Of a stretch of DNA of 64,000 nt, positions 1 through 64,000 are shown one piece after another. The notes beneath the pieces were generated by a model. The model was not told the origin of the DNA. It saw only the letters and a program-made list of their open reading frames with translations, and searched no databases. How positions within the stretch are numbered: position 1 is the first letter of the stretch; every line of letters begins with the position of its first letter. The translations under genes were made by a program, and so were the position numbers. Source of the stretch: Caballeronia insecticola (GTDB lineage Bacteria > Pseudomonadota > Gammaproteobacteria > Burkholderiales > Burkholderiaceae). The stretch covers positions 434,001-498,000 of the forward strand of contig NC_021287.1 of the NCBI RefSeq assembly GCF_000402035.1, read 5' to 3'.

Positions 1-925
1 GCCCGCTCTTGTGGCCGCGCGGCAGGTCGACCTGCGTGGTGTCGCCGGTGACGACCGCTTTCGAGCCGAAACCGATGCGCGTGAGGAACATCTTCATCTG
101 CTCGGGCGTGGTGTTCTGCGCTTCGTCGAGAATGATGAACGCGTGGTTCAGCGTGCGGCCGCGCATATAGGCGAGCGGCGCGATTTCGATCATCTGGCGC
201 TCGAACATCTTCGCGGTTTTATCGAAGCCGAGCAGATCGTAGAGCGCGTCGTACAGCGGCCGCAGATACGGATCGACCTTCTGCGCGAGATCGCCCGGCA
301 GGAAGCCGAGCCGCTCGCCCGCTTCCACAGCCGGCCGCGTCAGCACGATGCGTTTCACCTGATCGCGCTCCAGCGCATCGACCGCGCACGCGACCGCGAG
401 GTAGGTCTTGCCCGTGCCCGCCGGCCCGATGCCGAAGGTCACGTCGTGCGACAGGATCTGCTTCAGATATTCGCGCTGTGCGGGCGTGCGTCCGCGCAGG
501 TCGGCGCGGCGCGTGTACAGCTTCGGACCGTGATCTTCGTCTTCGCCGAGATCGATGGTTGCGCTCGGCTCGTCGAACGGATGATCCGGATCGCCGCGAA
601 AGCGCGGATCGGCCTCGTCACCGTTCGCTTCGCGGGCGTCTTTCGCGCGTCGCGTCGCATGGCGTGCTTCGACGAGCGCGAGCTGGATGTCATCGACGGA
701 AATCGGATCGCGCGCGCGGTTGTAGAAGTTTTCGAGCGCCGCGAGCGCGACTTTCGCGCCACGGCCGCGAATCGAAATCTTGTGGCCGCGCCGCGACAGC
801 GTCACGTCGAGCGCCTGCTCGATCTGCCGCAGGTTTTCGTCGAGCGGGCCGCAGAGGTTGGCGAGCCGCGCGTTGTCCTCGCGCGGAGCGGTGAATTCCA
901 GATGCTGCGTGGGAGCGTTCTTCAA
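1..925 (-). CDS. ybeZ: PhoH-family ATPase (YbeZ-like), 3' end cut off
   Basis: Predicted cytoplasmic P-loop ATPase linked to ribosome and RNA maturation in the miaB-ybeZ-ybeY cluster known from other proteobacteria. About 308 residues are visible: an N-terminal KH-like part (motif SRRGHKISIRGRGAK), then Walker A GPAGTGKT and Walker B ILDEAQN; the C-terminus lies outside the window. There is no ATG. The frame opens right after the miaB stop and the only reasonable start is TTG at 925 (LKNAPTQHLEF), with AGGA upstream. It sits 21 bases behind miaB and is probably co-transcribed with it. Confidence 0.93.
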   Translation of the reverse strand, partial: MKNAPTQHLEFTAPREDNARLANLCGPLDENLRQIEQALDVTLSRRGHKISIRGRGAKVALAALENFYNRARDPISVDDIQLALVEARHATRRAKDAREANGDEADPRFRGDPDHPFDEPSATIDLGEDEDHGPKLYTRRADLRGRTPAQREYLKQILSHDVTFGIGPAGTGKTYLAVACAVDALERDQVKRIVLTRPAVEAGERLGFLPGDLAQKVDPYLRPLYDALYDLLGFDKTAKMFERQMIEIAPLAYMRGRTLNHAFIILDEAQNTTPEQMKMFLTRIGFGSKAVVTGDTTQVDLPRGHKSG

Positions 926-946
926 GGTGAACTTGAGTTCCTGTCT

Positions 947-2308
947 TTAATGCGCCAACTCGGGCGCCATCACCAACTCGCCGCGCAGCGAGTGCGGATA
1001 GGCATGGATGATCTTCACGTCGATCATCTGGCCGATCAGCCGCGCGTGCGATTCCACGGGCGCCGGAAAATTCACGACGCGGTTATTCTGCGTGCGCCCG
1101 GCGAGTTCGTTCGGATCTTTGCGCGCCGGACGCTCGACCAGAATGCGTTCGATCTTGCCGACCATCGACGCGCTGATGCGCTGCACGTTTTCTTCGATCG
1201 TCGCCTGCAAGTGTTGCAGACGCTTCAGCTTGACTTCGCGCGGCGTGTCGTCGTGCAGATTCGCGGCGGGCGTGCCGGGACGCGGGCTGTAGATAAACGA
1301 GAAGCTCGTGTCGTAGCTCATCTCGTCGACGAGCGTCATCATCTTGTTGAAATCGTCCTCGGTCTCGCCGGGGAAGCCGACGATGAAGTCCGTCGACAGC
1401 GACAAATCCGGGCGGATCGCGCGCAGGCGGCGGATCACCGACTTGTATTCGAGCACGGTGTAGCCGCGCTTCATCGCCATCAGAATGCGATCCGAGCCGT
1501 GCTGCACAGGAAGATGCAGATGCGAGACGAGCTTCGGCACCTTCGCGTAAGTGTCGATCAGGCGCTGCGTGAATTCCTTCGGATGCGAGGTCGTGTAGCG
1601 AATGCGCTCGATGCCCGGCACTTCCGCGACGTATTCGATGAGCGTCGCAAAATCCGCGATTTCAGACGAACCCAGGGTCAACGCGCCCCGATACGCATTC
1701 ACGTTCTGGCCGAGCAGCGTGACTTCGCGCACCCCCTGATCGGCCAAGCCGGCGATTTCGGTGAGGACGTCATCGAGCGGGCGCGACACTTCCTCGCCGC
1801 GCGTGTAGGGCACGACGCAATAGCTGCAGTACTTGCTGCAGCCTTCCATGATCGACACGAACGCGCTCGGGCCGTCCACGCGCGCGGGCGGCAGATGATC
1901 GAACTTTTCGATTTCCGGAAACGTGATGTCGACCTGCGCGCGGCCGGTGGCGCGGCGCTGATCGATCATCGCGGGCAAGCGATGCAGCGTCTGCGGACCG
2001 AAGACGAGATCGACATACGGCGCGCGCGCCACGATCGACGCGCCTTCCTGGCTCGCGACGCAGCCGCCGACACCGATCAGCAGATTGGGGTTCGCTTCCT
2101 TGAGTTCGCGCACGCGGCCGAGATCGGAGAACACTTTCTCCTGGGCCTTTTCGCGCACCGAGCACGTGTTGAACAGAATGACGTCCGCGTCTTCGGGCGT
2201 GTCCGTCTTGACGAGTCCTTCCGCTGCGCCGAGCACGTCGACCATTTTGTCGGAGTCGTACTCGTTCATCTGGCAGCCGAAGGTCTTTACATATACTTTT
2301 TTGGTCAT
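947..2308 (-). CDS. miaB: tRNA-2-methylthio-N6-dimethylallyladenosine synthase
   Basis: Radical-SAM methylthiotransferase that converts i6A37 to ms2i6A37 in tRNA. 453 residues, normal for the family. The N-terminal UPF0004 domain carries the auxiliary-cluster cysteines C12, C49 and C83; the radical-SAM motif CSKYCSYC supplies C157, C161 and C164; a TRAM domain follows. I chose the ATG giving [13 protein letters not shown] because homologues start there; an upstream in-frame ATG at 2383 would add 25 unconserved residues. miaA, which makes its substrate, is also in this window (28.0-29.0 kb) but far away. Confidence 0.97.
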
Positions 2309-2467
2309 GAATCGTCGCCGGTCACAGTGGTTGATCTGGGGGCGCTGGTAAGAGATTGACGAGGACTTCGCGAGCTTCTGCACCGATCGCTTCTACGCCG
2401 GTCTGCCCGCTTTTGCTGCGCTTTTACTGCGCTGTTTATCGCGCTTTTTACCGTAATTAAGCCCGAT

Positions 2468-2496
2468 ATTATAGCGCCGACGACCATTCCTCACGC
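2468..2496 (-). promoter_or_regulatory. Candidate miaB promoter
   Basis: On the minus strand a perfect TATAAT (2473-2468) lies about 160 bases before the miaB ATG and overlaps the stop codon of the LysR gene. The matching -35 position (2496-2491) is poor, so only the -10 element is convincing. Confidence 0.45.
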
Positions 2497-3446
2497 GCCC
2501 GTCGCCGCTCGGGCGGGTAGGCGAGGTCGCCGAGCAGCTCGGCCGTGGTTTTTTCGAAACGCGCGACGAGAAAATCCAGCAGGACGCGCACGCGCGGCGC
2601 CATGTAGCGGTTCGCGTGAAAGAGCGCATGAACCGCCGCCTCGTGCGTGCACCAGTCGGGCAGCACCATGCGCAGCGTGCCCGCGCGGACGTCGGCGGCG
2701 ATATCCCAGATCGATTTATGCGCGATGCCGTGGCCCGCGAGCGCCCATGCGCGCGCCATCGCGCCGTCGTTGCTTTCCCAGGAATCGGCGAGCGGCATCG
2801 TGTAGTTGTAGCGCTCGTCGCCGCGCACGAAGTTCAGTTCGTTCAGCGGGCCGGCCGCCGTGACCAGCACGACGAAATCGTGTCCGACGAGTTCGGCAGG
2901 CGTCGTCGGCACGCCTTTACGCGCCAGATAATCCGGCGACGCGCACAGCACGCGGCGGTTCGGCGCGAGCGCGCGGGCCGCGAGACCGCTGTCGGGCGGC
3001 GCGCCGAAGCGAATCGCGAGATCGATTTCTTCCTGCAGGAGATTCGACACCGAATCCGACAGCGTCAGCGCAAAACTCACGTCCGGATGTTGCGCGCTGA
3101 AGTCGTCGAGCCATTGGCGCAAGAGCGATCGCCCGAAATCCGATGTCGCCGAAATGCGCACCTTGCCGCGCACGACGTTCTGCCCGGCCTGCAGCGCGGC
3201 TTCGGCGTCGTCGATCGCCTGCAGCGCGACGCGGCAGTGCTGCAGATACAGGCGGCCTTCGTCCGTGACGCGCAACTGGCGCGTCGTGCGCTCGAAAAGC
3301 CGCGCGCGCAGCGCCTTTTCCAGCTTGATGAGACGCGCACTCGCCGCCGCCGGCGACAGTCCGAGCTTGCGTCCCGCCGCCGACAGGCTTCCCGCCGCGG
3401 CGGCCTCCACGAAGAGGCGCATATCGCCGAGCCGATCCATCGACAT
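2469..3446 (-). CDS. LysR-family transcriptional regulator
   Basis: 325-residue LTTR: an N-terminal winged helix-turn-helix (GSLSAAGRKLGLSPAAASARLIKLEKALRARLF region) followed by a substrate-binding domain from about residue 90 of the type shared with CrgA/DmlR-like regulators. Start ATG at 3446 (MSMDRLGDMRLF); 3440 is also possible and a TTG at 3452 is less likely. It is transcribed divergently from the VOC and exporter genes, the classic LTTR layout, so it probably controls itself and that pair. A T-N11-A type site lies directly upstream. The inducer cannot be read from the sequence. Confidence 0.93.
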   Translation of the reverse strand: MSMDRLGDMRLFVEAAAAGSLSAAGRKLGLSPAAASARLIKLEKALRARLFERTTRQLRVTDEGRLYLQHCRVALQAIDDAEAALQAGQNVVRGKVRISATSDFGRSLLRQWLDDFSAQHPDVSFALTLSDSVSNLLQEEIDLAIRFGAPPDSGLAARALAPNRRVLCASPDYLARKGVPTTPAELVGHDFVVLVTAAGPLNELNFVRGDERYNYTMPLADSWESNDGAMARAWALAGHGIAHKSIWDIAADVRAGTLRMVLPDWCTHEAAVHALFHANRYMAPRVRVLLDFLVARFEKTTAELLGDLAYPPERRRAREEWSSAL

Positions 3447-3458
3447 TTTCAATTCCAG

Positions 3459-3494
3459 TTTGAGAATGATTCAAAGACTAGCCCAATTCTCAAA
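3459..3494. promoter_or_regulatory. Probable LysR-type operator
   Basis: In the 117-base divergent gap, TTTGA-N7-TCAAA (3459-3475) fits the LTTR T-N11-A box. The same stretch holds a perfect 9-base inverted repeat, TTTGAGAAT (3459-3467) and ATTCTCAAA (3486-3494), with arm centres 27 bases apart. It starts 13 bases upstream of the LysR ATG, suiting autoregulation, and about 70 bases before the VOC gene. Confidence 0.6.
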
Positions 3495-3563
3495 ACTTCG
3501 CCGCGCTCGCACAATCCCGGTCAATCGCAGCAATTCGTTTGCGGTACACGGAGCGTTCAAGCC

Positions 3564-3953
3564 ATGCAACTCGACCACGTCACGATCGTCGCGCCCGACT
3601 GCGACGCGCTCATGCGCTTTTTCGTCGATATCGCCGGGATGCGGGTCGGGCCGCGGCCGCCGTTCGGCGTCGGCGGTTACTGGCTGTATCTCGGCGCGCG
3701 TCCGGCGGTGCATCTGATCGCGTCGGGCGGCGGCGCTACCGCTACGGCGGAGCGGCCGAATGCGACGCGCATCGATCATCTCGCGCTGCGCATCGACGAT
3801 GCCGCCGAGTGGCACGCATTGCTCGAACGCCTCGACTGCCACGCCTACGCCTATCAGCTCGCCGAAGTCCCGCTCGCGCGCGAGCGTCAGCTCTTCGTGC
3901 GGCTGGGCGCGGGCGTGGTCGTGGTCGTCGAGTTCGTGACCGCTCAAATCTGA
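3564..3953 (+). CDS. VOC (glyoxalase/bleomycin-resistance fold) protein
   Basis: 129-residue single VOC domain. It starts MQLDHVTIVAPD, typical of a beta-alpha-beta-beta-beta metalloenzyme module with the first metal His at position 5. HLIASGG and RIDHLALR follow at the expected spacing. It could be a dioxygenase- or lyase-like enzyme or a resistance-type binding protein; the substrate is unknown. The next gene, an exporter, begins 21 bases downstream, so the two are very likely one unit under the divergent LysR regulator. Confidence 0.88.
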   Translation: MQLDHVTIVAPDCDALMRFFVDIAGMRVGPRPPFGVGGYWLYLGARPAVHLIASGGGATATAERPNATRIDHLALRIDDAAEWHALLERLDCHAYAYQLAEVPLARERQLFVRLGAGVVVVVEFVTAQI

Positions 3954-3974
3954 TCTGGACCGACTGGAGTCATC

Positions 3975-5165
3975 ATGCCTCTTCCGCTTCTCGCGCTGGC
4001 CATCAGCGCTTTCGCCATCGGCACGACGGAGTTCGTCATCATGGGCCTTCTGCCCAACGTCGCGCACGATCTGGCCGTGTCGATTCCGTCGGCGGGCCTG
4101 CTCGTCACCGGTTATGCGCTGGGCGTCGCGGTCGGCGCGCCGCTGCTTGCCGTGCTGACCGCCCGGCTGCCGCGCAAGCTCGCGTTGCAATTGCTGATGC
4201 TCGTGTTCATCGTCGGCAACGTGCTGTGCGCGGTCGCGCCGAGTTACGGCCTCTTGATGATCGCGCGCGTCGTGACGTCGTTCGCGCATGGTTCGTTCTT
4301 CGGCATCGGCGCGGTGGTGGCCGCGTCGCTCGTGCCCGCCGAAAAGCGCGCGAGCGCCATCGCGCTGATGTTCACCGGCCTCACGCTCGCGAACGTGCTG
4401 GGCGTGCCGTTCGGAACCTTCATCGGTCAGGAACTGGGCTGGCGCGCGACGTTCTGGATCGTGGCGGGCTTAGGCGTGCTGTCCGCGCTGGGCGTCACGG
4501 CGCTCGTGCCGAATCGTCACGATGTCGCGCCGAGCAATCTCGGCCGCGAAGTGCGCGTGCTGCGCGACCCGCAAGTCTGGCTCGCGCTCACGATGACCGT
4601 GCTCGGTTTCGGCGGCGTGTTCATCGTGTTCACGTATATCGCGCCGATTCTGGAACAAGTCGGCGGCTTCTCGCCGCGCGCCGTCACGCTGGTTCTGGTG
4701 CTGTTCGGCGTGGGCCTGACGATCGGCAACACGATCGGCGGCAGGCTCGCCGACCGCGCGCTGATGCGTTCGCTGATGGGCATTCTGTTCGCGCTCGCTG
4801 TCGTGATGGCGATTTTCGCGAAGACGAGCCACAGCCAGATCGGCGCGATCGTCACGATTTTCGTGTGGGGCATCGCGGCATTCGCGACGGTGCCGCCGTT
4901 GCAGACGCGCGTCGTCGAGAAGGCGAAGGACGCGCCGAATCTGGCTTCGACGCTCAATATCGGCGCGTTCAACGTGGGCAACGCGGGCGGTGCGTGGCTC
5001 GGCGGCGCGGTGCTCACGCACGGCCACGGACTCGATGCGCTGCCGTGGGCCGCCGCCGTGGTCGCGCTCGCCGCGCTTGCCGTGACGTGGTTCGCGGCGC
5101 GCCTCGATACGCCGCGCGCGCCCGCCAAGATAAAAGCAGACGTAAAAGCGGCCGACGCCTGCTGA
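3975..5165 (+). CDS. MFS exporter, DHA1 family, YdhP-like
   Basis: 396-residue inner-membrane protein with about 12 membrane segments. The N-terminus (LLALAISAFAIGTTEFVIMGLLP) and LTLANVLGVPFGTFIG closely match E. coli YdhP and other AraJ/NepI-like drug or metabolite effluxers. The basic tail (KIKADVKAADAC) ends in the cytoplasm. It lies 21 bases behind the VOC gene. Export of a small toxic or signalling molecule is the family expectation; the substrate is not predictable. Confidence 0.92.
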   Translation: MPLPLLALAISAFAIGTTEFVIMGLLPNVAHDLAVSIPSAGLLVTGYALGVAVGAPLLAVLTARLPRKLALQLLMLVFIVGNVLCAVAPSYGLLMIARVVTSFAHGSFFGIGAVVAASLVPAEKRASAIALMFTGLTLANVLGVPFGTFIGQELGWRATFWIVAGLGVLSALGVTALVPNRHDVAPSNLGREVRVLRDPQVWLALTMTVLGFGGVFIVFTYIAPILEQVGGFSPRAVTLVLVLFGVGLTIGNTIGGRLADRALMRSLMGILFALAVVMAIFAKTSHSQIGAIVTIFVWGIAAFATVPPLQTRVVEKAKDAPNLASTLNIGAFNVGNAGGAWLGGAVLTHGHGLDALPWAAAVVALAALAVTWFAARLDTPRAPAKIKADVKAADAC

Positions 5166-5171
5166 ACGCTT

Positions 5172-5207
5172 ATCATGTTGGCTCAACGTAATTCGAGCCA
5201 ACATGAT
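5172..5207. repeat. 13-base perfect inverted repeat over the HAD start codon
   Basis: Arms 5172-5184 and 5195-5207 (core CATGTTGGCTC / GAGCCAACATG) are perfectly complementary with a 10-base loop. The right arm contains the ATG of the HAD gene (5203-5205), and the left arm begins 7 bases after the exporter stop. As RNA it would bury the start codon in a hairpin; as DNA it could be an operator. There is no T-tract, so a plain terminator is unlikely. Confidence 0.85.
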
Positions 5208-5889
5208 CGACCATCTCATCTGCGATTGCGACGGTGTGCTCGTCGACAGCGAAATCATCGCGGATCGCGTGATGCTGGACGTCCTGACCGAGACGTTTCC
5301 CGGCATCGACTTCAAACCGGCCGTTAAGACGGCTTTCGGGCAGCAAACTTCGCGGTTCCTTGCGAATCTGCAGACGAAATACGGCATCGCGATGCCGCCG
5401 AATTTCGTCGATACGATCGAGGCGCGCGTCGCGGTGGAACTCGCGCGCTCGCTCGGACCGATTGCCGGTGTGCGGGCCGCACTCGAACGCTGCGGCTTGC
5501 CGGTCGCGGTGGTCTCGAACAGCCGGATGGAGCGCGTGCGCGCCTCCGTTCGGCGCGCCGGGCTCGACGAAATTGTCGGGCCCCGCGTGTTCAGCGCGCA
5601 GCAGGTCGAGCGGCCGAAGCCTTATCCGGATGTCTATCTGCTTGCTGCGCGCACGCTCGATGTCGCGCCCGAACGATGCCTCGTCGTGGAGGACAGCGTC
5701 GCCGGGCTGACGGCGGCGCGCGCGGCGGGCATGAAGACCATTGCGTTCGTCGGCGCGAGCCATATTCCTTCCGGCTATGCGCAGGTGCTCCGCGAAACCG
5801 GCATCACGCGGATCATGGAGCACATGGACGAACTGCCCGCACTCGTCGCCGCCGGCGTGCGCGGGGATTTCGGCGACGTGCTGTCCTGA
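5203..5889 (+). CDS. HAD-IA phosphatase (YieH/beta-phosphoglucomutase-like)
   Basis: 228-residue haloacid-dehalogenase hydrolase. Motif I is CDCDGVLVD with nucleophile D8 and D10; motif II is VVSNSR; the motif III lysine is in ERPKPYPD; motif IV is VVEDSVAG. A helical cap lies between motifs I and II. The family dephosphorylates small sugar phosphates (E. coli YieH acts on 6-phosphogluconate), but the substrate here is unknown. The start ATG sits inside an inverted repeat and has no visible ribosome-binding site outside it. It is convergent with ribB, 10 bases away. Confidence 0.92.
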   Translation: MIDHLICDCDGVLVDSEIIADRVMLDVLTETFPGIDFKPAVKTAFGQQTSRFLANLQTKYGIAMPPNFVDTIEARVAVELARSLGPIAGVRAALERCGLPVAVVSNSRMERVRASVRRAGLDEIVGPRVFSAQQVERPKPYPDVYLLAARTLDVAPERCLVVEDSVAGLTAARAAGMKTIAFVGASHIPSGYAQVLRETGITRIMEHMDELPALVAAGVRGDFGDVLS

Positions 5890-5899
5890 TGGGCTGCTC

Positions 5900-6652
5900 T
5901 TAGGCTGCTATTTCCATCGATTCGCGCGCGGCTGCGAGCGCCGCGCGGAATTCCACCAGTTCGGCGATGGTCAGCATCGGCAGGCCGTGGTCGCGGGCGA
6001 AGCGCTCGACTTGCGCGCCGCGCGTCATCGTGCCGTCGGCGTTCATCAGTTCGCACAACACGCCCGCGGGCTTGAGGCCGGCGAGGATCGCCAGATCGAC
6101 GGTGCCTTCGGTATGGCCGCGCCGCGCGAGCACGCCGCCGGGCATCGCCCGCAGCGGAAAGACATGGCCCGGCCGGACGATATCGCCCGGCTGCGCATGA
6201 TCGGCGATCGCCGCGCGGATCGTCGTCACGCGATCAGCCGCCGAGACGCCTGTCGTCACGCCTTCGCGCGCTTCGATCGACACCGTGAAGGCCGTGCCGT
6301 AGCGGCTGCCGTTGGCGGCGGCCATCGGCGGCAATTCGAGGGCGCGCACCTTTTCGTCGGGCAGGCACAGGCACACGATGCCGCTGCATTCGCGGATCAA
6401 AAGCGCCATCGTGGCGTCGGTAAGCTTTTCGGCGGCGACGATGAGATCGGCTTCGTTCTCGCGATCGTCGTCATCCTGCAGAACGACCGGGCGGCCTTCG
6501 CGCATGGCGTCGAGCGCAGCGGCGATGCGCGGCGGAATGTCGAACGAGGCGAGTTGCGGGAGATCGGCAGAAGCGTCGTCTGCGATGACGGACGGCGCGG
6601 CGAAAGACAGGCTGCCGTTGACTGGATTGCTGCTGCTGTGAGTCTGGGACAT
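5900..6652 (-). CDS. ribB: 3,4-dihydroxy-2-butanone-4-phosphate synthase
   Basis: 250 residues. It makes the four-carbon precursor of riboflavin from ribulose 5-phosphate. Signature [11 protein letters not shown] near residue 60 supplies the acidic metal ligands; [12 protein letters not shown] is the other conserved block. It is the stand-alone RibB form with no fused GTP cyclohydrolase II, and an N-terminal tail of about 35 residues precedes the domain. ATG at 6652 (MSQTHSS) is preferred to the longer frame. An FMN riboswitch lies about 150 bases upstream, so expression should fall when FMN is plentiful. Confidence 0.96.
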
Positions 6653-6798
6653 GTGAAACGCTCTCGCGAAAAAATGGGCGAAAAACGTTTCAGGGCATTG
6701 CAAACAGACAGAACGACACCCTGCGGCGACGCTGCTGCGTCGGCCGGTCCGGCGCGCGACGCGCCGCCAGGGAAAACGGACATGACTATCTGCACATC

Positions 6799-6951
6799 TT
6801 CTCTCATCCGGACTATGACCGTCGGCTCTGGCGTCTCACCAGATCTGCTGACCCCGCGCATGATGCTCGCACGGGCGCTCGCGGGCTCGTGGTTCGGCCG
6901 TGAAGCCTTGCCACATACCGCCGGTGGGGAATTACACCCCGCCCTGAAGAC
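6799..6951 (-). promoter_or_regulatory. FMN riboswitch (RFN element) upstream of ribB
   Basis: Read on the minus strand, the conserved RFN blocks appear in order: AGGGCGGGGTGTAATTCCCC ACCGGCGGT, then AGCCCGCGAGC, then GGTCAGCAGATCTGGTGAGA, then GCCGACGGTCATAGTCCGGATGAGAGA. The roughly 147 bases to the ribB ATG hold further hairpins (for example CGACGC AGCA GCGTCG) that could form the expression platform. No clean terminator with a U-run is seen, which favours translational control. Confidence 0.95.
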
Positions 6952-6960
6952 GTACTGAAT

Positions 6961-6997
6961 GCTGCCAAGCCGAACGGCCGGCAGCTTTTTTAGGATA
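6961..6997. promoter_or_regulatory. Hairpin with T-run / candidate ribB promoter
   Basis: GCTGCC (6961-6966) pairs with GGCAGC (6980-6985), with an inner GCCG-AA-CGGC, and six T follow on the plus strand, so it looks like a plus-strand terminator although no plus-strand gene feeds it. On the minus strand TATCCT (6997-6992) could be a -10 element, which would put this hairpin at the very 5' end of the riboswitch transcript. Both readings are possible. Confidence 0.5.
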
Positions 6998-7070
6998 CCG
7001 CACGCGCGCGTTTTTTGCACTGCCGCATCACGGCGCGCTGCGTTGCTGAAGCCGTCGCGCGCCGCGTCTG

Positions 7071-8567
7071 CTAGCTGTCGGCCCATGCTTTCGCCGCATT
7101 GATCGCGCGCCGCCAGCCGCCGAGACACGACTCGATTTCCGCCGCGGGCAGCGACGGCGTAAAGCGGCGCTCCAGTTGCCACTGCGCCTTGAGTTCGTCG
7201 ATGTCTTTCCAATAGCCGACCGCCAGCCCCGCGAGATATGCCGCGCCGAGCGCCGTGGTTTCCGCGATGCGCGGGCGCGCGACATCGACGCCGAGAATGT
7301 CGGCCTGAAACTGCATCAGGAGATCGTTCGCGCACGCGCCGCCGTCGACCCGCAACTCGGCGATGCGCATGCCCGAGTCGGCTTCCATGGCCTTCAGCAC
7401 GTCGACGGACTGATACGCGATGGAGTCGAGCGCCGCGCGCGCGATATGGGCCGAGGTCGTGCCGCGCGTCACGCCGAACAACGTGCCGCGTGCCCGGGCG
7501 TTCCAGTGCGGCGCGCCGAGACCGGCGAACGCGGGAACGAGATAGACGCCGTCGCTGTGCGGCACGCCGCGCGCGAGCGTCTCGATTTCGCCGGCGTGGC
7601 GGATCAGGCCGAGGCCGTCGCGCAGCCATTGCACGACCGCGCCCGCGATAAAGATGCTGCCTTCGAGTGCGTAGTCGACCCGGTCGCCGATCTGCCAGGC
7701 GATGGTCGTCACGAGGTTGTTGCGCGATTCGATCGGCTTCGCGCCCGTGTTCATTACGAGGAAGCAGCCGGTGCCGTAAGTGTTCTTGACCATGCCGGAG
7801 TCCGTGCACATCTGTCCGAACAGTGCGGCATGCTGGTCGCCGGCAAGCGATGCGATAGGCAGATCGGCGGCGAACACCGTGCCCTGTGTTTTCCCGTACA
7901 CCTCCGACGATGACCGCACCTCCGGCAGCATGCTGCGCGGAATATCGAGTGCGTCGAGCAGTTCATCGTCCCAGCGTCGTTCGTGGATGTTGAAGAGCAT
8001 CGTGCGCGACGCGTTGGTGATATCGGTGATGTGCATGCCGCCTCGCGTGAAATTCCATACGAGCCAGCTGTCCACGGTGCCGAAGGCGAGGCGGCCCTGA
8101 CGGGCCTTGTCGCGCGCGCCCTCGACGTTATCCAGAATCCAGCGGATTTTGGTGGCGGAGAAATACGCGTCGATGGGCAATCCGGTTTTCGCGCGCACCA
8201 TCGCTTCGAGGCCGCGGGCCTTGAGTTCGTCGCAGAAGCTTGCCATGCGGCGGTCCTGCCAGACGATGGCGTTGTACACCGGCTTGCCGGTTTCGCGGTC
8301 CCAGACGATCGTGGTTTCGCGCTGATTCGTGATGCCGATCGCGGCGATCGACGAAGCATTCGCGCCCGCTCGCGTAACGGCCTCTGCCGCGACGCCAGCC
8401 TGCGTCGACCAGATTTCCTGCGGATCGTGCTCGACCCAGCCGGCTTCGGGATAAATCTGCCGGAATTCCTTCTGTGCCACGGACACGATGTTGCCGCCGC
8501 GGTCGAACAAGATCGCGCGCGAGCTGGTGGTGCCCTGATCGAGCGCGAGAATGTACTGATCCTGCAT
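7071..8567 (-). CDS. glpK: Glycerol kinase
   Basis: 498 residues, full length. FGGY-family sugar kinase that phosphorylates glycerol with ATP to sn-glycerol 3-phosphate. It opens with [16 protein letters not shown] (phosphate-1 motif); the C-terminal domain contains [11 protein letters not shown], the family signature. It is not next to glpF, glpD or a glpR regulator here, so its control cannot be read from context. A large imperfect inverted repeat fills the gap between this gene and the divergent lipoprotein gene. Confidence 0.97.
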
Positions 8568-8642
8568 GGTGCCTCCGGGTTGGCGCGGGAGCGATGTCCG
8601 TTGATGTCGCTTGCAATCTATCGGAGTGAGAGCACGCGTACA

Positions 8643-8726
8643 ACTCGGCCAAACGGCATAGGCCGCGCGACATTTCGCGCTTTAGGTGCGGGCGGCCTAC
8701 ACGCGGCCTATGCCATCCGGCCGAGT
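8643..8726. repeat. Imperfect 25-base inverted repeat between glpK and lipoprotein gene
   Basis: Arms 8643-8667 and 8702-8726 match at 22 of 25 positions (ends ACTCGGCC, inner core GGCATAGGCCGCG) around a 34-base spacer. An 8-base direct repeat, GCGGCCTA, occurs at 8692-8699 and again at 8703-8710. It occupies the divergent promoter region, so an operator or cruciform is as likely as an extragenic palindromic repeat. Confidence 0.8.
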
Positions 8727-8785
8727 GGCGCGCCGCCGCCGATGGGCCGATACTGGCTGCACGAAACCGATCGAAGGGTGATGCG

Positions 8786-9166
8786 ATGCGAACGTTGTTT
8801 GTTTCCGGCGCGCTAGCTGCGGCGCTGCTTGCCGGATGCGTGGGAACGCCGAGCCTGCAGGGCACGATGGGCGCGCCATCGTTCACGGCACTGCAGGAGA
8901 TGTGCGGCACGCCGGCGGTCGACTATGGCGCGGACGCGCAATCCGTCTATTCGGCGTTCTTCGATGCCTACGTGGCCGAGCGTCGCGGCGGCGTGTCGAA
9001 GGAGCGCTTCTGCGCGTTTCAGGCGGCGATTGCGGAGCGGCATCGCGCCTTGCAGGCGAACCCGGGGCCCGAGTCACAAAGCGCGTGGGCGAATTTCTTT
9101 TTGGATCAGCGCGCTCAGGCCTTGAGCTGGCGTTCTGCAGTCGACCCGACGCTGCGCGCCGGATAA
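8786..9166 (+). CDS. Small predicted lipoprotein, function unknown
   Basis: 126 residues. The signal peptide ends in a lipobox, LLAGC, with C18 as the lipidated residue, so it should be anchored in the outer or inner membrane facing the periplasm. The mature part is helical with two cysteines (MCGTP, RFCAF) that could form a disulfide. I recognise no domain. The monocistronic position between divergent glpK and a convergent small gene gives no functional hint. Confidence 0.8.
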   Translation: MRTLFVSGALAAALLAGCVGTPSLQGTMGAPSFTALQEMCGTPAVDYGADAQSVYSAFFDAYVAERRGGVSKERFCAFQAAIAERHRALQANPGPESQSAWANFFLDQRAQALSWRSAVDPTLRAG

Positions 9167-9204
9167 AGACGTTTCGAAGAAGTGGAGGGTAGTGCTGAGC
9201 CGGA

Positions 9205-9221
9205 CGCGGCCGCTGGCCGCG
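9205..9221. terminator. GC-rich hairpin between convergent genes
   Basis: CGCGGCC (9205-9211), loop GCT, GGCCGCG (9215-9221). It lies between the convergent lipoprotein gene (ends 9166) and the small gene ending at 9243. No T-run on either strand, so termination strength is doubtful. Confidence 0.35.
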
Positions 9222-9242
9222 CCCTGAGTCCTGTCGCAACTG

Positions 9243-9440
9243 CTACGAGTAGCGCTTGAAAGCCTTGACGGTGGAATCGCCGGTGGCGGTGAGGCGCCAT
9301 TGCTGACGTCCCGATGCGAGATTTTCGAGTTGAACGAGCTGGCGTTCGAGCAGGGCGTCGAGCTCTTCGCGTTCCATGTCGACTTGATTGGGTGCTTCCT
9401 GAACCAGTAGCAGCGTGGCAAATTCGTGCGGACTCAGCAT
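9243..9440 (-). CDS. Conserved small protein, function unknown
   Basis: 65 residues, MLSPHEFATLLLVQEAP to the stop. The ATG at 9440 is chosen because GGAG stands about 7 bases before it; the ATG at 9452 lacks a ribosome site. The fold looks like a small helix-rich protein ending in a short beta pair (QWRLTATGDSTVKAF), similar to the wing of a winged helix, but no recognition helix is evident. Cytoplasmic, no cysteine. Similar short genes are common in Burkholderia relatives; no function is claimed. Confidence 0.65.
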   Translation of the reverse strand: MLSPHEFATLLLVQEAPNQVDMEREELDALLERQLVQLENLASGRQQWRLTATGDSTVKAFKRYS

Positions 9441-9905
9441 TGTGTTCTCCATGACGACCGAACGGCATAAGCAGCCGGCTTTGTAAGCCGGATCTTTTTG
9501 CTTCGAAACGTTGTACGGGGAAACCGAAAAAATCGCCGGGCAGACGCCTGAGTTTTTGTACTGCGAATGCCGGGAATTGGGATTGTAGGCAAGTGTCTGA
9601 CGAGTGCCAAATTCGCCAAGAAAATTTTGCCTTTGACTTTTCTCGTGAGCGGAGGCGGTCCGCTTTCAGCGCAAGTTCGAAGAATCCACTTGAAGTTCCT
9701 GCGGCAGCGCACACAGACATAAGCCTTCGCCGGCTCGCGCGCCGCCCGGTCAACGCTGGCTTTCAATTCATGCGTCAGATTCATTAATTCATTAGATAAA
9801 TGAATTTGTTTAGAGTTAAGCGGACAATGCAATATCGTTCTTTTGTCCGGCCGTCTCCCGCAGTCACAGGACGGTCCGGCCCGCTGGTATTTCGGATTTC
9901 ATTCA
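9441..9905. other. 465-base stretch without a convincing gene
   Basis: Noticeably less GC-rich than its surroundings. Open frames on both strands here lack ribosome sites and codon bias. The right half holds an AT-rich patch (about 9781-9815) with a 7-base inverted repeat ATTCATT-N5-AATGAAT, a likely promoter or operator zone for the gamma-glutamyltransferase gene that starts at 9906. Confidence 0.5.
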
Positions 9906-11543
9906 ATGACTCGCTTCAACTGGCAAAACCCCTATCCCACGCCGCGTCTGCCGGTGTTCGCCCGCAATATCGTTTCCACGTCGCATCCGCTTGCCGCGCA
10001 AGCCGGCCTGCGCATGTTGTGGAAGGGCGGCAATGCCGTCGATGCCGCCATCGCCGCGGCAGCGGCCATTACCGTGGTCGAGCCGGTATCGTGCGGCCTG
10101 GGCGGCGACGCTTTCGCGCTCGTCTGGGACGGCCAGAAGCTGCACGGGCTGAACGCGTCGGGTGTTTCGCCGGCGGCGTGGAACGTCGACTATTTCCGCA
10201 GCAAATATGGTGAGGAGAACGGCCTCGCGCGCCAGCCCAAGCGCGGCTGGGACGCGGTGACGGTGCCGGGCGTCATCGCCGGATGGGAAGCGCTGCACAC
10301 GAAGTTTGGCTCGCTGCCGTTCGCCGATCTGATGGAGCCCGCCATCGAGATCGCCGAGCGCGGCCATGCGGTCGCGAGCATCGTCGCTTACAAGTGGGCT
10401 GCGGCCGTGCCCGAACTCAAGGATCAGCCAGGCTTCGCGGACGTCTTCATGCCGCGCGGACGTGCGCCTGAAGTGAGCGAACTCGTGCGCTTTCCCGGCC
10501 ACGCAAAGACGCTGCGTTTGCTCGCGCAACAGGGTCCGCGCGCCTTTTACGAAGGGGAACTCGCCGAGCGCATCACCGCGTTCGCGCGCGAAGGCGGCGC
10601 TGCGCTGACGATGAACGATCTGCGCAACTATCGCGCGGATTGGGTCGAGCCGATCAGCAAAGATTATCGCGGGCACACGGTGCACGAAATTCCGCCGAAC
10701 GGGCAAGGCATCGCGGCGCTGATCGCGCTCGGCATCCTCGATAAATTCGATGTCGGCTCGCTCAGCGTCGATCGCATCGAGTCGCAGCATCTGCAGATCG
10801 AGGCCATGAAGCTCGCGTTTGCCGACGTCTACCGCTATGTCGCCGATCCGCGTTCGATGGACGTGACGCCCGAGCAGATGCTCGACGACGCCTATCTGAG
10901 CGAACGCGCGAAGCTCATCGACCCGAAGAAGGCCACGCACTTCGACTTCGGCATGCCGAAGGCGGGCGGCACCATCTACATGTCGGTGGCGGACGAGCGC
11001 GGCATGATGGTGAGCTTCATCCAGTCGAACTACATGGGTTTCGGCTCGGGCGTGGTCGTGCCGGACAGCGGCATCTCGCTGCAGAACCGCGGTTGCGGCT
11101 TTTCGATGGACCCGAAATCGGCGAACGTCGTCGAGGGCGGCAAGCGGCCGTTCCATACCATCATTCCGGCGTTCCTCACGCAGGAAGTGGATGGCCGCCG
11201 CGAAGCCGTCATGAGCTTCGGCGTGATGGGCGGCGACATGCAGCCGCAAGGCCATCTGCAATCCATCGTGCGCATGCTCGACTACGGCCAGCAGCCGCAG
11301 GCGGCATGCGACGCGCCGCGCTGGAAGGTCAATCGCGACTTCACGATCGACATCGAAGCCACACTCGATGCGCATACCGCGCGCGCGCTCGAAGGAATGG
11401 GTCACACGATCAAGTCCGTCGACGATCCTTATATGGACTTCGGCTCGGGCCAGTACATCTGGAAGCTCGATCGAAACGATCCCGAACGCGGTTATGTCGC
11501 GGCAAGCGACAGCCGGCGCGACGGACTCGCCGCCGGGTTCTGA
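9906..11543 (+). CDS. ggt: Gamma-glutamyltransferase family protein (Ntn hydrolase)
   Basis: 545 residues, start ATG at 9906 (MTRFNWQNPYPTP). The family self-cleaves before a catalytic threonine; the candidate is T356 in GGTIYMSV. Classic GGTs have TTH at this point, whereas this protein has TIY, as in the cephalosporin-acylase-like or YwrD-like branch. The C-terminal half keeps the GFSMDPKSANVVEGGKRP block. There is no signal peptide, unlike periplasmic GGT, so it is probably cytoplasmic and may act on gamma-glutamyl or related amides taken up by the neighbouring transporter. A hairpin follows the stop. Confidence 0.9.
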   Translation: MTRFNWQNPYPTPRLPVFARNIVSTSHPLAAQAGLRMLWKGGNAVDAAIAAAAAITVVEPVSCGLGGDAFALVWDGQKLHGLNASGVSPAAWNVDYFRSKYGEENGLARQPKRGWDAVTVPGVIAGWEALHTKFGSLPFADLMEPAIEIAERGHAVASIVAYKWAAAVPELKDQPGFADVFMPRGRAPEVSELVRFPGHAKTLRLLAQQGPRAFYEGELAERITAFAREGGAALTMNDLRNYRADWVEPISKDYRGHTVHEIPPNGQGIAALIALGILDKFDVGSLSVDRIESQHLQIEAMKLAFADVYRYVADPRSMDVTPEQMLDDAYLSERAKLIDPKKATHFDFGMPKAGGTIYMSVADERGMMVSFIQSNYMGFGSGVVVPDSGISLQNRGCGFSMDPKSANVVEGGKRPFHTIIPAFLTQEVDGRREAVMSFGVMGGDMQPQGHLQSIVRMLDYGQQPQAACDAPRWKVNRDFTIDIEATLDAHTARALEGMGHTIKSVDDPYMDFGSGQYIWKLDRNDPERGYVAASDSRRDGLAAGF

Positions 11544-11552
11544 CCTGTTCGC

Positions 11553-11582
11553 CGGAGACCGCGTCCACGGGCGCGGTCTCCG
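11553..11582. terminator. Strong hairpin after the GGT gene
   Basis: Perfect 11-base stem CGGAGACCGCG (11553-11563) / CGCGGTCTCCG (11572-11582) with an 8-base loop, starting 9 bases after the stop. No T-run follows, so it may only attenuate transcription into the transporter gene or protect the 3' end. Confidence 0.5.
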
Positions 11583-11700
11583 CTCACCCGATCAATCGCG
11601 CTCGATCGCTGCTATTTGGCCATCGAAAGGGTGCGTGCGTCCGCGTCTTCATGATGCCGGGCGGACAAGACACGACATAAAGCAGGACGAGGAGACGAAC

Positions 11701-13059
11701 ATGAATGAAAGCGCGTACCGAGCGCCGGATGCGAGCGGCGTAGCGCCGAAGAATGCCGAACGGTCTGCAACCGGACAGACGCCGTCGAAGGCGATGATTC
11801 GCCGGATCGTGTTCTCGTCGTCGGTGGGCAATGCGCTCGAATGGTTCGACTTCCTCGTCTACGGCTATTTCGCGACGATCATCGCCAAGGCGTTTTTCCC
11901 GTCGCACGACGAGTGGCTTTCGACCATGCTTGCGATCGGCACGTTCGGCATTTCGTTTCTGATGCGTCCACTCGGCGCGATCGTGCTCGGCATCTACGGC
12001 GACCGCAAAGGGCGCAAGGCCGCACTCACGCTCGCCATTCTGCTGATGATGGTCGGCACGTTCACGATGGCCGTGATGCCGTCGTATCAGCACATCGGTG
12101 TCGCGGCGCCGCTCTTGATCCTGCTTGCGCGTCTGGTTCAGGGCTTCGCGGTCGGCGGGGAGTTCGGCAGCGCGACCGCCTTCATGGTCGAGCACAGCGC
12201 AGCGCGGCGCGGCTATTACGCGAGCTGGCAGTTCGCGAGCCAGGGCCTGGCCGCCATCATGGCGGCGTCGTTCGGCTCGCTGCTGACTGCGTGGCTGCCG
12301 CAGCCGGAACTCGAAAGCTGGGGCTGGCGTATTCCGTTCGTGTTCGGCCTGCTCGTCGGTCCGGTCGGTTACTACATTCGGTCGCATCTGGACGAAACGC
12401 CCGAGTTTCTCGCGGCGCGTCCCGCCCAGCAAACCAGCGCGCCCGGCGTCTCGTTCTCCAATCAATGGCTGAATCTGCTGCTGTCGGTCGGCATCGTCGC
12501 GCAATCGACGGTCGGCGTGTATGTGTTGCAGCTCTACATGCCGTTGTACGCCGTCAAGCAGTTGCATCTTCCGGCGACGGCCTCGTTCGCTGTTGTCGTG
12601 CTCAATGGCGGACTTCAGTTCATCTTTTCACCGTTGATGGGCGCGCTCTCGGACCGGCTGGGGCGCATCCGCATCATGCTCGCCACGTCGATCTTCATGG
12701 GCGTCGCGATTTATCCGATGTTTGCATGGCTGCAGACGCATCCGACGATCGCGTCGCTGGTGGTCTTGCAAGCCGTCGCGGGCATTCTGAAGGCGGCCTA
12801 CTCCGGCCCGATGCCCGCGCTCATGTCCGAAATCTTCCCGACGCGCGTGCGGTCAACCGGCTTGTCGATCGGCTACGCGCTCGGCGTCACGCTGTTCGGC
12901 GGATTCGCGCCGACGATCGTCGAGGCGTTCATCCACGTCACCGGCGACAAACTCGCGCCGAGCTATTACGTGCTGCTCGCTGCGGTGCTCTCGGGCGTGT
13001 CGCTTGCGGTCGTCGGGTGGCGCATGCGTTCCGCGCGGCTCGCGCTGAGACCGGCCTGA
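11701..13059 (+). CDS. MFS transporter, metabolite:H+ symporter (MHS) family
   Basis: 452 residues, 12 predicted membrane segments, MHS family by SSVGNALEWFDFLVYGYFA, GDRKGRKAAL and GGEFGSATAFMVEH. Members import organic acids, osmolytes or amino-acid-like compounds with protons. Start ATG at 11701 has a good GAGGAGA site 7 bases upstream. A polar tail of about 35 residues precedes membrane segment 1. It lies 157 bases behind the GGT gene with a hairpin between, so partial co-transcription is plausible; uptake of a gamma-glutamyl compound would be an inference from position only. Confidence 0.9.
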   Translation: MNESAYRAPDASGVAPKNAERSATGQTPSKAMIRRIVFSSSVGNALEWFDFLVYGYFATIIAKAFFPSHDEWLSTMLAIGTFGISFLMRPLGAIVLGIYGDRKGRKAALTLAILLMMVGTFTMAVMPSYQHIGVAAPLLILLARLVQGFAVGGEFGSATAFMVEHSAARRGYYASWQFASQGLAAIMAASFGSLLTAWLPQPELESWGWRIPFVFGLLVGPVGYYIRSHLDETPEFLAARPAQQTSAPGVSFSNQWLNLLLSVGIVAQSTVGVYVLQLYMPLYAVKQLHLPATASFAVVVLNGGLQFIFSPLMGALSDRLGRIRIMLATSIFMGVAIYPMFAWLQTHPTIASLVVLQAVAGILKAAYSGPMPALMSEIFPTRVRSTGLSIGYALGVTLFGGFAPTIVEAFIHVTGDKLAPSYYVLLAAVLSGVSLAVVGWRMRSARLALRPA

Positions 13060-13086
13060 CTGGCTTCCGCTACATCGTGTCCAACT

Positions 13087-13110
13087 AGGGCGGCTTCGGC
13101 CGCCCTTGTG
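13087..13110 (+). terminator. Intrinsic terminator after the MHS transporter
   Basis: GGGCGGC (13088-13094), TTCG tetraloop, GCCGCCC (13099-13105), then a weak T-containing tail. It lies 28 bases after the stop codon. The roughly 300 bases that follow, up to the ferritin-like gene, contain no supported gene. Confidence 0.7.
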
Positions 13111-13405
13111 CATTTTGGCGCTCCGTCAGGCGTGGTGGCATGCAACCGGCACGTTTCATGCTGCAGCGCGTCGATGCCTGCTCGCGTCGAGGCGTGGAAA
13201 TTTGACGCAGACTCGGAACCGACGCCCTCGCGCGCGAGTCTGTCCCCACGTCTGCAAACTCGCAGCAGGGCGGCTAATATTGAAAATCAAGCTGTTAATA
13301 CGTGAATTTGAAGACGCCGTGACCGACACGTTCGCGGCGTCGCCTGAACCTCGGCCGTCTCTTGTTGGCCGATGGCGCGTTCAGTCCAGCCAGGGAGCGC
13401 GATAA

Positions 13406-14230
13406 ATGCACACCGAAAGTAGCCACGTCATGCCGTGGCGTATCGAGGACATCGATCTCAGCCGGATCGATCGTCAGAAGGCGCAGTCCAACGAGCATCT
13501 TCTTTTGTTGCTGTGCGCCTGCTCGTTCATCGAGAGCGGCACGGATCTCTATACGAGCAACCTGAGCAAGTACTTTCACGACGACCCCGAGATCTCCGCG
13601 TGGCTCAACGAGGAGTGGGAGCCCGAAGAGATGCAGCACGGCAGGGCGCTCAAGACCTACATCCATTACGTTTGGCCGGAGTTCGACTGGGACACGGCCT
13701 TCAAGAATTTCTTCGCCGAATATTCGCTTACGTGCTCTTACGAAGAATTCGAGAAGAAGCGCGCGCTCGAGATGGTAGCGCGCTGCGTCGTCGAAACGGG
13801 CACGGCCACGCTGTATCGCGCCATCAACGAATGCTCCGACGAGCCGGTGCTCAAGGAAATCACCGACAACATCCGCACGGACGAAGTGCGGCACTACAAG
13901 CACTTTTTCCGCTTCTTCAAGAAGTGGAACAAGATCGAAGGTAACGGCCGTCTTGCCGTGCTCGGCGCGCTGATACGGCGCGTCGCCGAGTTGAAGAGCG
14001 AGGATTCGGAAATTGCGCTGCGGCATGTGTTCGCCGTTCGTTATCCTGAGCATGCGCAGGATTCCGAGTACAACCGCGAGTTGTCGGCGCGTGTGAATGC
14101 GCTCGTCAGGCGCAATTTGTCGGCGGATCAGGCCATCAAGATGCTGCTCAAGCCGCTCGATTTGCCCGCGCGCATTCAGCCTGGCGTTCACTATCCGCTG
14201 TCCAAGATGACGCAGTTGTTCTTCCGCTAG
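13406..14230 (+). CDS. Ferritin-like (diiron) domain protein
   Basis: 274 residues, all-helical. Two iron-binding signatures are visible: EEWEPEEMQHG (E plus E-x-x-H) and, further on, TDEVRHYKHF (D/E-x-x-H), spaced as in acyl-ACP desaturase- or rubrerythrin-like four-helix bundles. No signal peptide or cofactor domain is present. The reaction is unknown; members are annotated as oxidases, desaturase-like proteins or iron stores. A terminator follows directly. The upstream region contains an AT-rich run (TAATATTGAAAATC near 13276) that may be promoter. Confidence 0.85.
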   Translation: MHTESSHVMPWRIEDIDLSRIDRQKAQSNEHLLLLLCACSFIESGTDLYTSNLSKYFHDDPEISAWLNEEWEPEEMQHGRALKTYIHYVWPEFDWDTAFKNFFAEYSLTCSYEEFEKKRALEMVARCVVETGTATLYRAINECSDEPVLKEITDNIRTDEVRHYKHFFRFFKKWNKIEGNGRLAVLGALIRRVAELKSEDSEIALRHVFAVRYPEHAQDSEYNRELSARVNALVRRNLSADQAIKMLLKPLDLPARIQPGVHYPLSKMTQLFFR

Positions 14231-14245
14231 AAGCTGATCCACGAT

Positions 14246-14274
14246 GCCGGCCCCAAGCCGGCGTTTTTAATTTT
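14246..14274 (+). terminator. Intrinsic terminator after the ferritin-like gene
   Basis: GCCGGC (14246-14251), loop CCCAA, GCCGGC (14257-14262), then GTTTTTAATTTT. A textbook rho-independent signal ending only 3 bases before the next start codon. Confidence 0.85.
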
Positions 14275-14277
14275 CCG

Positions 14278-14778
14278 ATGGCCGACCACACCGCCTCGAT
14301 TCTCGCTTTCGACGAATGGCCGCCCGAGTTGCGCGCACTTTTCGACGGAACACTGGCAAGCGCCGATGGCCGCTTCACTGCATCGCTCTGCGTCGCCGAT
14401 GCCGCGCAGCGCGTGCGGACCGCGCTATTGAGCGCAGGCGAATTGCTCGCGCCCGACGCGCGCACGCTCGCGTTCGCGCTGTGGCCGAATTCGCGGACCG
14501 CGCAGGCCGTGGCCGCAAGCGGACGCGCGACGCTCGCCTTCGTCTTCGACGAGGCCTTCTATCAGGTGCAACTGGATGCGCGGCGGGTGCCGCTCGACGA
14601 GGTGCCGCTCGCGTGCTTCGTCGGCACGATAGAGAGCGGTGAAAGGCAGCGGGTGGGTTATGCGCGACTCACGAGCGGAATCGCGTTCGAACTGAGTGAG
14701 GCGGAAGCCGGCGCCACGCTCGCGCGATGGCGCGAGCAGGCCGAGTGGCTGAAACGAGCAGCGCGCGCCGCCGCCTGA
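14278..14778 (+). CDS. Conserved protein, possible FMN-binding split-barrel fold
   Basis: 166 residues, soluble, no signal peptide. The block RTALLSAGELL...ALWPNSRTAQAVAASGRATLAFVFD...FYQVQLDARR resembles the beta strands of pyridoxamine-phosphate-oxidase-like split barrels, but I cannot place it in a family with confidence. The ATG at 14278 lies 3 bases after a terminator tail and has no Shine-Dalgarno, so the true start may be further in or the message may be leaderless. It is convergent with rhlE, 27 bases away. Confidence 0.7.
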   Translation: MADHTASILAFDEWPPELRALFDGTLASADGRFTASLCVADAAQRVRTALLSAGELLAPDARTLAFALWPNSRTAQAVAASGRATLAFVFDEAFYQVQLDARRVPLDEVPLACFVGTIESGERQRVGYARLTSGIAFELSEAEAGATLARWREQAEWLKRAARAAA

Positions 14779-14805
14779 TGCGTCGGCGCGCGCTGCCGGA
14801 TTGGC

Positions 14806-16332
14806 TTAGTGGCCGCGGTTGCTGGAACGCGGCGCGTCGCGGCGGCCGCTGAGCAGCGCGCCGGGATTGGCCGCCGGTTTGCGTCGGTTGTCGGCTTGAG
14901 GTGCCTTTGCCGGCTCGGCGCGGCGCGGGGCCTGTCCCGCGCCCGCAACGGGCTTGGCCGCCGGCTTGGGCTGGCTGCGTCCGTCGCGCGCGGGCTGAGC
15001 GCCGCTGCTTGCCTTCGGCGGCCGCGCCGCGCCTCGCGCCTCACCGCTCGGACGACCGCCTTCGCGACGGGCTTCGCCGCTGCGCTGCCCCTGTCCCTGA
15101 CGCCCTTGGCCTTGCCCCTGACCTTGACCCTGACCGCGCCCCTGGCTGCGCCCCTGGCTGCGGCGCTGGATCGGTTCGGGCTTCGCGCTCGGATCGGGCT
15201 CGAAGCCCGGAATCACTTCTTGCGGAATCGGACGCTTGATGAGCCGTTCGATGTCCTTCAGCAACTGATGCTCGTCCACGCAGACCAGCGACACCGCTTC
15301 GCCTTCCGCGCCCGCGCGCCCCGTCCGGCCGATGCGGTGCACGTAGTCTTCCGGCACGTTCGGCAGGTCGAAGTTGACGACGTGCGGCAGTTGATCGATG
15401 TCGATGCCGCGCGCCGCGATATCGGTCGCGACCAGCACCTGCAGCGTCTGATCCTTGAATTCGGCGAGCGCGCGTGTACGGGCCGACTGGCTCTTGTTGC
15501 CGTGAATCGCGAGCGCGCTGATGCCGTCCTTGCCGAGTTGTTCGGCGAGACGGTTCGCACCGTGCTTGGTACGCGTGAACACGAGTACCTGGAACCAGTT
15601 GTTGCTGCGGATCAGATGCGTGAGCATTTCACGCTTACGATCGCGATCGACCGGATGAATCTTCTGCTCGACCGTCTCGGCCGTCGTATTGCGGCGCGCG
15701 ACTTCGATGAGCGCGGGCGAATCGAGCAGGCCGTCGGCGAGCGCCTTGATTTCGTCGGAGAAGGTGGCCGAGAACAGCAGGTTCTGGCGCTTCTCCGGCA
15801 GGCGTGCGAGCACGCGCTTGATGTCGTGGATGAAGCCCATGTCGAGCATGCGGTCGGCTTCGTCGAGCACGAGGATTTCGAGCTTCGACACGTCGATCGT
15901 CTTTTGCTGCATGTGATCGAGCAGGCGTCCGGGCGTTGCCACGACGATATCGACGCCGCGGCGCAGCGCCTCGATCTGCGGATTGATGCCGACGCCGCCG
16001 AACATCACGGTCGAGCGCAGCTTCAGATACTTGCCGTAGGCGCGCACGCTTTCCTCGACCTGCGCGGCGAGTTCGCGCGTCGGCGTGAGAATCAGTGCGC
16101 GCACGGGGCGCTTCGCGCTGCCCGCGGCCGGCGCGAGCTGCGACAGACGCTGCAGGATCGGCAGCGTGAAGCCGGCGGTCTTGCCCGTGCCGGTTTGCGC
16201 GCCCGCGAGCAGGTCGCCGCCCTTCAGAACGGCGGGAATCGCCTGGAGCTGAATCGGGGTAGGGCTGGAGTAGCCGAGTTCGTTGACGGCGCGGAGCAAG
16301 GGTTCGGACAGGCCGAGTGAATCAAAAGACAT
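14806..16332 (-). CDS. rhlE: DEAD-box ATP-dependent RNA helicase
   Basis: 508 residues. The helicase core spans residues 1 to about 375 with Q motif (GYSSPTPIQ), Walker [13 protein letters not shown] box [11 protein letters not shown] and [10 protein letters not shown]. The C-terminal 130 residues are low complexity, rich in Gly, Gln, Arg and Pro (a run of GQ dipeptides), probably an RNA-binding or condensate-forming tail. RhlE-type helicases act on structured RNA and ribosome assembly. The leader contains a long inverted repeat that could fold around the ribosome site region and allow autoregulation or cold response. Confidence 0.96.
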
Positions 16333-16360
16333 AAATGGAGGTTCAATTCGTTATGTCGAA

Positions 16361-16424
16361 CGTTACGCATGCGAGTAGAAGCTGCGGCGAATCGTCGTTC
16401 GGCCGGCAGAGCGCATGCGTAACG
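16361..16424. repeat. 13-base perfect inverted repeat in the rhlE leader
   Basis: CGTTACGCATGCG (16361-16373) and CGCATGCGTAACG (16412-16424) with a 38-base spacer, 29 bases upstream of the rhlE ATG. In the minus-strand transcript this forms a stable stem. Each arm also contains the palindrome GCATGC. Confidence 0.85.
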
Positions 16425-16524
16425 CTCGGGAAAAAATCGGGCGGCGGGCCCCTTTGCGGTCAGTGACCGCCGGGTGTTGCCGCGAGGTACGACGTGCTAT
16501 CAAGACACGTCATCTGGCGCTAAG

Positions 16525-16563
16525 TTGCATCGATGAGTCGCTTCGTTGCAATTGCATCGATGA
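16525..16563. repeat. Direct repeat upstream of rhlE
   Basis: TTGCATCGATGA occurs at 16525-16536 and 16552-16563, 27 bases apart, each holding the palindrome ATCGAT. It lies between the end of the haemolysin-III gene and rhlE, where the rhlE promoter should be. Confidence 0.6.
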
Positions 16564-16597
16564 AGCCGCGACGCTTCGACGCTCATGCGTCCGACGT

Positions 16598-17218
16598 TCA
16601 CGCGACATAACGCGCGACGCTCACGAACTGGCACAAGCTGCCTGCAAGCACGAACAGATGCCAGATTCCGTGTCCGTGCCGGATGCGCTCGTCGTTGATG
16701 AAAAACCAGATACCGGCGGTATAAACCAGCCCGCCCGCCAGCAGCCACGCGGTTCCCGCGGGCGGCAGCGTTGTCACGAGCGGATGGACGGCTACGAGCG
16801 CGAGCCAGCCCATCAACACGTAGAGCACCATCGAAACGCTGCGGGTTCGGCGCCCGAGCGTGAGTTCCTGCGTGATGCCGAGCACGGCGAGCCCCCAGCT
16901 TACGCCAAAGAGCGACCAGCCCCACGGCCCGCGCAATGTCACCAGTGTATACGGCGTGTAGCTGCCGGCGATCAGCAAGTAAATGGCCGAATGATCGCAC
17001 TTCTGCAGTACTGCCTTGAGGCGCGGCGAGCGCGCCCAGTGATACAGCGTGGAGATGATGTACAGCGCGCAGAGCATTGCGCCATACACGGCAAAGCTGA
17101 CGACCTTGTACGCGTCGCCGTCCAGCGCGCCCATTGTGACGAGCGTCGCCAGTCCCGCCACCGACAGCAAAGCGCCGATCAGATGGCTGATGCTGTTGAA
17201 ACGCTCACCCGCGTGCAT
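16598..17218 (-). CDS. Haemolysin III / TrhA (PAQR-like) membrane protein
   Basis: 206 residues with seven predicted membrane helices. Family signatures are GERFNSISHLIGA near the N-terminus, the conserved CDHSAIYLLIAGSYTPY, and the C-terminal HGHGIWHLFVLAGS with histidines that bind zinc in PAQR relatives. Despite the name it is not established as a toxin; YqfA/TrhA members affect membrane energetics. Start ATG at 17218 (MHAGERFN), ribosome site weak. It lies 125 bases after the cytochrome c gene and may be read from the same strand independently. Confidence 0.92.
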   Translation of the reverse strand: MHAGERFNSISHLIGALLSVAGLATLVTMGALDGDAYKVVSFAVYGAMLCALYIISTLYHWARSPRLKAVLQKCDHSAIYLLIAGSYTPYTLVTLRGPWGWSLFGVSWGLAVLGITQELTLGRRTRSVSMVLYVLMGWLALVAVHPLVTTLPPAGTAWLLAGGLVYTAGIWFFINDERIRHGHGIWHLFVLAGSLCQFVSVARYVA

Positions 17219-17343
17219 GTCGAATCCGCTGTAACTCGTTCGCGCGTGTGCGCGTCCGCAAAAAGCAAGGGGCGCGGCCCCAACTACGAAGGCTGCGCCC
17301 CAACGCGTATTGTACGCTGTCTTTACGGATGACCGTGCCGACC

Positions 17344-18642
17344 TCAGTCGAGCGGCGCCGAACGCAGGTTGCTCACCTGCTGCGGCGACACCGGCGTGCC
17401 GTGGTTGCCCCACGACATACGGATGTACGTCACGACCGCGGCCACTTCCGTATCCGACAGCGCCTGTGCGAACGGCGGCATGCCGTGCGGCATCGGATTG
17501 CCGCCCGTGCTGGGCGGATAGCCGCCGTTGAGCGTCATGCGGATCGGGTTGACGGCCGAAGGCATCTGGATCGACTGGTTGTTGGCGAGCGGCGGATAAG
17601 CCGGCGGCTTGCCGAGACCGTTCTCCTGGTGGCACTTCGCGCAGTTCTCGGTGTACACCTTCTTGCCGAGCGTGAGCAACTCGCCGCCGAACTTGTCGGA
17701 AGTCTCGAGCTGCATGACTTCGGGCGCTTCCTTCTTCTGCGGAATCGACTTGAGATACGTCGAGATCGCGTTGATGTCGCCGTCGGTCATGTACTGCAGG
17801 CTGTTGTGCACCACTTCGGCCATCGGGCCGAACACCGCGCCGCGCTGCGACACGCCGGTCTTCAGCAGGTCGTTGATGTCCTTCAGGTCCCAGTCGCCCA
17901 AGCCCGCTTCCTTGTTCGACGTGAGCGACGGCGCGTACCAGTTTTGCAGCGGGATCAGGCCGCCGGCGAAAGCCGCCGAGCTGACCGGGCCGCCCATCGC
18001 GTTGATCGACGTGTGGCACATGCCGCAATGGCCGAGGCCTTCGACGAGATACGCGCCGCGATTCCATTCGACCGACTTGGTCGGATCCGGCTTGTACTCG
18101 CCTTCGCTGAAGAACAGCGTGCGCCAGCCGATCAGCAGATTGCGGTTATTGAACGGGAAACGCAGTTCATGCGGACGGCTCGGCTCGTTGACCGGCGTGA
18201 CCGAGCGCAGATACGCGTAGATCGCGTCGGAGTCGGCGCGCGTGACCTTCGTGTAGCTCGTGAACGGGAAGCCCGGATAGAGCAGGCTGCCGTCTTTCGA
18301 ACGGCCCGTGTGCATCGCGCGATAGAAGTCGTCGGAGGTCCACTTGCCGATGCCGTATTGATCGTCCGGCGTGATGTTCGGCGTGAACATGGTGCCGAAG
18401 GGCGTGGCCATCGGCAGGCCGCCTGCGAATTCCTTGCCGCCGCGCACCGTGTGGCACGCGATACAGTCGCCCGCACGGGCGAGATACTCGCCTTGCTTGA
18501 TGAGCGCGGCCTTGTCGGCAGGCGTCGCCGCGACGGCGCCGCCCGAATGCAGATTGTCGCCGCCCGACCAGAGAACGGCGCCGGCTGCGACGGCTGCCAC
18601 CACGACAGCCGAGGAAAGTGCGAACAGGGACTTGCGTTTCAT
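17344..18642 (-). CDS. Tri-haem cytochrome c (alcohol/gluconate dehydrogenase subunit type)
   Basis: 432 residues. Signal peptide or N-terminal anchor (about residues 8-28), then three class I haem domains with CIACH, CGMCH and CAKCH. Length and spacing match the membrane-bound cytochrome subunit of PQQ or flavin dehydrogenases, which passes electrons to ubiquinone. No dehydrogenase large or small subunit is encoded nearby; its partner here is cytochrome c4, whose gene ends 21 bases upstream. It therefore probably works as a periplasmic electron carrier, but the donor is unknown. Confidence 0.94.
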   Translation of the reverse strand: MKRKSLFALSSAVVVAAVAAGAVLWSGGDNLHSGGAVAATPADKAALIKQGEYLARAGDCIACHTVRGGKEFAGGLPMATPFGTMFTPNITPDDQYGIGKWTSDDFYRAMHTGRSKDGSLLYPGFPFTSYTKVTRADSDAIYAYLRSVTPVNEPSRPHELRFPFNNRNLLIGWRTLFFSEGEYKPDPTKSVEWNRGAYLVEGLGHCGMCHTSINAMGGPVSSAAFAGGLIPLQNWYAPSLTSNKEAGLGDWDLKDINDLLKTGVSQRGAVFGPMAEVVHNSLQYMTDGDINAISTYLKSIPQKKEAPEVMQLETSDKFGGELLTLGKKVYTENCAKCHQENGLGKPPAYPPLANNQSIQMPSAVNPIRMTLNGGYPPSTGGNPMPHGMPPFAQALSDTEVAAVVTYIRMSWGNHGTPVSPQQVSNLRSAPLD

Positions 18643-18663
18643 TATGTTGTCGCTCCAGACGCC

Positions 18664-19410
18664 TTATTGCGGTTCGCTGCCGCACTGGAGCGGCATCTTC
18701 AACGAGCCAGCGGGCGCGGGCACCGGGTTGGCGGGGGCTTGTTGCGTGGAGAGCCATGCGGCGACGGCGGTCACGTCGTCGTCCGTCAGGCGCGAGGCGA
18801 TCTGCTGCATGCAGTCAGGTGCTTTCGCATGGCGCGTGCCCGACTTCCATGCGCCGACCTGCGCGCTGATGTAGTCCGAATGCAGGCCGACGAGACCCGG
18901 GATGGCCGGCTGCATGCCGGTCAAGCCCTTGCCGTGACAGGCGGCGCACGCGGGAATGTTCTTCGCGGTGTCGCCGTTGAGCACGATTTGCTGGCCGCGC
19001 GCGAGCGTGCTGGCCGAAACGTTCGACTTGGCGGGCGCCGGATACGGCGGACGCTGATTCGAGAAGTACGTCGCGATCTGATGAAGATAGTCGTCCGAGA
19101 GATACGTGACGAGGTAGTTCATCGGCGGGTACTTGCGCCGGCCTTCGCGGAAATTCTGGAGCTGGTTGTACAGATAGTCGGCAGGCTTGCCGGCAAGACG
19201 CGGGAAGTAGTCATTGTCCGTGCCTTCGCCATGAACGCCGTGGCACGCCGTGCAGCCCTGCACGCGCGCGGCCATGGTGTCGGGGGCGATCGGCTGGTTT
19301 TGCGCCTGCGCGGCGGAACTGAACACGCCGGCACCGCCTACCAGAGCCGAGGCGAAAGCCAAAGCGAGCAGCGGACGAAAAATGCGTCTTGAAAACACGC
19401 GACACTCCAT
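18664..19410 (-). CDS. Di-haem cytochrome c4-type protein
   Basis: 248 residues. Sec signal peptide with cleavage after AQA (about residue 36), then two cytochrome c domains with CTACH and CAACH. Methionines suited as sixth ligands follow (for example in YPPMNY and GMQPAIPG). It is a periplasmic electron carrier likely feeding a haem-copper oxidase. First gene of a two-gene operon with the tri-haem cytochrome. Start ATG at 19410. The leader carries a duplicated 20-base sequence. Confidence 0.93.
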   Translation of the reverse strand: MECRVFSRRIFRPLLALAFASALVGGAGVFSSAAQAQNQPIAPDTMAARVQGCTACHGVHGEGTDNDYFPRLAGKPADYLYNQLQNFREGRRKYPPMNYLVTYLSDDYLHQIATYFSNQRPPYPAPAKSNVSASTLARGQQIVLNGDTAKNIPACAACHGKGLTGMQPAIPGLVGLHSDYISAQVGAWKSGTRHAKAPDCMQQIASRLTDDDVTAVAAWLSTQQAPANPVPAPAGSLKMPLQCGSEPQ

Positions 19411-19452
19411 GAAATTCGGGGACCTGCCGAGCTTCGTGCGGCTCGGTGCGAA

Positions 19453-19504
19453 GGTGGCGAACCACGGCCACGCAAGGGGCGATGGGTGGCGAACCACGGC
19501 CACG
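19453..19504. repeat. 20-base direct repeat in the cytochrome c4 leader
   Basis: The same 20 bases (beginning GGTGGCGAACC) stand at 19453-19472 and 19485-19504, period 32. They lie between the predicted transcription start and the c4 start codon, hence in the 5' untranslated region. Confidence 0.85.
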
Positions 19505-19535
19505 GCGGCTCGACGAGCCTCTGATGCGACGCGGC

Positions 19536-19564
19536 ATTCTATCATCGATGCATGATGATGACTA
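19536..19564 (-). promoter_or_regulatory. Candidate promoter of the cytochrome operon
   Basis: Minus strand: TAGTCA (19564-19559), 17-base spacer, TAGAAT (19541-19536). Expected start near 19529. The rest of the 495-base divergent gap up to copD (19906) shows AT-richer sequence near 19790-19840 and no supported gene. Confidence 0.5.
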
Positions 19565-19905
19565 TTTGACACAATCTCGCTCTGAGTCCTGTTGCAGCGC
19601 ATTCGCGACAATTTGCCGCGCGGCTGTTGACCGCCCGCGGAGCGCCTGGTTGTCGATGGACAAAGCGTCGACTCGATTCGACTTGCATGCCCGACGTGCT
19701 CCATGCAGTTTCGGAAGCGTCAGGCGAAAGATCAAGGCGTTTCGCTCGCAATCGATGCTGTGCTGCATCGTACGCGCGGCCGCGGCATTTCGTTTGGCTT
19801 AGCTTAGCTTCATTTGATTTCGCCTGGTTTCGTTTAGACTCCGCAGGTTTTCTTCGACGACCGCCGTTCGGCCACGGATATCGATCCCGTGGCCGATGTT
19901 CCAAC

Positions 19906-20853
19906 ATGAGTGACGATTCCCTGTGGTTTGCGCAAACCGGCTTCGCGGCGCTGGCGGACATCGCTTTTGCCTGCGTGCTCGGCGCCTCGATCATCGGCAA
20001 CTGGCTGCGGGGCGAACAGGCGTTCGCGGCCGTTTCGCCCGCACGGTTTGGTTGGCGGCGCGCGCGCCGTGGTGCAATTGCTGCAACGATCGTCCTGTTG
20101 CTGTGCAACTTCGCTTCGCTCTGGCTGCAATCCATGGCGATGAGCGGCGCGCTGCTGCTGGAGGCGGGCGCGTCGATGTGGCTCGTCGCGACGGGCACGC
20201 ATGCGGGTATCGGCTGGTCCGTCGCGCTCGCGGGCAGTGCGCTCTTGTTGATGGCGTCGGCGTCGGCGTCGGCGTCGGCCTCGGCGTCGGCGTTGGCGAC
20301 TTCGCGGAGCGGCTTTGCGATCGCTGCGGTGCTGATCGTCGCGGCGGGCAAATCGGCGATCGGTCACGCCGCCGATGCAGGCGCGTTCTCGGCCGCCGAA
20401 GCAGTTCAGGCGCTGCATCTGCTCGCGACGGGCGTGTGGGGCGGCATTGTCATCGCGGGTGCGGTCGTGTTGCCGGCGCTGGATACGTCGATGGCGCGGG
20501 CGTCGCTGATACGCATTGCCGTGCGCGTGTCGCGGACGGCGACGATCGCGCTGGTCTTGGTCATAGCGACGGGCGGGTTCAATGCGTGGCGCGGCATGGG
20601 CGGGTCGCCCGCGGTGCTGGACGCAAGCGCGTGGGGCCATGCGCTGCTCGTGAAACTCGCGCTGATCGCGGCGGCGCTGGCGTGCGGCGCGCTGAACCGC
20701 TGGTCGGCGCTGCCGCGCCTGCAACGCAGCGAATCGACGATAGACGCGCAAACGCTCATCAACGTGATGCGCGTCGAAGCCGGTTTGATGGCGGGCGTGT
20801 TCGTGGCAGCCGCCGTCTTGTCGCACAGCGTGCCGGGCGCGGCGTCCGGATAA
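19906..20853 (+). CDS. copD: CopD-domain membrane protein (copper resistance type)
   Basis: 315 residues, about eight membrane helices; the second half (HLLATGVWGGIVIAGAVVLPAL and the helices after it) is the CopD domain that moves or handles copper across the inner membrane in Cop systems. No CopC partner is adjacent. Start ATG at 19906. Between helices lies a Ser-Ala run produced by a GCGTCG hexanucleotide repeat. An 11-base tandem repeat covers the stop codon. Its divergence from cytochrome genes would suit copper supply to an oxidase, as an inference. Confidence 0.88.
   Translation: MSDDSLWFAQTGFAALADIAFACVLGASIIGNWLRGEQAFAAVSPARFGWRRARRGAIAATIVLLLCNFASLWLQSMAMSGALLLEAGASMWLVATGTHAGIGWSVALAGSALLLMASASASASASASALATSRSGFAIAAVLIVAAGKSAIGHAADAGAFSAAEAVQALHLLATGVWGGIVIAGAVVLPALDTSMARASLIRIAVRVSRTATIALVLVIATGGFNAWRGMGGSPAVLDASAWGHALLVKLALIAAALACGALNRWSALPRLQRSESTIDAQTLINVMRVEAGLMAGVFVAAAVLSHSVPGAASG
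20254..20298 (+). repeat. Hexanucleotide repeat (GCGTCG)n inside copD
   Basis: About seven near-perfect GCGTCG units, one GCCTCG and one GCGTTG variant, encode alternating Ser-Ala. Changes in copy number would stay in frame and alter loop length rather than switch the gene off. Confidence 0.9.
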
Positions 20854-20871
20854 CGTCCGGATAACGTCCGG
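20844..20871. repeat. 11-base tandem repeat across the copD stop codon
   Basis: GTCCGGATAAC at 20844-20854 and 20855-20865, with a partial third unit to 20871. The TAA stop (20851-20853) is inside unit one. Confidence 0.85.
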
Positions 20872-20910
20872 GATCGATCAGGAGGGCTAAGTCAGCGTCC
20901 GGGAAACGCG

Positions 20911-21210
20911 TCACTCATACCCGAGCTTGTGACTGACGATTGGCGCGCAGAACAGCGCGACCGCGCAGCCGATCGCCTTGCCCTGCAACTCGACGAAAGC
21001 CGCGTGCGAATCGGCGACGAAAATCACTTCGAGCAACTGCGGCAGGCAGAACACGACGGCCGCCGCAATAAACCAGCGCGTGACGACCGAAATGCGCCAG
21101 CCGTGTTGTGCGCCGATCCCCGCGGCCACCACACGTGCTACGCCCAATGCGACGAGCGACCCGACCGCCAGCTGGGCACGGACGTATTCATCGGGAAGGA
21201 CATGCCACAT
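20911..21210 (-). CDS. Small inner-membrane protein, function unknown
   Basis: 99 residues, start ATG at 21210 (MWHVLPDEYVRAQ) with GAG-rich sequence upstream. Three hydrophobic stretches (AVGSLVALGVARVVAAGIG, FIAAAVVFCLPQLLEVIFV, GCAVALFCAPIV) predict a small polytopic membrane protein. No catalytic motif or known domain is seen. It follows panB on the same strand after about 115 bases; a link to pantothenate metabolism is not supported. Confidence 0.7.
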   Translation of the reverse strand: MWHVLPDEYVRAQLAVGSLVALGVARVVAAGIGAQHGWRISVVTRWFIAAAVVFCLPQLLEVIFVADSHAAFVELQGKAIGCAVALFCAPIVSHKLGYE

Positions 21211-21299
21211 GATGTTTTCTCGCTCTTTTTTTTGGTGACTTTTGGCAAGGATACACGCAAGAAGATCGCCATTATGTACGAGAAAACGCAATTGCGAGC

Positions 21300-21316
21300 A
21301 AGCGCCGCCGGCGCTT
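21300..21316 (-). terminator. Hairpin just after panB
   Basis: AAGCGCC (21300-21306), loop GCC, GGCGCTT (21310-21316), 10 bases beyond the panB stop in the minus-strand transcript. It has no U-run, so it is a weak or factor-assisted terminator. Confidence 0.4.
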
Positions 21317-21325
21317 TGCCCGTCG

Positions 21326-22141
21326 TCAGAAGGTGTGTTCGGGACCGGGAAAGCTGCCGTCCTTCACCGCGCGCACGTACGCTTCGACGCCCGCGAGAAT
21401 GCTCGGCTGCCCCTGCATGAAGTCCTTCACGAAGCGCGGCCGCCTGCCGTGGAAGATGCCGAGCATGTCGTGCAGCACGAGCACCTGGCCTGAGCAATCG
21501 ATGCCCGCGCCGATGCCGATCGTTGGAATGGCGAGCGCCTGCGTGACGTCGCGCGCGAGCAGGGTCGGCACGGCCTCGATCACGATCAACTGCGCGCCCG
21601 CTTCCTGAAGCGCGAGCGCGTCGCGCTTCATCTGCTCGGCAGCGGCGTCCGACTTGCCCTGCACCTTGAAGCCGCCGAACGCGTGCACCGACTGCGGGGT
21701 GAGCCCGACATGCCCGCACACCGGAATCGAGCGCTCGACGAGAAAGCGCACCGTCTCCGCGACCCATTCGCCGCCTTCGATCTTGACCATTTGCGCGCCG
21801 GCGCGCATCAACTGCACGGCGTGCGCGTAGGTTTGCTCTTTCGAGCCGACCGTGCCGAACGGCATGTCCGCGACGATGAGCGCGCTCTTGTTGCCGCGCG
21901 CAACCGACGCCGTGTGATACGCGATGTCGTCGAGCGTGACGGGCAGCGTCGTGCCGTGTCCTTGCAGCACGTTGCCGAGCGAATCGCCGATCAGCAAGAC
22001 ATCGACGCCCGCGCGTTCGAGCAGCGCGGCGAAGCTCGCGTCGTAGCACGTCAGCATTGCGATGCGTTCGCCTGCCTGGCGCATGGCCTGGAGCTTGGGG
22101 ACGGTGACCGTCGTGCGACTGGTTTCCTGCAGATACGTCAT
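21326..22141 (-). CDS. panB: 3-methyl-2-oxobutanoate hydroxymethyltransferase
   Basis: 271 residues, full length. It transfers a hydroxymethyl group from 5,10-methylene-tetrahydrofolate to alpha-ketoisovalerate, the first step of pantothenate synthesis. TIM-barrel enzyme with signatures [14 protein letters not shown] (Mg2+ aspartate), ADMPFG and HVGLTPQSV. The product ketopantoate needs PanE, not seen here. It lies 40 bases behind the deoxynucleoside kinase gene at the end of a leftward gene string. The folate connection with folK two genes upstream is noteworthy. Confidence 0.97.
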
Positions 22142-22181
22142 GATTGTTTCACTGGAGAGTGCGTGAGCCTGAACGATACGC

Positions 22182-22862
22182 TCAGACCGACACGCCTTTG
22201 ACAAAGAATTCCTTGCGCCCGCGCATCGTCTCGATGCGCTCGACGAGCAGGGCGAGATCCTCATGCGACTCGAGCGGATTCAGATGCTCCGCGTTCACGG
22301 TGAGCAGCGGCGTCGCGTCGTAGTGATAGAAGAAGTCGTTGTAGGCGTCGCAGAGCGCGCGCAGATACGCGTCCGAGATTTGCAGTTCCATCGGCAGTGC
22401 ACGTTTCTGAATGCGCGAAAACAGCACTTCCGGACTCGCCTGCAAGTAGATGACGAGATCGGGCGCCGGTCCGTTCGCGTGAATGCGGCCGGCCACGTCC
22501 CGGTACAGATTGAACTCGTCGTCGGGCAGCGTGAGGCGCGCGAACAGTTCGCTTTTCTGCGTGACGAAGTCGGTCATCAGCGACGCGCCGCTCGTCACGA
22601 TATCCGCCGCTTCCCGCGCCTGCGACGCGCGCTGCAACGCGAACGCGAGTTGCGTCGCGAGTGCGTGGCGCGTGGTGTCGCGATAGAAGCGTTCGAGAAA
22701 CGAATTGTCCTGCGGGCGTTCGAACAGCGTGCGCATCGACCAGCGTTCCGCAAGCAGCGTCGCAAGCGTGGTCTTGCCGACGCCGATCGGACCTTCGATC
22801 GCGATGTAGCGGTGCGGCGGGCGCAGTTGCGGCGCGGTGACGGTCAGTGGCGGTACGCTCAT
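22182..22862 (-). CDS. Deoxynucleoside kinase (deoxyadenosine/deoxyguanosine kinase type)
   Basis: 226 residues. P-loop [11 protein letters not shown] near residue 25, then a DRxY-like region replaced by [13 protein letters not shown], and the LID-like arginines near [11 protein letters not shown]. The family phosphorylates purine deoxynucleosides for salvage. The start codon overlaps the folK stop (ATGA), so the two are translationally coupled. Placement between folK and panB is conserved among beta- and gammaproteobacteria as far as I know. Confidence 0.9.
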
Positions 22863-23440
22863 CGGCAATTTGTCTTGTTGGAAGGGGCCGAAGCCGGGTT
22901 GGCCAGGTCGGCCGCATCGGTCGCGTCGGTTGCGCGCGCTGGCGAGCCCGCCATGCACTGACAGCTTGCGACCTTCTCGATGCGCTGATCAGCGACGCCC
23001 GCGAGCAAGGCATCGGCGCGGCCGCGTTGCGGAAGAATCAGTTCGGGTTCGAGTTCCACGAGCGGCACGAGCACGAACGCGCGCTCGGTCATGCGCGGAT
23101 GCGGCACGACGAGATCCGCTTCGTCGATGCTCGACGCGCCGTACAGCAGGATGTCGAGATCGAGCGTGCGCGGCGCATTGCGATACGGCCGCTCGCGCCC
23201 GAACTGTTCCTCGATGCCGTGGCACAAACGCAGCAACGCGCGCGCGGGCAGGCTCGTTTCGAGCTTGACGACGCAGTTGAAGTAATCGTCGCCGGACGCG
23301 TCGATCGGCGCGGTGCGATAGAGGCTCGATTTCGCGAGCACGGTGATCGTGTGCTGCTGGGCGAGACACACGACTGCGTCTTTCAGGGTCTGGCGCGCAT
23401 CGCCGAGATTCGCTCCCAGGCCCAGATAAGCAATCGTCAT
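22859..23440 (-). CDS. folK: 2-amino-4-hydroxy-6-hydroxymethyldihydropteridine diphosphokinase
   Basis: 193 residues. HPPK transfers pyrophosphate from ATP to the pterin in folate synthesis. It starts MTIAYLGLGANLGD; the signature RTLDLDILLYG contains the two Mg2+ aspartates, and PHPRMTERAFVLVPL follows. A C-terminal tail of about 30 residues after the core (Ala/Asp-rich, DATDAADLANPAS) is longer than in E. coli HPPK. ATG at 23440 is chosen over an upstream frame extension. It overlaps the kinase gene by 4 bases. Confidence 0.96.
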   Translation of the reverse strand: MTIAYLGLGANLGDARQTLKDAVVCLAQQHTITVLAKSSLYRTAPIDASGDDYFNCVVKLETSLPARALLRLCHGIEEQFGRERPYRNAPRTLDLDILLYGASSIDEADLVVPHPRMTERAFVLVPLVELEPELILPQRGRADALLAGVADQRIEKVASCQCMAGSPARATDATDAADLANPASAPSNKTNCR

Positions 23441-23526
23441 GGCAAAAGTCCTACGCTTGGGTTGCAGCGAAGCGCGAAGCCGCAGGAACGCGGCGTCGCT
23501 CTTGGCTACTTTAACCAAAACCGGCT

Positions 23527-25125
23527 TTATTCGTCGTCCGAGTCTTCGCGCTTGTGTGTCTCGCGCGATACGGTGTCGGTATCGTCGCTCGATTCCGCTT
23601 GCGCGCCGGATGCGGCGGCATCGCCCGCATCACCCACATCACCCGAACGACGCTTCGAATTGCTGCGCCGCCGCCGCTTCTTCGGGCCGCTGCGTTCCTT
23701 GCCGCCTTGCGTGAGCAGTGCTTCACGCCCGGCATGATCCGCATTGACGAAGTCCGTCCACCATTGACCGATCTCGGCATCGAGCTCGCCCGATTCGCAG
23801 CGCAGTAGCAGGAAATCATACCCCGCTCTGAATCTTTGGTGTTCCAGCAACTTGAGCGCGCTGCGGCCGCGTTTTTCCAGCCGATGCTGAAGGCCCCAGA
23901 TCTCGCGCATGTCGGAGGAGAAACGCTTGTGGATCGCCAGTTTCTCGGTCTGCATGTCGAGGACGTCGTCCATCGCGCGATGCAGGGCGGGCACCGGGTA
24001 ATCGCCGTTCGCCGTGAACTGTTGCCAGCGCGTCTGCACGTCGTGCCACAACAAGGTGGCGAACAAAAAGCCGGGCGACACGGTCTTGCCCGCTCGCACG
24101 CGCTCGTCGGTGCTCGTGAGCGCGAGCGTGACGAACTTCTCGCCGTGCGGCTGTTCGAGCACGACATCGAGCAACGGCAACACGCCGTGATGCAGCCCTT
24201 CCTGACGCAGCCGCGTGAGGCACGCGAGCGCGTGTCCGGACAGCAGCAGTTTCAGCATTTCGTCGAAGAGGCGCGCTGCCGGCACGTTGTTCATCAGGTC
24301 GGCGAGTTCCTTGATCGGCGCGCGCGTGGCTTCGTCGATCTCGAAGCCGAGCTTCGCCGCGAAACGCACGACGCGCAGCATGCGCACCGGGTCTTCGCGA
24401 TAGCGCGTGGCCGGGTCGCCGATCATGCGCAGCAGACGCGCGCGGATATCGGCCATGCCGTCGTGATAGTCCAGCACGGTTTGCGTGGCCGGATCGTAGT
24501 ACATCGCGTTGATCGTGAAATCGCGGCGCGTGGCGTCTTCGTGCTGCTCGCCCCAGACGTTGTCGCGCAGCACGCGGCCGCTTGCATCGACGGCGTGCGT
24601 GCGGTGGTCGAGCTCGCCGCGTTTGTAGCGGCGCGGCGCTTCGGCAACAGGCTCGGGCGCGGGCGTGTCGACGAGCGCGCGGAAGGTCGATGTCTCGATG
24701 ATTTCCTGGCCGAACTGCACGTGCACGATCTGAAAGCGCCGGCCGATGATGCGCGCGCGGCGAAACAGCTTCTGCACCTGATCGGGCGTGGCGTCGGTGG
24801 CGACGTCGAAATCTTTGGGCGCCACGCCCAGCAGCAGATCGCGCACCGCGCCGCCGACGATGAACGCGCGGTGTCCCGCTTGCTGCAGGCCGTCGGTCAC
24901 GCGCACGGCGTTCTTCGAAATCAGCGAAGAATCGATGCCATGAATCTCCGACGCCAGGATGACCGGCACGTCCGGGTCGCGTTTCGCGGGCGCGGCGGCT
25001 TTTTTGCGCGTGCTCTTGCGGGCGGGCTTCGCGTCGGGGGAAGCCGCGGGATTGTCGTTGGCCGCGTCATCGACGGAATCGGCGCTTTCTTGCCCGAACA
25101 GCTTGCGGATGAGTTTTTTAATCAC
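23527..25125 (-). CDS. pcnB: Poly(A) polymerase I
   Basis: 532 residues. Class II nucleotidyltransferase: GGAVRDLLLG then DFDVATDATPDQV with the catalytic DxD pair, followed by RRDFTINAMYYD and the RNA-binding region. The basic N-terminal tail (about 50 residues, KPARKSTRKKAAAPAK) and the basic, then Asp/Ser-rich C-terminal tail (KKRRRRSNSKRR) point to poly(A) polymerase rather than CCA-adding enzyme. It adenylates RNA 3' ends for decay. It overlaps the preceding HAD gene by 8 bases, showing an operon. Confidence 0.9.
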   Translation of the reverse strand: MIKKLIRKLFGQESADSVDDAANDNPAASPDAKPARKSTRKKAAAPAKRDPDVPVILASEIHGIDSSLISKNAVRVTDGLQQAGHRAFIVGGAVRDLLLGVAPKDFDVATDATPDQVQKLFRRARIIGRRFQIVHVQFGQEIIETSTFRALVDTPAPEPVAEAPRRYKRGELDHRTHAVDASGRVLRDNVWGEQHEDATRRDFTINAMYYDPATQTVLDYHDGMADIRARLLRMIGDPATRYREDPVRMLRVVRFAAKLGFEIDEATRAPIKELADLMNNVPAARLFDEMLKLLLSGHALACLTRLRQEGLHHGVLPLLDVVLEQPHGEKFVTLALTSTDERVRAGKTVSPGFLFATLLWHDVQTRWQQFTANGDYPVPALHRAMDDVLDMQTEKLAIHKRFSSDMREIWGLQHRLEKRGRSALKLLEHQRFRAGYDFLLLRCESGELDAEIGQWWTDFVNADHAGREALLTQGGKERSGPKKRRRRSNSKRRSGDVGDAGDAAASGAQAESSDDTDTVSRETHKREDSDDE

Positions 25126-25804
25126 GTGTGTCGAAGAGATTCAGGATGCGCCAGCCTCGGGCTTGCGCATGCGCGCGCAGGGTGTCGTCAGGATTGGTGG
25201 CGACAGGATCGGTGACGCGCTCGAGGAGCGGGATGTCGTTATGCGAGTCGCTGTAGAAATAGCTGTGTCTGAAGTCGCCGAGTCGCTTGCCGAGCGACGC
25301 GAGCCATTGCTCGACGCGCACGATCTTGCCCTCGCGATAGCTCGGCGTGCCGGTCGGACGTCCGGTGAACGCGCCTTGCGGATGATCGTCGACCGTTTCC
25401 ACCTCGCACGCAATCAGCGTTTCGATGCCGAATGCTTCCGCGATCGGCGCGGTGATGAATGCGTTGGTCGCGGTGACGAGGCAGCACAGGTCGCCGTTGT
25501 CCTGATGCTCGCGCACGAGCGTGACCGCCGCCGGCACGATGCGCGGATTGATCACCTCGCGCATGAACTGCGCGTGCCAGTCGGCCAGTTGCTCGCGCGA
25601 ATACTTCGCGAGCGGCGTGAGCATGGCGTGCAGATACGCGTTGATGTCGAGCACGCCCGCCTTGTAATCGGCGTAGAAGGCGTCGTTCTGACGCGCGAAG
25701 GAATCCGCGTCGACGATGCCGAGTTTCACCATGAAGCGGCCCCATTCGTGGTCGCTGTCGGTGGGAATGAGCGTGTGATCGAGATCAAAGAGGGCGAGGT
25801 TCAT
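25118..25804 (-). CDS. HAD-IB family hydrolase (SerB/CicA-like)
   Basis: 228 residues. Motif I LFDLDHTLIPTDSDHEW (D7, D9), motif II LVTATN, motif III lysine near SYREGKIVR, motif IV YSDSHNDIPLL. This is the HAD-IB branch with phosphoserine-phosphatase-like members; the substrate is unknown. It lies 11 bases after hda and overlaps pcnB, an arrangement I recognise from other Burkholderia genomes. Confidence 0.92.
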   Translation of the reverse strand: MNLALFDLDHTLIPTDSDHEWGRFMVKLGIVDADSFARQNDAFYADYKAGVLDINAYLHAMLTPLAKYSREQLADWHAQFMREVINPRIVPAAVTLVREHQDNGDLCCLVTATNAFITAPIAEAFGIETLIACEVETVDDHPQGAFTGRPTGTPSYREGKIVRVEQWLASLGKRLGDFRHSYFYSDSHNDIPLLERVTDPVATNPDDTLRAHAQARGWRILNLFDTRD

Positions 25805-25815
25805 GGCTGCGCATT

Positions 25816-26631
25816 TTACTTGAAGCGGGTCGGATCGTTGTCCGGCGCGGGCGGATAGCCAGGATTGCCGGGAACGCCGGACGCCGCAGCGGACGCTTCA
25901 TCCCGAATTTGCTCCGGCGCCCCGACCGGCACGAGCGGCGCCGCGCGACCGCTTTGTTGCAGCATCGCGCGCAAAAGCGGGCGCGTCACGGCGCGTTTTT
26001 GCTCCAGCGAGAAGCGGTCGAGTTCGTCGAGCAGCGCCATGAGACTCGGCATGTCGCGACGGAAATGCGTGAGCAGATAGCCGGGCACGTCCTCCGCCAG
26101 CACGATGCCGCGTTCGCGCGCCGCGTGTTTCAGCACGGCCGCCTTGGCGTCGTCGGACAGCGGCTGCAGATGGAACACGAGGCCCCAGCCGAGCCGCGTG
26201 CGCAGATCTTCGCGCACGGTGAGCGCGAGCGGCGCGTCGTTGCCGGTGGCGACGAGCGCGCTGGTCGGATGCGCGCGCACTTCGTTGAAGAGATTGAACA
26301 GCGCGATCTGCTGCGCAGCCGAAAGGCGATCGCAATCGTCGACGGCGTAGAGCGTCACGCGCGGATCGAAACCGAATGCGTTGAGCGCACTCTGCGGGCC
26401 GAGATAGCGCGCGTGGCCGTTCGCCTCGTGCGTGAGCGCCTGCAGCAGATGGCTGCGCCCGTTGCCCGGCTCGCCCCACACGTAGAACGTGCGGTCCGCG
26501 ACCGGGCCGGCCGCGAGCGCACCTTCGAGTTCCCGCAGCCGCGAGATCAGTTCGTGATTGCCGGCGGCGAAGAAATTATCGAAGGTGGCGGGCGGCGGCG
26601 TGCCGAGATCGAGCGTCAGTTGGCGTTGCAC
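25816..26631 (-). CDS. hda: DnaA regulatory inactivator (Hda) homologue
   Basis: AAA+ protein related to DnaA that, bound to the sliding clamp, stimulates DnaA-ATP hydrolysis and so limits re-initiation. The N-terminal QRQLTLDL is the clamp-binding motif; the sensor and arginine-finger region [17 protein letters not shown] follows; the P-loop is degenerate ([11 protein letters not shown]). I use the GTG at 26631, placing the clamp motif at the N-terminus as in E. coli; an ATG at 26736 would add 35 residues. The C-terminal 35 residues are Pro/Ala-rich and extra compared with E. coli. Confidence 0.88.
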
Positions 26632-26844
26632 GGGAGATCGGTGTCGTCGGGCCTTGGGAACGGGCGGTTTGCGTCGGGTATATCTTGAAAACGGGCGGAT
26701 GAACCGGACGATGATGCGCGCCGCCGCTTCCGGCAATGCTTCGCCAGCCGCGCGGCCGTGCTTGCCGACTCACGCTGAGTCTCGAAAAGCACGTTGCCGC
26801 GGTTTTTTGCGCGCGCGGGAAATCCGGTCGTCGGGCCATCATCG

Positions 26845-26863
26845 GGTAAAATCGCATTTTACC
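26845..26863 (+). promoter_or_regulatory. Palindrome at the purM promoter
   Basis: GGTAAAAT (26845-26852), CGC, ATTTTACC (26856-26863): perfect 8-base arms. TAAAAT inside the left arm is a plausible -10 element about 35 bases before the purM ATG. It lies in the gap between divergent hda and purM. Confidence 0.5.
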
Positions 26864-26884
26864 GACCTTCTTGCACCTCCCCCC

Positions 26885-27940
26885 ATGAATCAACCGAAAT
26901 CCGCTCCGGACGCCCAAGGTTTGTCATATCGCGACGCGGGCGTGGACATCGACGCGGGCGACGCGCTCGTCGACCGTATCAAGCCGTTTGCCAAAAAGAC
27001 GTTGCGCGACGGCGTGCTGGGCGGCATCGGCGGATTCGGCGCGCTGTTCGAAGTGCCGAAGAAGTATAAGGAACCCGTGCTCGTGTCGGGCACGGACGGC
27101 GTCGGCACCAAGCTGCGCCTCGCGTTCACGCTGAACCGGCATGACACCGTCGGCCAGGATCTGGTCGCGATGAGCGTCAACGACATTCTCGTGCAAGGCG
27201 CCGAGCCGCTCTTTTTCCTCGATTATTTCGCGTGCGGCAAGCTCGATGTCGATACCGCGGCGGATGTCGTGAAGGGCATCGCGCAGGGTTGCGAACTCGC
27301 GGGCTGCGCGCTGATCGGCGGCGAGACGGCGGAAATGCCGGGCATGTATCCGGACGGCGAATACGATCTCGCGGGCTTCGCGGTCGGCGCGGTGGAAAAG
27401 AGCAAGATCATCGACGGCAGTCTGATCAAGCCGGGCGACGTGGTGCTGGGCCTGGCGTCGAGCGGCATTCATTCGAACGGTTATTCGCTGGTGCGCAAGA
27501 TCATCGAGCGCGCCAATCCGGATTTGAACGCCGATTTCGACGGCCGCACGCTCGCCGACGCCTTGATGGCCCCCACGCGCATCTACGTCAAATCGCTGCT
27601 GTCCGCCATGCAGCGCGTGACGGTCAAGGGCATGGCGCACATCACGGGCGGCGGACTCGTCGAGAACATTCCGCGCGTGCTGCGCGAAGGGCTCACGGCG
27701 GAACTGGATCATCGCGCGTGGCCGCTGCCGCCGCTGTTCGCATGGCTGCAGAAGCACGGCGGCGTCGCGGATGCGGAAATGCATCGCGTGTTCAACTGCG
27801 GCATCGGAATGGCGGTGATCGTCTCAGCGGAAGAAGCGCAGGCGGCAACCAGCCTGCTGTCGGCAGCGGGCGAGCAGGTCTGGCAGATCGGCGTCGTGCG
27901 CGCGAGCAAGGAAGGCGAGGCGCAGACGGTCGTGGTCTGA
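26885..27940 (+). CDS. purM: Phosphoribosylformylglycinamidine cyclo-ligase
   Basis: 351 residues, AIR synthetase, step five of purine synthesis: closes FGAM to aminoimidazole ribotide with ATP. Signatures: [42 protein letters not shown] and [14 protein letters not shown] at 26885 ([11 protein letters not shown]). Single-gene transcript on the plus strand, closed by a strong terminator shared with miaA. A palindrome sits at its promoter; whether this reflects purine control is not known. Confidence 0.97.
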
Positions 27941-27966
27941 TCCGGGCGCTGTCCGGCTCGCATGTG

Positions 27967-28000
27967 AAAACCCTCGCCCCGCGCGAGGGTTTTTCTTTTT
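27967..28000. terminator. Bidirectional terminator between purM and miaA
   Basis: AAAACCCTCGC (27967-27977) pairs with GCGAGGGTTTT (27983-27993), followed by TTTCTTTTT-like sequence on the plus strand and by A-run complement on the minus. It serves the convergent purM and miaA genes. Confidence 0.9.
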
Positions 28001-28005
28001 AACGC

Positions 28006-28953
28006 CTACGTCCGCGCGATTCGCTCCACGGCTTCCACCGCCCGCGCGGTCGCATCGGGCGCGCAGCAATCCACGACGATCCGCTCCGGCATCGCGCGAA
28101 GCCACGTCAACTGCCGCTTGCACAACTGGCGCGTCGCGAACACGCCTTTGTCGCGCATGTCGTCGTAGCGCGTCGCGCCGTCGAGATATTCCCACGCCTG
28201 CCGATAACCAACACAGCGCATGGACGGCATCGAAAGATCGAGATCGCCGCGCGCCCGCAGCCGCTTCACTTCGTCGATGAAACCGTGCGCGAGCATTGCA
28301 TCGAAGCGCGCCTCGATGCGCGCATGCAGCAGCCCGCGATCCGACGGCTCCAGCGCGACCGGCACGAAGCGATACGGCGCATCGTCGGCCGGGGCGCGCG
28401 GGGCGGCGAGCAGCGCGGACATCGGCTGACCGCTCAGCATGAAGATTTCGAGCGCGCGCTGAATGCGCTGCGAATCGTTCGGGGCGAGCCGCGCGGCGGT
28501 TACGGGATCCACGGCCGCGAGCCGCGCATGCAAGGCGGGCCAGCCTTCGCGCGCGGCGTCGGCATCGAGGGCGGCGCGCACGGTGGCATCGGCGGTGGGG
28601 AGATCGTTCAGGCCTTGCGTCAGCGCCTTGTAGTACAGCATCGTGCCGCCGACAAGCAACGGCACCTTGCCGCGCGCGACAATTTCGCCGACGAGCGCCA
28701 GCGCGTCCGCACGGAACTGCGCGGCGGAATACGACTCCGCAGGATCGATGATGTCGATCAGATGATGCGGCGCCGCCGCGCGCTCGTTTGCATCGGGCTT
28801 GGCCGTGCCGATATCCATCTCGCGATAGACGAGCGCCGAATCCACGCTGACGATCTCGACCGGATGCCGCGCCGCGAACGCAAGCGCGGCCGCGGTCTTG
28901 CCAGACGCCGTGGGCCCGAGCAGGCACGCTACGGGCAAAGCCGCGCCGCTCAT
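28006..28953 (-). CDS. miaA: tRNA dimethylallyltransferase
   Basis: 315 residues. It adds the dimethylallyl group to A37 of tRNAs reading UNN codons, the substrate for MiaB. P-loop GPTASGKT at the N-terminus, [16 protein letters not shown] (catalytic region), and the C-terminal [12 protein letters not shown] tRNA-binding block. ATG at 28953 overlaps the mutL stop (ATGA), as in many proteobacteria where mutL-miaA precede hfq; hfq is absent at this end. It finishes at the shared terminator. Confidence 0.97.
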
Positions 28954-30950
28954 TGTCCGCGCATGAAAAGGCGGTCGAGATCGGCGAGCGTCAGCTGGAA
29001 CCACGTCGGCCGGCCGTGATTGCACTGATCGGCGCGCTCCGTCGCTTCCATCTGGCGCAGGAGCGCGTTCATTTCGTCGAGCGTGAGACGCCGGTTCGCG
29101 CGCACCGCGTTATGACACGCGAGCGTGCCGAGCAATTCGTGCTGTCGTTCGGTGAGCACGCGCGAGCCGCCGTAAGCGTGCAGATCGGCGAGCACGGCGC
29201 GCGCGAGCGACTGCAGATCGGCGTCTTTCAGCAGCGCGGGCACGGCGCGAATCGCGATCGACGTCGGCGAGAGCACCGCGAGATCGAAGCCGAGCGCATC
29301 GAGCGTCGCGCGCTCTTCCTCGACGATACCAATCTCCACCGGCTCGGCTGTCATCGACACGGGAATCAGCAGCGGCTGCACCGCGATCGCGCGATCGGCG
29401 AGGGCGTGCTTGAACTGCTCGTAGAGGATGCGCTCGTGCGCGGCGTGCATGTCGACGAGCACGAGTCCGCGCGCGTTCTGCGCGAGCACGTAGATGCCGT
29501 GAATCTGCCCGACGGCGAAACCGAGCGGTTGATCGTCGGCGTGATCGCGTGACGCGGCCGCGCTGTCGCTCGCCCAGAATGGCGCGGCGGGCGCCTGTTC
29601 GGGCGTCGAATATGTCGAATAAGTCGAATAAGTCGGATCAGGCGTGTCGATGGTCGTCGTCGCGCCCGGCGTGCCCGCGCCGTTGTCCTTGCGGCCGAAC
29701 AGCGCGTCGTAGAGCGCGAGCGGCTGCGCCACCGGCAGCGTGCCCTGCGTCATGCGCGACTGCCGCAGCCAGTTCGTGCCGCTTTCGCTTTTCAGATGCA
29801 GCGCGTCCGGCGCGCTGACGAATGCGCCGGTGAGCGGCTTCGCGCTGAACGACGCCGGGCCGGTCGGCTGAAGTTGCGCGGCATGGCCGCCCGAGGTCGT
29901 CTCCGGCGACGCGCCCGCGTGCCGCGCGAGCGCCCGCTGCACGGCATGAAACACGTACTGATGAATCGAGCGCGAATCGCGGAAGCGCACTTCGATCTTC
30001 GACGGATGCACGTTCACATCGACGGATTCGGGCGGCAGATCGAGAAACAGCACGTACGCCGGATAGCGGTTGCCGTGCAGCACGTCTTCATACGCGGCGC
30101 GCACGGCGTGCGTGAGCAGCTTGTCGCGCACGAAGCGGCCGTTCACGAAGAAATACTGCTGGTCGGCGCGGCCTCGGCTCGCGGTCGGCAGACCCGCGCA
30201 GCCATACACGGCGAGCGGCCCGGCGCGTTCGTCGAGCGGCAGATGCGCCGTCTCGAATACTTCGCCGAGAATTTTCGCGACGCGCGTTTGCGGATCGCTG
30301 GCGTTCCAGTGCTCGACGGCCTTGCCGTTGTGCATCACCGAAATCGCGACGTCCGGCCGCGCGAGCGCCATGCGCCGGATCACTTCGAGGCAATGCCCGA
30401 GTTCGGTCTGCTCGCTCTTCAGGAATTTGCGGCGCGCGGGTGTGTTGAAATACAGTTCGCGCACTTCCATCGTGGTGCCGACGGTGCCCGCCGCCGGCGA
30501 GATCGCGCCGGTTTGCGCGTCGATGCGCGTCGCGTGCGGGCACGACTGCGTGCGGCTCGTGATGAACAATTCGGCGACGGACGCAATCGACGCAATCGCC
30601 TCGCCGCGAAAGCCGAGCGTGGCGACGGCTTCGAGATCGGCGAGCGAGCGGATCTTGCTTGTGGCATGCCGCAGGAGCGCGAGCGGAAGTTCGGCGGGCG
30701 GAATGCCGCAGCCGTCATCCGCGACGACGATGCGTTTCACGCCGCCTTCATCGAGCGTGATGCGCAGCGTGCTCGCGCCTGCGTCGAGTGCGTTTTCCAG
30801 CAGTTCCTTGACGACCGACGCCGGCCGTTCCACCACTTCGCCCGCGGCGATCTGGCTGATCAGCTGGTCGGGCAGCGGGGCGATGGCGCGCGAACGGCGC
30901 GCGTCGTCGAGAGTCGAAGCGTCTGCGGAGAATTCGTTGAGATCGGCCAT
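28950..30950 (-). CDS. mutL: DNA mismatch repair protein MutL
   Basis: 666 residues. N-terminal GHKL ATPase: [29 protein letters not shown] disordered linker (about 345-475) contains a short YST tandem repeat. The C-terminal dimerisation domain has [12 protein letters not shown] at about residue 500, matching the DxHA(x)2E(x)4E motif of MutL proteins with their own endonuclease, as expected for bacteria lacking MutH. ATG at 30950. Translationally coupled to miaA. Confidence 0.97.
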
Positions 30951-31158
30951 GCAGAATTATAACGATTCGCAAAGGAGCGCTCGCGCGCTGGCCGGCAATG
31001 GCCAGTGGCCGCCGGTGCCCGTCGATGCATCGGGAGATCGCGTCCGGATGCGCGGTTTTTAACCGACGCGACGCATCACTTCGGTATCATGGCGCGACTC
31101 CACATGGGTTGCCGATGCACCTTTTTTTGGCCGCCGTATTTATTTTCGAGGAAAGCTT

Positions 31159-31821
31159 TTGGACACGCTGCTGCAATTCCTGGGACTCATCCTTCACATC
31201 GACAAATCGCTCGGTGTCTTTATCCAGAATTACGGCACCTGGGTCTACGCGGTCCTGTTTCTGATCGTGTTCTGCGAAACCGGGCTCGTCGTGTTCCCGT
31301 TCCTGCCGGGCGATTCGCTGCTTTTCATCGGCGGCGCATTCGCGGCGACGCATGAAATGAATCTGTACGCGCTGATTTCACTGCTGCTGGTTGCGGCGAT
31401 TTCCGGCAACACGGTGAATTACTGGATCGGCCGCGCTATCGGCCCGAAGGTGTTCGACACGAATATTCCCGTGCTCGAACGCTTTCTCGACCGCGCCGCG
31501 CTGCAAAAGACGCATAACTTCTATGAGCGCCATGGCGGCAAGACCATCGTGATTGCGCGTTTCGTGCCGGTGGTGCGCACGTTCGCGCCGTTCGTCGCGG
31601 GCGTCTCGGCGATGAGTCACGCGCGCTTTCAGCTGTTCAACATCATGGGCGCGCTGATCTGGGTGCTGCTGCTCGTGTTGCTGGGCTACTTCTTCGGCAA
31701 TATTCCGTTCATCAAGCAGTATCTGAACGTGATCGTGCTGGTGGGCATCGGCGCGGCGATCGTGCCGGTCGCGCTGGGCGCGGTGTGGAAAATGAGCCGC
31801 GGTCGCAACTCGAAGGCTTGA
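31159..31821 (+). CDS. DedA-family membrane protein
   Basis: 220 residues. DedA/VTT-domain integral membrane protein with the signatures FLPGDSLLFIGGAFAA and RFVPVVRTFAPFVAG; family members help recycle undecaprenyl phosphate or phosphatidylethanolamine and support envelope homeostasis. The start is TTG at 31159 (MDTLLQFLGL), preceded by GAGGAAAG at ideal distance; there is no in-frame ATG in the right place. Divergent from mutL. Confidence 0.93.
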   Translation: MDTLLQFLGLILHIDKSLGVFIQNYGTWVYAVLFLIVFCETGLVVFPFLPGDSLLFIGGAFAATHEMNLYALISLLLVAAISGNTVNYWIGRAIGPKVFDTNIPVLERFLDRAALQKTHNFYERHGGKTIVIARFVPVVRTFAPFVAGVSAMSHARFQLFNIMGALIWVLLLVLLGYFFGNIPFIKQYLNVIVLVGIGAAIVPVALGAVWKMSRGRNSKA

Positions 31822-31836
31822 ATGCCATCTTCCGAC

Positions 31837-31872
31837 TGAAAACCCGCGATGCCGCCGTGACGGCATCGCGGG
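31837..31872 (-). terminator. Terminator of the GlsB-like gene
   Basis: Perfect 12-base stem CCCGCGATGCCG (31843-31854) / CGGCATCGCGGG (31861-31872) followed by TTTTC when read on the minus strand, 12 bases after the stop. It may also stop the convergent DedA transcript. Confidence 0.85.
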
Positions 31873-31884
31873 CGCCGGAACGCG

Positions 31885-32142
31885 TCAGGCGCGACGGAAC
31901 AGACGGATGACGAACAGCAGAATGACCGCGCCGATCACAGCCGTGACGAGCGTGCCGAAGATGCCGCCGAACGACAGGCCGAGCAGGCCGAAAACCCAGC
32001 CGCCGATCAGGCCGCCGACGATGCCGACGAGAATGTCGACCAGGATGCCGAAGCCGCTGCCGTTCATGATGAGACCGGCGAGCCAGCCGGCCACGCCGCC
32101 GATGATCAGGCTGAGGATGATTCCGTGTTGCAAGAGTTGCAT
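31885..32142 (-). CDS. GlsB/YeaQ/YmgE family stress-associated membrane protein
   Basis: 85 residues. Three hydrophobic glycine-rich segments with the pattern GVAGWLAGLIMNGSGFG...VGIVGGLIGGWVFGLLG, diagnostic for this small integral membrane family, often general-stress induced. No enzymatic role is proven despite the old name transglycosylase-associated protein. Own terminator follows. ATG at 32142. Confidence 0.9.
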   Translation of the reverse strand: MQLLQHGIILSLIIGGVAGWLAGLIMNGSGFGILVDILVGIVGGLIGGWVFGLLGLSFGGIFGTLVTAVIGAVILLFVIRLFRRA

Positions 32143-32526
32143 GCGCTGATACTCCGAGAAAGTTGAATTGCAGGCTGCGGGAACTTCCCGCTAGCAGGCG
32201 CGGCGAATGTAGCGGAAACGACGTGGCGAAGGGCTTCGCGAACGTCAAATATTGTCAAAAGACCCGGCGGGAAATTCCAGCGCAGGCAGGCGGTGCAAGG
32301 GTTTGGCTGTATAGGTCAAAAATTTAGAATGCCAAAAAAGAGAGACACGGCGCCACACTCTTTATTCGTGGTGTAAGTGTGTCGTTTGAGTCAATACGGG
32401 CAATTCCATGTCCGTTATGTTTTATGCTTTCGACGTTGTGTCGGCGTCGTCGTGGGCGCGTTGGTGGCGCCGTCAAAGGCGCGTGCGAGCGCGGTCGAAA
32501 AGTTAGAAGAGTTGAAAACGAAAAGA
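32143..32526. other. 384-base divergent intergenic region
   Basis: Holds the promoters for the GlsB-like and NlpD-like genes and no supported CDS. AT-rich runs at about 32305-32345 (GGTCAAAAATTTAGAATGCC) and 32415-32430 (TTATGTTTTATGCTTT) could be promoter cores. An imperfect repeat of GTGT/ACAC words lies at 32345-32385. Confidence 0.4.
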
Positions 32527-33486
32527 ATGAGAAAGCCGGTGGTGATGCACAAGGAAGGTTTCGGATCGGACGCCCGTACCGCGATCGCGGGCGTGACGCT
32601 TGCCGCGGCGCTGGTTGCGGGTCTGGCAGGTTGCACGTCGACGCCGCGCACGCCAGCGCCGATCGTCGAGAGTTCGGCGATGAGCGCGCCGCCCATCGTG
32701 CAGGGCACGTCGCCGAGCGTTACGCCCACACCGCTCGTGCCGCTCGGACGGGGCGCGTCGGTGGCGAGCGCGCCGGTCGAGCCGGGGTTTTATCGCGTAA
32801 AGCCGGGTGACACGCTCTACGGCATTTCGCGCACCTTCAAGCAAAAGCCGGCGGATCTGCTCAAGTGGAACACGCTGCCCGAGAGCAAGCAGGTCAACAT
32901 CGGGCAAGTGTTGCGCGTGATGCCTCCGGGCTCCACGGCGAGCGCGCAGGCGACGGCGTCCGCCGCGGCAACGGCAGCGGCATCGAAGCCCGCGCAGCCG
33001 CCGTTATTGCCCACGCCGGAGAAATCGGCGGTGGCGCAGCAGAAACCGGCGGCGGAGAAGCCCGCCGCAAGCGCGGAGCGCGAGCCGGCGTCAAGCGCGA
33101 GCGCGAGCGCGTCGAAGGGCTCGTTCGCATGGCCGGCGCACGGCGAGATCGTGCGCAAGTTCGGCGCGAGCGGCAACAAGGGCATCGATATCGAGGGCAA
33201 GATCGGGCAGCCGGTCAAGGCGGCGGCGTCGGGCAAGGTCGTGTATGCGGGCAGCGGTCTGCGTTCCTACGGGCGCATGATCATCGTCAAGCATGGCAAC
33301 GACTATCTGACCGCCTACGCCTACAACGAGAAACTGCTTGTGAAGGAAGGCGACAGCGTCAAGCAAGGCGCGACCATCGCCGATATGGGCACCGGACCCG
33401 GCGGCACGCCGTCGCTGCACTTCGAAGTGCGCAAAGCGGGCGCCGCGGTCGATCCGCTGCCGTTGCTCGGCTCGGCAGGCGGTTGA
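32527..33486 (+). CDS. nlpD: NlpD-like lipoprotein: LysM plus degenerate LytM/M23 domain
   Basis: 319 residues. Lipoprotein signal peptide with lipobox LAGC (C36), LysM domain (YRVKPGDTLYGISRTF...LLKWNTL, about 97-140), low-complexity Ala/Pro/Lys linker, and a C-terminal M23 domain starting FAWPAHGEIVRKFG. The zinc-ligand site reads GIDIEG rather than H-x(n)-D, as in E. coli NlpD, so it should activate a periplasmic amidase rather than cut peptidoglycan. The start is uncertain: ATG 32527 or ATG 32545. rpoS, the usual neighbour, is absent, so this may be a second paralogue. Confidence 0.85.
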   Translation: MRKPVVMHKEGFGSDARTAIAGVTLAAALVAGLAGCTSTPRTPAPIVESSAMSAPPIVQGTSPSVTPTPLVPLGRGASVASAPVEPGFYRVKPGDTLYGISRTFKQKPADLLKWNTLPESKQVNIGQVLRVMPPGSTASAQATASAAATAAASKPAQPPLLPTPEKSAVAQQKPAAEKPAASAEREPASSASASASKGSFAWPAHGEIVRKFGASGNKGIDIEGKIGQPVKAAASGKVVYAGSGLRSYGRMIIVKHGNDYLTAYAYNEKLLVKEGDSVKQGATIADMGTGPGGTPSLHFEVRKAGAAVDPLPLLGSAGG

Positions 33487-33520
33487 TTCATTGCGCACGC
33501 GCGCACCAAGGGAGTTGAAG

Positions 33521-34087
33521 TTGAAGTTGAAGAAGATAGTCATTGCCGCGTTGTTTGCGGCGTCGTCCGTGTCGCTGTTGTCCGGATGCGATCAGCAGCA
33601 AAGCGAGGATGGATTGAACAAGCTCAAGGCGTTCTTCAATGCCGTGAAGCCGGACAATTTGCTGCTCAAGAATCTGCAACCGGGCGTGACGACCGAGGCG
33701 CAGATCCGCGAGCAGATGGGCGAACCCGAAAACGAGCGCACCTTCACGGACGGCAGCAAGCGCCTCGAATATCCGCGCGGACCGGCGGGCACGAACACCT
33801 ATATGGTGGATCTCGACCCAGACGGCCTCTTCGTGTCCGTCACGCAGGTGCTGACCGCCGAGAACTTCGCGAAGGTGCGGCCCGGCATGACGATGGACGA
33901 AGCGCGCAGGTTGCTCGGCAAGCCGACGACCATCGCCGAATATCCGCTGAAGAAGGAGCGCGTCTGGAGCTGGCACTGGCTTGAAGACGGCGTCAATCAG
34001 GACGCGATGTTCAACGCGCATTTCGGTCCGGACGGCACGGTCGTGACGACGTCGCGCTCCGATTCGATCCGCGGCGGCCAGCGCTGA
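33521..34087 (+). CDS. BamE/SmpA-like lipoprotein
   Basis: 188 residues. Signal peptide with lipobox LLSGC (C23), then two repeats resembling the SmpA/OmlA fold: LQPGVTTEAQIREQMGEPENE and VRPGMTMDEARRLLGKPTTIAEYP, each followed by beta strands. BamE helps outer-membrane protein assembly; this twin-repeat protein is a relative, not certainly BamE itself. The start is the second TTG in a TTGAAG run (33521), 6 bases after AAGGGAG. It lies 34 bases downstream of the NlpD-like gene and is probably co-transcribed. Confidence 0.85.
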   Translation: MKLKKIVIAALFAASSVSLLSGCDQQQSEDGLNKLKAFFNAVKPDNLLLKNLQPGVTTEAQIREQMGEPENERTFTDGSKRLEYPRGPAGTNTYMVDLDPDGLFVSVTQVLTAENFAKVRPGMTMDEARRLLGKPTTIAEYPLKKERVWSWHWLEDGVNQDAMFNAHFGPDGTVVTTSRSDSIRGGQR

Positions 34088-34090
34088 GCC

Positions 34091-34483
34091 ATGAGCATCC
34101 CGGCGTCGGTCTGTGAGCGGCTCCGTCTGACCGAAGAAGCGGCGCATTTTCGCGACCGCCACAATGGCGCGCGCGACGCGAACGCGGTGATGCTGTCGCG
34201 TTGGGACTGCGGCCGCGGCCATGCCTGGGATGCATCGCTCGACGCCGCGCAGAACGTGCGCTGCCTGAACTGCGCGGGACAGCGGCGCGAGCTGGAGACA
34301 CGGCGCCTGCGCGATCTGGCCGAAGCACGGGGCGGCGCGCTGTTGTCGCCCGGTTATGTCGATGTCGCGACGCCGCTCGAATGGCGCTGCGCCTACGGCC
34401 ACGTCTGGCAGGCTCGCGCCGACGCCGCGCCGCGTCACTGGTGCGCCGAATGCGCGCGCACGGTTTTCTCGCGATTTCGCTGA
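34091..34483 (+). CDS. Zinc-ribbon protein with two W-x-C-x-x-G-H-x-W units
   Basis: 130 residues, begins 3 bases after the BamE-like gene. Two copies of a treble-clef/zinc-ribbon pattern: WDCGRGHAWDAS...VRCLNCAG and WRCAYGHVWQAR...HWCAECA, each with the C-x-x-G-H...C-x-x-C ligand set. The same unit occurs in DUF4379-type proteins. Cytoplasmic, likely nucleic-acid or protein binding; role unknown. A terminator ends the three-gene unit. Confidence 0.82.
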   Translation: MSIPASVCERLRLTEEAAHFRDRHNGARDANAVMLSRWDCGRGHAWDASLDAAQNVRCLNCAGQRRELETRRLRDLAEARGGALLSPGYVDVATPLEWRCAYGHVWQARADAAPRHWCAECARTVFSRFR

Positions 34484-34521
34484 GCTTCAAAACTCCGCCT
34501 TCAGCGCCACGCAGCAAAAGA

Positions 34522-34546
34522 AAAAGCCGGCATCAAGCCGGCTTTT
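34522..34546 (+). terminator. Terminator of the nlpD-bamE-like-zinc ribbon unit
   Basis: Perfect 10-base stem AAAAGCCGGC (34522-34531) / GCCGGCTTTT (34537-34546) with loop ATCAA. Symmetric A and T runs make it usable from both strands. The following 266 bases up to the next gene end (34813) hold nothing I can support. Confidence 0.88.
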
Positions 34547-34812
34547 GAGCTTCGTTATCGGGGCGCTGGCCTCTTTCGCCTGCGACTCGCCAGGCCGTTG
34601 CCAAAAGCACGCGCGATGTTGTTGTTGGTCGCTGCGCTGTGCTTCTATCCACGACTCGGTCGAGTGCCGCCCATCCTGTTTATCGGTCTCTCAGCGCCTG
34701 AATGGTTCCCCCCGTGCGCTGGAAGGAAGTATCGCGAGTCTGTATTCGTCTGAATGTACGCTCGCAAACACATGCACGGATTGATCAGCGCTTTGCGGGA
34801 AAGCACCGATAT

Positions 34813-35304
34813 TCATCGCTCCGACGAAGCCAGCTGCGTGTGCGGCAGACCCGAGCGCATGTTCGCCGCGACGAGCGATTGCGTGACCATGCGCGCTTCC
34901 GCCTGCGCGATGTGCTCGAGCGTCGCGTCTTCCAGTTGTTCCGCGAAGACGTCGAGCGCCGTGCAAAGGCGCGCGTGTTCGTCGTCGCTCAATGTCCATG
35001 TGCCTTCGGCTGCGTGGCGCGTATCCACGTCGACCAGCGCCTCGTGCGCGAGCGTGATGTCGTGCTCGAATTCGGCTGCGTGGCCGAGCTGGCACAGTTC
35101 CTCCGCGACCAGCAGATGACGGCACAACGTCATGAAAAGCGGATGCGAGCCGTGTCTGCGATGAATCGCGTCGAGTGCGGCGTAGCACTGCAGCAGCATC
35201 GCGTCGATCATCGGCTGGCGCGCCGCGCGGCCGTACGTCAGCGCGCGCAACAACGGCGACATCGCGGGACGGGCGGATTTCAGATTCGTCGATTTCTTTT
35301 TCAC
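34813..35304 (-). CDS. Conserved helical protein, function unknown
   Basis: 163 residues, cytoplasmic. The basic N-terminus (MKKKSTNLKSARPAMS) is followed by four or five predicted helices (LLRALTYGRAARQPMIDAMLLQCYAALDAI, CRHLLVAEELCQLG, ARLCTALDVFAEQLEDATLEHIAQAEARM). I recognise no domain; its size and helix pattern would suit a small regulator or scaffold. Start ATG at 35304. Monocistronic. Confidence 0.75.
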   Translation of the reverse strand: MKKKSTNLKSARPAMSPLLRALTYGRAARQPMIDAMLLQCYAALDAIHRRHGSHPLFMTLCRHLLVAEELCQLGHAAEFEHDITLAHEALVDVDTRHAAEGTWTLSDDEHARLCTALDVFAEQLEDATLEHIAQAEARMVTQSLVAANMRSGLPHTQLASSER

Positions 35305-35437
35305 GGAAGCACTCCCGAAAAGGATGGTCGCGTAGGCCGGGGCAGGCGGCTGCGCCGGGACGCTGGATGCGTTGATGCGTGTGGCGTGGAAAGCATCATC
35401 GCATCGGAAAATTAGCTGTGTCTTAAAGACCGTGTTC

Positions 35438-36106
35438 TCACGCGGGCGTCAGCGTGTCGCCGGACACGCGCACCTTCTGGCCGATCGCCACGCCGGGCGC
35501 CGCTTCGTAATTGAACGTGCGCACGTTGCCGTCGTTCATGCGGACTTGCACCTGATATGTCGTCGCCTTGTGAACTACGTGTTCGATCTGGTTGCCCGCG
35601 AGCCCGCCGCCGATTGCGCCGATGATCGTCGCCGCCGTGCGGCCGCGGCCGTTGCCGATCTGCGTGCCCGCGAGCCCGCCGACCACCGCGCCGCCGATCG
35701 CGCCGATGCCCGAACTCGGCTGCGCGCTCTGCACGGCATTCACGGCAGTCACTTCGCCCGCGTAGGGATCGTACGCGGGAGCGGGAACCGTTGCAGCGAC
35801 GGCCGGCTCGCGAACGGGCGCGGCAGCGCGGGCCGGGTTCACGTGATGGCCGCGCACGGCGCGCGGCAGCGGCGCGGCTTGCGATACGGACGCCGGCGCT
35901 GCCTGAGACGCGGGCGCGGCTTGAGCCAGTTGCGCATCGACGAGCGGCGAGGCCGTGACGGCGGCCGCCGTCGCCTTCGACGAAGGCAGCAGCCCCGTCA
36001 TCGCCGCGACGCCCGTGCCGCACGCGAGGATGACCGACACGGCGGCCGCCGCGACGAGCGGATGAATGCGGGACGGCTTCGTTTGAATCTCGGGTACGGC
36101 GTTCAT
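35438..36106 (-). CDS. Glycine-zipper 2TM domain protein
   Basis: 222 residues, ATG at 36106 with CAGGAG 8 bases upstream. One N-terminal membrane helix (about 23-43), a long Ala/Pro linker, then a glycine zipper (GIGAIGGAVVGGLAGTQIGNGRGRTAATIIGAIGGGLAGNQIE) and a C-terminal beta domain (YQVQVRMNDGNVRTFNYEA). It resembles SlyB/PcP outer-membrane proteins but lacks a lipobox, so it is tethered by the helix. Probably envelope integrity; exact role unknown. Confidence 0.85.
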   Translation of the reverse strand: MNAVPEIQTKPSRIHPLVAAAAVSVILACGTGVAAMTGLLPSSKATAAAVTASPLVDAQLAQAAPASQAAPASVSQAAPLPRAVRGHHVNPARAAAPVREPAVAATVPAPAYDPYAGEVTAVNAVQSAQPSSGIGAIGGAVVGGLAGTQIGNGRGRTAATIIGAIGGGLAGNQIEHVVHKATTYQVQVRMNDGNVRTFNYEAAPGVAIGQKVRVSGDTLTPA

Positions 36107-36241
36107 GGCAGCGACTCCTGTGGATGCCTGCCTGCTATAACGCCGTGCGCCGCGCGCGGTGGACGCAGCGGCTGTGACATTTGTAAGCAAAAGTCGTGTC
36201 GCGCAGGCGCTTCGAACTCGATCTTCGATAGCCTAGGGTGA

Positions 36242-36283
36242 ATACATATGTTGCGTTAATTTTGTCGATGGCAACATATGTAT
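36242..36283. promoter_or_regulatory. Predicted RpiR-type operator at the binding-protein promoter
   Basis: Perfect 13-base inverted repeat ATACATATGTTGC (36242-36254) / GCAACATATGTAT (36271-36283), 16-base spacer. TTGCGT (36251-36256) and ACATAT (36274-36279), 17 bases apart, form a plausible promoter whose -35 and -10 lie inside the two arms, so a bound protein would block polymerase. The core GCAACATATGT recurs at 39247-39257. Confidence 0.7.
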
Positions 36284-36308
36284 CATTCGAAACGAAATCG
36301 AGGAAGCC

Positions 36309-37226
36309 ATGAAGACGAAGCCGCTGCTCGCATCAGCATCCGCGTCCGCATTTGTGCTCGCCGCGTTGTCGCTCGTCGCGGGGACGAGCCACGCGCAGAC
36401 CGGCCAGCCGACGCTCGCCAAAATCCAGAGCGTCAATCTGATCGCCATCGGTCATCGCGAAACGTCCGTGCCGTTTTCGTATGTCGATGCGAACAACGAG
36501 GTCATCGGTTTTTCGCAGGACTTGTGCAACAAGGTCATCGATGCGATCAAGGCGAAGACGAAGCATCCGGACCTGCGTGTGCGCTTCATTCCGGTGACGT
36601 CGCAGAATCGCATTTCGCTCGTGCAGAACGGCACGGTCGATCTCGAATGCGGCGTGACGACGAATCTCACGTCGCGGCAAAATCAGGTGGCGTTCTCCGA
36701 CACGTTCTTCGTCGCGACGACGCGTCTGCTCACGAAGAAGGATTCGGGCATCAAGGACTTTCCCGATCTCGCGGGCAAGACTGTCGTGACGAATCAGGGC
36801 ACGACGTCCGAGCGCATTCTTCGCAAGATGAACGAAGAGAAGAAGATGAACATGAGCATCATCAGCGCGAAGGATTACGGCGAAGGGCGCGCGACGCTCG
36901 AAACCGGTCGCGCGGTGGCCTACATGATGGACGACGTGCTGCTCGCGGGCACGCGTTCGCTGACGGCGAAGCCATCGGACTGGGTGCTGGTGGGCACGCC
37001 GCAGTCGTCGGAGGCGTATGGCTTCATGATGCGTCGTGACGATCCCGAGTTCAAAAAGCTCGTCGACGACGCCATGAGTCAGGCGATGAAGAGCCCCGAG
37101 ATCAGGACGATGTACGACAAGTGGTTCATGAAACCCGTGCCGCCGAAGAACATCAACTTCGATTTCCCGATGAGCGAGACGATGCAGAAGCTCTATGCCG
37201 AGCCGAACGACCGCGCGTTCGAATAA
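36309..37226 (+). CDS. Periplasmic amino-acid binding protein (GltI-like), orphan
   Basis: 305 residues. Signal peptide to about residue 29 (AHA|Q), then a family 3 solute-binding domain of the glutamate/aspartate GltI type: VPFSYVDANNEVIGFSQDLCN, VDLECGVTTNLTSRQNQVAFSDTFF, GKTVVTNQGTTSERIL, EAYGFMMRRDDPEFK. No ABC permease or ATPase gene is near, so it must share another transporter or act as a sensor. Its promoter carries the operator shared with the aminotransferase gene, suggesting joint control by the RpiR regulator. Confidence 0.93.
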   Translation: MKTKPLLASASASAFVLAALSLVAGTSHAQTGQPTLAKIQSVNLIAIGHRETSVPFSYVDANNEVIGFSQDLCNKVIDAIKAKTKHPDLRVRFIPVTSQNRISLVQNGTVDLECGVTTNLTSRQNQVAFSDTFFVATTRLLTKKDSGIKDFPDLAGKTVVTNQGTTSERILRKMNEEKKMNMSIISAKDYGEGRATLETGRAVAYMMDDVLLAGTRSLTAKPSDWVLVGTPQSSEAYGFMMRRDDPEFKKLVDDAMSQAMKSPEIRTMYDKWFMKPVPPKNINFDFPMSETMQKLYAEPNDRAFE

Positions 37227-37253
37227 CGCGTCTGGCTACACGCGCGGCCACGC

Positions 37254-37808
37254 TCATTCCGCGAAGGGCAAATCCGTTTGCCCTTCGGCGCGCATGCCGA
37301 AGGTGTTCAGCGTCATCGCGACGAGCGCGTAATAGCCCAGCAAGCCGACGAGGTTCACCACCACCGTATGACCGAAACGCGCGACGGCGGCGTCATACGT
37401 GGCGTCGCTTACGCGCTTCGTTTCGTAGAGCTCGGTCGAAAAATTGAAGATGAGCTGGTCGTCGGCATCGGCGAAATGCGGCGTGGCGCCGGTGCGCAGC
37501 GCTTCGGCGACATCGGCGGGCAAGCCTGCATCGAGCGCGATCGGATGATGAATGTGCCATTCCGCCTGCGAGCGCCAACGCGCCGCCGTCACGAGAATAG
37601 CCAGTTCCGACAGCCGCAGCGGCAGCCCCGTGTTGTAGCGGCAAAACGCGCCGAGCTTCTGGGCGTTTTGCGCAAGTTCGGGGCTGAAAATCCAGCCGAG
37701 AAACGGTCCGTTGAGATTGCCGCGCGGACCGCTCAGGATGTCGTGGAGCACGGCCTTCTGCTCGTCGGACGCGGTCTTGATCTCAAAGTCGGGAAGTCGC
37801 TTGTGCAT
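37254..37808 (-). CDS. Carboxymuconolactone-decarboxylase / AhpD-family protein
   Basis: 184 residues, all-helical CMD fold. The conserved block is RLSELAILVTAARWRSQAEWHIHHPIALDAG, with E-x-x-x...W-x-x-H pattern but no CxxC, so it is not a thiol peroxidase; relatives act as decarboxylases or isomerases on ring-cleavage or lactone products. It follows the aminotransferase by 40 bases on the same strand and is likely co-transcribed. Substrate unknown. Confidence 0.88.
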   Translation of the reverse strand: MHKRLPDFEIKTASDEQKAVLHDILSGPRGNLNGPFLGWIFSPELAQNAQKLGAFCRYNTGLPLRLSELAILVTAARWRSQAEWHIHHPIALDAGLPADVAEALRTGATPHFADADDQLIFNFSTELYETKRVSDATYDAAVARFGHTVVVNLVGLLGYYALVAMTLNTFGMRAEGQTDLPFAE

Positions 37809-37848
37809 GCTGCGCTCGATTTAAGTGGGATGCGTCGTCGGGGTGTCG

Positions 37849-39192
37849 TCACGCGGCCTGCGCGCCGATCGCGGAGAGGGCGCCGTCGATCGCATCGGAA
37901 AGACGCTCGACGATGGTTTCGATCTGCGCGCTCGTGGTGATGAACGGCGGCGCGATGAGCACGTGATCGCCGATGCGGCCATCGACGGTGCCGCCCATCG
38001 GATACACCATGAGGCCGCGCTTCATCGCTTCGCTCTTGATGACCGCGTGCAGTTTGTGCTTCGGATCGAACGGCGTTTTGCTCGCGCGATCCTGCACCAG
38101 TTCGACGCCGGTAAAGAGGCCGCGGCCGCGCACGTCGCCGATGAACGGATGATTCGCATGACGCTCGCGCAGCAGGGCGCGCAGTTGTTCGCCGCGCGCC
38201 TTCACGTTGTCGAGCAGCTTTTCCTCGACGATGACCTTCTGCACTTCGAGCGCCGCCGCACACGCGGTTGCGTGACCGATATACGTGTGACCGTGCTGAA
38301 AGAAGCCCGAGCCGCCGACGATGGTATCGAAAATTTCGTCGCTCACGAGCGTCGCGCCGATTGCCTGATAGCCCGCGCCGAGTCCCTTCGCGATGGCGAG
38401 AATGTCGGGCGAGACGCCGTCTTCCTCGCACGCGAACAAGTGACCGGTGCGGCCCATGCCGGACATCACTTCGTCGAGAATCAGCAGCACGCCGTAGCGG
38501 TCGCAAACCGCGCGAATCTTGCGGAAGTATTCGCGCACGGGCGGCACCGCGCCCGCCGTCGCGCCGACGACCGTTTCCGCGACGAACGCCGCGACCGTCT
38601 CCGGCCCGAGTTCGAGGATCTTCGCTTCGAGTTCGTCGGCGAGACGTTGCGCGAAGGCTTCGTCGGTTTCGCCCGCGCGCTGCTCGCGATACGCGAAGCA
38701 CGGACTCACGTGATGCGCTTCGATCAAAATCGGCAGGAACGGCTCGCGACGCCACGCGTTGCCGCCGATCGCGAGCGCGCCGAGCGTGTTGCCGTGATAG
38801 CTCTGACGTCGCGCGATGAAATGCCGCCGCGCCGGCTCTCCCTTCTCGACGAAATACTGGCGCGCGAGCTTGAGCGCCGCTTCCATTGCCTCCGAGCCGC
38901 CGGAGACGAAATACACGTGACCGAGATTTTTCGGCGCGGCTTCGATGAGCAGATCGGCGAGTTCCTCGGCCGGTTCCGTCGTGAAGAACGAGGTATGCGC
39001 GTAAGGCAATTGCTGCACCTGACGCGTGATTGCCTCGATCACGCGCGGATGGCTATGGCCGAGGCACGAGACGGCCGCGCCGCCGCACGCGTCGATATAG
39101 CGCTTGCCTGTCGAATCGACGATCTCGATGCCGTCGCCGCGCACGGCGACAGGAAGCTTGGCGCGCGGCGCGCGATGAAATACCGTGGTCAT
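37849..39192 (-). CDS. Class III PLP-dependent aminotransferase
   Basis: 447 residues, fold type I. PLP lysine K269 in AIAKGLGAGYQ; other signatures LILDEVMSGMGRTG and FVSGGSEAMEAALKLARQY. Class III enzymes use omega-amino donors such as beta-alanine, GABA, taurine, diamines or other amines; the substrate is not determinable here. ATG at 39192 after GCAGGACC. Its promoter holds the CAACATATGTTG palindrome. With the binding protein and RpiR regulator it forms a probable uptake-and-transamination module. Confidence 0.93.
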   Translation of the reverse strand: MTTVFHRAPRAKLPVAVRGDGIEIVDSTGKRYIDACGGAAVSCLGHSHPRVIEAITRQVQQLPYAHTSFFTTEPAEELADLLIEAAPKNLGHVYFVSGGSEAMEAALKLARQYFVEKGEPARRHFIARRQSYHGNTLGALAIGGNAWRREPFLPILIEAHHVSPCFAYREQRAGETDEAFAQRLADELEAKILELGPETVAAFVAETVVGATAGAVPPVREYFRKIRAVCDRYGVLLILDEVMSGMGRTGHLFACEEDGVSPDILAIAKGLGAGYQAIGATLVSDEIFDTIVGGSGFFQHGHTYIGHATACAAALEVQKVIVEEKLLDNVKARGEQLRALLRERHANHPFIGDVRGRGLFTGVELVQDRASKTPFDPKHKLHAVIKSEAMKRGLMVYPMGGTVDGRIGDHVLIAPPFITTSAQIETIVERLSDAIDGALSAIGAQAA

Positions 39193-39232
39193 GGTCCTGC
39201 CCTGGAAAAGCGTGCACAACACGCGATGTATT

Positions 39233-39263
39233 ATTCTACATCGACAGCAACATATGTTGTCAA
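39233..39263 (-). promoter_or_regulatory. Aminotransferase promoter with palindromic operator
   Basis: Minus strand: TTGACA (39263-39258) as -35, with TAGAAT (39238-39233) or TGTAGA as -10. The 12-base palindrome CAACATATGTTG (39248-39259) overlaps the -35 and spacer. The core GCAACATATGT is the same as at 36242-36283. Confidence 0.7.
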
Positions 39264-39305
39264 CGCCCGGTCGACAAACAACGCGCCGCGTCAGGACCGA
39301 TCTGA

Positions 39306-40166
39306 CTAGCTCGCCGCGTAGGCGCCTTGCGAATGCAGCGCGGCTTCGGCCTGTTCGAGATTCGCGACGGCGTCCTTGCCTTCGAGCGCGAGCAGATGCG
39401 CGACGAGCATTTCCGCCAGCGCCGACGCCGCGACGAGCGACGGAAAGAACGACGGCGAATCGTGCGAGAAAATCAGCGTGTGATCCGCATTCAGCGCGAT
39501 GGGCGACACGGCGCTGTCGGTGAGCGCGATCAGCTTCGCGCCGCGCTCGATCGTCGCCTGCGCCACTCGCACGGCTTCGACGGAATAGGGCGCGAAACTC
39601 ACGACGATGGTCGCGTGCCGCTTCTCTATCGCGCGCAATTGCATTTCGAGCGTCCCGGCTTCGCCTGACACGAGGCTCACGGACGGACGAAACAGCCGAT
39701 ACCCGTAGAGCAACCCGAACGCCACGGGATAACACGAGCGAAACCCCGCGACGTGCACGTGCGGCGCCTTCTTCAACGCCTTCGCCGCTTCAACGACGCT
39801 CCCGGCGTTCTGCGCGAGCGTGAGTTCGAGATTGTGCGCCTGGGCGTGCGCGAGATCGCGGCTCAGGTGATGATCGGGGCCGCCTTTCACGAGCGAGCGG
39901 GCGCGCGTGGTCAGCGGTTCCGGGCGGGTGCGCACGCGGCTCACGAAGATCTCGCGCAATTCGTTCCAGCCGGGAAAGCCGAGTTGCTGCGACAGACGGA
40001 CCATCGCGGCGGGCTGGACGTTGGCCCGCTCGGCGACCTTGCGCATCGAGAGGACGGCGACTTCGTCGGGATAGTCGAGCAGGAAGGCGGCGCCCGCTTG
40101 AAATTGCGGGCTCAGGTCGGGAAAGCGGTCGCGGATGGTCGCGGCGAGTTGATCGAAAGTGGGCAC
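39306..40166 (-). CDS. RpiR/MurR-family transcriptional regulator (HTH plus SIS)
   Basis: 286 residues. N-terminal helix-turn-helix of the RpiR type (VAVLSMRKVAERANVQPAAMVRLSQQLGFPGWNELREIF) and a C-terminal SIS domain (HVHVAGFRSCYPVAFGLLYGYRLF...IVVSFAPYSVEAVRVAQATIERGAKLIALTDS) that usually binds a phosphosugar or amino-sugar, though amino-acid catabolism is another known setting. GTG start at 40166. It precedes the aminotransferase gene on the same strand with a separate promoter between. It is the best candidate to bind the CAACATATG sites. Confidence 0.93.
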   Translation of the reverse strand: MPTFDQLAATIRDRFPDLSPQFQAGAAFLLDYPDEVAVLSMRKVAERANVQPAAMVRLSQQLGFPGWNELREIFVSRVRTRPEPLTTRARSLVKGGPDHHLSRDLAHAQAHNLELTLAQNAGSVVEAAKALKKAPHVHVAGFRSCYPVAFGLLYGYRLFRPSVSLVSGEAGTLEMQLRAIEKRHATIVVSFAPYSVEAVRVAQATIERGAKLIALTDSAVSPIALNADHTLIFSHDSPSFFPSLVAASALAEMLVAHLLALEGKDAVANLEQAEAALHSQGAYAAS

Positions 40167-40247
40167 GGACGAAGGTCGGATGGCGGCGTGTCGGATGCGC
40201 TATTTAAACACGCCGCGCCGCAACCGAATTCGAATGCGCGCGAGCGT

Positions 40248-41207
40248 TCAACCGGTCGCGCCGGTCGGCACCTGCGCCACCGTGAAGGTTTCGGGCGCGG
40301 CCGGAATCGCCGTGGCATACGCGCGGCCCAGACGCTTGTATCCCTGAATCGACGGATGAATTTCGTTGGTCCAGTCGCCGTCGGGACCGTCGGAGTCTTC
40401 GCTTGCCGGCGTCAACGTGCCGACGAGGCTCGCGAAATGGATATTCGCGCCGGCCACGCCTTGCGCCGCGAGCCGCGCGTTGATGTCCGGCTGACCCGCC
40501 GCGCCGACGAAGAACGCCTGCCACGAATCGAGCAGATACGTCACGACCGCACGCCAGTCCTCTTGCGGGATGGCGTAGGCAGGGTCCGTGAACGCCTTGA
40601 ACAGCCACGGTCCGATCTTTCCCGCGACGACCGGCGCATTGCGCGGCTGGGCGATATCGTAGGAATGAAAGACGATCGGCACGCCCTGGCTCTGGCTGCG
40701 CGGATCATCGCGCTTGGCGATGATCTGCCGGATGCAATCGGTCATTACCGTGCGAAACGCGCTCCATCCTTCCGGACGAACGTAGTGACTGCCATCGGCG
40801 CTGGGCAGCACGGCGGCGCGTTCGGCGACGGTGCGCAGCAGGCGCATCGAGGCTTTGGTCGGATTGGCGTCGCCGGGCATGGTGAGGATGGCATCGAAGA
40901 GATCGTTGCCGCCGGCGGAAAACAGGAGCGCGTCCCATCGACACGCTTTTCCGCCGCACAGCACGCCGACGTAGTCCGCTTCGGATTTCCAGTCGACCAT
41001 TTGCTGCAAGGTCTTGCCCGGCGAGGCGAAGGTGACCGCGCCGCAACCGTCGTCGAGCGCGATGTTGGCGAGGATGTTGGTGGTGAGCGCGGGCGGCAGG
41101 GCGCCGATCGAGAACCAGGAATCGCCTTGCGCCAGAAACTTGCGCTTGGCGGCATCGAACTGGAAATTGGCGCGGTTCGGAAAGCTGACGATCATTCTCG
41201 TGCTCAT
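40248..41207 (-). CDS. SGNH/GDSL-type hydrolase
   Basis: 319 residues. SGNH blocks: block I AQGDSWFSIG (nucleophile S30), block III SAGGNDLFDAI, block V DWTNEIHPSIQGYKRLG with the D-x-x-H pair. The family de-esterifies lipids, acetylated sugars or other esters. No signal peptide, so cytoplasmic. ATG at 41207 follows AGGGGAAACGAGC. It borders the low-GC patch but itself has typical base composition. Confidence 0.88.
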   Translation of the reverse strand: MSTRMIVSFPNRANFQFDAAKRKFLAQGDSWFSIGALPPALTTNILANIALDDGCGAVTFASPGKTLQQMVDWKSEADYVGVLCGGKACRWDALLFSAGGNDLFDAILTMPGDANPTKASMRLLRTVAERAAVLPSADGSHYVRPEGWSAFRTVMTDCIRQIIAKRDDPRSQSQGVPIVFHSYDIAQPRNAPVVAGKIGPWLFKAFTDPAYAIPQEDWRAVVTYLLDSWQAFFVGAAGQPDINARLAAQGVAGANIHFASLVGTLTPASEDSDGPDGDWTNEIHPSIQGYKRLGRAYATAIPAAPETFTVAQVPTGATG

Positions 41208-41569
41208 GCTCGTTTCCCCTACATGTCCGGTCTGACGGATTGCAGTACAGGACATGATTCGGATTCCTGCAAAGAGGAATCGCGGAGAACTGTTCGGGGC
41301 ACAACAGTTCGTAGGGTGGAATGAAGGGAGTGTTTAGGAGAAGAGCGGTGAGCGGAGAGGGCTGATTAGGTTTCCTTTGCAATTTGGCTGTTTCGCGTGA
41401 ATTTGTGCGTTGAAAAGCGTCGCTACGGTTATCGCCGGATTCATCTTCTGTTTCGGCGCGGGGGAGTCCGTCCCGTCTTTCGAACGCGTGAAATGTATCG
41501 CTCGGCATGCCACCCACCAAAATCCGATCTATGATTTAGCAGGTCATCTTTGACGACGGGAGAAGGCCC
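41208..41569. other. 362-base gap at the edge of the low-GC patch
   Basis: No CDS is supported. Contains two inverted repeats: CATGTCC (41223-41229) / GGACATG (41252-41258) and GAACTGTT (41287-41294) / AACAGTTC (41303-41310). GC content falls towards the right end. Confidence 0.45.
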
Positions 41570-41806
41570 ATGTCAGATGAATCGAGAAAGTCAAACGACA
41601 ACGACATTCCGCCGTTTTGGAAGCGACTCACCGCACATCTCAACGGGGCTACCAAAGCCGCAATTGCTGCTGCAGCGCTGATCGGCGCACTAACGGGACT
41701 TTGGGCGACTTTTGGGAGAAGCTCTACGGCAGCTCCCGATCCGCCGACGGCACTTCCCGATGTCTGCAAATCGCAGAATCCGCCATTTTCTTGCCAACCG
41801 AATTAA
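41570..41806 (+). CDS. Small single-pass membrane protein, unknown, low GC
   Basis: 78 residues, ATG at 41570 with GGGAGAAGG upstream. A polar N-terminus (MSDESRKSNDNDIPPFWKRL), an amphipathic stretch, one membrane helix (about 30-48, AAIAAAALIGALTGLWATF), then a Pro-rich periplasmic tail with two cysteines (VCKSQNPPFSCQPN). Codon use (ACC/AAA/ATT, TTT, AGA) departs from the neighbours. It is followed after 11 bases by a secreted protein gene; the two look like one transferred unit. No family recognised. Confidence 0.65.
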   Translation: MSDESRKSNDNDIPPFWKRLTAHLNGATKAAIAAAALIGALTGLWATFGRSSTAAPDPPTALPDVCKSQNPPFSCQPN

Positions 41807-41817
41807 GAATTTAAATA

Positions 41818-42330
41818 ATGCTTAAAATTCTTGTTCCAATGATTGCCGCTTTTCCAATGGGCTGCTTAGCATGTGATTCCCTCACAATCCACGACACGAC
41901 CAAAAGGTCAGAGATACAGTCTGCGTTGGATTGCTTGGCTAAAGAGAACGCGAGTCAGAAAAAAGAGCTTGAGGCTGTCAGGGCGGAATTAGCGAAGCAG
42001 ACTGAGACCTCTGGGAGCTTACAGGATCAGGTGAACTTGCCGCCCATCTTGGGTATGAGATGGGCAAATCCTTTCGAGGATCGAAGCGATTGTCTCGGGG
42101 CCGCCGAACATGCTCTGACTGTCAGGGGATATGCCATTACCACTCCGCGGAAGGACGGTGGTTCGCAAGTTATCGGCAAAAATGAAGAGGCAGGAACGAA
42201 AGCCTTGATCGCTTGTTATTCCGATGGCAAGCCTTTTATTGTCGTCGCATCAGGTAAAGGCTATAAAGCTTCGGCACTCGGAGATGTCGCCGAGTTGCTT
42301 AAATCAGCAATAGAACGTGAGGCCCGCTAG
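41818..42330 (+). CDS. Predicted exported coiled-coil protein, unknown, low GC
   Basis: 170 residues. Signal peptide (MLKILVPMIAAFPMGCLAC, possibly a non-standard lipobox), a coiled coil (about 28-65, KRSEIQSALDCLAKENASQKKELEAVRAELAKQ split by a Cys), and a C-terminal alpha/beta domain from about 78 (RSDCLGAAEHALTVRGYAIT...GTKALIACYSDGKPFIVVASGKGYKASALGDVAELLKSAI). The cysteines at DCL and ACY may pair. Rare codons (TTA, AGA, ATA) mark it as acquired. Paired with the small membrane protein upstream. Confidence 0.7.
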   Translation: MLKILVPMIAAFPMGCLACDSLTIHDTTKRSEIQSALDCLAKENASQKKELEAVRAELAKQTETSGSLQDQVNLPPILGMRWANPFEDRSDCLGAAEHALTVRGYAITTPRKDGGSQVIGKNEEAGTKALIACYSDGKPFIVVASGKGYKASALGDVAELLKSAIEREAR

Positions 42331-42571
42331 AAACCGTTTTCAACGGTGATCGCCAGTCTTGTTCGCCATTCGAATCCACCTCGGCCATTTAATCGACGAG
42401 GCGGTGTTCGGCGTTGATTCTTCACGAACACCATCATCTGGCTAATCGCCTCTCGGCGAAGGAATTCGACGACGGGAAAGGAACATGGTCTTGTGTATCG
42501 AATACCGCGATACTGCGAAAAATTGTCTGCCATGAGGTTTCCTGTGGGACACCCACGACAATTGTAAGCGC

Positions 42572-42607
42572 AAAAAAGCCGCTGTCCTTTTGGAACAGCG
42601 GCTTTTT
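42572..42607. terminator. Bidirectional terminator next to tRNA-Met
   Basis: AAAAAGCCGCTGT (42573-42585) pairs with ACAGCGGCTTTTT (42595-42607). In the minus direction it lies 8 bases after the tRNA; in the plus direction it closes the low-GC unit. The roughly 240 bases before it contain no gene I support. Confidence 0.9.
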
Positions 42608-42615
42608 CTTGAAGC

Positions 42616-42692
<77 letters not shown>

Positions 42693-42705
42693 GAAAGAAG
42701 CCGAG

Positions 42706-42734
42706 ATTATGGCGAGGGCCGGCGGTACTGTCAA
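42706..42734 (-). promoter_or_regulatory. tRNA-Met promoter
   Basis: Minus strand TTGACA (42734-42729), exactly 17 bases, CATAAT (42711-42706); predicted start about 7 bases before the tRNA. A near-consensus sigma-70 promoter. Confidence 0.85.
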
Positions 42735-42796
42735 CCCCTTCCCTGCGATTTGTTAAAAAAGTCGCAAGGACACAGCCGGGCCCTCGTCCAAACTCG

Positions 42797-44455
42797 TCAA
42801 TCCTCGTGATAGACATTCGACTTGCGCGTGTCCTTCACGAACAGCATGCCGATCACGAACGTCGCGAGCGCAATCACGATCGGATACCACAAGCCCGAGT
42901 AGATATCGCCCTTGGCCGCGACGATCGCGAACGCCGTCGCCGGCAGGAAGCCGCCGAACCAGCCATTGCCGATGTGATACGGCAGCGACATCGACGTATA
43001 GCGGATCCGCGCGGGGAACATCTCCACCAGCATCGCCGCGATCGGGCCGTAGACCATCGTCACGAAGATCACGAGAATCGTCAGGATCACGATCGCCATC
43101 GGCCAGTTGATCAGCGCTGGATCGGCCTTCGGCGGATAGCCCGCGCTCTTGAGCGTCGTCGCGAGTGTCTTGTCGAAGGTCGCGCCTTGCGCCTTGGCAT
43201 CGGCAGCCTTGCCGTCGTAGGTGTTCACCACCGTTTCGCCGACCTTGATCTGCGCCGGCGTGCCCGCCGGCGCCGCCACGTTCTCGTAGTTCAGGCCCGC
43301 CTTCGACAGCGCACCCTTCGCGATATCGCACGAACTCGTGAACTTCGCCGTGCCCACCGGATTGAACTGGAACGAGCACTCGTCCGGATTGGCGATCACG
43401 ACGATCGGCGACTTCTGCGTCGCGGCTTCGAGCGTCGGATTGGTGTAGTGCGCGAGCGCCTTGAAGAGCGGGAAGAAGGAAAGCGCGGCGATCAGGCAGC
43501 CCGCCATGATGATCGGCTTGCGTCCGATGCGATCCGAGAGCGAACCGAAAAACACGAAGAACGGCGTGCCGATCAGAAGCGCCACAGCCACCATGATGTT
43601 CGCGCTGGTGCCGTCGACCTTCAGCGTCTGCGTCAGGAAGAAGAGCGAATAGAACTGGCCCGTGTACCACACGACCGCCTGGCCGGCCGTCAGACCGAAC
43701 AGCGCGAGCAGCACAATCTTCAGGTTCTTCCACTCGCCGAACGCTTCCGTGAGCGGCGCCTTCGACGTCTTGCCCTCGGCCTTGATGCGCTCGAACACCG
43801 GCGATTCATGCAGCTTCATCCGGATCCACACGGAAATGGCGAGCAGCAGAATCGAAACGAGGAACGGAATGCGCCAGCCCCACGCGCTGAACTGCTCTTC
43901 GCCCATGATCGTGCGCACGGCGAGAATCACGATCAGCGAGATGAACAGGCCGAGCGTCGCCGTGGTCTGGATCCACGCCGTCCACGCGCCGCGCTTGTTC
44001 GACGGCGCATGCTCCGCGACGTAGGTCGCCGCGCCGCCGTACTCGCCGCCGAGCGCGAGACCCTGCAGCAGACGCATCGCGATGAAGATGACCGGCGCCG
44101 CGATGCCGATCGTCGCGTAGCCGGGCAAGAAGCCGATCAGGAACGTCGACAGGCCCATGATCACGATCGTCACGAGGAACGTGTACTTGCGCCCGACCAT
44201 GTCGCCGAGCCGCCCGAACACGATCGCGCCGAATGGACGCACCGCGAAGCCCGCCGCGAAGCCGAGCAGGGTGAAGACGAAAGCGGCCGTCGGATTGACG
44301 CCGGAGAAGAACGTCTTGCTGATATAGACGGCGAGCGAACCCGCCAGATAGAAGTCGTACCACTCGAACACGGTACCGAGCGACGAGGCGAAGATGACTT
44401 TCTTCTCCTCCGCCGTCATCGGTGCGTGCGACACGCGCCCCTCAACCGTAGCCAT
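42797..44455 (-). CDS. MHS-family MFS transporter with an extra soluble insert
   Basis: 552 residues against about 430-450 for usual MHS symporters. Signatures SSLGTVFEWYDFYLAGSLA, GRLGDMVGRKYTF, GGEYGGAATYVAEHAP and DRIGRKPIIMAG. Between the later helices there is an insert of roughly 100 residues (from HYTNPTLEAATQKSP to DPALINWPM) with two Cys, predicted outside the membrane. ATG at 44455 with CAGGAG. It lies downstream of a two-component system on the same strand (231-base gap), which may regulate it. Substrate likely an organic acid, by family only. Confidence 0.92.
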   Translation of the reverse strand: MATVEGRVSHAPMTAEEKKVIFASSLGTVFEWYDFYLAGSLAVYISKTFFSGVNPTAAFVFTLLGFAAGFAVRPFGAIVFGRLGDMVGRKYTFLVTIVIMGLSTFLIGFLPGYATIGIAAPVIFIAMRLLQGLALGGEYGGAATYVAEHAPSNKRGAWTAWIQTTATLGLFISLIVILAVRTIMGEEQFSAWGWRIPFLVSILLLAISVWIRMKLHESPVFERIKAEGKTSKAPLTEAFGEWKNLKIVLLALFGLTAGQAVVWYTGQFYSLFFLTQTLKVDGTSANIMVAVALLIGTPFFVFFGSLSDRIGRKPIIMAGCLIAALSFFPLFKALAHYTNPTLEAATQKSPIVVIANPDECSFQFNPVGTAKFTSSCDIAKGALSKAGLNYENVAAPAGTPAQIKVGETVVNTYDGKAADAKAQGATFDKTLATTLKSAGYPPKADPALINWPMAIVILTILVIFVTMVYGPIAAMLVEMFPARIRYTSMSLPYHIGNGWFGGFLPATAFAIVAAKGDIYSGLWYPIVIALATFVIGMLFVKDTRKSNVYHED

Positions 44456-44686
44456 TAACGTCTCCTGATTTTGATCTTCGAATATGACGGTCCGCGGCAA
44501 CGCGGCTCCGGTGCAACGATTATTGGAACGAAAACTTACGGCGTTCTGACGCGGCTCAGTTTCGGACCGGTCTCGGCGAATTCGACGATCTGTGCGGAAC
44601 TCGCCAATACGTGATGCGAACGGTCGTTTAAGTTCGGCTATTTTCTTTATTCTCGCGCGTACTCGGGGACTTTTCTGCGCTTGCGC

Positions 44687-46279
44687 TCAGGGTTTGTCCC
44701 GGGCAGGAAAAACCCGCTGCAGGCTGACGCGCACGAGGGTTCCGGCGCGGCGCGGGCTGTCCTGATACACATGATCCTCGATGGCGAGCGCGCCGCCGTG
44801 CATCGCCGTGATTTCCTTGACGATGGCAAGACCCAGGCCGCTGCCGTCGCCTTCGCGTCCGAGAATGCGATAGAAGCGCTCGACCACGCGCCCGCGCTCC
44901 GCCGCCGGAATGCCTAGGCCCGTGTCTTCCACTTCGAGATGAACGAGATCGAGATCGGCGTCGTCGGTCCGCACGCGCACGGTGATGCGCCCGCCCGCCG
45001 GCGTGTAGCGGATCGCGTTGTCGATCAGGTTCGACAGCATCTCGCGCAACATCACGACATTGCCTTCCACTTCCACCGGATACGGCGGCTCCTCGTAACC
45101 GAGGTCCATGCCCTTGGCGAGCGCCGCCTGCACCCAGTCGCGCACGGCGAGCCGCGCGAGCGCCGTCAGCTCGATACGCGTGAAGATCTGCCCGGTCGCG
45201 CGATTCTCCGCGCGCGCGAGCGCAAGCAGTTGCGTGACGAGGCGCGCCGCGTGTTCGGAACTGGTCGCGATCTGTTCGAGCGAGCGTTGCACTTCCGCCG
45301 ACACGTCCTGACGCATCGCGAGTTCCGCCTGCATGCGCAGGCCCGCGAGCGGCGTTTTCATCTGATGCGCGGCATCGGCGATAAAGCGCTTCTGGAACTC
45401 CATGTTCTGTTCGAGGCGCGTGAGCAGATCGTTGAACGAGGCGACCAGCGGCGCGATCTCCGGCGGCGCGCGGCCCGCTTCGAGCGGCGAGAGATCGTCG
45501 GGGCGGCGCGCGCGGATGTTCGACTGCAGCGCGTGCAGCGGCGCAAGCCCGCGCGAAAGCCCGAACCACACGAGGATGATCGCGAGCGGCAGGATCACGA
45601 ACTGCGGCAGGATCACGCCCTTGATGATGTCGTTGGCGAGCTGGCTGCGCTTGTCGAGCGTCTCGGCCACCTGCACGAGCACGGGCTGCCGGCTTTCCGG
45701 GTCGCGTCCGGGCGCGAGACCCGGCAGATCGACAGTTGTATACGCGACGCGAATGTCGTTGCCGCGCAGCACGTCGTCGCGAAATTCGACGATGCCCGGC
45801 TGCGGACGATCGTCGTCGTGCGGCAGCGGCATGTCGCGATCGCCGCCGACCAGTTCACCGCGCGCGCCGAGCACCTGAAAGAACACGCTGTCGACGTTGT
45901 CGGCGCGCAGGAAATCGCGCGTGGCGTCCGGCAGGCGCAACTCGGCGACGCCATTGACCGGCTGGATCTGACGCGCGAGCACGTAGGCGTCGGCTTCGAG
46001 CGCGCGGTCGAACGGCCCGTTCGCGATGGATTTCGCGACGAGATACGTCACCGCGATGCTCATCGGCCAGAGCAGCAGCAGCGGCGCGAGCATCCAGTCG
46101 AGAATTTCGCCGAAGAGCGAGCGCGGATGCGCTTCGTCGTCGGGTTCGAGTTCGTCGGGCGGCGCGAACGGATTGGCGTAGCGGGCGTCGCGCTGCGCGT
46201 CGGAATCGACGGCGGGGACGGCGCTCGCTTCGGCGTGATCCTTCGACGCGCGGGGTTCGGTGGAAGCGGGCGACGCCAT
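44687..46279 (-). CDS. Sensor histidine kinase (TctE/QseC-like)
   Basis: 530 residues. Polar N-terminal tail of about 55, TM1 (about 62-82), periplasmic sensor domain (about 85-220), TM2 (about 222-241), HAMP, HisKA with phospho-acceptor H305 in ADAAHQMKTPLAGLR, and HATPase with N box SNLIDNAIRYTP and G boxes DTGLGIP and GSGLGLAIVKEI. It begins 9 bases after the response regulator. TctE-type kinases sense tricarboxylates in some bacteria; the ligand here is not known. Confidence 0.94.
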   Translation of the reverse strand: MASPASTEPRASKDHAEASAVPAVDSDAQRDARYANPFAPPDELEPDDEAHPRSLFGEILDWMLAPLLLLWPMSIAVTYLVAKSIANGPFDRALEADAYVLARQIQPVNGVAELRLPDATRDFLRADNVDSVFFQVLGARGELVGGDRDMPLPHDDDRPQPGIVEFRDDVLRGNDIRVAYTTVDLPGLAPGRDPESRQPVLVQVAETLDKRSQLANDIIKGVILPQFVILPLAIILVWFGLSRGLAPLHALQSNIRARRPDDLSPLEAGRAPPEIAPLVASFNDLLTRLEQNMEFQKRFIADAAHQMKTPLAGLRMQAELAMRQDVSAEVQRSLEQIATSSEHAARLVTQLLALARAENRATGQIFTRIELTALARLAVRDWVQAALAKGMDLGYEEPPYPVEVEGNVVMLREMLSNLIDNAIRYTPAGGRITVRVRTDDADLDLVHLEVEDTGLGIPAAERGRVVERFYRILGREGDGSGLGLAIVKEITAMHGGALAIEDHVYQDSPRRAGTLVRVSLQRVFPARDKP

Positions 46280-46288
46280 GCAGCCTGC

Positions 46289-47017
46289 TTATTTGAAGTG
46301 ATGGCTGGCGGCTTCCCCGGACGGCGGCGGGCTCGCACCGTTGCCCGCCGCGACCGCTTTCTCGAGCGTGTAGCCGAGGCCGCGCACCGTGATGATCTTC
46401 GCGCCGCTCGGCTCGATCTTCTTGCGCAGCCGGTGCACGTAGACCTCAATCGCGTTGTTGCTGACTTCCTCGCCCCATTCGCACAGATGATTGACGAGTT
46501 GTTCCTTCGACACGAGCCGGCCGGTCCGCTGCAGCAGCACTTCGAGCACGCCCAGTTCGCGCGCGGAGAGGTCGATCACCTGATCGCCGATGGTCGCAAT
46601 CCGCCCGACCTGATCGAAGGAGAGCGAGCCGTGCTTCACGACCGTCGGGCCGCCGCCCGCGCCGCGCCGCGTGAGCGCACGCACGCGGGCTTCGAGTTCG
46701 TTCAGCGCGAAGGGTTTGGCCATGTAGTCGTCCGCGCCGAGATCCAGGCCCTTCACGCGTTCGTCGACGGAATCGGCGGCCGTGAGAATCAGCACCGGCA
46801 TCTGGGAATTGCGTGCGCGCAGGCGCCGCAGCACTTCCAGACCGGGCATGAGCGGCAGCCCGAGATCGAGGATCAGGAGGTCGAAAGGCTGCAGCGAAAG
46901 CGCGGTGTCCGCCTCGACGCCGTGCCTGACATGGTCGACGGCGTATCCCGATTGGCGGAGTGATCGGACGAGGCCGTCCGCGAGTATGCTGTCGTCTTCG
47001 GCAATGAGGATTCGCAT
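46289..47017 (-). CDS. OmpR-family response regulator (TctD/QseB-like)
   Basis: 242 residues. Receiver domain with acidic pair E7/D8/D9, phospho-acceptor D51 (LLILDLGLP) and K101 (YMAKPF); C-terminal winged-helix DNA-binding domain ([35 protein letters not shown]). The tail of about 20 residues is polar. ATG at 47017. First gene of an operon with the sensor kinase; divergent from recA. Confidence 0.95.
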
Positions 47018-47170
47018 CGTCGTGTGCGCCTTTGTGCGCCAGGCATGCGCGATGAAGCGCAGCGGCATTGCCGGCACCGTCTGTCGCCCGGCGCGGCGGT
47101 CTCCAGGTGTTTTGGGTTTTTGCGCGGCTCGTGCGGCGTGGCAAAAAAACGCCTGCCACGACAATCTAGC

Positions 47171-47200
47171 TTGCAAAAACTACTGTTTTTTTATACAGTG
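47171..47200 (+). promoter_or_regulatory. recA promoter with LexA box
   Basis: TTGCAA (47171-47176), 17 bases, TACAGT (47194-47199). The LexA site TACTGTTTTTTTATACAGTG (47181-47200) fits CTGT-N8-ACAG and covers spacer and -10, so LexA would block transcription until DNA damage. The leader to the recA ATG is about 95 bases. Confidence 0.92.
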
Positions 47201-47300
47201 TCTGCGTGAGTGCCGAAGGTGGATTTCATCTGCTCGTCGAGCGTGTGAAAAGCCCGTGCGCACTGCCTCAGACGCCGTTCATCATAGCAAAGGACGATTC

Positions 47301-48371
47301 ATGGAAGAAAGCAAGAAAGGCCCGGCTGGAATGACTGCGGAAAAGAGCAAGGCCCTGGCCGCCGCGCTCTCGCAGATCGAAAAGCAATTCGGCAAAGGGT
47401 CGATCATGCGGCTCGGCGCAGGTGAGGCGGTCGAAGACATCCAGGTGGTCTCCACCGGTTCGCTCGGACTGGACATTGCGCTCGGCGTCGGCGGCTTGCC
47501 GCGCGGCCGTGTCGTGGAAATCTACGGTCCGGAGTCGTCGGGCAAGACCACGCTCACGTTGCAGGTGATCGCCGAAATGCAGAAGCTCGGCGGCACGGCG
47601 GCGTTTATCGACGCGGAACACGCGCTCGACGTCCAGTACGCGGGCAAGCTCGGCGTGAACGTGCAGGAACTGCTGATCTCGCAGCCGGACACGGGCGAGC
47701 AGGCGCTGGAAATCGCGGACGCGCTGGTGCGCTCCGGCTCCATCGACATGATCGTCATCGACTCCGTCGCGGCGCTCGTGCCGAAGGCGGAAATCGAAGG
47801 CGAAATGGGCGACTCGCTGCCCGGTCTGCAAGCGCGTTTGATGTCGCAGGCGCTGCGCAAGCTCACCGGCACGATCAAGCGCACGAACTGTCTGGTCATC
47901 TTCATCAACCAGATCCGCATGAAGATCGGCGTGATGTTCGGCAATCCGGAAACCACCACGGGCGGTAACGCGCTGAAGTTCTACTCGTCGGTGCGTCTCG
48001 ATATCCGCCGCATCGGTTCGATCAAGAAGAACGACGAAGTCATCGGCAACGAGACGCGCGTGAAGGTCGTGAAGAACAAGGTGGCGCCGCCGTTCCGCGA
48101 GGCCATCTTCGACATTCTTTATGGCGAGGGCATCTCGCGTCAGGGCGAAATCATCGACCTGGGCGTGCAGGCCAAGCTCGTCGACAAAGCAGGCGCCTGG
48201 TACAGCTATAACGGCGATCGCATCGGTCAGGGCAAGGACAACGCGCGTGAATTCCTGCGCGAGAATCCGGACATCGCCCGCGAGATCGAGAACAAGATCC
48301 GCGAATCGCTGGGCGTGGCTGCAATGGGCGAAGCCGTCGTCGCGGGCGCCGCAGTGGCGGACGACGAGTAA
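47301..48371 (+). CDS. recA: Recombinase A
   Basis: 356 residues. Strand-exchange ATPase and co-protease for LexA. Walker A GPESSGKT (about 76-83), Walker [12 protein letters not shown]2 loop region [27 protein letters not shown] at 47301 with AAGGA 7 bases upstream. SOS-controlled by the LexA box. recX follows after 29 bases, probably read through. Confidence 0.99.
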
Positions 48372-48400
48372 GCCATCGAGCTTGAAGAGCCTGAAGGACG

Positions 48401-49432
48401 ATGCTGAAGCGCCGGTTCGGATCGAAGGCTGACAAGGCGGAACAAGGAGCCGATGACGGCTCCGGATCCGCCGATTCCGCCGATCGCTACGAACGAAGCA
48501 GCGAAAGACGTGGCGCATCGTCAAAGTCGAACGGCTTTGGCCGCAGTAACAAGCAACGCGCCGACGCGAAGTCATCCGCGTCGGCGCGTCGCGTTTCAGG
48601 GGCGGTCGAAGCAAATGCCGATGGCAACGCGGGCGGCTATCCCGATAGCGCACCGCGCCCGCCCGCCGAAACCGCAGCCGACCGAGCGGCACGCCTCGAA
48701 CGCGCTCGCGCACTGTTGAAGCAGGCGAGCGATCAACCCCGAGCGGTCCGCCCGGAACCTGCGCCGAACTCGTCCGCGCCAGCAGGCAAACGCGCCGAAC
48801 CAGACCTCACACCGTTCGAAGACGCCGATCCGTTCGAGCCCTTCGAGCAATGCGCACCGCCCGAAGAGCCTGTCGATACCTCGGGCGAACCGGTGTACAG
48901 CCGCTCCAGCCAGCGCACCCGCAAGACATCCGTCGCGCAGGTCAACGATCCCAATCATCCCAAGCGCCCGCAACGCTCGCTCAAAGGGCGCGCGCTCGCT
49001 TATCTCTCGCGTCGCGAATACAGTCGCGCGGAGTTATCGCGAAAGCTGCGTCCCTATGCCGAGGAAGCCGACTCGCTCGAAGCGCTGCTCGACAGCCTCG
49101 AGCGCGATGGCTGGCTGTCGAACGAACGCTTTGTTGAGAGCGTCGTGCATCGGCGGGCGTCGCGTATGGGCGGCGGCAGGATCGTCAGCGAACTGAAGCG
49201 GCATGCAGTGGGCGAAGCGCTCATCAGCGAAACAGCCGACAAGCTCGCCCAGACCGAGACCGCGCGTGCCAAGGCCGTATGGGACAGGAAGTACGGCGTC
49301 CTGCCCGAGACGCCTACCGAGCGCGCCAGGCAGGCGCGCTTCCTCGCGGCGCGCGGTTTTTCGAGCGGCACCATCGGCAAGATCCTCAAGGGCGGTGACG
49401 AAGACTGGGCCGAAGAGATCGTCGACGATTGA
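48401..49432 (+). CDS. recX: Regulatory protein RecX with a long disordered N-terminal extension
   Basis: 343 residues, about twice the usual RecX. The RecX core spans about 192-343 (RSLKGRALAYLSRREYSRAELSRKL, LLDSLERDGWLSNERFVESVV, FLAARGFSSGTIGKIL), three helical repeats that bind in the RecA filament groove and inhibit it. The first 190 residues are polar, Ser/Ala/Arg/Pro-rich and without predicted fold. The frame is open from the ATG at 48401 and base composition is uniform, so the extension is probably real, though an internal start near the core is possible. Confidence 0.92.
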   Translation: MLKRRFGSKADKAEQGADDGSGSADSADRYERSSERRGASSKSNGFGRSNKQRADAKSSASARRVSGAVEANADGNAGGYPDSAPRPPAETAADRAARLERARALLKQASDQPRAVRPEPAPNSSAPAGKRAEPDLTPFEDADPFEPFEQCAPPEEPVDTSGEPVYSRSSQRTRKTSVAQVNDPNHPKRPQRSLKGRALAYLSRREYSRAELSRKLRPYAEEADSLEALLDSLERDGWLSNERFVESVVHRRASRMGGGRIVSELKRHAVGEALISETADKLAQTETARAKAVWDRKYGVLPETPTERARQARFLAARGFSSGTIGKILKGGDEDWAEEIVDD

Positions 49433-49559
49433 GTTTCACGCTCAACGTCGCGCGCGAGGTCACTTGCAATGTCACACGCTGTCACAACGCTCATCGCCAG
49501 CCGCTTATCGCACGCACGTTCCAATTGAGTGGAGCATGCCAGGCCTGAAATACCCAATA

Positions 49560-49568
49560 TGCTAAAAT
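49560..49568 (+). promoter_or_regulatory. Candidate extended -10 promoter for the DUF2889 gene
   Basis: TGC TAAAAT (49560-49568), an extended -10 element with a poor -35; start expected near 49575, 27 bases before the ATG. A local AT-rich dip in the 169-base gap after recX. Confidence 0.5.
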
Positions 49569-49601
49569 TCTTCGGTTTCCCCGTACCGGCTCACGTTCAG
49601 C

Positions 49602-50255
49602 ATGCCTCTTTCGCCTCCCGCTCCGCGACAATTGCGCCATCGCCGCGCGATTCGGCTGGAAGCGTTCGAGCGTGACGACGGGCTGTGGGACATCGAAGCC
49701 TGTCTAACCGATGAGAAGCCGCGCGACGTTCGCCTCGCGACGGGCGTCCGGCCACACGGCCTGCCGATCCATGAACTCTGGCTGCGCATCACCATCGACC
49801 GCAAGCTCACTATCGTCGACGCCGAAGCGTCGTCGGACTGGTCGCCCTATGGCGGCTTGTGCGCTGAGTCGAATTCCGCGTATCGCAAGCTCATCGGTCT
49901 CAATCTGCTCCAAAGTTTCCGCCGCGAAGCCAGCAAGGTGCTGCGCGGCGCGGCCGGCTGCACGCATCTCACCGAGTTGTGCGGCGTTTTTCCGACCGCT
50001 GCCATCCAGGCATTCGCGGGCGAAGTCTGGAAGATCGAGGACGGCAATCCGTTCAGGCAAGCCGACGAAGCCGGTGCCCGCACGAGCGCGCCGCAGGACG
50101 AGCCGCCTTTTCAGCTCGGCCGTTGCCACGCGTTGCGCTTCGACGGTCCCGCTGTCAAAGAGTATTACCCGCGCTGGTTCGGTTATGCGCCTGCCGAGCC
50201 TTCCGAAAAGGGAACGGCCGCCGAGGACAGGGCGGAGACAAAGTCCGCCTCGTAG
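49602..50255 (+). CDS. DUF2889-family protein
   Basis: 217 residues, soluble. Conserved features: RHRRAIRLEAFERDDGLWDIEACLTDEKPRDV at the N-terminus, HELWLRITID, and a Cys/His-containing middle AAGCTHLTELCGVFPTAAIQ. The family has no proven function. The position between recA-recX and sucC is typical for Burkholderiales as I recall. Acidic polar C-terminal tail. ATG at 49602, ribosome site weak. Confidence 0.87.
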   Translation: MPLSPPAPRQLRHRRAIRLEAFERDDGLWDIEACLTDEKPRDVRLATGVRPHGLPIHELWLRITIDRKLTIVDAEASSDWSPYGGLCAESNSAYRKLIGLNLLQSFRREASKVLRGAAGCTHLTELCGVFPTAAIQAFAGEVWKIEDGNPFRQADEAGARTSAPQDEPPFQLGRCHALRFDGPAVKEYYPRWFGYAPAEPSEKGTAAEDRAETKSAS

Positions 50256-50364
50256 CGCGCAGGCAGCGCTCGCGCGGACGCACGACATTCAAACAAGAAT
50301 CGAAAGAATCAACGGTTCAAGCAAATAGAAGTTCACTCCAACTCTCAGACTGAAGGAATCACGC

Positions 50365-51531
<1,167 letters not shown>

Positions 51532-51636
51532 GCGCGAGCTTGCGAGCCTCAAGAGAGCGTTCCACCAGATACGAATGGCGGCGCGTGCTTTCCATATGCG
51601 AGAGCACCGCGACGCCAAACGAACAGAGGTCACTAC

Positions 51637-52518
51637 ATGTCGATTCTGATCAACAAAGACACGAAGGTCATCACGCAGGGCATCACCGGCAAGACCGGCC
51701 AGTTCCACACGCGCGCTTGCCGCGAATACGCGAACGGCCGCGAAGCGTACGTCGCAGGTGTGAACCCGAAGAAAGCCGGCGAAGATTTCGAAGGCATTCC
51801 GATCTACGCGAGCGTCAAGGAAGCGAAGGCTGAAACGGGCGCAACCGTTTCGGTCATCTACGTGCCGCCGGCAGGTGCTGCCGCCGCGATCTGGGAAGCC
51901 GTCGAGGCCGATCTCGATCTCGCGATCTGCATCACGGAAGGCATTCCGGTTCGCGACATGCTGGAAATCAAGGACCGCATGCGCCGCGAAAACCGCAAGA
52001 CGCTGCTGCTCGGACCGAACTGCCCCGGCACGATCACGCCGGACGAGCTGAAGATCGGCATCATGCCGGGCCACATCCACAAGAAGGGCCGCATTGGCGT
52101 GGTGTCGCGTTCAGGCACGCTGACGTACGAAGCGGTCGGTCAGTTGACGGCGCTGGGTCTCGGCCAGTCGTCGGCGGTCGGTATCGGCGGCGATCCGATC
52201 AACGGTCTCAAGCACATCGACGTGATGCAGATGTTCAACGACGATCCCGAAACGGACGCCGTCATCATGATCGGCGAGATCGGCGGTCCGGACGAAGCGA
52301 ACGCCGCTTACTGGATCAAGGACAACATGAAGAAGCCGGTCGTCGGCTTCATCGCGGGCGTGACGGCGCCTCCGGGCAAGCGCATGGGCCACGCAGGCGC
52401 GCTGATCTCGGGCGGTGCGGACACGGCGGATGCCAAGCTCGAAATCATGGACGCGTGCGGCATCAAGGTCACGAAGAACCCGTCGGAAATGGCGCGTCTT
52501 CTGAAGTCCGTGCTGTAA
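51637..52518 (+). CDS. sucD: Succinyl-CoA synthetase alpha subunit
   Basis: 293 residues, partner of SucC. N-terminal CoA-binding Rossmann domain ([40 protein letters not shown]), then the ligase domain with the phospho-histidine in [13 protein letters not shown]. Start ATG at 51637 preceded by AGAGGTCACTAC. A strong terminator follows about 90 bases downstream. Confidence 0.98.
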
Positions 52519-52604
52519 GGAGTCCGGCAAAAAGCGCGAGGGTTTGGTACTCTTACTGATTCCTTTCGCACCAGCCTGAAAAGCGGCCGACCAAACGGCC
52601 GAAC

Positions 52605-52637
52605 AAAAGCGAGGGAGCATTGCTTCCTCGCTTTTTT
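52605..52637 (+). terminator. Terminator of sucCD
   Basis: 14-base stem 52605-52618 / 52622-52635 (AAAAGCGAGGGAGC with one G-U pair) and a T-run to 52637. It ends 29 bases before the TerC start codon. Confidence 0.93.
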
Positions 52638-52666
52638 CATTTCGGCCGCTCATTTTGCTTCACTCC

Positions 52667-53377
52667 ATGCTTGAATTCTTCTCGACGCTTCACTGGGGCG
52701 CGGTCGTTCAGATCATCGTGATCGACATTCTGCTCGGCGGCGACAATGCCGTGGTCATCGCGCTCGCCTGCCGCAATCTGCCGGACAAACAGCGCACGCG
52801 CGGCATCGTGCTCGGCACGCTCGGCGCGATCGTGCTGCGCGTCGTGCTGATCGCCTTCGCGGTCATGTTGCTCGATATCCCGTTCCTCAAATTCCTGGGC
52901 GGCCTGCTGCTTCTGTGGATCGGCGTGAAGCTGATGCAGCCCGATCATGACGAGCATGAAATCAGCGCGTCGGACCGGCTGTGGGCGGCGGTGAAGACCA
53001 TCATCATCGCGGATGCGGTGATGAGTCTCGATAACGTGATCGCGATTGCGGGCGCGGCGGAAGCGGCCGATCCGCGTCACCGGCTGACGCTGGTGATCTT
53101 CGGGCTCGTGGTAAGCATTCCGCTGATCGTGTGGGGCAGCACGCTGGTGCTGAAGCTGCTCGATCGTTTCCCGGCCGTCGTGCTGCTCGGCGCGGGGCTG
53201 CTCGGATGGATCGCGGGCGGTCTTATCATCGACGATCCCTTTATCGATCGCTGGCCCGCGCTCAATACCGAATTCGCCATCTACGCGGCGCGCGTGGGCG
53301 GCGCGTTGCTGGTCGTCGGCGTGGGCTGGCTGCTCAAGCGCCGCGCGCTCGCTGAAGGGAATCGCGCGGCGGGTTGA
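52667..53377 (+). CDS. TerC-family integral membrane protein
   Basis: 236 residues, about seven membrane helices. TerC core: IIVIDILLGGDNAVVIALACRNLP and IIADAVMSLDNVIAIAGAA carry the paired acidic residues of the family; YjbE/TerC proteins are linked to tellurite resistance and to Mn2+ or Ca2+ export. ATG at 52667 (MLEFFSTLHW) is preferred over TTG at 52655. It starts close behind the sucCD terminator with no clear ribosome site. Confidence 0.93.
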   Translation: MLEFFSTLHWGAVVQIIVIDILLGGDNAVVIALACRNLPDKQRTRGIVLGTLGAIVLRVVLIAFAVMLLDIPFLKFLGGLLLLWIGVKLMQPDHDEHEISASDRLWAAVKTIIIADAVMSLDNVIAIAGAAEAADPRHRLTLVIFGLVVSIPLIVWGSTLVLKLLDRFPAVVLLGAGLLGWIAGGLIIDDPFIDRWPALNTEFAIYAARVGGALLVVGVGWLLKRRALAEGNRAAG

Positions 53378-53451
53378 TTCGGTTCGAACCGTCGCGCGGG
53401 CTTAGGCCGTTTGGCCGACTGCCGCTCGTTCCGCGCCCTGAATACGATTGA

Positions 53452-53487
53452 AGCGTCCTGTCCGCATTGCGCGGCAGGGCGCTTTTT
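53452..53487 (+). terminator. Terminator of the TerC gene
   Basis: AGCGTCCTG-T-CCGC (53452-53465) pairs with GCGGCAGGGCGCT (53471-53483) with one bulge and a G-U pair, followed by TTTTTCGTTT. The pilin gene begins 19 bases later. Confidence 0.85.
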
Positions 53488-53505
53488 CGTTTCTCAGGAG
53501 CAGCA

Positions 53506-54096
53506 ATGACGACGATGGTTTGTAGTTTCAACGCGCCGTGGGCACGGCGCACGGTGTGGCTCCGCCGCGTGAAGAAGGCGTGGACGCGCGGCTTCACGCT
53601 GATCGAACTGATGATCGTGCTGGCGATCGTCGGCGTGGTCGCGGCGTATGCGATCCCCGCGTATCAGGACTATCTGGCGCGCAGCCGCGTGGGCGAGGGC
53701 ATCGCGCTGGCGGCATCGGCGCGGCTCGCGGTGGCGGAGAACGCGGCGAGCGGGGCGGATCTCGCGGGCGGTTACGCGTCGCCGCCGGGCACGCGCAATG
53801 TCGAGTCGATTCACGTCGACAGCGATACCGGCCAGATCACGATCGCGTACTCGACGCGCGTCGCGCCCGCGGGCTCGAACACGCTCGTGCTCGTGCCTTC
53901 GACACCCGACAACGCCGAGACGCCCACCGCGCGCATCGCGCTCGCACGCGGCGCGGTGCAGGCGGGCTCGGTGACGTGGGAATGCTTCGCGGCCACCAAG
54001 ACGGCGTCGGCGCTTCCCGCGCCGGGTGCGGGTCCGCTGCCCACGCCCGCGCCGACCTTGCCAAGCAACCTCGCGCCGCCGGAGTGCCGCGCGTAA
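53506..54096 (+). CDS. Type IV pilin-like protein with long leader and Pro-rich tail
   Basis: 196 residues. Class III signal: ...[35 protein letters not shown], cleavage before F30 and E at +5, as needed for PilD processing. With ATG 53506 (AGGAG 5 bases upstream) the leader is 29 residues, long for a type IVa pilin; an internal GTG at 53569 would give an 8-residue leader. Cys160 and Cys194 can form the D-loop disulfide and enclose a Pro/Ala-rich segment (about 171-192), a typical O-glycosylation region. The next gene encodes a PglL-type glycosyltransferase. Confidence 0.93.
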
Positions 54097-54144
54097 GCCG
54101 TGCGAGAGAGCGCAACGCATGAGACGGGCGCGGCGGCAGGATGG

Positions 54145-54176
54145 ACGGCGCCGCCGCGTCCGACGGCGTCGTTTTT
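54145..54176 (+). terminator. Terminator after the pilin gene
   Basis: ACGGCGCCG (54145-54153) pairs with CGGCGTCGT (54164-54172) with one G-U pair, then TTTTT. It separates pilin from pglL transcription. Confidence 0.75.
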
Positions 54177-54217
54177 GCGCGAAAAGCAGCGATTTCGTCG
54201 CAAATCAAATGGTTCGC

Positions 54218-54246
54218 CGGACAGCGCGGGCAAAGTTTTGTATAGT
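54218..54246 (+). promoter_or_regulatory. Candidate pglL promoter
   Basis: CGGACA (54218-54223), 17 bases, TATAGT (54241-54246). Leader of about 23 bases without an evident ribosome site before the ATG at 54276. Confidence 0.5.
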
Positions 54247-54275
54247 GCGCCGGTTGCCGACGTTCCCAGTCCCTC

Positions 54276-56090
54276 ATGCCTTCCCAATTCGCGCGTTTTC
54301 TCTGCTTCGCCGTCCTGTGTCTTGCGTTGACGATTCCTTTCGCGGTCGTCAACCACACGTATCCGATTCCGACTTTCTACGCCGAATTCAGTGCGCTCGC
54401 GCTTTATCTTGCGCTAGGCGCAACGGTGGCGCTTCTCGTGCGCGTTTCCGAGCCGAAAGTGCCGTTCGCGTCGCCGGTCATCGCATTGATGCCGCTCGCT
54501 TTCGGCCTGCTGCTCGTCGCGCAGACGGTGCTTCTGCCGGTCGCGCAACCGTCGATGAACTGGCTCGGCGGCGCGTATCTGCTCGCGTCGTTCGTCGCGG
54601 TGCATACGGGCTTCGGCTTCGTGCGCGCGGGGCTCGCGGAGAAGGCGTTGCGCGTCGGCGCGGCGGCGTTGATCGTGGGCGGGCTGTTCGCGGTGTTCTG
54701 CCAGATCGTGCAGTTGCTGCACCTCGAAGTGAAGTTCACGCCGTTCGTCGTCGCGTACAACGTGATGATCGAGCGACGTCCGTTCGGCAACATGGCGCAG
54801 GCGAATCATCTGGCGACGGTCATCGCGTTCGCGCTCGCCGCTACGCTCTATTTCGTGCAGACGCGGCGTTTGCCGGTCGTGCTGTGGCTCGTGCTGTCGG
54901 TGGCGTATTCGCTCGGGCTCGCGCTCACGGTGTCGCGCGGGCCGTGGCTGCAGACGGGCGTGATCGTCGTCGCCGGTTTCTGGATGGCGTTCGTGCTGGG
55001 ACGGCCGGTCGCCTCCGAAGGCTTCGATGGACCGGGCCGGCGCGACGTGCGCGCATGGCTCATGCCGGTGCTGCTCGCGATCGTGTTCTTCGCGGTGAAC
55101 GCGGTCGTGCGCTGGGCGAACACACGCTATGACTTCGGCCTCGCGCAATCCGCCGCGGAGCGCATGCAGGACGCAAATCAGATTGCGCCGCGCCTCGCGC
55201 TCTGGAAATACGGCTGGACGATGTTCAAGACGCATCCGCTGCTGGGCGTCGGCTGGGGCGAGTTTCCGCGCTATCAGTTCGATCTCGTGCGCGATCTGGG
55301 CGGCGTGGAGATCGCCAACAATGCGCACGACATCTTCATCGACCTGCTCGCGAAAACGGGTGCGTTCGGCGTGGCGATTCTGGTGTGCGGCGTCGCGTTC
55401 TGGCTGATTCGCGTGCTGCGTGCGCCGCAGACGCCTGCGCGGATTTTCGCGTTGTCGCTGCTCGGCGTGCTGATGATGCATGCGCTCGTCGAATATCCGC
55501 AGCAATACATGTTCTTCCTGATGCCCGCGATGCTCGTGATGGGCTTGCTGGAAACGCGGCCCGTGCGGCTCGTCGCGCGGCCGCTGTCGTATGGCGTGTA
55601 TGTCGTGCTCGTGCTCGGCGGGCTCGCGGCGCTGTATCCGACGCTGCGCGACTATAACCGCGCCGAAGTGCTGTACTACGGCGCGCGGCCGGCGGAGCAG
55701 TATCGCGACAATCCGTCGTTCCTGTTCACGGCGTGGGGCGAGTACGGGGCGGCGACGCTCTTGCCGATCAACGCGCAGAATATCGAGGAGAAGCTCGCGG
55801 CGCATCGCAAGGCGATTGCGCTGTTGCCGGGCGAGACCGTTTTGCGTCGCTACGCGGTGCTGCAGGCGCTGGCCGGACAGAAGGCGGAAGCGCTCGACAC
55901 CATGGCGCGCCTGAAGATTTTTGCGACCGAGTTGCATGACTGGCCGAAGCAGCTTGCGGCCGTCTACGATCTCGTCGCTGAGTCGGGACAGCCGCTGGCG
56001 TCGTTCAAGGCGGATCTCGTGAAGCTGTACGGCGTGCCGGCGCAGCGTCAGGCGCCGGCGGATGATGCGGACGACGAAGACGACGAGTGA
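54276..56090 (+). CDS. pglL: PglL-type protein O-oligosaccharyltransferase (Wzy_C fold)
   Basis: 604 residues, 11-13 predicted membrane helices and a C-terminal soluble part (about 440-604, TPR-like). The large periplasmic loop has the Wzy/WaaL/PglL signature: [18 protein letters not shown] and [15 protein letters not shown] with H351, equivalent in position to the essential His of Neisseria PglL. The enzyme moves a lipid-linked glycan onto Ser/Thr of exported proteins such as pilins; Burkholderia cenocepacia PglL runs a general O-glycosylation system. The tail is acidic ([10 protein letters not shown]). It follows the pilin gene. Confidence 0.92.
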
Positions 56091-56097
56091 GGCGGCC

Positions 56098-56595
56098 TCA
56101 GGCCGGCCGCGGCGCGTGCCCCTCCGCGACCCAATCCCCCGACTTCCCGCCGTGCTTTTCCATCACTCGCACATTGGTGATGGTCATGCCGCGATCGACC
56201 GCCTTGCACATGTCATAGATGGTCAGCAATCCGACCTGCACGGCGGTCAACGCTTCCATCTCGACGCCCGTACGTCCGACCGTCTCCACGCGCACTTCGC
56301 AATGCACGCCCGGCAGCGTTTCGTCGATGGAAAAGTCCACGGCGACGCGCGTCAGCGCCAGCGGATGACATAGCGGAATCAGATCGGCGGTGCGCTTCGC
56401 GCCCTGAATCGCCGCAATGCGCGCCACGCCCAGCACGTCGCCTTTCTTCGCGCGGCCTTCGCGGATGAGCGCGAGCGTGCCGTCGAGCATCGCGATCGAA
56501 CCGCGCGCGAGCGCGATGCGCCGCGTCTCGCTCTTGTCGCCGACATCGACCATATGCGCCTCGCCGGCGGCATCGAAATGTGTGAGTCCGGACAT
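56098..56595 (-). CDS. moaC: Cyclic pyranopterin monophosphate synthase
   Basis: 165 residues. It acts with MoaA to turn GTP into cyclic pyranopterin monophosphate in molybdenum cofactor synthesis. Signatures: [60 protein letters not shown] at 56595 with GAAGGAG 6 bases upstream. Convergent with pglL, 7 bases apart, with no terminator between; other moa genes are not in the window. Confidence 0.97.
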
Positions 56596-56763
56596 AGCGT
56601 CTCCTTCGCGTCTTCCTTCGATCGGGCGCCTATCATACCAGCGTGAATTTGCGCGTTTTTGCGCCACGCGCGGCACGCTCGAACGCCCCCGGCGCGACAC
56701 TTGATACGATAAGCTCGTTTTGATTTTCTGGCGCCGGCCATCGGCGCCGCCCCGGTTTGCGCC

Positions 56764-58887
56764 ATGCATTCGACACGTTCGAGCCGCGTGCTCGTCTCCC
56801 TGCTGTGCATTGCCCTCGCCATGCCGCCCGCGGCGCTGGCGCAAGCGGGCGCGCCCGTCGCCGGCGGCTCGAACGCGGGCGGTGCGACCGGCATGACCGG
56901 CACGACCGGCACGACCGGCACGACCGGCACGCTGGCGGCGTCGCAATTGCGCGCGGCGCAGGAACCCGGCGGCAGCGACGTGCCCGCCAATGTCGCGGAA
57001 GGCGTGTTCGGCGTCTATGGCGGCGCGGAAAGCCGCTTTGCGAATCGGCCGGGCACGATGTCGGGCCTGCGCGCGCCGCTGTCGTCGGTGCAATTGCCCG
57101 ATCTCGGCGACGGCTCTGGCGGCTCGCTCACGCCGCAAGCGGAGCGCAAAATCGGCGAGCGGGCAATGCGCGATGTGCGCGCCGACCCCGACTATCTCGA
57201 CGACTGGCTGCTGCGCGACTATCTCGACTCCATTTCCTCGAAGCTCTCGGCTGCGGCGGCCACGCAATACCTCGGCGGCTACCGGCCCGACTTCGATCTG
57301 TTCGCCGTGCGCGATCCGCAGATCAATGCGTTTTCGATGCCCGGCGGCTTCATCGGCGTGAATACCGGGCTGATCGCGGCAACCCAGACCGAGTCGGAAC
57401 TGGCGTCCGTCATCGGACACGAGATGGGACACGTGCTGCAGCGGCACATCGCGCGGATGCTCGGCGCGCAGCAAAAGAGCACCTACGCGGCGCTCGCCGG
57501 CATGCTTGCCGGCCTGCTCGCGGGCCTGCTCGCGCACAGCGGCGATCTCGGCATGGGCCTCGCGATGGGCGGCCAGGCGTTCGCCGTCGACAATCAATTG
57601 CGCTTCTCGCGCGCGGCCGAGCACGAGGCGGATCGCGTCGGCTTCCAGATGCTGGCGGCCGCCGGTTACGACCCGTACGCGATGGCCGCGTTTTTCGAAC
57701 GCCTCGATCGCTCGACCATGGCCGACAACGGCGTGCCGCCCTACGTGCGCACGCACCCGCTGACGACCGAGCGCATCGCCGACATGGAAGGCCGCGCGCG
57801 CCGCGTGCCTTATCGGCAGCCGCGTCAGTCGGTGGAATATGCGTTCGTGCGCGCCCGGGCGCGCGTGCTGCAGGTGAGTTTTGCGAGCGATTATCGCGAA
57901 GTCGTGAGCCGTCTGCGCGCGGAAATCGAGGATCAGACGGCGCTCAATCCGGCGGCAAACTGGTACGGCATTGCGCTGGCGCAATCGTTGATCGGCGATT
58001 ACGGCGCCGCCAACGACGCGCTCGCGAAAGCGCGCCGCCTGTTCGATGGCGAGGAGGCGAGCACGGCGGCGGCATCGGCGCAGGTGCAGCAGGAAGCGAA
58101 GGCGGCGGGTGCGAACGCGGCATCGGTGTCGAAGGCCGCGCAGGCGTCGTCGCGCGCGAAGAGCGTCGGCGCGGGTCAGGCTCAGTCGGAGGCGCAATCG
58201 AAGGCACAATCGAAGGCGCAATCGCTGAGCAACGCCGACGCCTCGATGATCGCGACGCCGCTCAACAACGCGCACGCACCGCTGAATCTCGGCCGGAGCG
58301 TGCTGGCGGAGGCCGCGCCGCGCGCGGGTGGCGATATCGCGCTTCCTCCGATCCACGTCGAAGGCGGCGCGGCTCCGCAGCCGCAGCCGCAGCCGTCGCA
58401 GGCGCCGCCTTCACCGCAGCCCGTGCAGGTTCAACGCAGCTCGCCGAGCCTCGACGTGCTCGCCGCCGACATCGCGCGCCGTGCCGGCCGCAACGACGAC
58501 GCGGTCCGTCTCGCCGAGCTTGCCCAGAAGCGCTGGCCGGAATCGCACGCGGCGCTCGACGTCCACTTGCAGGCGCTGCTGGCCGCGCGCCGCTACGCCG
58601 AAGCGCAGACGCTCGCCCGTCGCGAAACCCGCGCCGAGCCGACGCGCCCCGACTGGTGGCTGTTTCTCGCGCAGGCAAGCGCGGGTCTCAACGATCCGTT
58701 GCAGCAGCATCAGGCGATGGCGGAAAAGCTCGCGCTCGACGGCGCATGGCCGTCCGCGATACGCCAGTTGAAGGAGGCGCGCGACGTGAAGAACGTCGGT
58801 TTCTACGATCTTTCGGCGATTTCAGCGCGTCTGCGCGATTTCGAGACGCGCTACAGGGAAGAGCGCGAGCAGGAGAAAAACGGCTAG
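56764..58887 (+). CDS. M48-family periplasmic metalloprotease, BepA-like, with large insert
   Basis: 707 residues, while E. coli BepA has about 490. Signal peptide to about residue 27, a Gly-Thr tract from a 9-base repeat, the M48 domain with HEMGH (219-223) and second-ligand segment AEHEAD (285-290), then a TPR-type C-terminus. A Ser/Ala/Gln/Pro low-complexity insert (about 435-560) interrupts the TPR part. BepA degrades or repairs stalled LptD and other outer-membrane proteins; a similar envelope role is likely. Divergent from moaC. Confidence 0.92.
56881..56934 (+). repeat. 9-base tandem repeat inside the M48 gene
   Basis: Six units of GGCACGACC-type sequence (first two and last vary) encode Gly-x-Thr triplets. 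Copy changes would stay in frame. Confidence 0.9.
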
Positions 58888-58888
58888 T

Positions 58889-59470
58889 TCAGCTTGCCGA
58901 TGCCGCGCGGGCGGCCGGGCTCGCGACGAAATCGAATCGCTGAGCAACGTCCGCGCGCGCGATGGCCTCGACGGGCAGATCGACGCCCGCACGCCAGTGA
59001 AAGACGCCGCGCGTGCCCGGTTCGTCGAGCGAAGCGTGGTTCGCGAACAGATCGAGATCGTGGTCGTGCAGCGCGGCCACGCGCGCGGGCGAGGCGTTGT
59101 CGGAGAAGAGAATGCCGCCTTCGTCGTCGAGCCAGGCATGCGCCGGATCGAACGCCGCGCCGGCCTGATCGGTCAGGTGCAGAACACCGTCGATGTCATT
59201 CAGCCGCACGATCCACGGCGTGTAAGCCAGCTCCACATACACGCGCTGCGGCCCGTTCTGAAAGAACCGCTGGCCGTCGTCGTCACGCTCGTAATTGCGG
59301 TTGATGAAACCGAGCAGCGCCTCGTGACGGATCGGCGTGCCGAGTTCGCCGGCAGCCTGCGCGGCGTCGTCGCGCATGCGCCATTGGCCGCGCCGGTCGA
59401 GCAGCAGCCAGCCCGTGCAATGCGGAACGTTGGGCCATTTGGCGAGCGCCTGCCTGACGATGTCATCCAT
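58889..59470 (-). CDS. Conserved proteobacterial protein of a DUF family
   Basis: 193 residues, soluble, beta-rich. Recognisable conserved block: VPHCTGWLLLDRRGQWRMRDDAAQ, RHEALLGFINRNYERDDDGQRFFQNGPQRVYVEL, and DDEGGILF. Homologues occur across betaproteobacteria beside the YheT hydrolase; I do not recall the family number with certainty and no function is established. It lies 6 bases downstream of the hydrolase gene, so they are one operon. Convergent with the M48 gene, 1 base apart. Confidence 0.85.
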   Translation of the reverse strand: MDDIVRQALAKWPNVPHCTGWLLLDRRGQWRMRDDAAQAAGELGTPIRHEALLGFINRNYERDDDGQRFFQNGPQRVYVELAYTPWIVRLNDIDGVLHLTDQAGAAFDPAHAWLDDEGGILFSDNASPARVAALHDHDLDLFANHASLDEPGTRGVFHWRAGVDLPVEAIARADVAQRFDFVASPAARAASAS

Positions 59471-59476
59471 GATGGT

Positions 59477-60550
59477 TCACGAAACGAAGTTCTCCAGATA
59501 GCCGAACACCCGCAGCGACAGCCAGTCGATCCGGCCCGGAAACGGTCCGGTCATGAAGCCGACGTGTCCGCCGTGGTTCGGCTGATCGAGCGTGACGCGC
59601 GCCGACACTTCCGCTTGCGACGGCAGCGCGAACTCCGGCAGGAACGGATCGTTGCGCGCGTTCAGCAGCAGCGCGGGCACGTCGATGTGTTTCAGATGCG
59701 CGCGCGTGGTCGCCGTCGACCAATAGTGGTTGGTGTCGCGAAAGCCGTGCAGCGGCGCGGTCACGACGTTATCGAACTCGTACAGCGTGCGCGCGGCGAG
59801 GACGGCTTCGCGATCGTAAAGCCCCGGATATTGCCCAAGCTTCGCGAGCGCCTTCTTCTTCAGTGACTTCAGAAAGCTGCGCGTGTAGACCAAGCCGAAG
59901 CCCTGCGAGATGGCTTCGCCGCCGGCGTGCACGTCGAGCGGCGCGGAAATGGCGGCGGCCGCGCTGATGATCGATGCATCGCGGCCGCGCTCGCACAGCC
60001 AGTGCAACAGCACGTTGCCGCCGAGCGAGACGCCCGCGGCCACGATCGGCCCGCGATGAGACTGCGCGAGGCGCCGCAGGATCCAGTCGACTTCGGCGCT
60101 GTCCGCGAGATGGTAGAAGCGCGGCTGCAAATTCAGCGGCCCGCTGCAGCTGCGAAAGTGCGGCACGACGCCGTGCCAGCCGCGCGCCTGAGCGGCGGCC
60201 ATCATCGTGCGGGCGTAGTGTGAATCGGAGTTGCCTTCGAGGCCGTGAAACAGCACGAAGAGCGGGGCGGTTGCGGCGGGACGGTCGACGGAATCGTGCG
60301 CAAGCCAGTCGAGATCGATGAAATCGCCATCGGGCGTGTCCCAGCGTTCGCGCCGGTAGCGCACGGCGGGTTTGCGGCCGAACAGCGCGGGAACGATGGT
60401 TTGCGCGTGGCTCGACGGCAGCCAGCGCGGCGCGTTATAGAGCCAGTCCGTGCTCAGCGGCGCGAGCACGCGCGCGGTTTCCCTCAGTGCCACTGCGGGC
60501 GCTTTGTCCACGAACGACGAATCGTGTTTCAACAACGGATCGCGCTTCAT
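59477..60550 (-). CDS. YheT-family alpha/beta hydrolase
   Basis: 357 residues. Hydrolase fold: oxyanion region LFHGLEGNSDSHYA, nucleophile elbow GVSLGGN, acid in LNARNDPFLP and histidine in NHGGHVGFM, together a full catalytic triad. The YheT/AB hydrolase-4 family is esterase-like with unknown natural substrate. ATG at 60550. Between a SnoaL-like gene (40 bases upstream) and the conserved DUF gene (6 bases downstream), all leftward. Confidence 0.93.
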   Translation of the reverse strand: MKRDPLLKHDSSFVDKAPAVALRETARVLAPLSTDWLYNAPRWLPSSHAQTIVPALFGRKPAVRYRRERWDTPDGDFIDLDWLAHDSVDRPAATAPLFVLFHGLEGNSDSHYARTMMAAAQARGWHGVVPHFRSCSGPLNLQPRFYHLADSAEVDWILRRLAQSHRGPIVAAGVSLGGNVLLHWLCERGRDASIISAAAAISAPLDVHAGGEAISQGFGLVYTRSFLKSLKKKALAKLGQYPGLYDREAVLAARTLYEFDNVVTAPLHGFRDTNHYWSTATTRAHLKHIDVPALLLNARNDPFLPEFALPSQAEVSARVTLDQPNHGGHVGFMTGPFPGRIDWLSLRVFGYLENFVS

Positions 60551-60590
60551 GGCCCCTCCCCGACGTACGTCTTTTTCAGTGCTTCGATCT

Positions 60591-61037
60591 TCAGTGCAGC
60601 GGTCCCTGACCGTGCCGCAGCTTGGCCGCGAATTGTCCGGCTGTTTCCGCCGGCATCACGCTCGCGTGGATATGCGCAATGCGCCACTCGCCGCGTTCGT
60701 GAACCATCACGTAAGTGGTGTAGATCATGCGCGGCACGCCGGTCGATGCAGCCGGCTGATGCGCCTCCGCCACCGCATACACGACCGTGCCCAAGCTGTC
60801 GTACACGCGGATATCGAGCGGCTCGATCGTCACCGCCTGCGCTTCGAACTGCTTGCCGAGCCCGGCGCGGATGTTCTCCAGCCCGTGCAGATGCGTGCCG
60901 TCCGCGCAGACGCAGGTGGCGAACTCCTCGTCGAGCCACAGCGACATCACCGTGTCGATGCTGTTATCCGCGACGGCCTGATAGTAAGCGTTGAGAGTAT
61001 CGGCGGCGGCTTCGAAGAGGCGGGCGAAACGTGGCAT
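60591..61037 (-). CDS. SnoaL-like / DUF4440 (NTF2-fold) protein
   Basis: 148 residues. NTF2-like cone: N-terminal helices (RFARLFEAAADTLNAYYQAVADNSIDTVMSLW) and a curved sheet (ATCVCADGTHLHGLENI, GTVVYAVAEAHQ, RMIYTTYVMVHERGEWRIAHIHAS). Such proteins are enzymes, binding proteins or accessory domains; the terminal WRIAHIHAS is typical of DUF4440/SnoaL_3. ATG at 61037. Probably first gene of the leftward operon with YheT. Confidence 0.88.
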   Translation of the reverse strand: MPRFARLFEAAADTLNAYYQAVADNSIDTVMSLWLDEEFATCVCADGTHLHGLENIRAGLGKQFEAQAVTIEPLDIRVYDSLGTVVYAVAEAHQPAASTGVPRMIYTTYVMVHERGEWRIAHIHASVMPAETAGQFAAKLRHGQGPLH

Positions 61038-61262
61038 GGCTCGTGGGTCTCTGGCATTCGATGCAGGCGCCGCTTGCAGCCGCTGATGGCGGCGGGGCGG
61101 TGCGCTGCACCGGTCATTGGTCAAAGCATGCCCCCGTTGGGAGACATTCGCGTGTCCGCGTCCGCACACACGGCCGGAAACCGCCTGAAAACGCCGCCTA
61201 AACGTTGCTCAAACGTCACTAAGCGTCGATCCGGACGCGCGTTTCGCCGCATGCGCGCACGA

Positions 61263-62360
61263 TCAGCGATGCGCGAGCAGCATGCCGCGCAAGTCGCCGA
61301 ACACCTGCTCGGCGGTGAGTTCGCGCAGGCAGTTCAGATGGCCGAGCGGGCACTCGCGGGCAAAGCACGGACTGCATTCAAGGTGCAGCCATTGTACCTT
61401 TGCGAGATCGGACAAGGGCGGGGTGTGGCGCGGATCGGTCGAGCCGTAGACCGCGACGAGCGGCCGGCGCGAGGCTGCCGCGACGTGCATCAGGCCGGAA
61501 TCGTTGGTGACGACCGCGCTCGCTCGCGAAATCAGCGCGCACGCCTCGCCGAGCGAGGTCTGGCCGCACAGATTGCGCACGTTCGGGGCGCGTTCGGCGA
61601 TGGCCTGCGCGATCGGCGCGTCCTTGTTCGAGCCGAGCGCGATGATGCGCGCGTACGGAAACGACTGCGCGATGAACTGCGCAAGCGACGCGAAATGCTC
61701 CGGCGGCCAGCGCTTGGCCGGGCCGTACTCGGCGCCGGGACAAAACACCACGAGCGGCGCGCGGGTGTCGAGGTCGAAGCGCGTCGAAACGCGCGCGGCC
61801 TCGTTGGGATCGGCGTCCAGGCGCGGCACCGGCAGCGTGGGCGCGTCGGGCGGGGCGGATTCGCCGTTTGCCGCGTGTCCTGCCGCGTGTCCCTGCGCAA
61901 ATTTGTCGATGAACGGCAGCTTCGCGCCCGGCGCGTAGGCGAGGGCGGCGTAGCGCGCGGTCATGGGCGGCCGCTCGGTTTTCGGCGGATTCGCGTGACG
62001 CACGTTGAGCAGCCCGTAGCGGCTCTCGCCCGTGTAGCCGATGCGCAGGTTGATGCCTGCCATCCACGGAATCAGCGCGGATTTCATGGAGTTGGGCAGC
62101 ACGTAGGCGGCGTCGTAGCCGACATCGCGCAAGTCGCTCGCGAGTTGCCAGCGGCGCAGCAGTTGCAGCTTGCCGTGGGCCAGGTCCGTCGCGTAGACGT
62201 CGCGAATTTCCGGCATGCGCTCGAGCACGGGCGCAACCCACGTGGGCGCGACGGCATCGATGGCAATGCGCGGATGCAACTTCCGCAGAAGCGTGAAGAG
62301 CGGCTGCGCCATCAATGCGTCACCGATCCAGTTCGGTGCTATAACCAGCGCGCGGCGCAT
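61263..62360 (-). CDS. waaF: ADP-heptose:LPS heptosyltransferase II
   Basis: 365 residues, GT9 family GT-B fold. It adds the second L-glycero-D-manno-heptose to the LPS inner core on the cytoplasmic face of the inner membrane. Signatures: ALVIAPNWIGDALMAQPL at the N-terminus, FCPGAEYGPAKRWP, TNDSGLMHVAAASRRPLVAVYGSTDP and CSPCFARECPLGHLNC. ATG at 62360 rather than the longer frame. An insert around 165-190 (Ala/His/Pro-rich) separates the two domains. Confidence 0.95.
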   Translation of the reverse strand: MRRALVIAPNWIGDALMAQPLFTLLRKLHPRIAIDAVAPTWVAPVLERMPEIRDVYATDLAHGKLQLLRRWQLASDLRDVGYDAAYVLPNSMKSALIPWMAGINLRIGYTGESRYGLLNVRHANPPKTERPPMTARYAALAYAPGAKLPFIDKFAQGHAAGHAANGESAPPDAPTLPVPRLDADPNEAARVSTRFDLDTRAPLVVFCPGAEYGPAKRWPPEHFASLAQFIAQSFPYARIIALGSNKDAPIAQAIAERAPNVRNLCGQTSLGEACALISRASAVVTNDSGLMHVAAASRRPLVAVYGSTDPRHTPPLSDLAKVQWLHLECSPCFARECPLGHLNCLRELTAEQVFGDLRGMLLAHR

Positions 62361-62435
62361 CTGTCGTTGTCCGATCTCAAAAATAACGCGGCTCACCGTC
62401 TTGGGGCGAGTCGTCGATTGTGGTGGGTTTCGATG

Positions 62436-62463
62436 GCTCCGGCCGTTCAGCAACGGCCGGAGC
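62436..62463 (-). terminator. Perfect 12-base hairpin between waaF and the zinc-finger gene
   Basis: GCTCCGGCCGTT (62436-62447), loop CAGC, AACGGCCGGAGC (62452-62463). No U-run. It may end leftover transcription from the ilvE unit or be part of the waaF leader. Confidence 0.5.
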
Positions 62464-62505
62464 GCGGGCGGACACGGCGAACGAGCCGCCGCGCCGCCTC
62501 GTGAG

Positions 62506-62525
62506 CGCCGGGCGCGTGCCCGGCG
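62506..62525 (-). terminator. Hairpin after the zf-CHCC gene
   Basis: CGCCGGGC (62506-62513), loop GCGT, GCCCGGCG (62518-62525), 6 bases after the stop on the minus strand. GC-rich, no U-run. Confidence 0.45.
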
Positions 62526-62531
62526 GCGTGC

Positions 62532-62729
62532 TCAGTGACCGCCCTTGAGCACTTCGCCGTCTTTCAGCTTGTAGCGCGTGCCGCAGTACGCGCAGCGCGC
62601 TTCGCCGTGCGTGACGTCGATGAACACGCGCGGATGCGTGCTCCAGCGCTGCATTTTCGGGTTCGGGCAGAAAGCGGGCAGATCCTTGGCCAGCAGTTCC
62701 ACCAGCGGCATTTCCTTCAAGTCGCTCAT
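62532..62729 (-). CDS. zf-CHCC zinc-finger protein (NDUFS6-like)
   Basis: 65 residues. Zinc ligands C21, H32, C46 and C49 (AFCPNP, THPRVFID, ARCAYCGTRYKL) match the zf-CHCC domain of mitochondrial NDUFS6 and small bacterial proteins. Its bacterial function is not established. It sits 76 bases after ilvE on the same strand, a linkage conserved in Burkholderia as far as I know. Confidence 0.93.
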   Translation of the reverse strand: MSDLKEMPLVELLAKDLPAFCPNPKMQRWSTHPRVFIDVTHGEARCAYCGTRYKLKDGEVLKGGH

Positions 62730-62805
62730 TGCTATCTCTTTTCCTGATGTCCAGCGGGCGGCAGGCGTTCGGCGCGCCGCGCCGCGTTGCGTTTCATGAG
62801 ATCGA

Positions 62806-63726
62806 TTAAACCTTCGCGAGCCAGCTCGCGTACTTCTCGTTCTTGCCGCCGACGACGTCGAAGAACGCGCTTTGCAGCTTTTCCGTGATCGGCCCGCGCT
62901 TGCCTTCGCCGATGGTGCGGTTGTCGAGTTCGCGGATCGGCGTGACTTCGGCGGCGGTGCCGGTGAAGAACGCTTCGTCGCAGGTGTAGACCTCGTCGCG
63001 CGTGATGCGCTTCTCGATGACCGGAATGCCGAAGTCGCGCGCGAGCGTGATGACCGTGTCGCGCGTGATGCCGTCGAGGCACGAGGCCAGATCCGGCGTG
63101 TAGATCTTGCCGTTGTTCACGAGGAAGAAGTTCTCGCCGGAGCCTTCGGACACGTAGCCGTCGACATCCAGCAGCAGGGCTTCGTCATAACCGTCGGCGA
63201 CGGCTTCCTGATTCGCGAGAATCGAGTTGACGTACCAGCCGGACGCCTTTGCGCGGACCATCGACACGTTCACATGATGACGCGTAAACGACGACGTCTT
63301 CACGCGGATGCCCTTCGCCAGCCCGTCTTCGCCGAGATAGGCGCCCCACGGCCACGCCGCGATGGCCACGTGGATGGTGTTGCCCTTCGCCGAGACGCCG
63401 AGCTTCTCCGAGCCGACCCAGATGATCGGGCGGATATAGCAGGATTCCAGCTTGTTCTCGCGCACGACTTCGAGTTGCGCGGCTTCGAGCGTCGCATGAT
63501 CGAACGGGACTTCCATCTGGAAGATCTTCGCCGAGTTGAACAGGCGCTTCGTGTGCTCCTTAAGGCGGAAGATGGCCGTGCCCTGCGCGGTCTTGTACGC
63601 GCGCACGCCTTCGAACACGCCCATGCCGTAGTGCAACGTATGGGTCAGAACGTGGATCTTGGCGTCACGCCAGTCGATCAGCTTGCCATCCATCCAGATC
63701 TTGCCGTCGCGGTCGGCCATTGACAT
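62806..63726 (-). CDS. ilvE: Branched-chain amino acid aminotransferase
   Basis: 306 residues, PLP fold type IV. It makes Leu, Ile and Val from their keto acids with glutamate. Signatures: HTLHYGMGVFEGVRAY, PLP lysine in VRAKASGWYVNS, and the class IV block EALLLDVDGYVSEGSGENFF. ATG at 63726 with AGGAG 7 bases upstream (MSMADRDGKIW). First gene of a unit with the zf-CHCC gene. Confidence 0.97.
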   Translation of the reverse strand: MSMADRDGKIWMDGKLIDWRDAKIHVLTHTLHYGMGVFEGVRAYKTAQGTAIFRLKEHTKRLFNSAKIFQMEVPFDHATLEAAQLEVVRENKLESCYIRPIIWVGSEKLGVSAKGNTIHVAIAAWPWGAYLGEDGLAKGIRVKTSSFTRHHVNVSMVRAKASGWYVNSILANQEAVADGYDEALLLDVDGYVSEGSGENFFLVNNGKIYTPDLASCLDGITRDTVITLARDFGIPVIEKRITRDEVYTCDEAFFTGTAAEVTPIRELDNRTIGEGKRGPITEKLQSAFFDVVGGKNEKYASWLAKV

Positions 63727-63865
63727 ACGGTTCTCCTAGCTGTCTCGTTCAAGTGAGTTCGGGGCGTCCGCCTGGTCTCGCCAGGTGGCGACGTGCTTGC
63801 ATGGCTCGTGCGCAAAGTCCTGCCGCGGCACCCGCGGCCGGAGCGCAAAGGGGCGAAAGTCCGTC

Positions 63866-63871
63866 ATTTTA
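63866..63871 (-). promoter_or_regulatory. Candidate ilvE -10 element
   Basis: Minus strand TAAAAT (63871-63866), 140 bases before the ilvE ATG, with a weak -35. It is arranged back-to-back with a plus-strand promoter. Confidence 0.45.
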
Positions 63872-63896
63872 GCGTCTTTTCGCGACGAAACCGATC

Positions 63897-63964
63897 TTGA
63901 AGCGCCTTTCACGACGCTATAATTTGCCTTTCGCCGTTTGCTGAATTGACGAAGCGAAACGGCG
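63897..63964 (+). promoter_or_regulatory. Outward promoter and leader hairpin at the window end
   Basis: TTGAAG (63897-63902), 15-base spacer, perfect TATAAT (63918-63923). In the expected leader CGCCGTTT (63932-63939) pairs with AAACGGCG (63957-63964). It drives something to the right of the window; no start codon is visible before the end. Confidence 0.6.
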
Positions 63965-64000
63965 CAGACCGTCATTCCCGTTTTTTACCGATTCATTGCG

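Follow-up and report, generated by a model that had tools for sequence, protein, structure and literature searches.

The RpiR/MurR-family regulator encoded in the window (the whole stretch of 64,000 nucleotides from Caballeronia insecticola that was analysed) very probably controls a small regulon through a palindromic motif that, judged from comparative sequence data, behaves like an operator. The sites, their layout, their conservation and their co-occurrence with the regulator gene are features of the sequences themselves. The best joint explanation, which we consider probable, is that RpiR would be a local repressor of two promoters, those of gltI and of the aminotransferase–CMD operon, acting as a tetramer on two sites, and that the pathway would concern an amide or N-acyl compound of the Gln/Glu type. 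As a whole, the original prediction made from this DNA is partly supported.

The genes are those that had been listed at first, with the regulator gene adjoining (Table 1). The binding protein scores above the NF008063 cut-off, which places it in the GltI subfamily, and matches 2ia4/2vha with 359.6 bits. No permease or ATPase genes adjoin gltI; its neighbours are the CMD-like gene and genes without such matches. A 57% paralogue is located at C1:324949 with permease- and ATPase-like genes beside it. The aminotransferase belongs to the PRK07483 class III group. The name CMD-like is used for the second gene of its operon because the PF02627 score lies below the gathering cut-off; a relative with at least 55% identity is present in 75 of 80 related loci. 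A Pantoea relative that is 37% identical carries a CMD family annotation. An operator shared by gltI, the aminotransferase gene and the CMD gene had been proposed. Sites precede the first two, but the CMD-like gene has no operator site of its own and starts 40 bp after the aminotransferase gene.

Table 1. Genes, predicted operator sites and probable promoter elements of the locus.
Feature	Position	Strand	Evidence
Operator 1 of gltI, GCAACATATGTAT on the minus strand (ATACATATGTTGC on the plus strand)	36242..36254	-	Exact inverted repeat with 36271-36283
Operator 2 of gltI, GCAACATATGTAT	36271..36283	+	Inverted partner of operator 1; predicted
GltI-like orphan solute-binding protein (SBP_bac_3)	36309..37226	+	NF008063 405.8 bits, cut-off 375
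CMD-like protein, second gene of aminotransferase operon	37254..37808	-	PF02627 20.9 bits, gathering cut-off 23
Class III aminotransferase, PRK07483 type	37849..39192	-	NF005685 828.4 bits, curated cut-off 485
Secondary half-site CATCGCGTGTTG, centre 31 bp from main palindrome	39217..39228	-	TGTTG at +29..31 in relatives
Probable -10 element TAGAAT	39233..39238	-	By eye; AT-rich block conserved across 70 promoters aligned without gaps
Main palindromic operator CAACATATGTTG (predicted)	39248..39259	-	Perfect CAACANNTGTTG in 72/77, one mismatch in 5/77
Probable -35 element TTGACA, overlapped by operator	39258..39263	-	Sequence; TTGACA at same place in 70/77 rows
RpiR/MurR-family regulator	39306..40166	-	N-terminal HTH_6 PF01418 35.0 bits (cut-off 28.3); C-terminal SIS PF01380 47.1 bits (cut-off 25)

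The 13-base inverted repeat described before gltI (36242-36283) was confirmed. Its arms, ATACATATGTTGC and GCAACATATGTAT, are complementary at 13 of 13 positions with 16 nt between them, and the inward-facing pair is unique in the whole 6.96 Mb genome. A 12-base palindrome over a TTGACA promoter had been described for the aminotransferase gene. The palindrome is present, but the promoter holds only in part: the spacer from TTGACA to TAGAAT is 19 nt, and a consensus scan for spacers of 16-18 nt found no promoter in 36150-40300 and did not report TAGAAT. An autoregulatory site of rpiR was considered and rejected, the best match within 300 bp upstream having 4 of 10 letters wrong.

The motif said to be common to the gltI and aminotransferase sites is indeed concentrated here. 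Three of the four exact copies of the 11-mer GCAACATATGT in the whole genome lie inside the window (reversed control, 0). With up to one mismatch it has 4 matches in the window against 0.32 expected, two of them being both strands of one palindrome; one in 100 shuffles yielded as many. Of the degenerate form CAACANNTGTTG the genome has two copies and the reversed control none, while CAACATATGTTG with one mismatch is found in 3 places, against 2 in the reversed control. The second genomic CAACANNTGTTG (C1:2996683) was discarded, as it lies inside a 735-codon open frame, which is absent from the frame list under a stricter codon filter. The fourth GCAACATATGT, before an MFS gene at C1:2336140, is probably not a true site. 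It was set aside because ACATATGT is kept in 5 of 21 orthologous upstream regions, its own genome included. The retention of the shorter GCAACATATG in 13 of the 21 and its likeness to the second site before gltI in the C. sordidicola group speak against this rejection, but GCAACATATG is retained even in a genome without an RpiR orthologue (G011).

Conservation was followed in 80 named loci, the nearest ones by search with the RpiR protein; 77 of these have a downstream operon. The test fixed beforehand for the regulon was whether the motif precedes the orthologous operon in relatives, and it does so in all 77 with at most one mismatch of ten fixed letters: CAACANNTGTTG is perfect in 72 and has one mismatch in 5, and shuffled sequences gave 0.04% and 0.6%. 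A palindromic site near the controlled genes, as is usual for RpiR/MurR proteins, is thus found in 77/77 operons, and binding to it is predicted. Short AT-rich palindromes may appear by chance, but the reading of the repeats as accidental and without function is contradicted by this difference from the shuffles and is hardly credible. The second half-site, TGTTG at +29..31, is complete in 43 of the 77 operons, has 4/5 letters in 13 more and is weak (at most 3/5 letters) in 21; random places gave 0.3% complete and 4.9% with 4/5 letters. These counts were taken from the 77-operon set because column conservation in the ungapped 70-promoter alignment is biased wherever the search pattern itself dictated the letter. 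The two sites are 29-30 bp apart in 25 of 31 gltI promoters. The operator precedes whichever gene leads the operon, be it the aminotransferase, C45 hydrolase or GlnH gene, and stays before the operon when nearly 4 kb of other genes part it from the regulator (L116, L118, L126, L128).

The operon is built differently in the probable Burkholderia genus, yet in 20/20 loci fetched from it the layout is kept, with the site ahead of a glnHPQ-C45-aminotransferase operon. The rpiR orthologue (67-71%) is on a different contig or at a distance of more than 0.8 Mb in 10/10 genomes of this genus tested, with no module gene beside it in the 7 of these that were opened. The operon genes are shortened in one locus of this genus (L255). 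The exact 12-mer is present in 17 of 23 genomes of the genus sample with full-length RpiR, and a variant precedes the operon in the other 6; the 12 genomes without RpiR have neither the exact 12-mer (0/12) nor an intact aminotransferase orthologue. The distant rpiR of the probable Burkholderia genus, and a LysR gene present in some loci, could be taken to mean that the palindrome is bound by a different transcription factor and that RpiR has no part in the control. This is quite improbable, since site and RpiR co-occur across genomes, LysR genes are found in only 7/80 loci, and in Enterobacterales the letters of the site change along with the regulator. In the 3/3 Pantoea/Phytobacter loci opened, where the regulator is about 42% identical, the rpiR-aminotransferase gap holds a palindrome of the GATTCA-NN-TGAATC type, and a TGAATC word lies exactly 30 bp upstream of its right half, a count with no shuffle control behind it. 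The layout of about 30 bp is thus kept in these three loci with other half-site letters.

Of 20 palindromes fetched from other genera, 4 (L101, L102, L103, L105) have no C45, GlnH, aminotransferase, CMD, RpiR or GltI match in the fetched stretches. The stretches around distant RpiR proteins (27-34%, L060-L064) contain neither ACATATGT nor any of the window's other genes, the comparison covering genes of the window. Aminotransferase homologues (58-63%) turned up in 4 of the 113 further genomes of the class, but with no other module gene detected in the 11-14 kb around them they gave no hint of a pathway.

A mechanism can be proposed for the local repression by RpiR, in which binding, repression, the tetramer, the effector and the substrate are inferred. 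One RpiR dimer would sit on the CAACA-NN-TGTTG palindrome, over the -35 element, and a second on the site that follows after about 30 bp, or three helical turns, which is weaker before the aminotransferase gene and equally good before gltI. A tetramer across the promoter would then exclude RNA polymerase. It is the 30-bp site spacing, and no other feature, that suggests a dimer or tetramer on the operator. The same two-part site could instead serve an activator or dual regulator, with an effector-bound tetramer that bridges palindrome and half-site and helps polymerase. For SpNanR, also an RpiR protein, activation has been proposed to come about through a bridge between a palindrome and a degenerate half-site located 23 bp downstream (PMC12713135). 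Activation is nevertheless unlikely in the present system, where the main palindrome shares bases with the presumed -35 and the second site is found beyond the AT-rich block interpreted as the -10, which is a blocking position.

Under the repressor mechanism, an amino compound rather than a sugar phosphate would free RpiR from the DNA, and the induced genes would provide uptake (by an importer or binding protein), amide hydrolysis and transamination. RpiR regulators are known mainly as sensors of sugar phosphates, and an SxSGxT loop in the SIS domain marks sugar-phosphate binding. This Ser/Thr loop of the sugar-phosphate type was not found in the window RpiR, which has SFAPYS where the 4ivn chain, presumably Vibrio NanR, has SSSGST; the SFAPYS positions are each 97-100% conserved in 87 sequences including the window.

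The fullest module in relatives consists of rpiR, the class III aminotransferase, the CMD-like protein, a GlnHPQ-type importer and a C45 amide hydrolase. The Caballeronia locus has the orphan GltI in place of the importer, and no amide hydrolase gene was found beside its operon. The C45 hydrolase of L096 belongs to NF040521 (260.5 bits, cut-off 85), and 31/31 C45 proteins carry a GCTT motif, whose Cys we take to be the nucleophile of this autoproteolytic acyltransferase/hydrolase. The GlnH-like binding protein of relatives matches 4f3p, which is named glutamine-binding, with 456 bits. As the substrate we tentatively suggest, with doubt somewhat outweighing confidence, a Gln/Glu-like amino acid in the form of an amide or N-acyl derivative, because in relatives importer and C45 hydrolase are in the operon and a D-aminoacylase-like enzyme and an AtzE-family amidase lie beside it in a few loci. 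The hint comes from part of the family only, as the D-aminoacylase, amidase, C45 hydrolase and close GlnH are found in 6, 8, 31 and 3 of 80 loci. A pathway resembling chitin oxidation (OngR), prompted by the D-aminoacylase relative, is out for the core module since this enzyme is missing in 74/80 loci. The first guess, a module for uptake and transamination of an omega-amino compound (for instance GABA, beta-alanine or taurine), is not supported and rather unlikely: the aminotransferase is of class III, as are many omega-transaminases, but the transport partners are of the GlnHPQ and DEBP/GltI types, families named for alpha-amino acids, and the C45 amide hydrolase is a frequent partner.

A broader proposal, held at just short of even confidence, is that the fullest module forms an exchangeable cassette, as yet undescribed, with which beta- and gammaproteobacteria, Pantoea/Phytobacter plasmids included, would degrade an amide or N-acyl conjugate whose amino acid is of the glutamine class. 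Its RpiR branch, with an altered SIS pocket, would sense an amino compound and span a pair of sites separated by three helical turns, site and regulator diverging together. An RpiR branch whose ligand loop has changed and whose targets are amino-compound genes would make effector and pathway directly testable from a two-promoter regulon. The 30-bp layout, which persisted through changes in half-site letters and gene content, offers a clear test of how an RpiR tetramer reads DNA.

Among the matches listed, no description of this RpiR regulon was found in the open-licence literature. MurR of E. coli is an RpiR-family repressor of amino sugar genes, with MurNAc-6-P as effector, that is reported to use two adjacent inverted repeats. 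The window regulator shares its family but differs from it in site, effector and genes. GltI/DEBP (2ia4, 2vha) and GlnHPQ represent the same binding-protein and importer families as the module members, but window gltI differs from GltIJKL and GlnHPQ in the lack of adjoining permease or ATPase genes. OngR of Pseudoalteromonas is likewise an RpiR repressor, and the ong cluster has a D-aminoacylase-family deacetylase and a putative D-amino acid deaminase; however, it serves an oxidised chitin sugar pathway, and its gene list in the passages available has no aminotransferase, glutamine importer or C45 hydrolase (PMC9537276). The HexR regulon was also found by comparative genomics in Proteobacteria, but HexR, the sole regulator given as RpiR family in the passages available, governs central carbohydrate metabolism (PMC5343134). 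There is a likeness in layout to SpNanR of Streptococcus pneumoniae, an activator that binds ManNAc-6-P: one promoter carries both a palindrome and, downstream of it, a degenerate half-site, which a tetramer is proposed to bridge (PMC12713135). The window system differs in that its second site is 29-31 bp away, over the presumed promoter, and in that its RpiR is without an SxSGxT-type loop.

The inverted repeat (36242-36283) and the palindrome (39248-39259) of the original prediction lie exactly where it placed them in the window. Its 11-mer occurs in four copies in the 6.96-Mb genome (the window is 434001-498000 of contig C1 of G000), three of them within the window, while the reversed control occurs in none. 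The inward-facing site pair upstream of gltI is found once in the whole genome. The fourth copy, GCAACATATGT at C1:2336140, precedes an MFS gene, and by eye the divergent genes look like xanthine dehydrogenase. At the counterpart of this place GCAACATATG is retained in 13 of 21 relatives, mainly as GCAACATATGG, so this is more likely to be a promoter element than an RpiR site.

Features of the rpiR locus in the window
Feature	Position	Strand	Remark
GltI-like solute-binding protein	36309-37226	+	DEBP type, orphan
CMD-like gene	37254-37808	-	20.9 bits, under Pfam cut-off of 23
class III aminotransferase, PRK07483 group	37849-39192	-	
secondary half-site CATCGCGTGTTG	39217-39228	-	centre 31 bp from main palindrome centre
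rpiR	39306-40166	-	regulator gene

Conservation was assessed in the best 80 of 194 loci, which were picked by the regulator protein alone (RpiR of at least 72% identity), so the motif had no role in the selection and the sample represents the nearer relatives (Caballeronia, Paraburkholderia, Trinickia and some genomes deposited as Burkholderia). An aminotransferase, C45 or GlnH gene lies downstream on the same strand in 77 loci, the exceptions being L155, L165 and L168. Within 400 bp upstream of the first of these genes, CAACANNTGTTG is perfect in 72/77 and has one mismatch in the other five; Markov-shuffled versions of the same stretches (7,700 shuffles) gave 0.04% perfect and 0.6% one-mismatch sites. 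The predicted RpiR regulon is upheld and is wider than was proposed. The two central bases differ among loci (TA, AA, CA, GA, TT, AT, TG, CC), so the constraint falls on the half-site pair and not on the 11-mer of the original prediction.

TGTTG appears again at +29 to +31 from the palindrome, complete in 43/77 operons, with four of five letters in 13 more and weak (three letters or fewer) in 21; random places in the same loci gave 0.3% complete and 4.9% four-letter matches. The gltI promoters, from the 31/80 loci with this gene, have the same design and both sites are better. Two ACATATGT sites stand 30 bp apart in 19/31 (29 bp in one, L136), and in the C. sordidicola group, six loci (L140-L145), CAACATATGG comes exactly 30 bp after AACATATGTTGT. 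One such site plus a letter-changed copy is found in L119, L127 and L133, one clear site in L137, and in L131 and L132 gltI is broken and both its sites are degraded. Decay of gltI and/or the aminotransferase is seen in L047, L048, L131-L133 and L138, of which L132 and L133 are candidate symbiont genomes; in L133 the aminotransferase is broken, yet its predicted operator is intact.

Across genomes, the regulator and its predicted site travel together. A full-length RpiR of at least 75% identity is present in 23/37 genomes of the window's genus. The exact 12-mer is present in 17 of these, and in the other six (G005, G008, G016, G019, G022, G031) the operon is preceded by variants such as CAACAAATGTTG. 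Neither the 12-mer nor an intact orthologous aminotransferase was found in any of the 12 genus genomes without an RpiR orthologue, one of which (G002) is only 60% complete; another, G027, has a broken 75% aminotransferase fragment and a 58% homologue. Broken rpiR copies occur in G009 and G025, the latter retaining the 12-mer. Family-wide, the exact 12-mer is present in 79/398 genomes and the reversed control in 8. Among 20 12-mer places inspected in other genera, 15 lie within about 310 bp of the operon's first gene, the one in L106 precedes the aminotransferase by 2.6 kb, and four lie elsewhere.

The RpiR proteins of genus g35 share 67-71% identity with that of the window; those of four named Burkholderia records share 68-71%, and on this ground g35 is taken as probably Burkholderia. 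In g35, rpiR and the operon lie on separate contigs, or over 0.8 Mb apart, in 10/10 genomes tested, and no module genes were found beside rpiR in the seven of these inspected. The aminotransferase is present in 28/30 further-sampled g35 genomes (two also among the earlier 10). All 20 loci taken from those 28 have a perfect CAACANNTGTTG before glnH and CATCGCATGTTGC or CATCGCGTGTTGC 30 bp past it; L268 has a further perfect palindrome more upstream. Matches to glnP, glnQ and C45 follow glnH (L255 is shortened, and L251 has a 1.8-kb glnP-glnQ gap).

A more diverged RpiR, about 42% identical, is found in Enterobacterales, where 3 of 11 matching records were inspected. In these three (L278, L279, L280, from Pantoea dispersa, P. 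ananatis and Phytobacter diazotrophicus) it is plasmid-borne and heads the whole module, rpiR-aminotransferase-CMD-glnH-glnP-glnQ-C45; in Phytobacter the third gene carries a hypothetical-protein annotation. None of the three loci contains the CAACA motif. The rpiR-aminotransferase gap contains GATTCA-AA-TGAATC, which is perfect in P. ananatis and has one symmetry mismatch in each of the others, whose right halves read TGGATC and TAGATC. In all three, TGAATC also stands upstream, at a distance of exactly 30 bp from the right half. The length of the half-sites, their 2-bp centre and the 30-bp repeat appear to be retained though the letters changed; this layout is only suggestive, since the three stretches are much alike (mean column identity 84%). 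In Comamonas rpiR adjoins a GltI-like gene (45% identical), with no CAACA motif. RpiR relatives in L183 (P. piptadeniae) and L184 (Trinickia mobilis) head a glnHPQ-C45 operon with a variant operator, in which no aminotransferase was found. The aphA1 resistance gene has been traced to Klebsiella michiganensis chromosomes where its neighbours are glnHPQ, a C45 gene and rpiR (PMC12670165), which may be the same module.

The window locus retains the aminotransferase and CMD genes, and its orphan GltI carries the same predicted operator. A 57% GltI paralogue (C1:324949) is accompanied by permease- and ATPase-like genes, and that permease could serve the orphan. The window's genome is Caballeronia-like: in a search that may skip entries of that genome itself, the top-ranking RpiR from a named record, Burkholderia peredens LMG 29314, shares 98% identity, and numerous Caballeronia entries come next at 92-95%. 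The 319-aa gene beside rpiR (40248-41207) has no match in Pfam or NCBIfam and, at the thresholds used, adjoins rpiR only in the close relatives L115 and L088.

Partner genes vary among the 80 loci. A C45 autoproteolytic hydrolase (at least 50% identity) is present in 31, all with the GCTT motif, and a close GlnH of a GlnHPQ-type ABC importer in 3, as in the 20 g35 loci; GlnH of L052 scores 456 bits against 4f3p, whose deposited name is that of a periplasmic glutamine-binding protein. Near the aminotransferase, in a few Caballeronia and Paraburkholderia loci, are a D-aminoacylase-like enzyme in 6 (552 bits to 1m7j), an AtzE-family amidase in 8, an MFS transporter in 8 and a LysR gene in 7. As predicted functions, these fit uptake of an amidated or N-acylated amino acid, its hydrolysis and a transamination after that, and lend no support to the omega-amino compound first suggested. 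Tentatively, the substrate may be a Gln/Glu-class amino acid in amide or N-acylated form. A transaminase-amidase route exists for glutamine, and glutamine itself entering by it would be a variant of this reading.

The main palindrome overlaps TTGACA in 70/77 operon rows (manual count), and the second site lies beyond an AT-rich block taken as the -10, so an RpiR tetramer bound to both would cover the promoter and repression is the simplest reading. The consensus promoter scan returned nothing here and the window spacer to TAGAAT is 19 nt, so the window promoter is itself only predicted. The SIS-domain loop, nearly invariant among 87 sequences, reads SFAPYS here versus SSSGST in the 4ivn chain, and the effector is probably something other than a sugar phosphate. 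SGST is also missing from five related RpiR proteins at 27-34% identity, so the loop change belongs to the branch and not to this gene. SpNanR, another RpiR protein, is proposed to form a tetramer that spans a palindrome and a half-site, in that case for activation (PMC12713135). In principle the regulon keeps to known RpiR regulation; it is set apart by its two sites 30 bp apart, its module for amino compounds and its altered effector loop.
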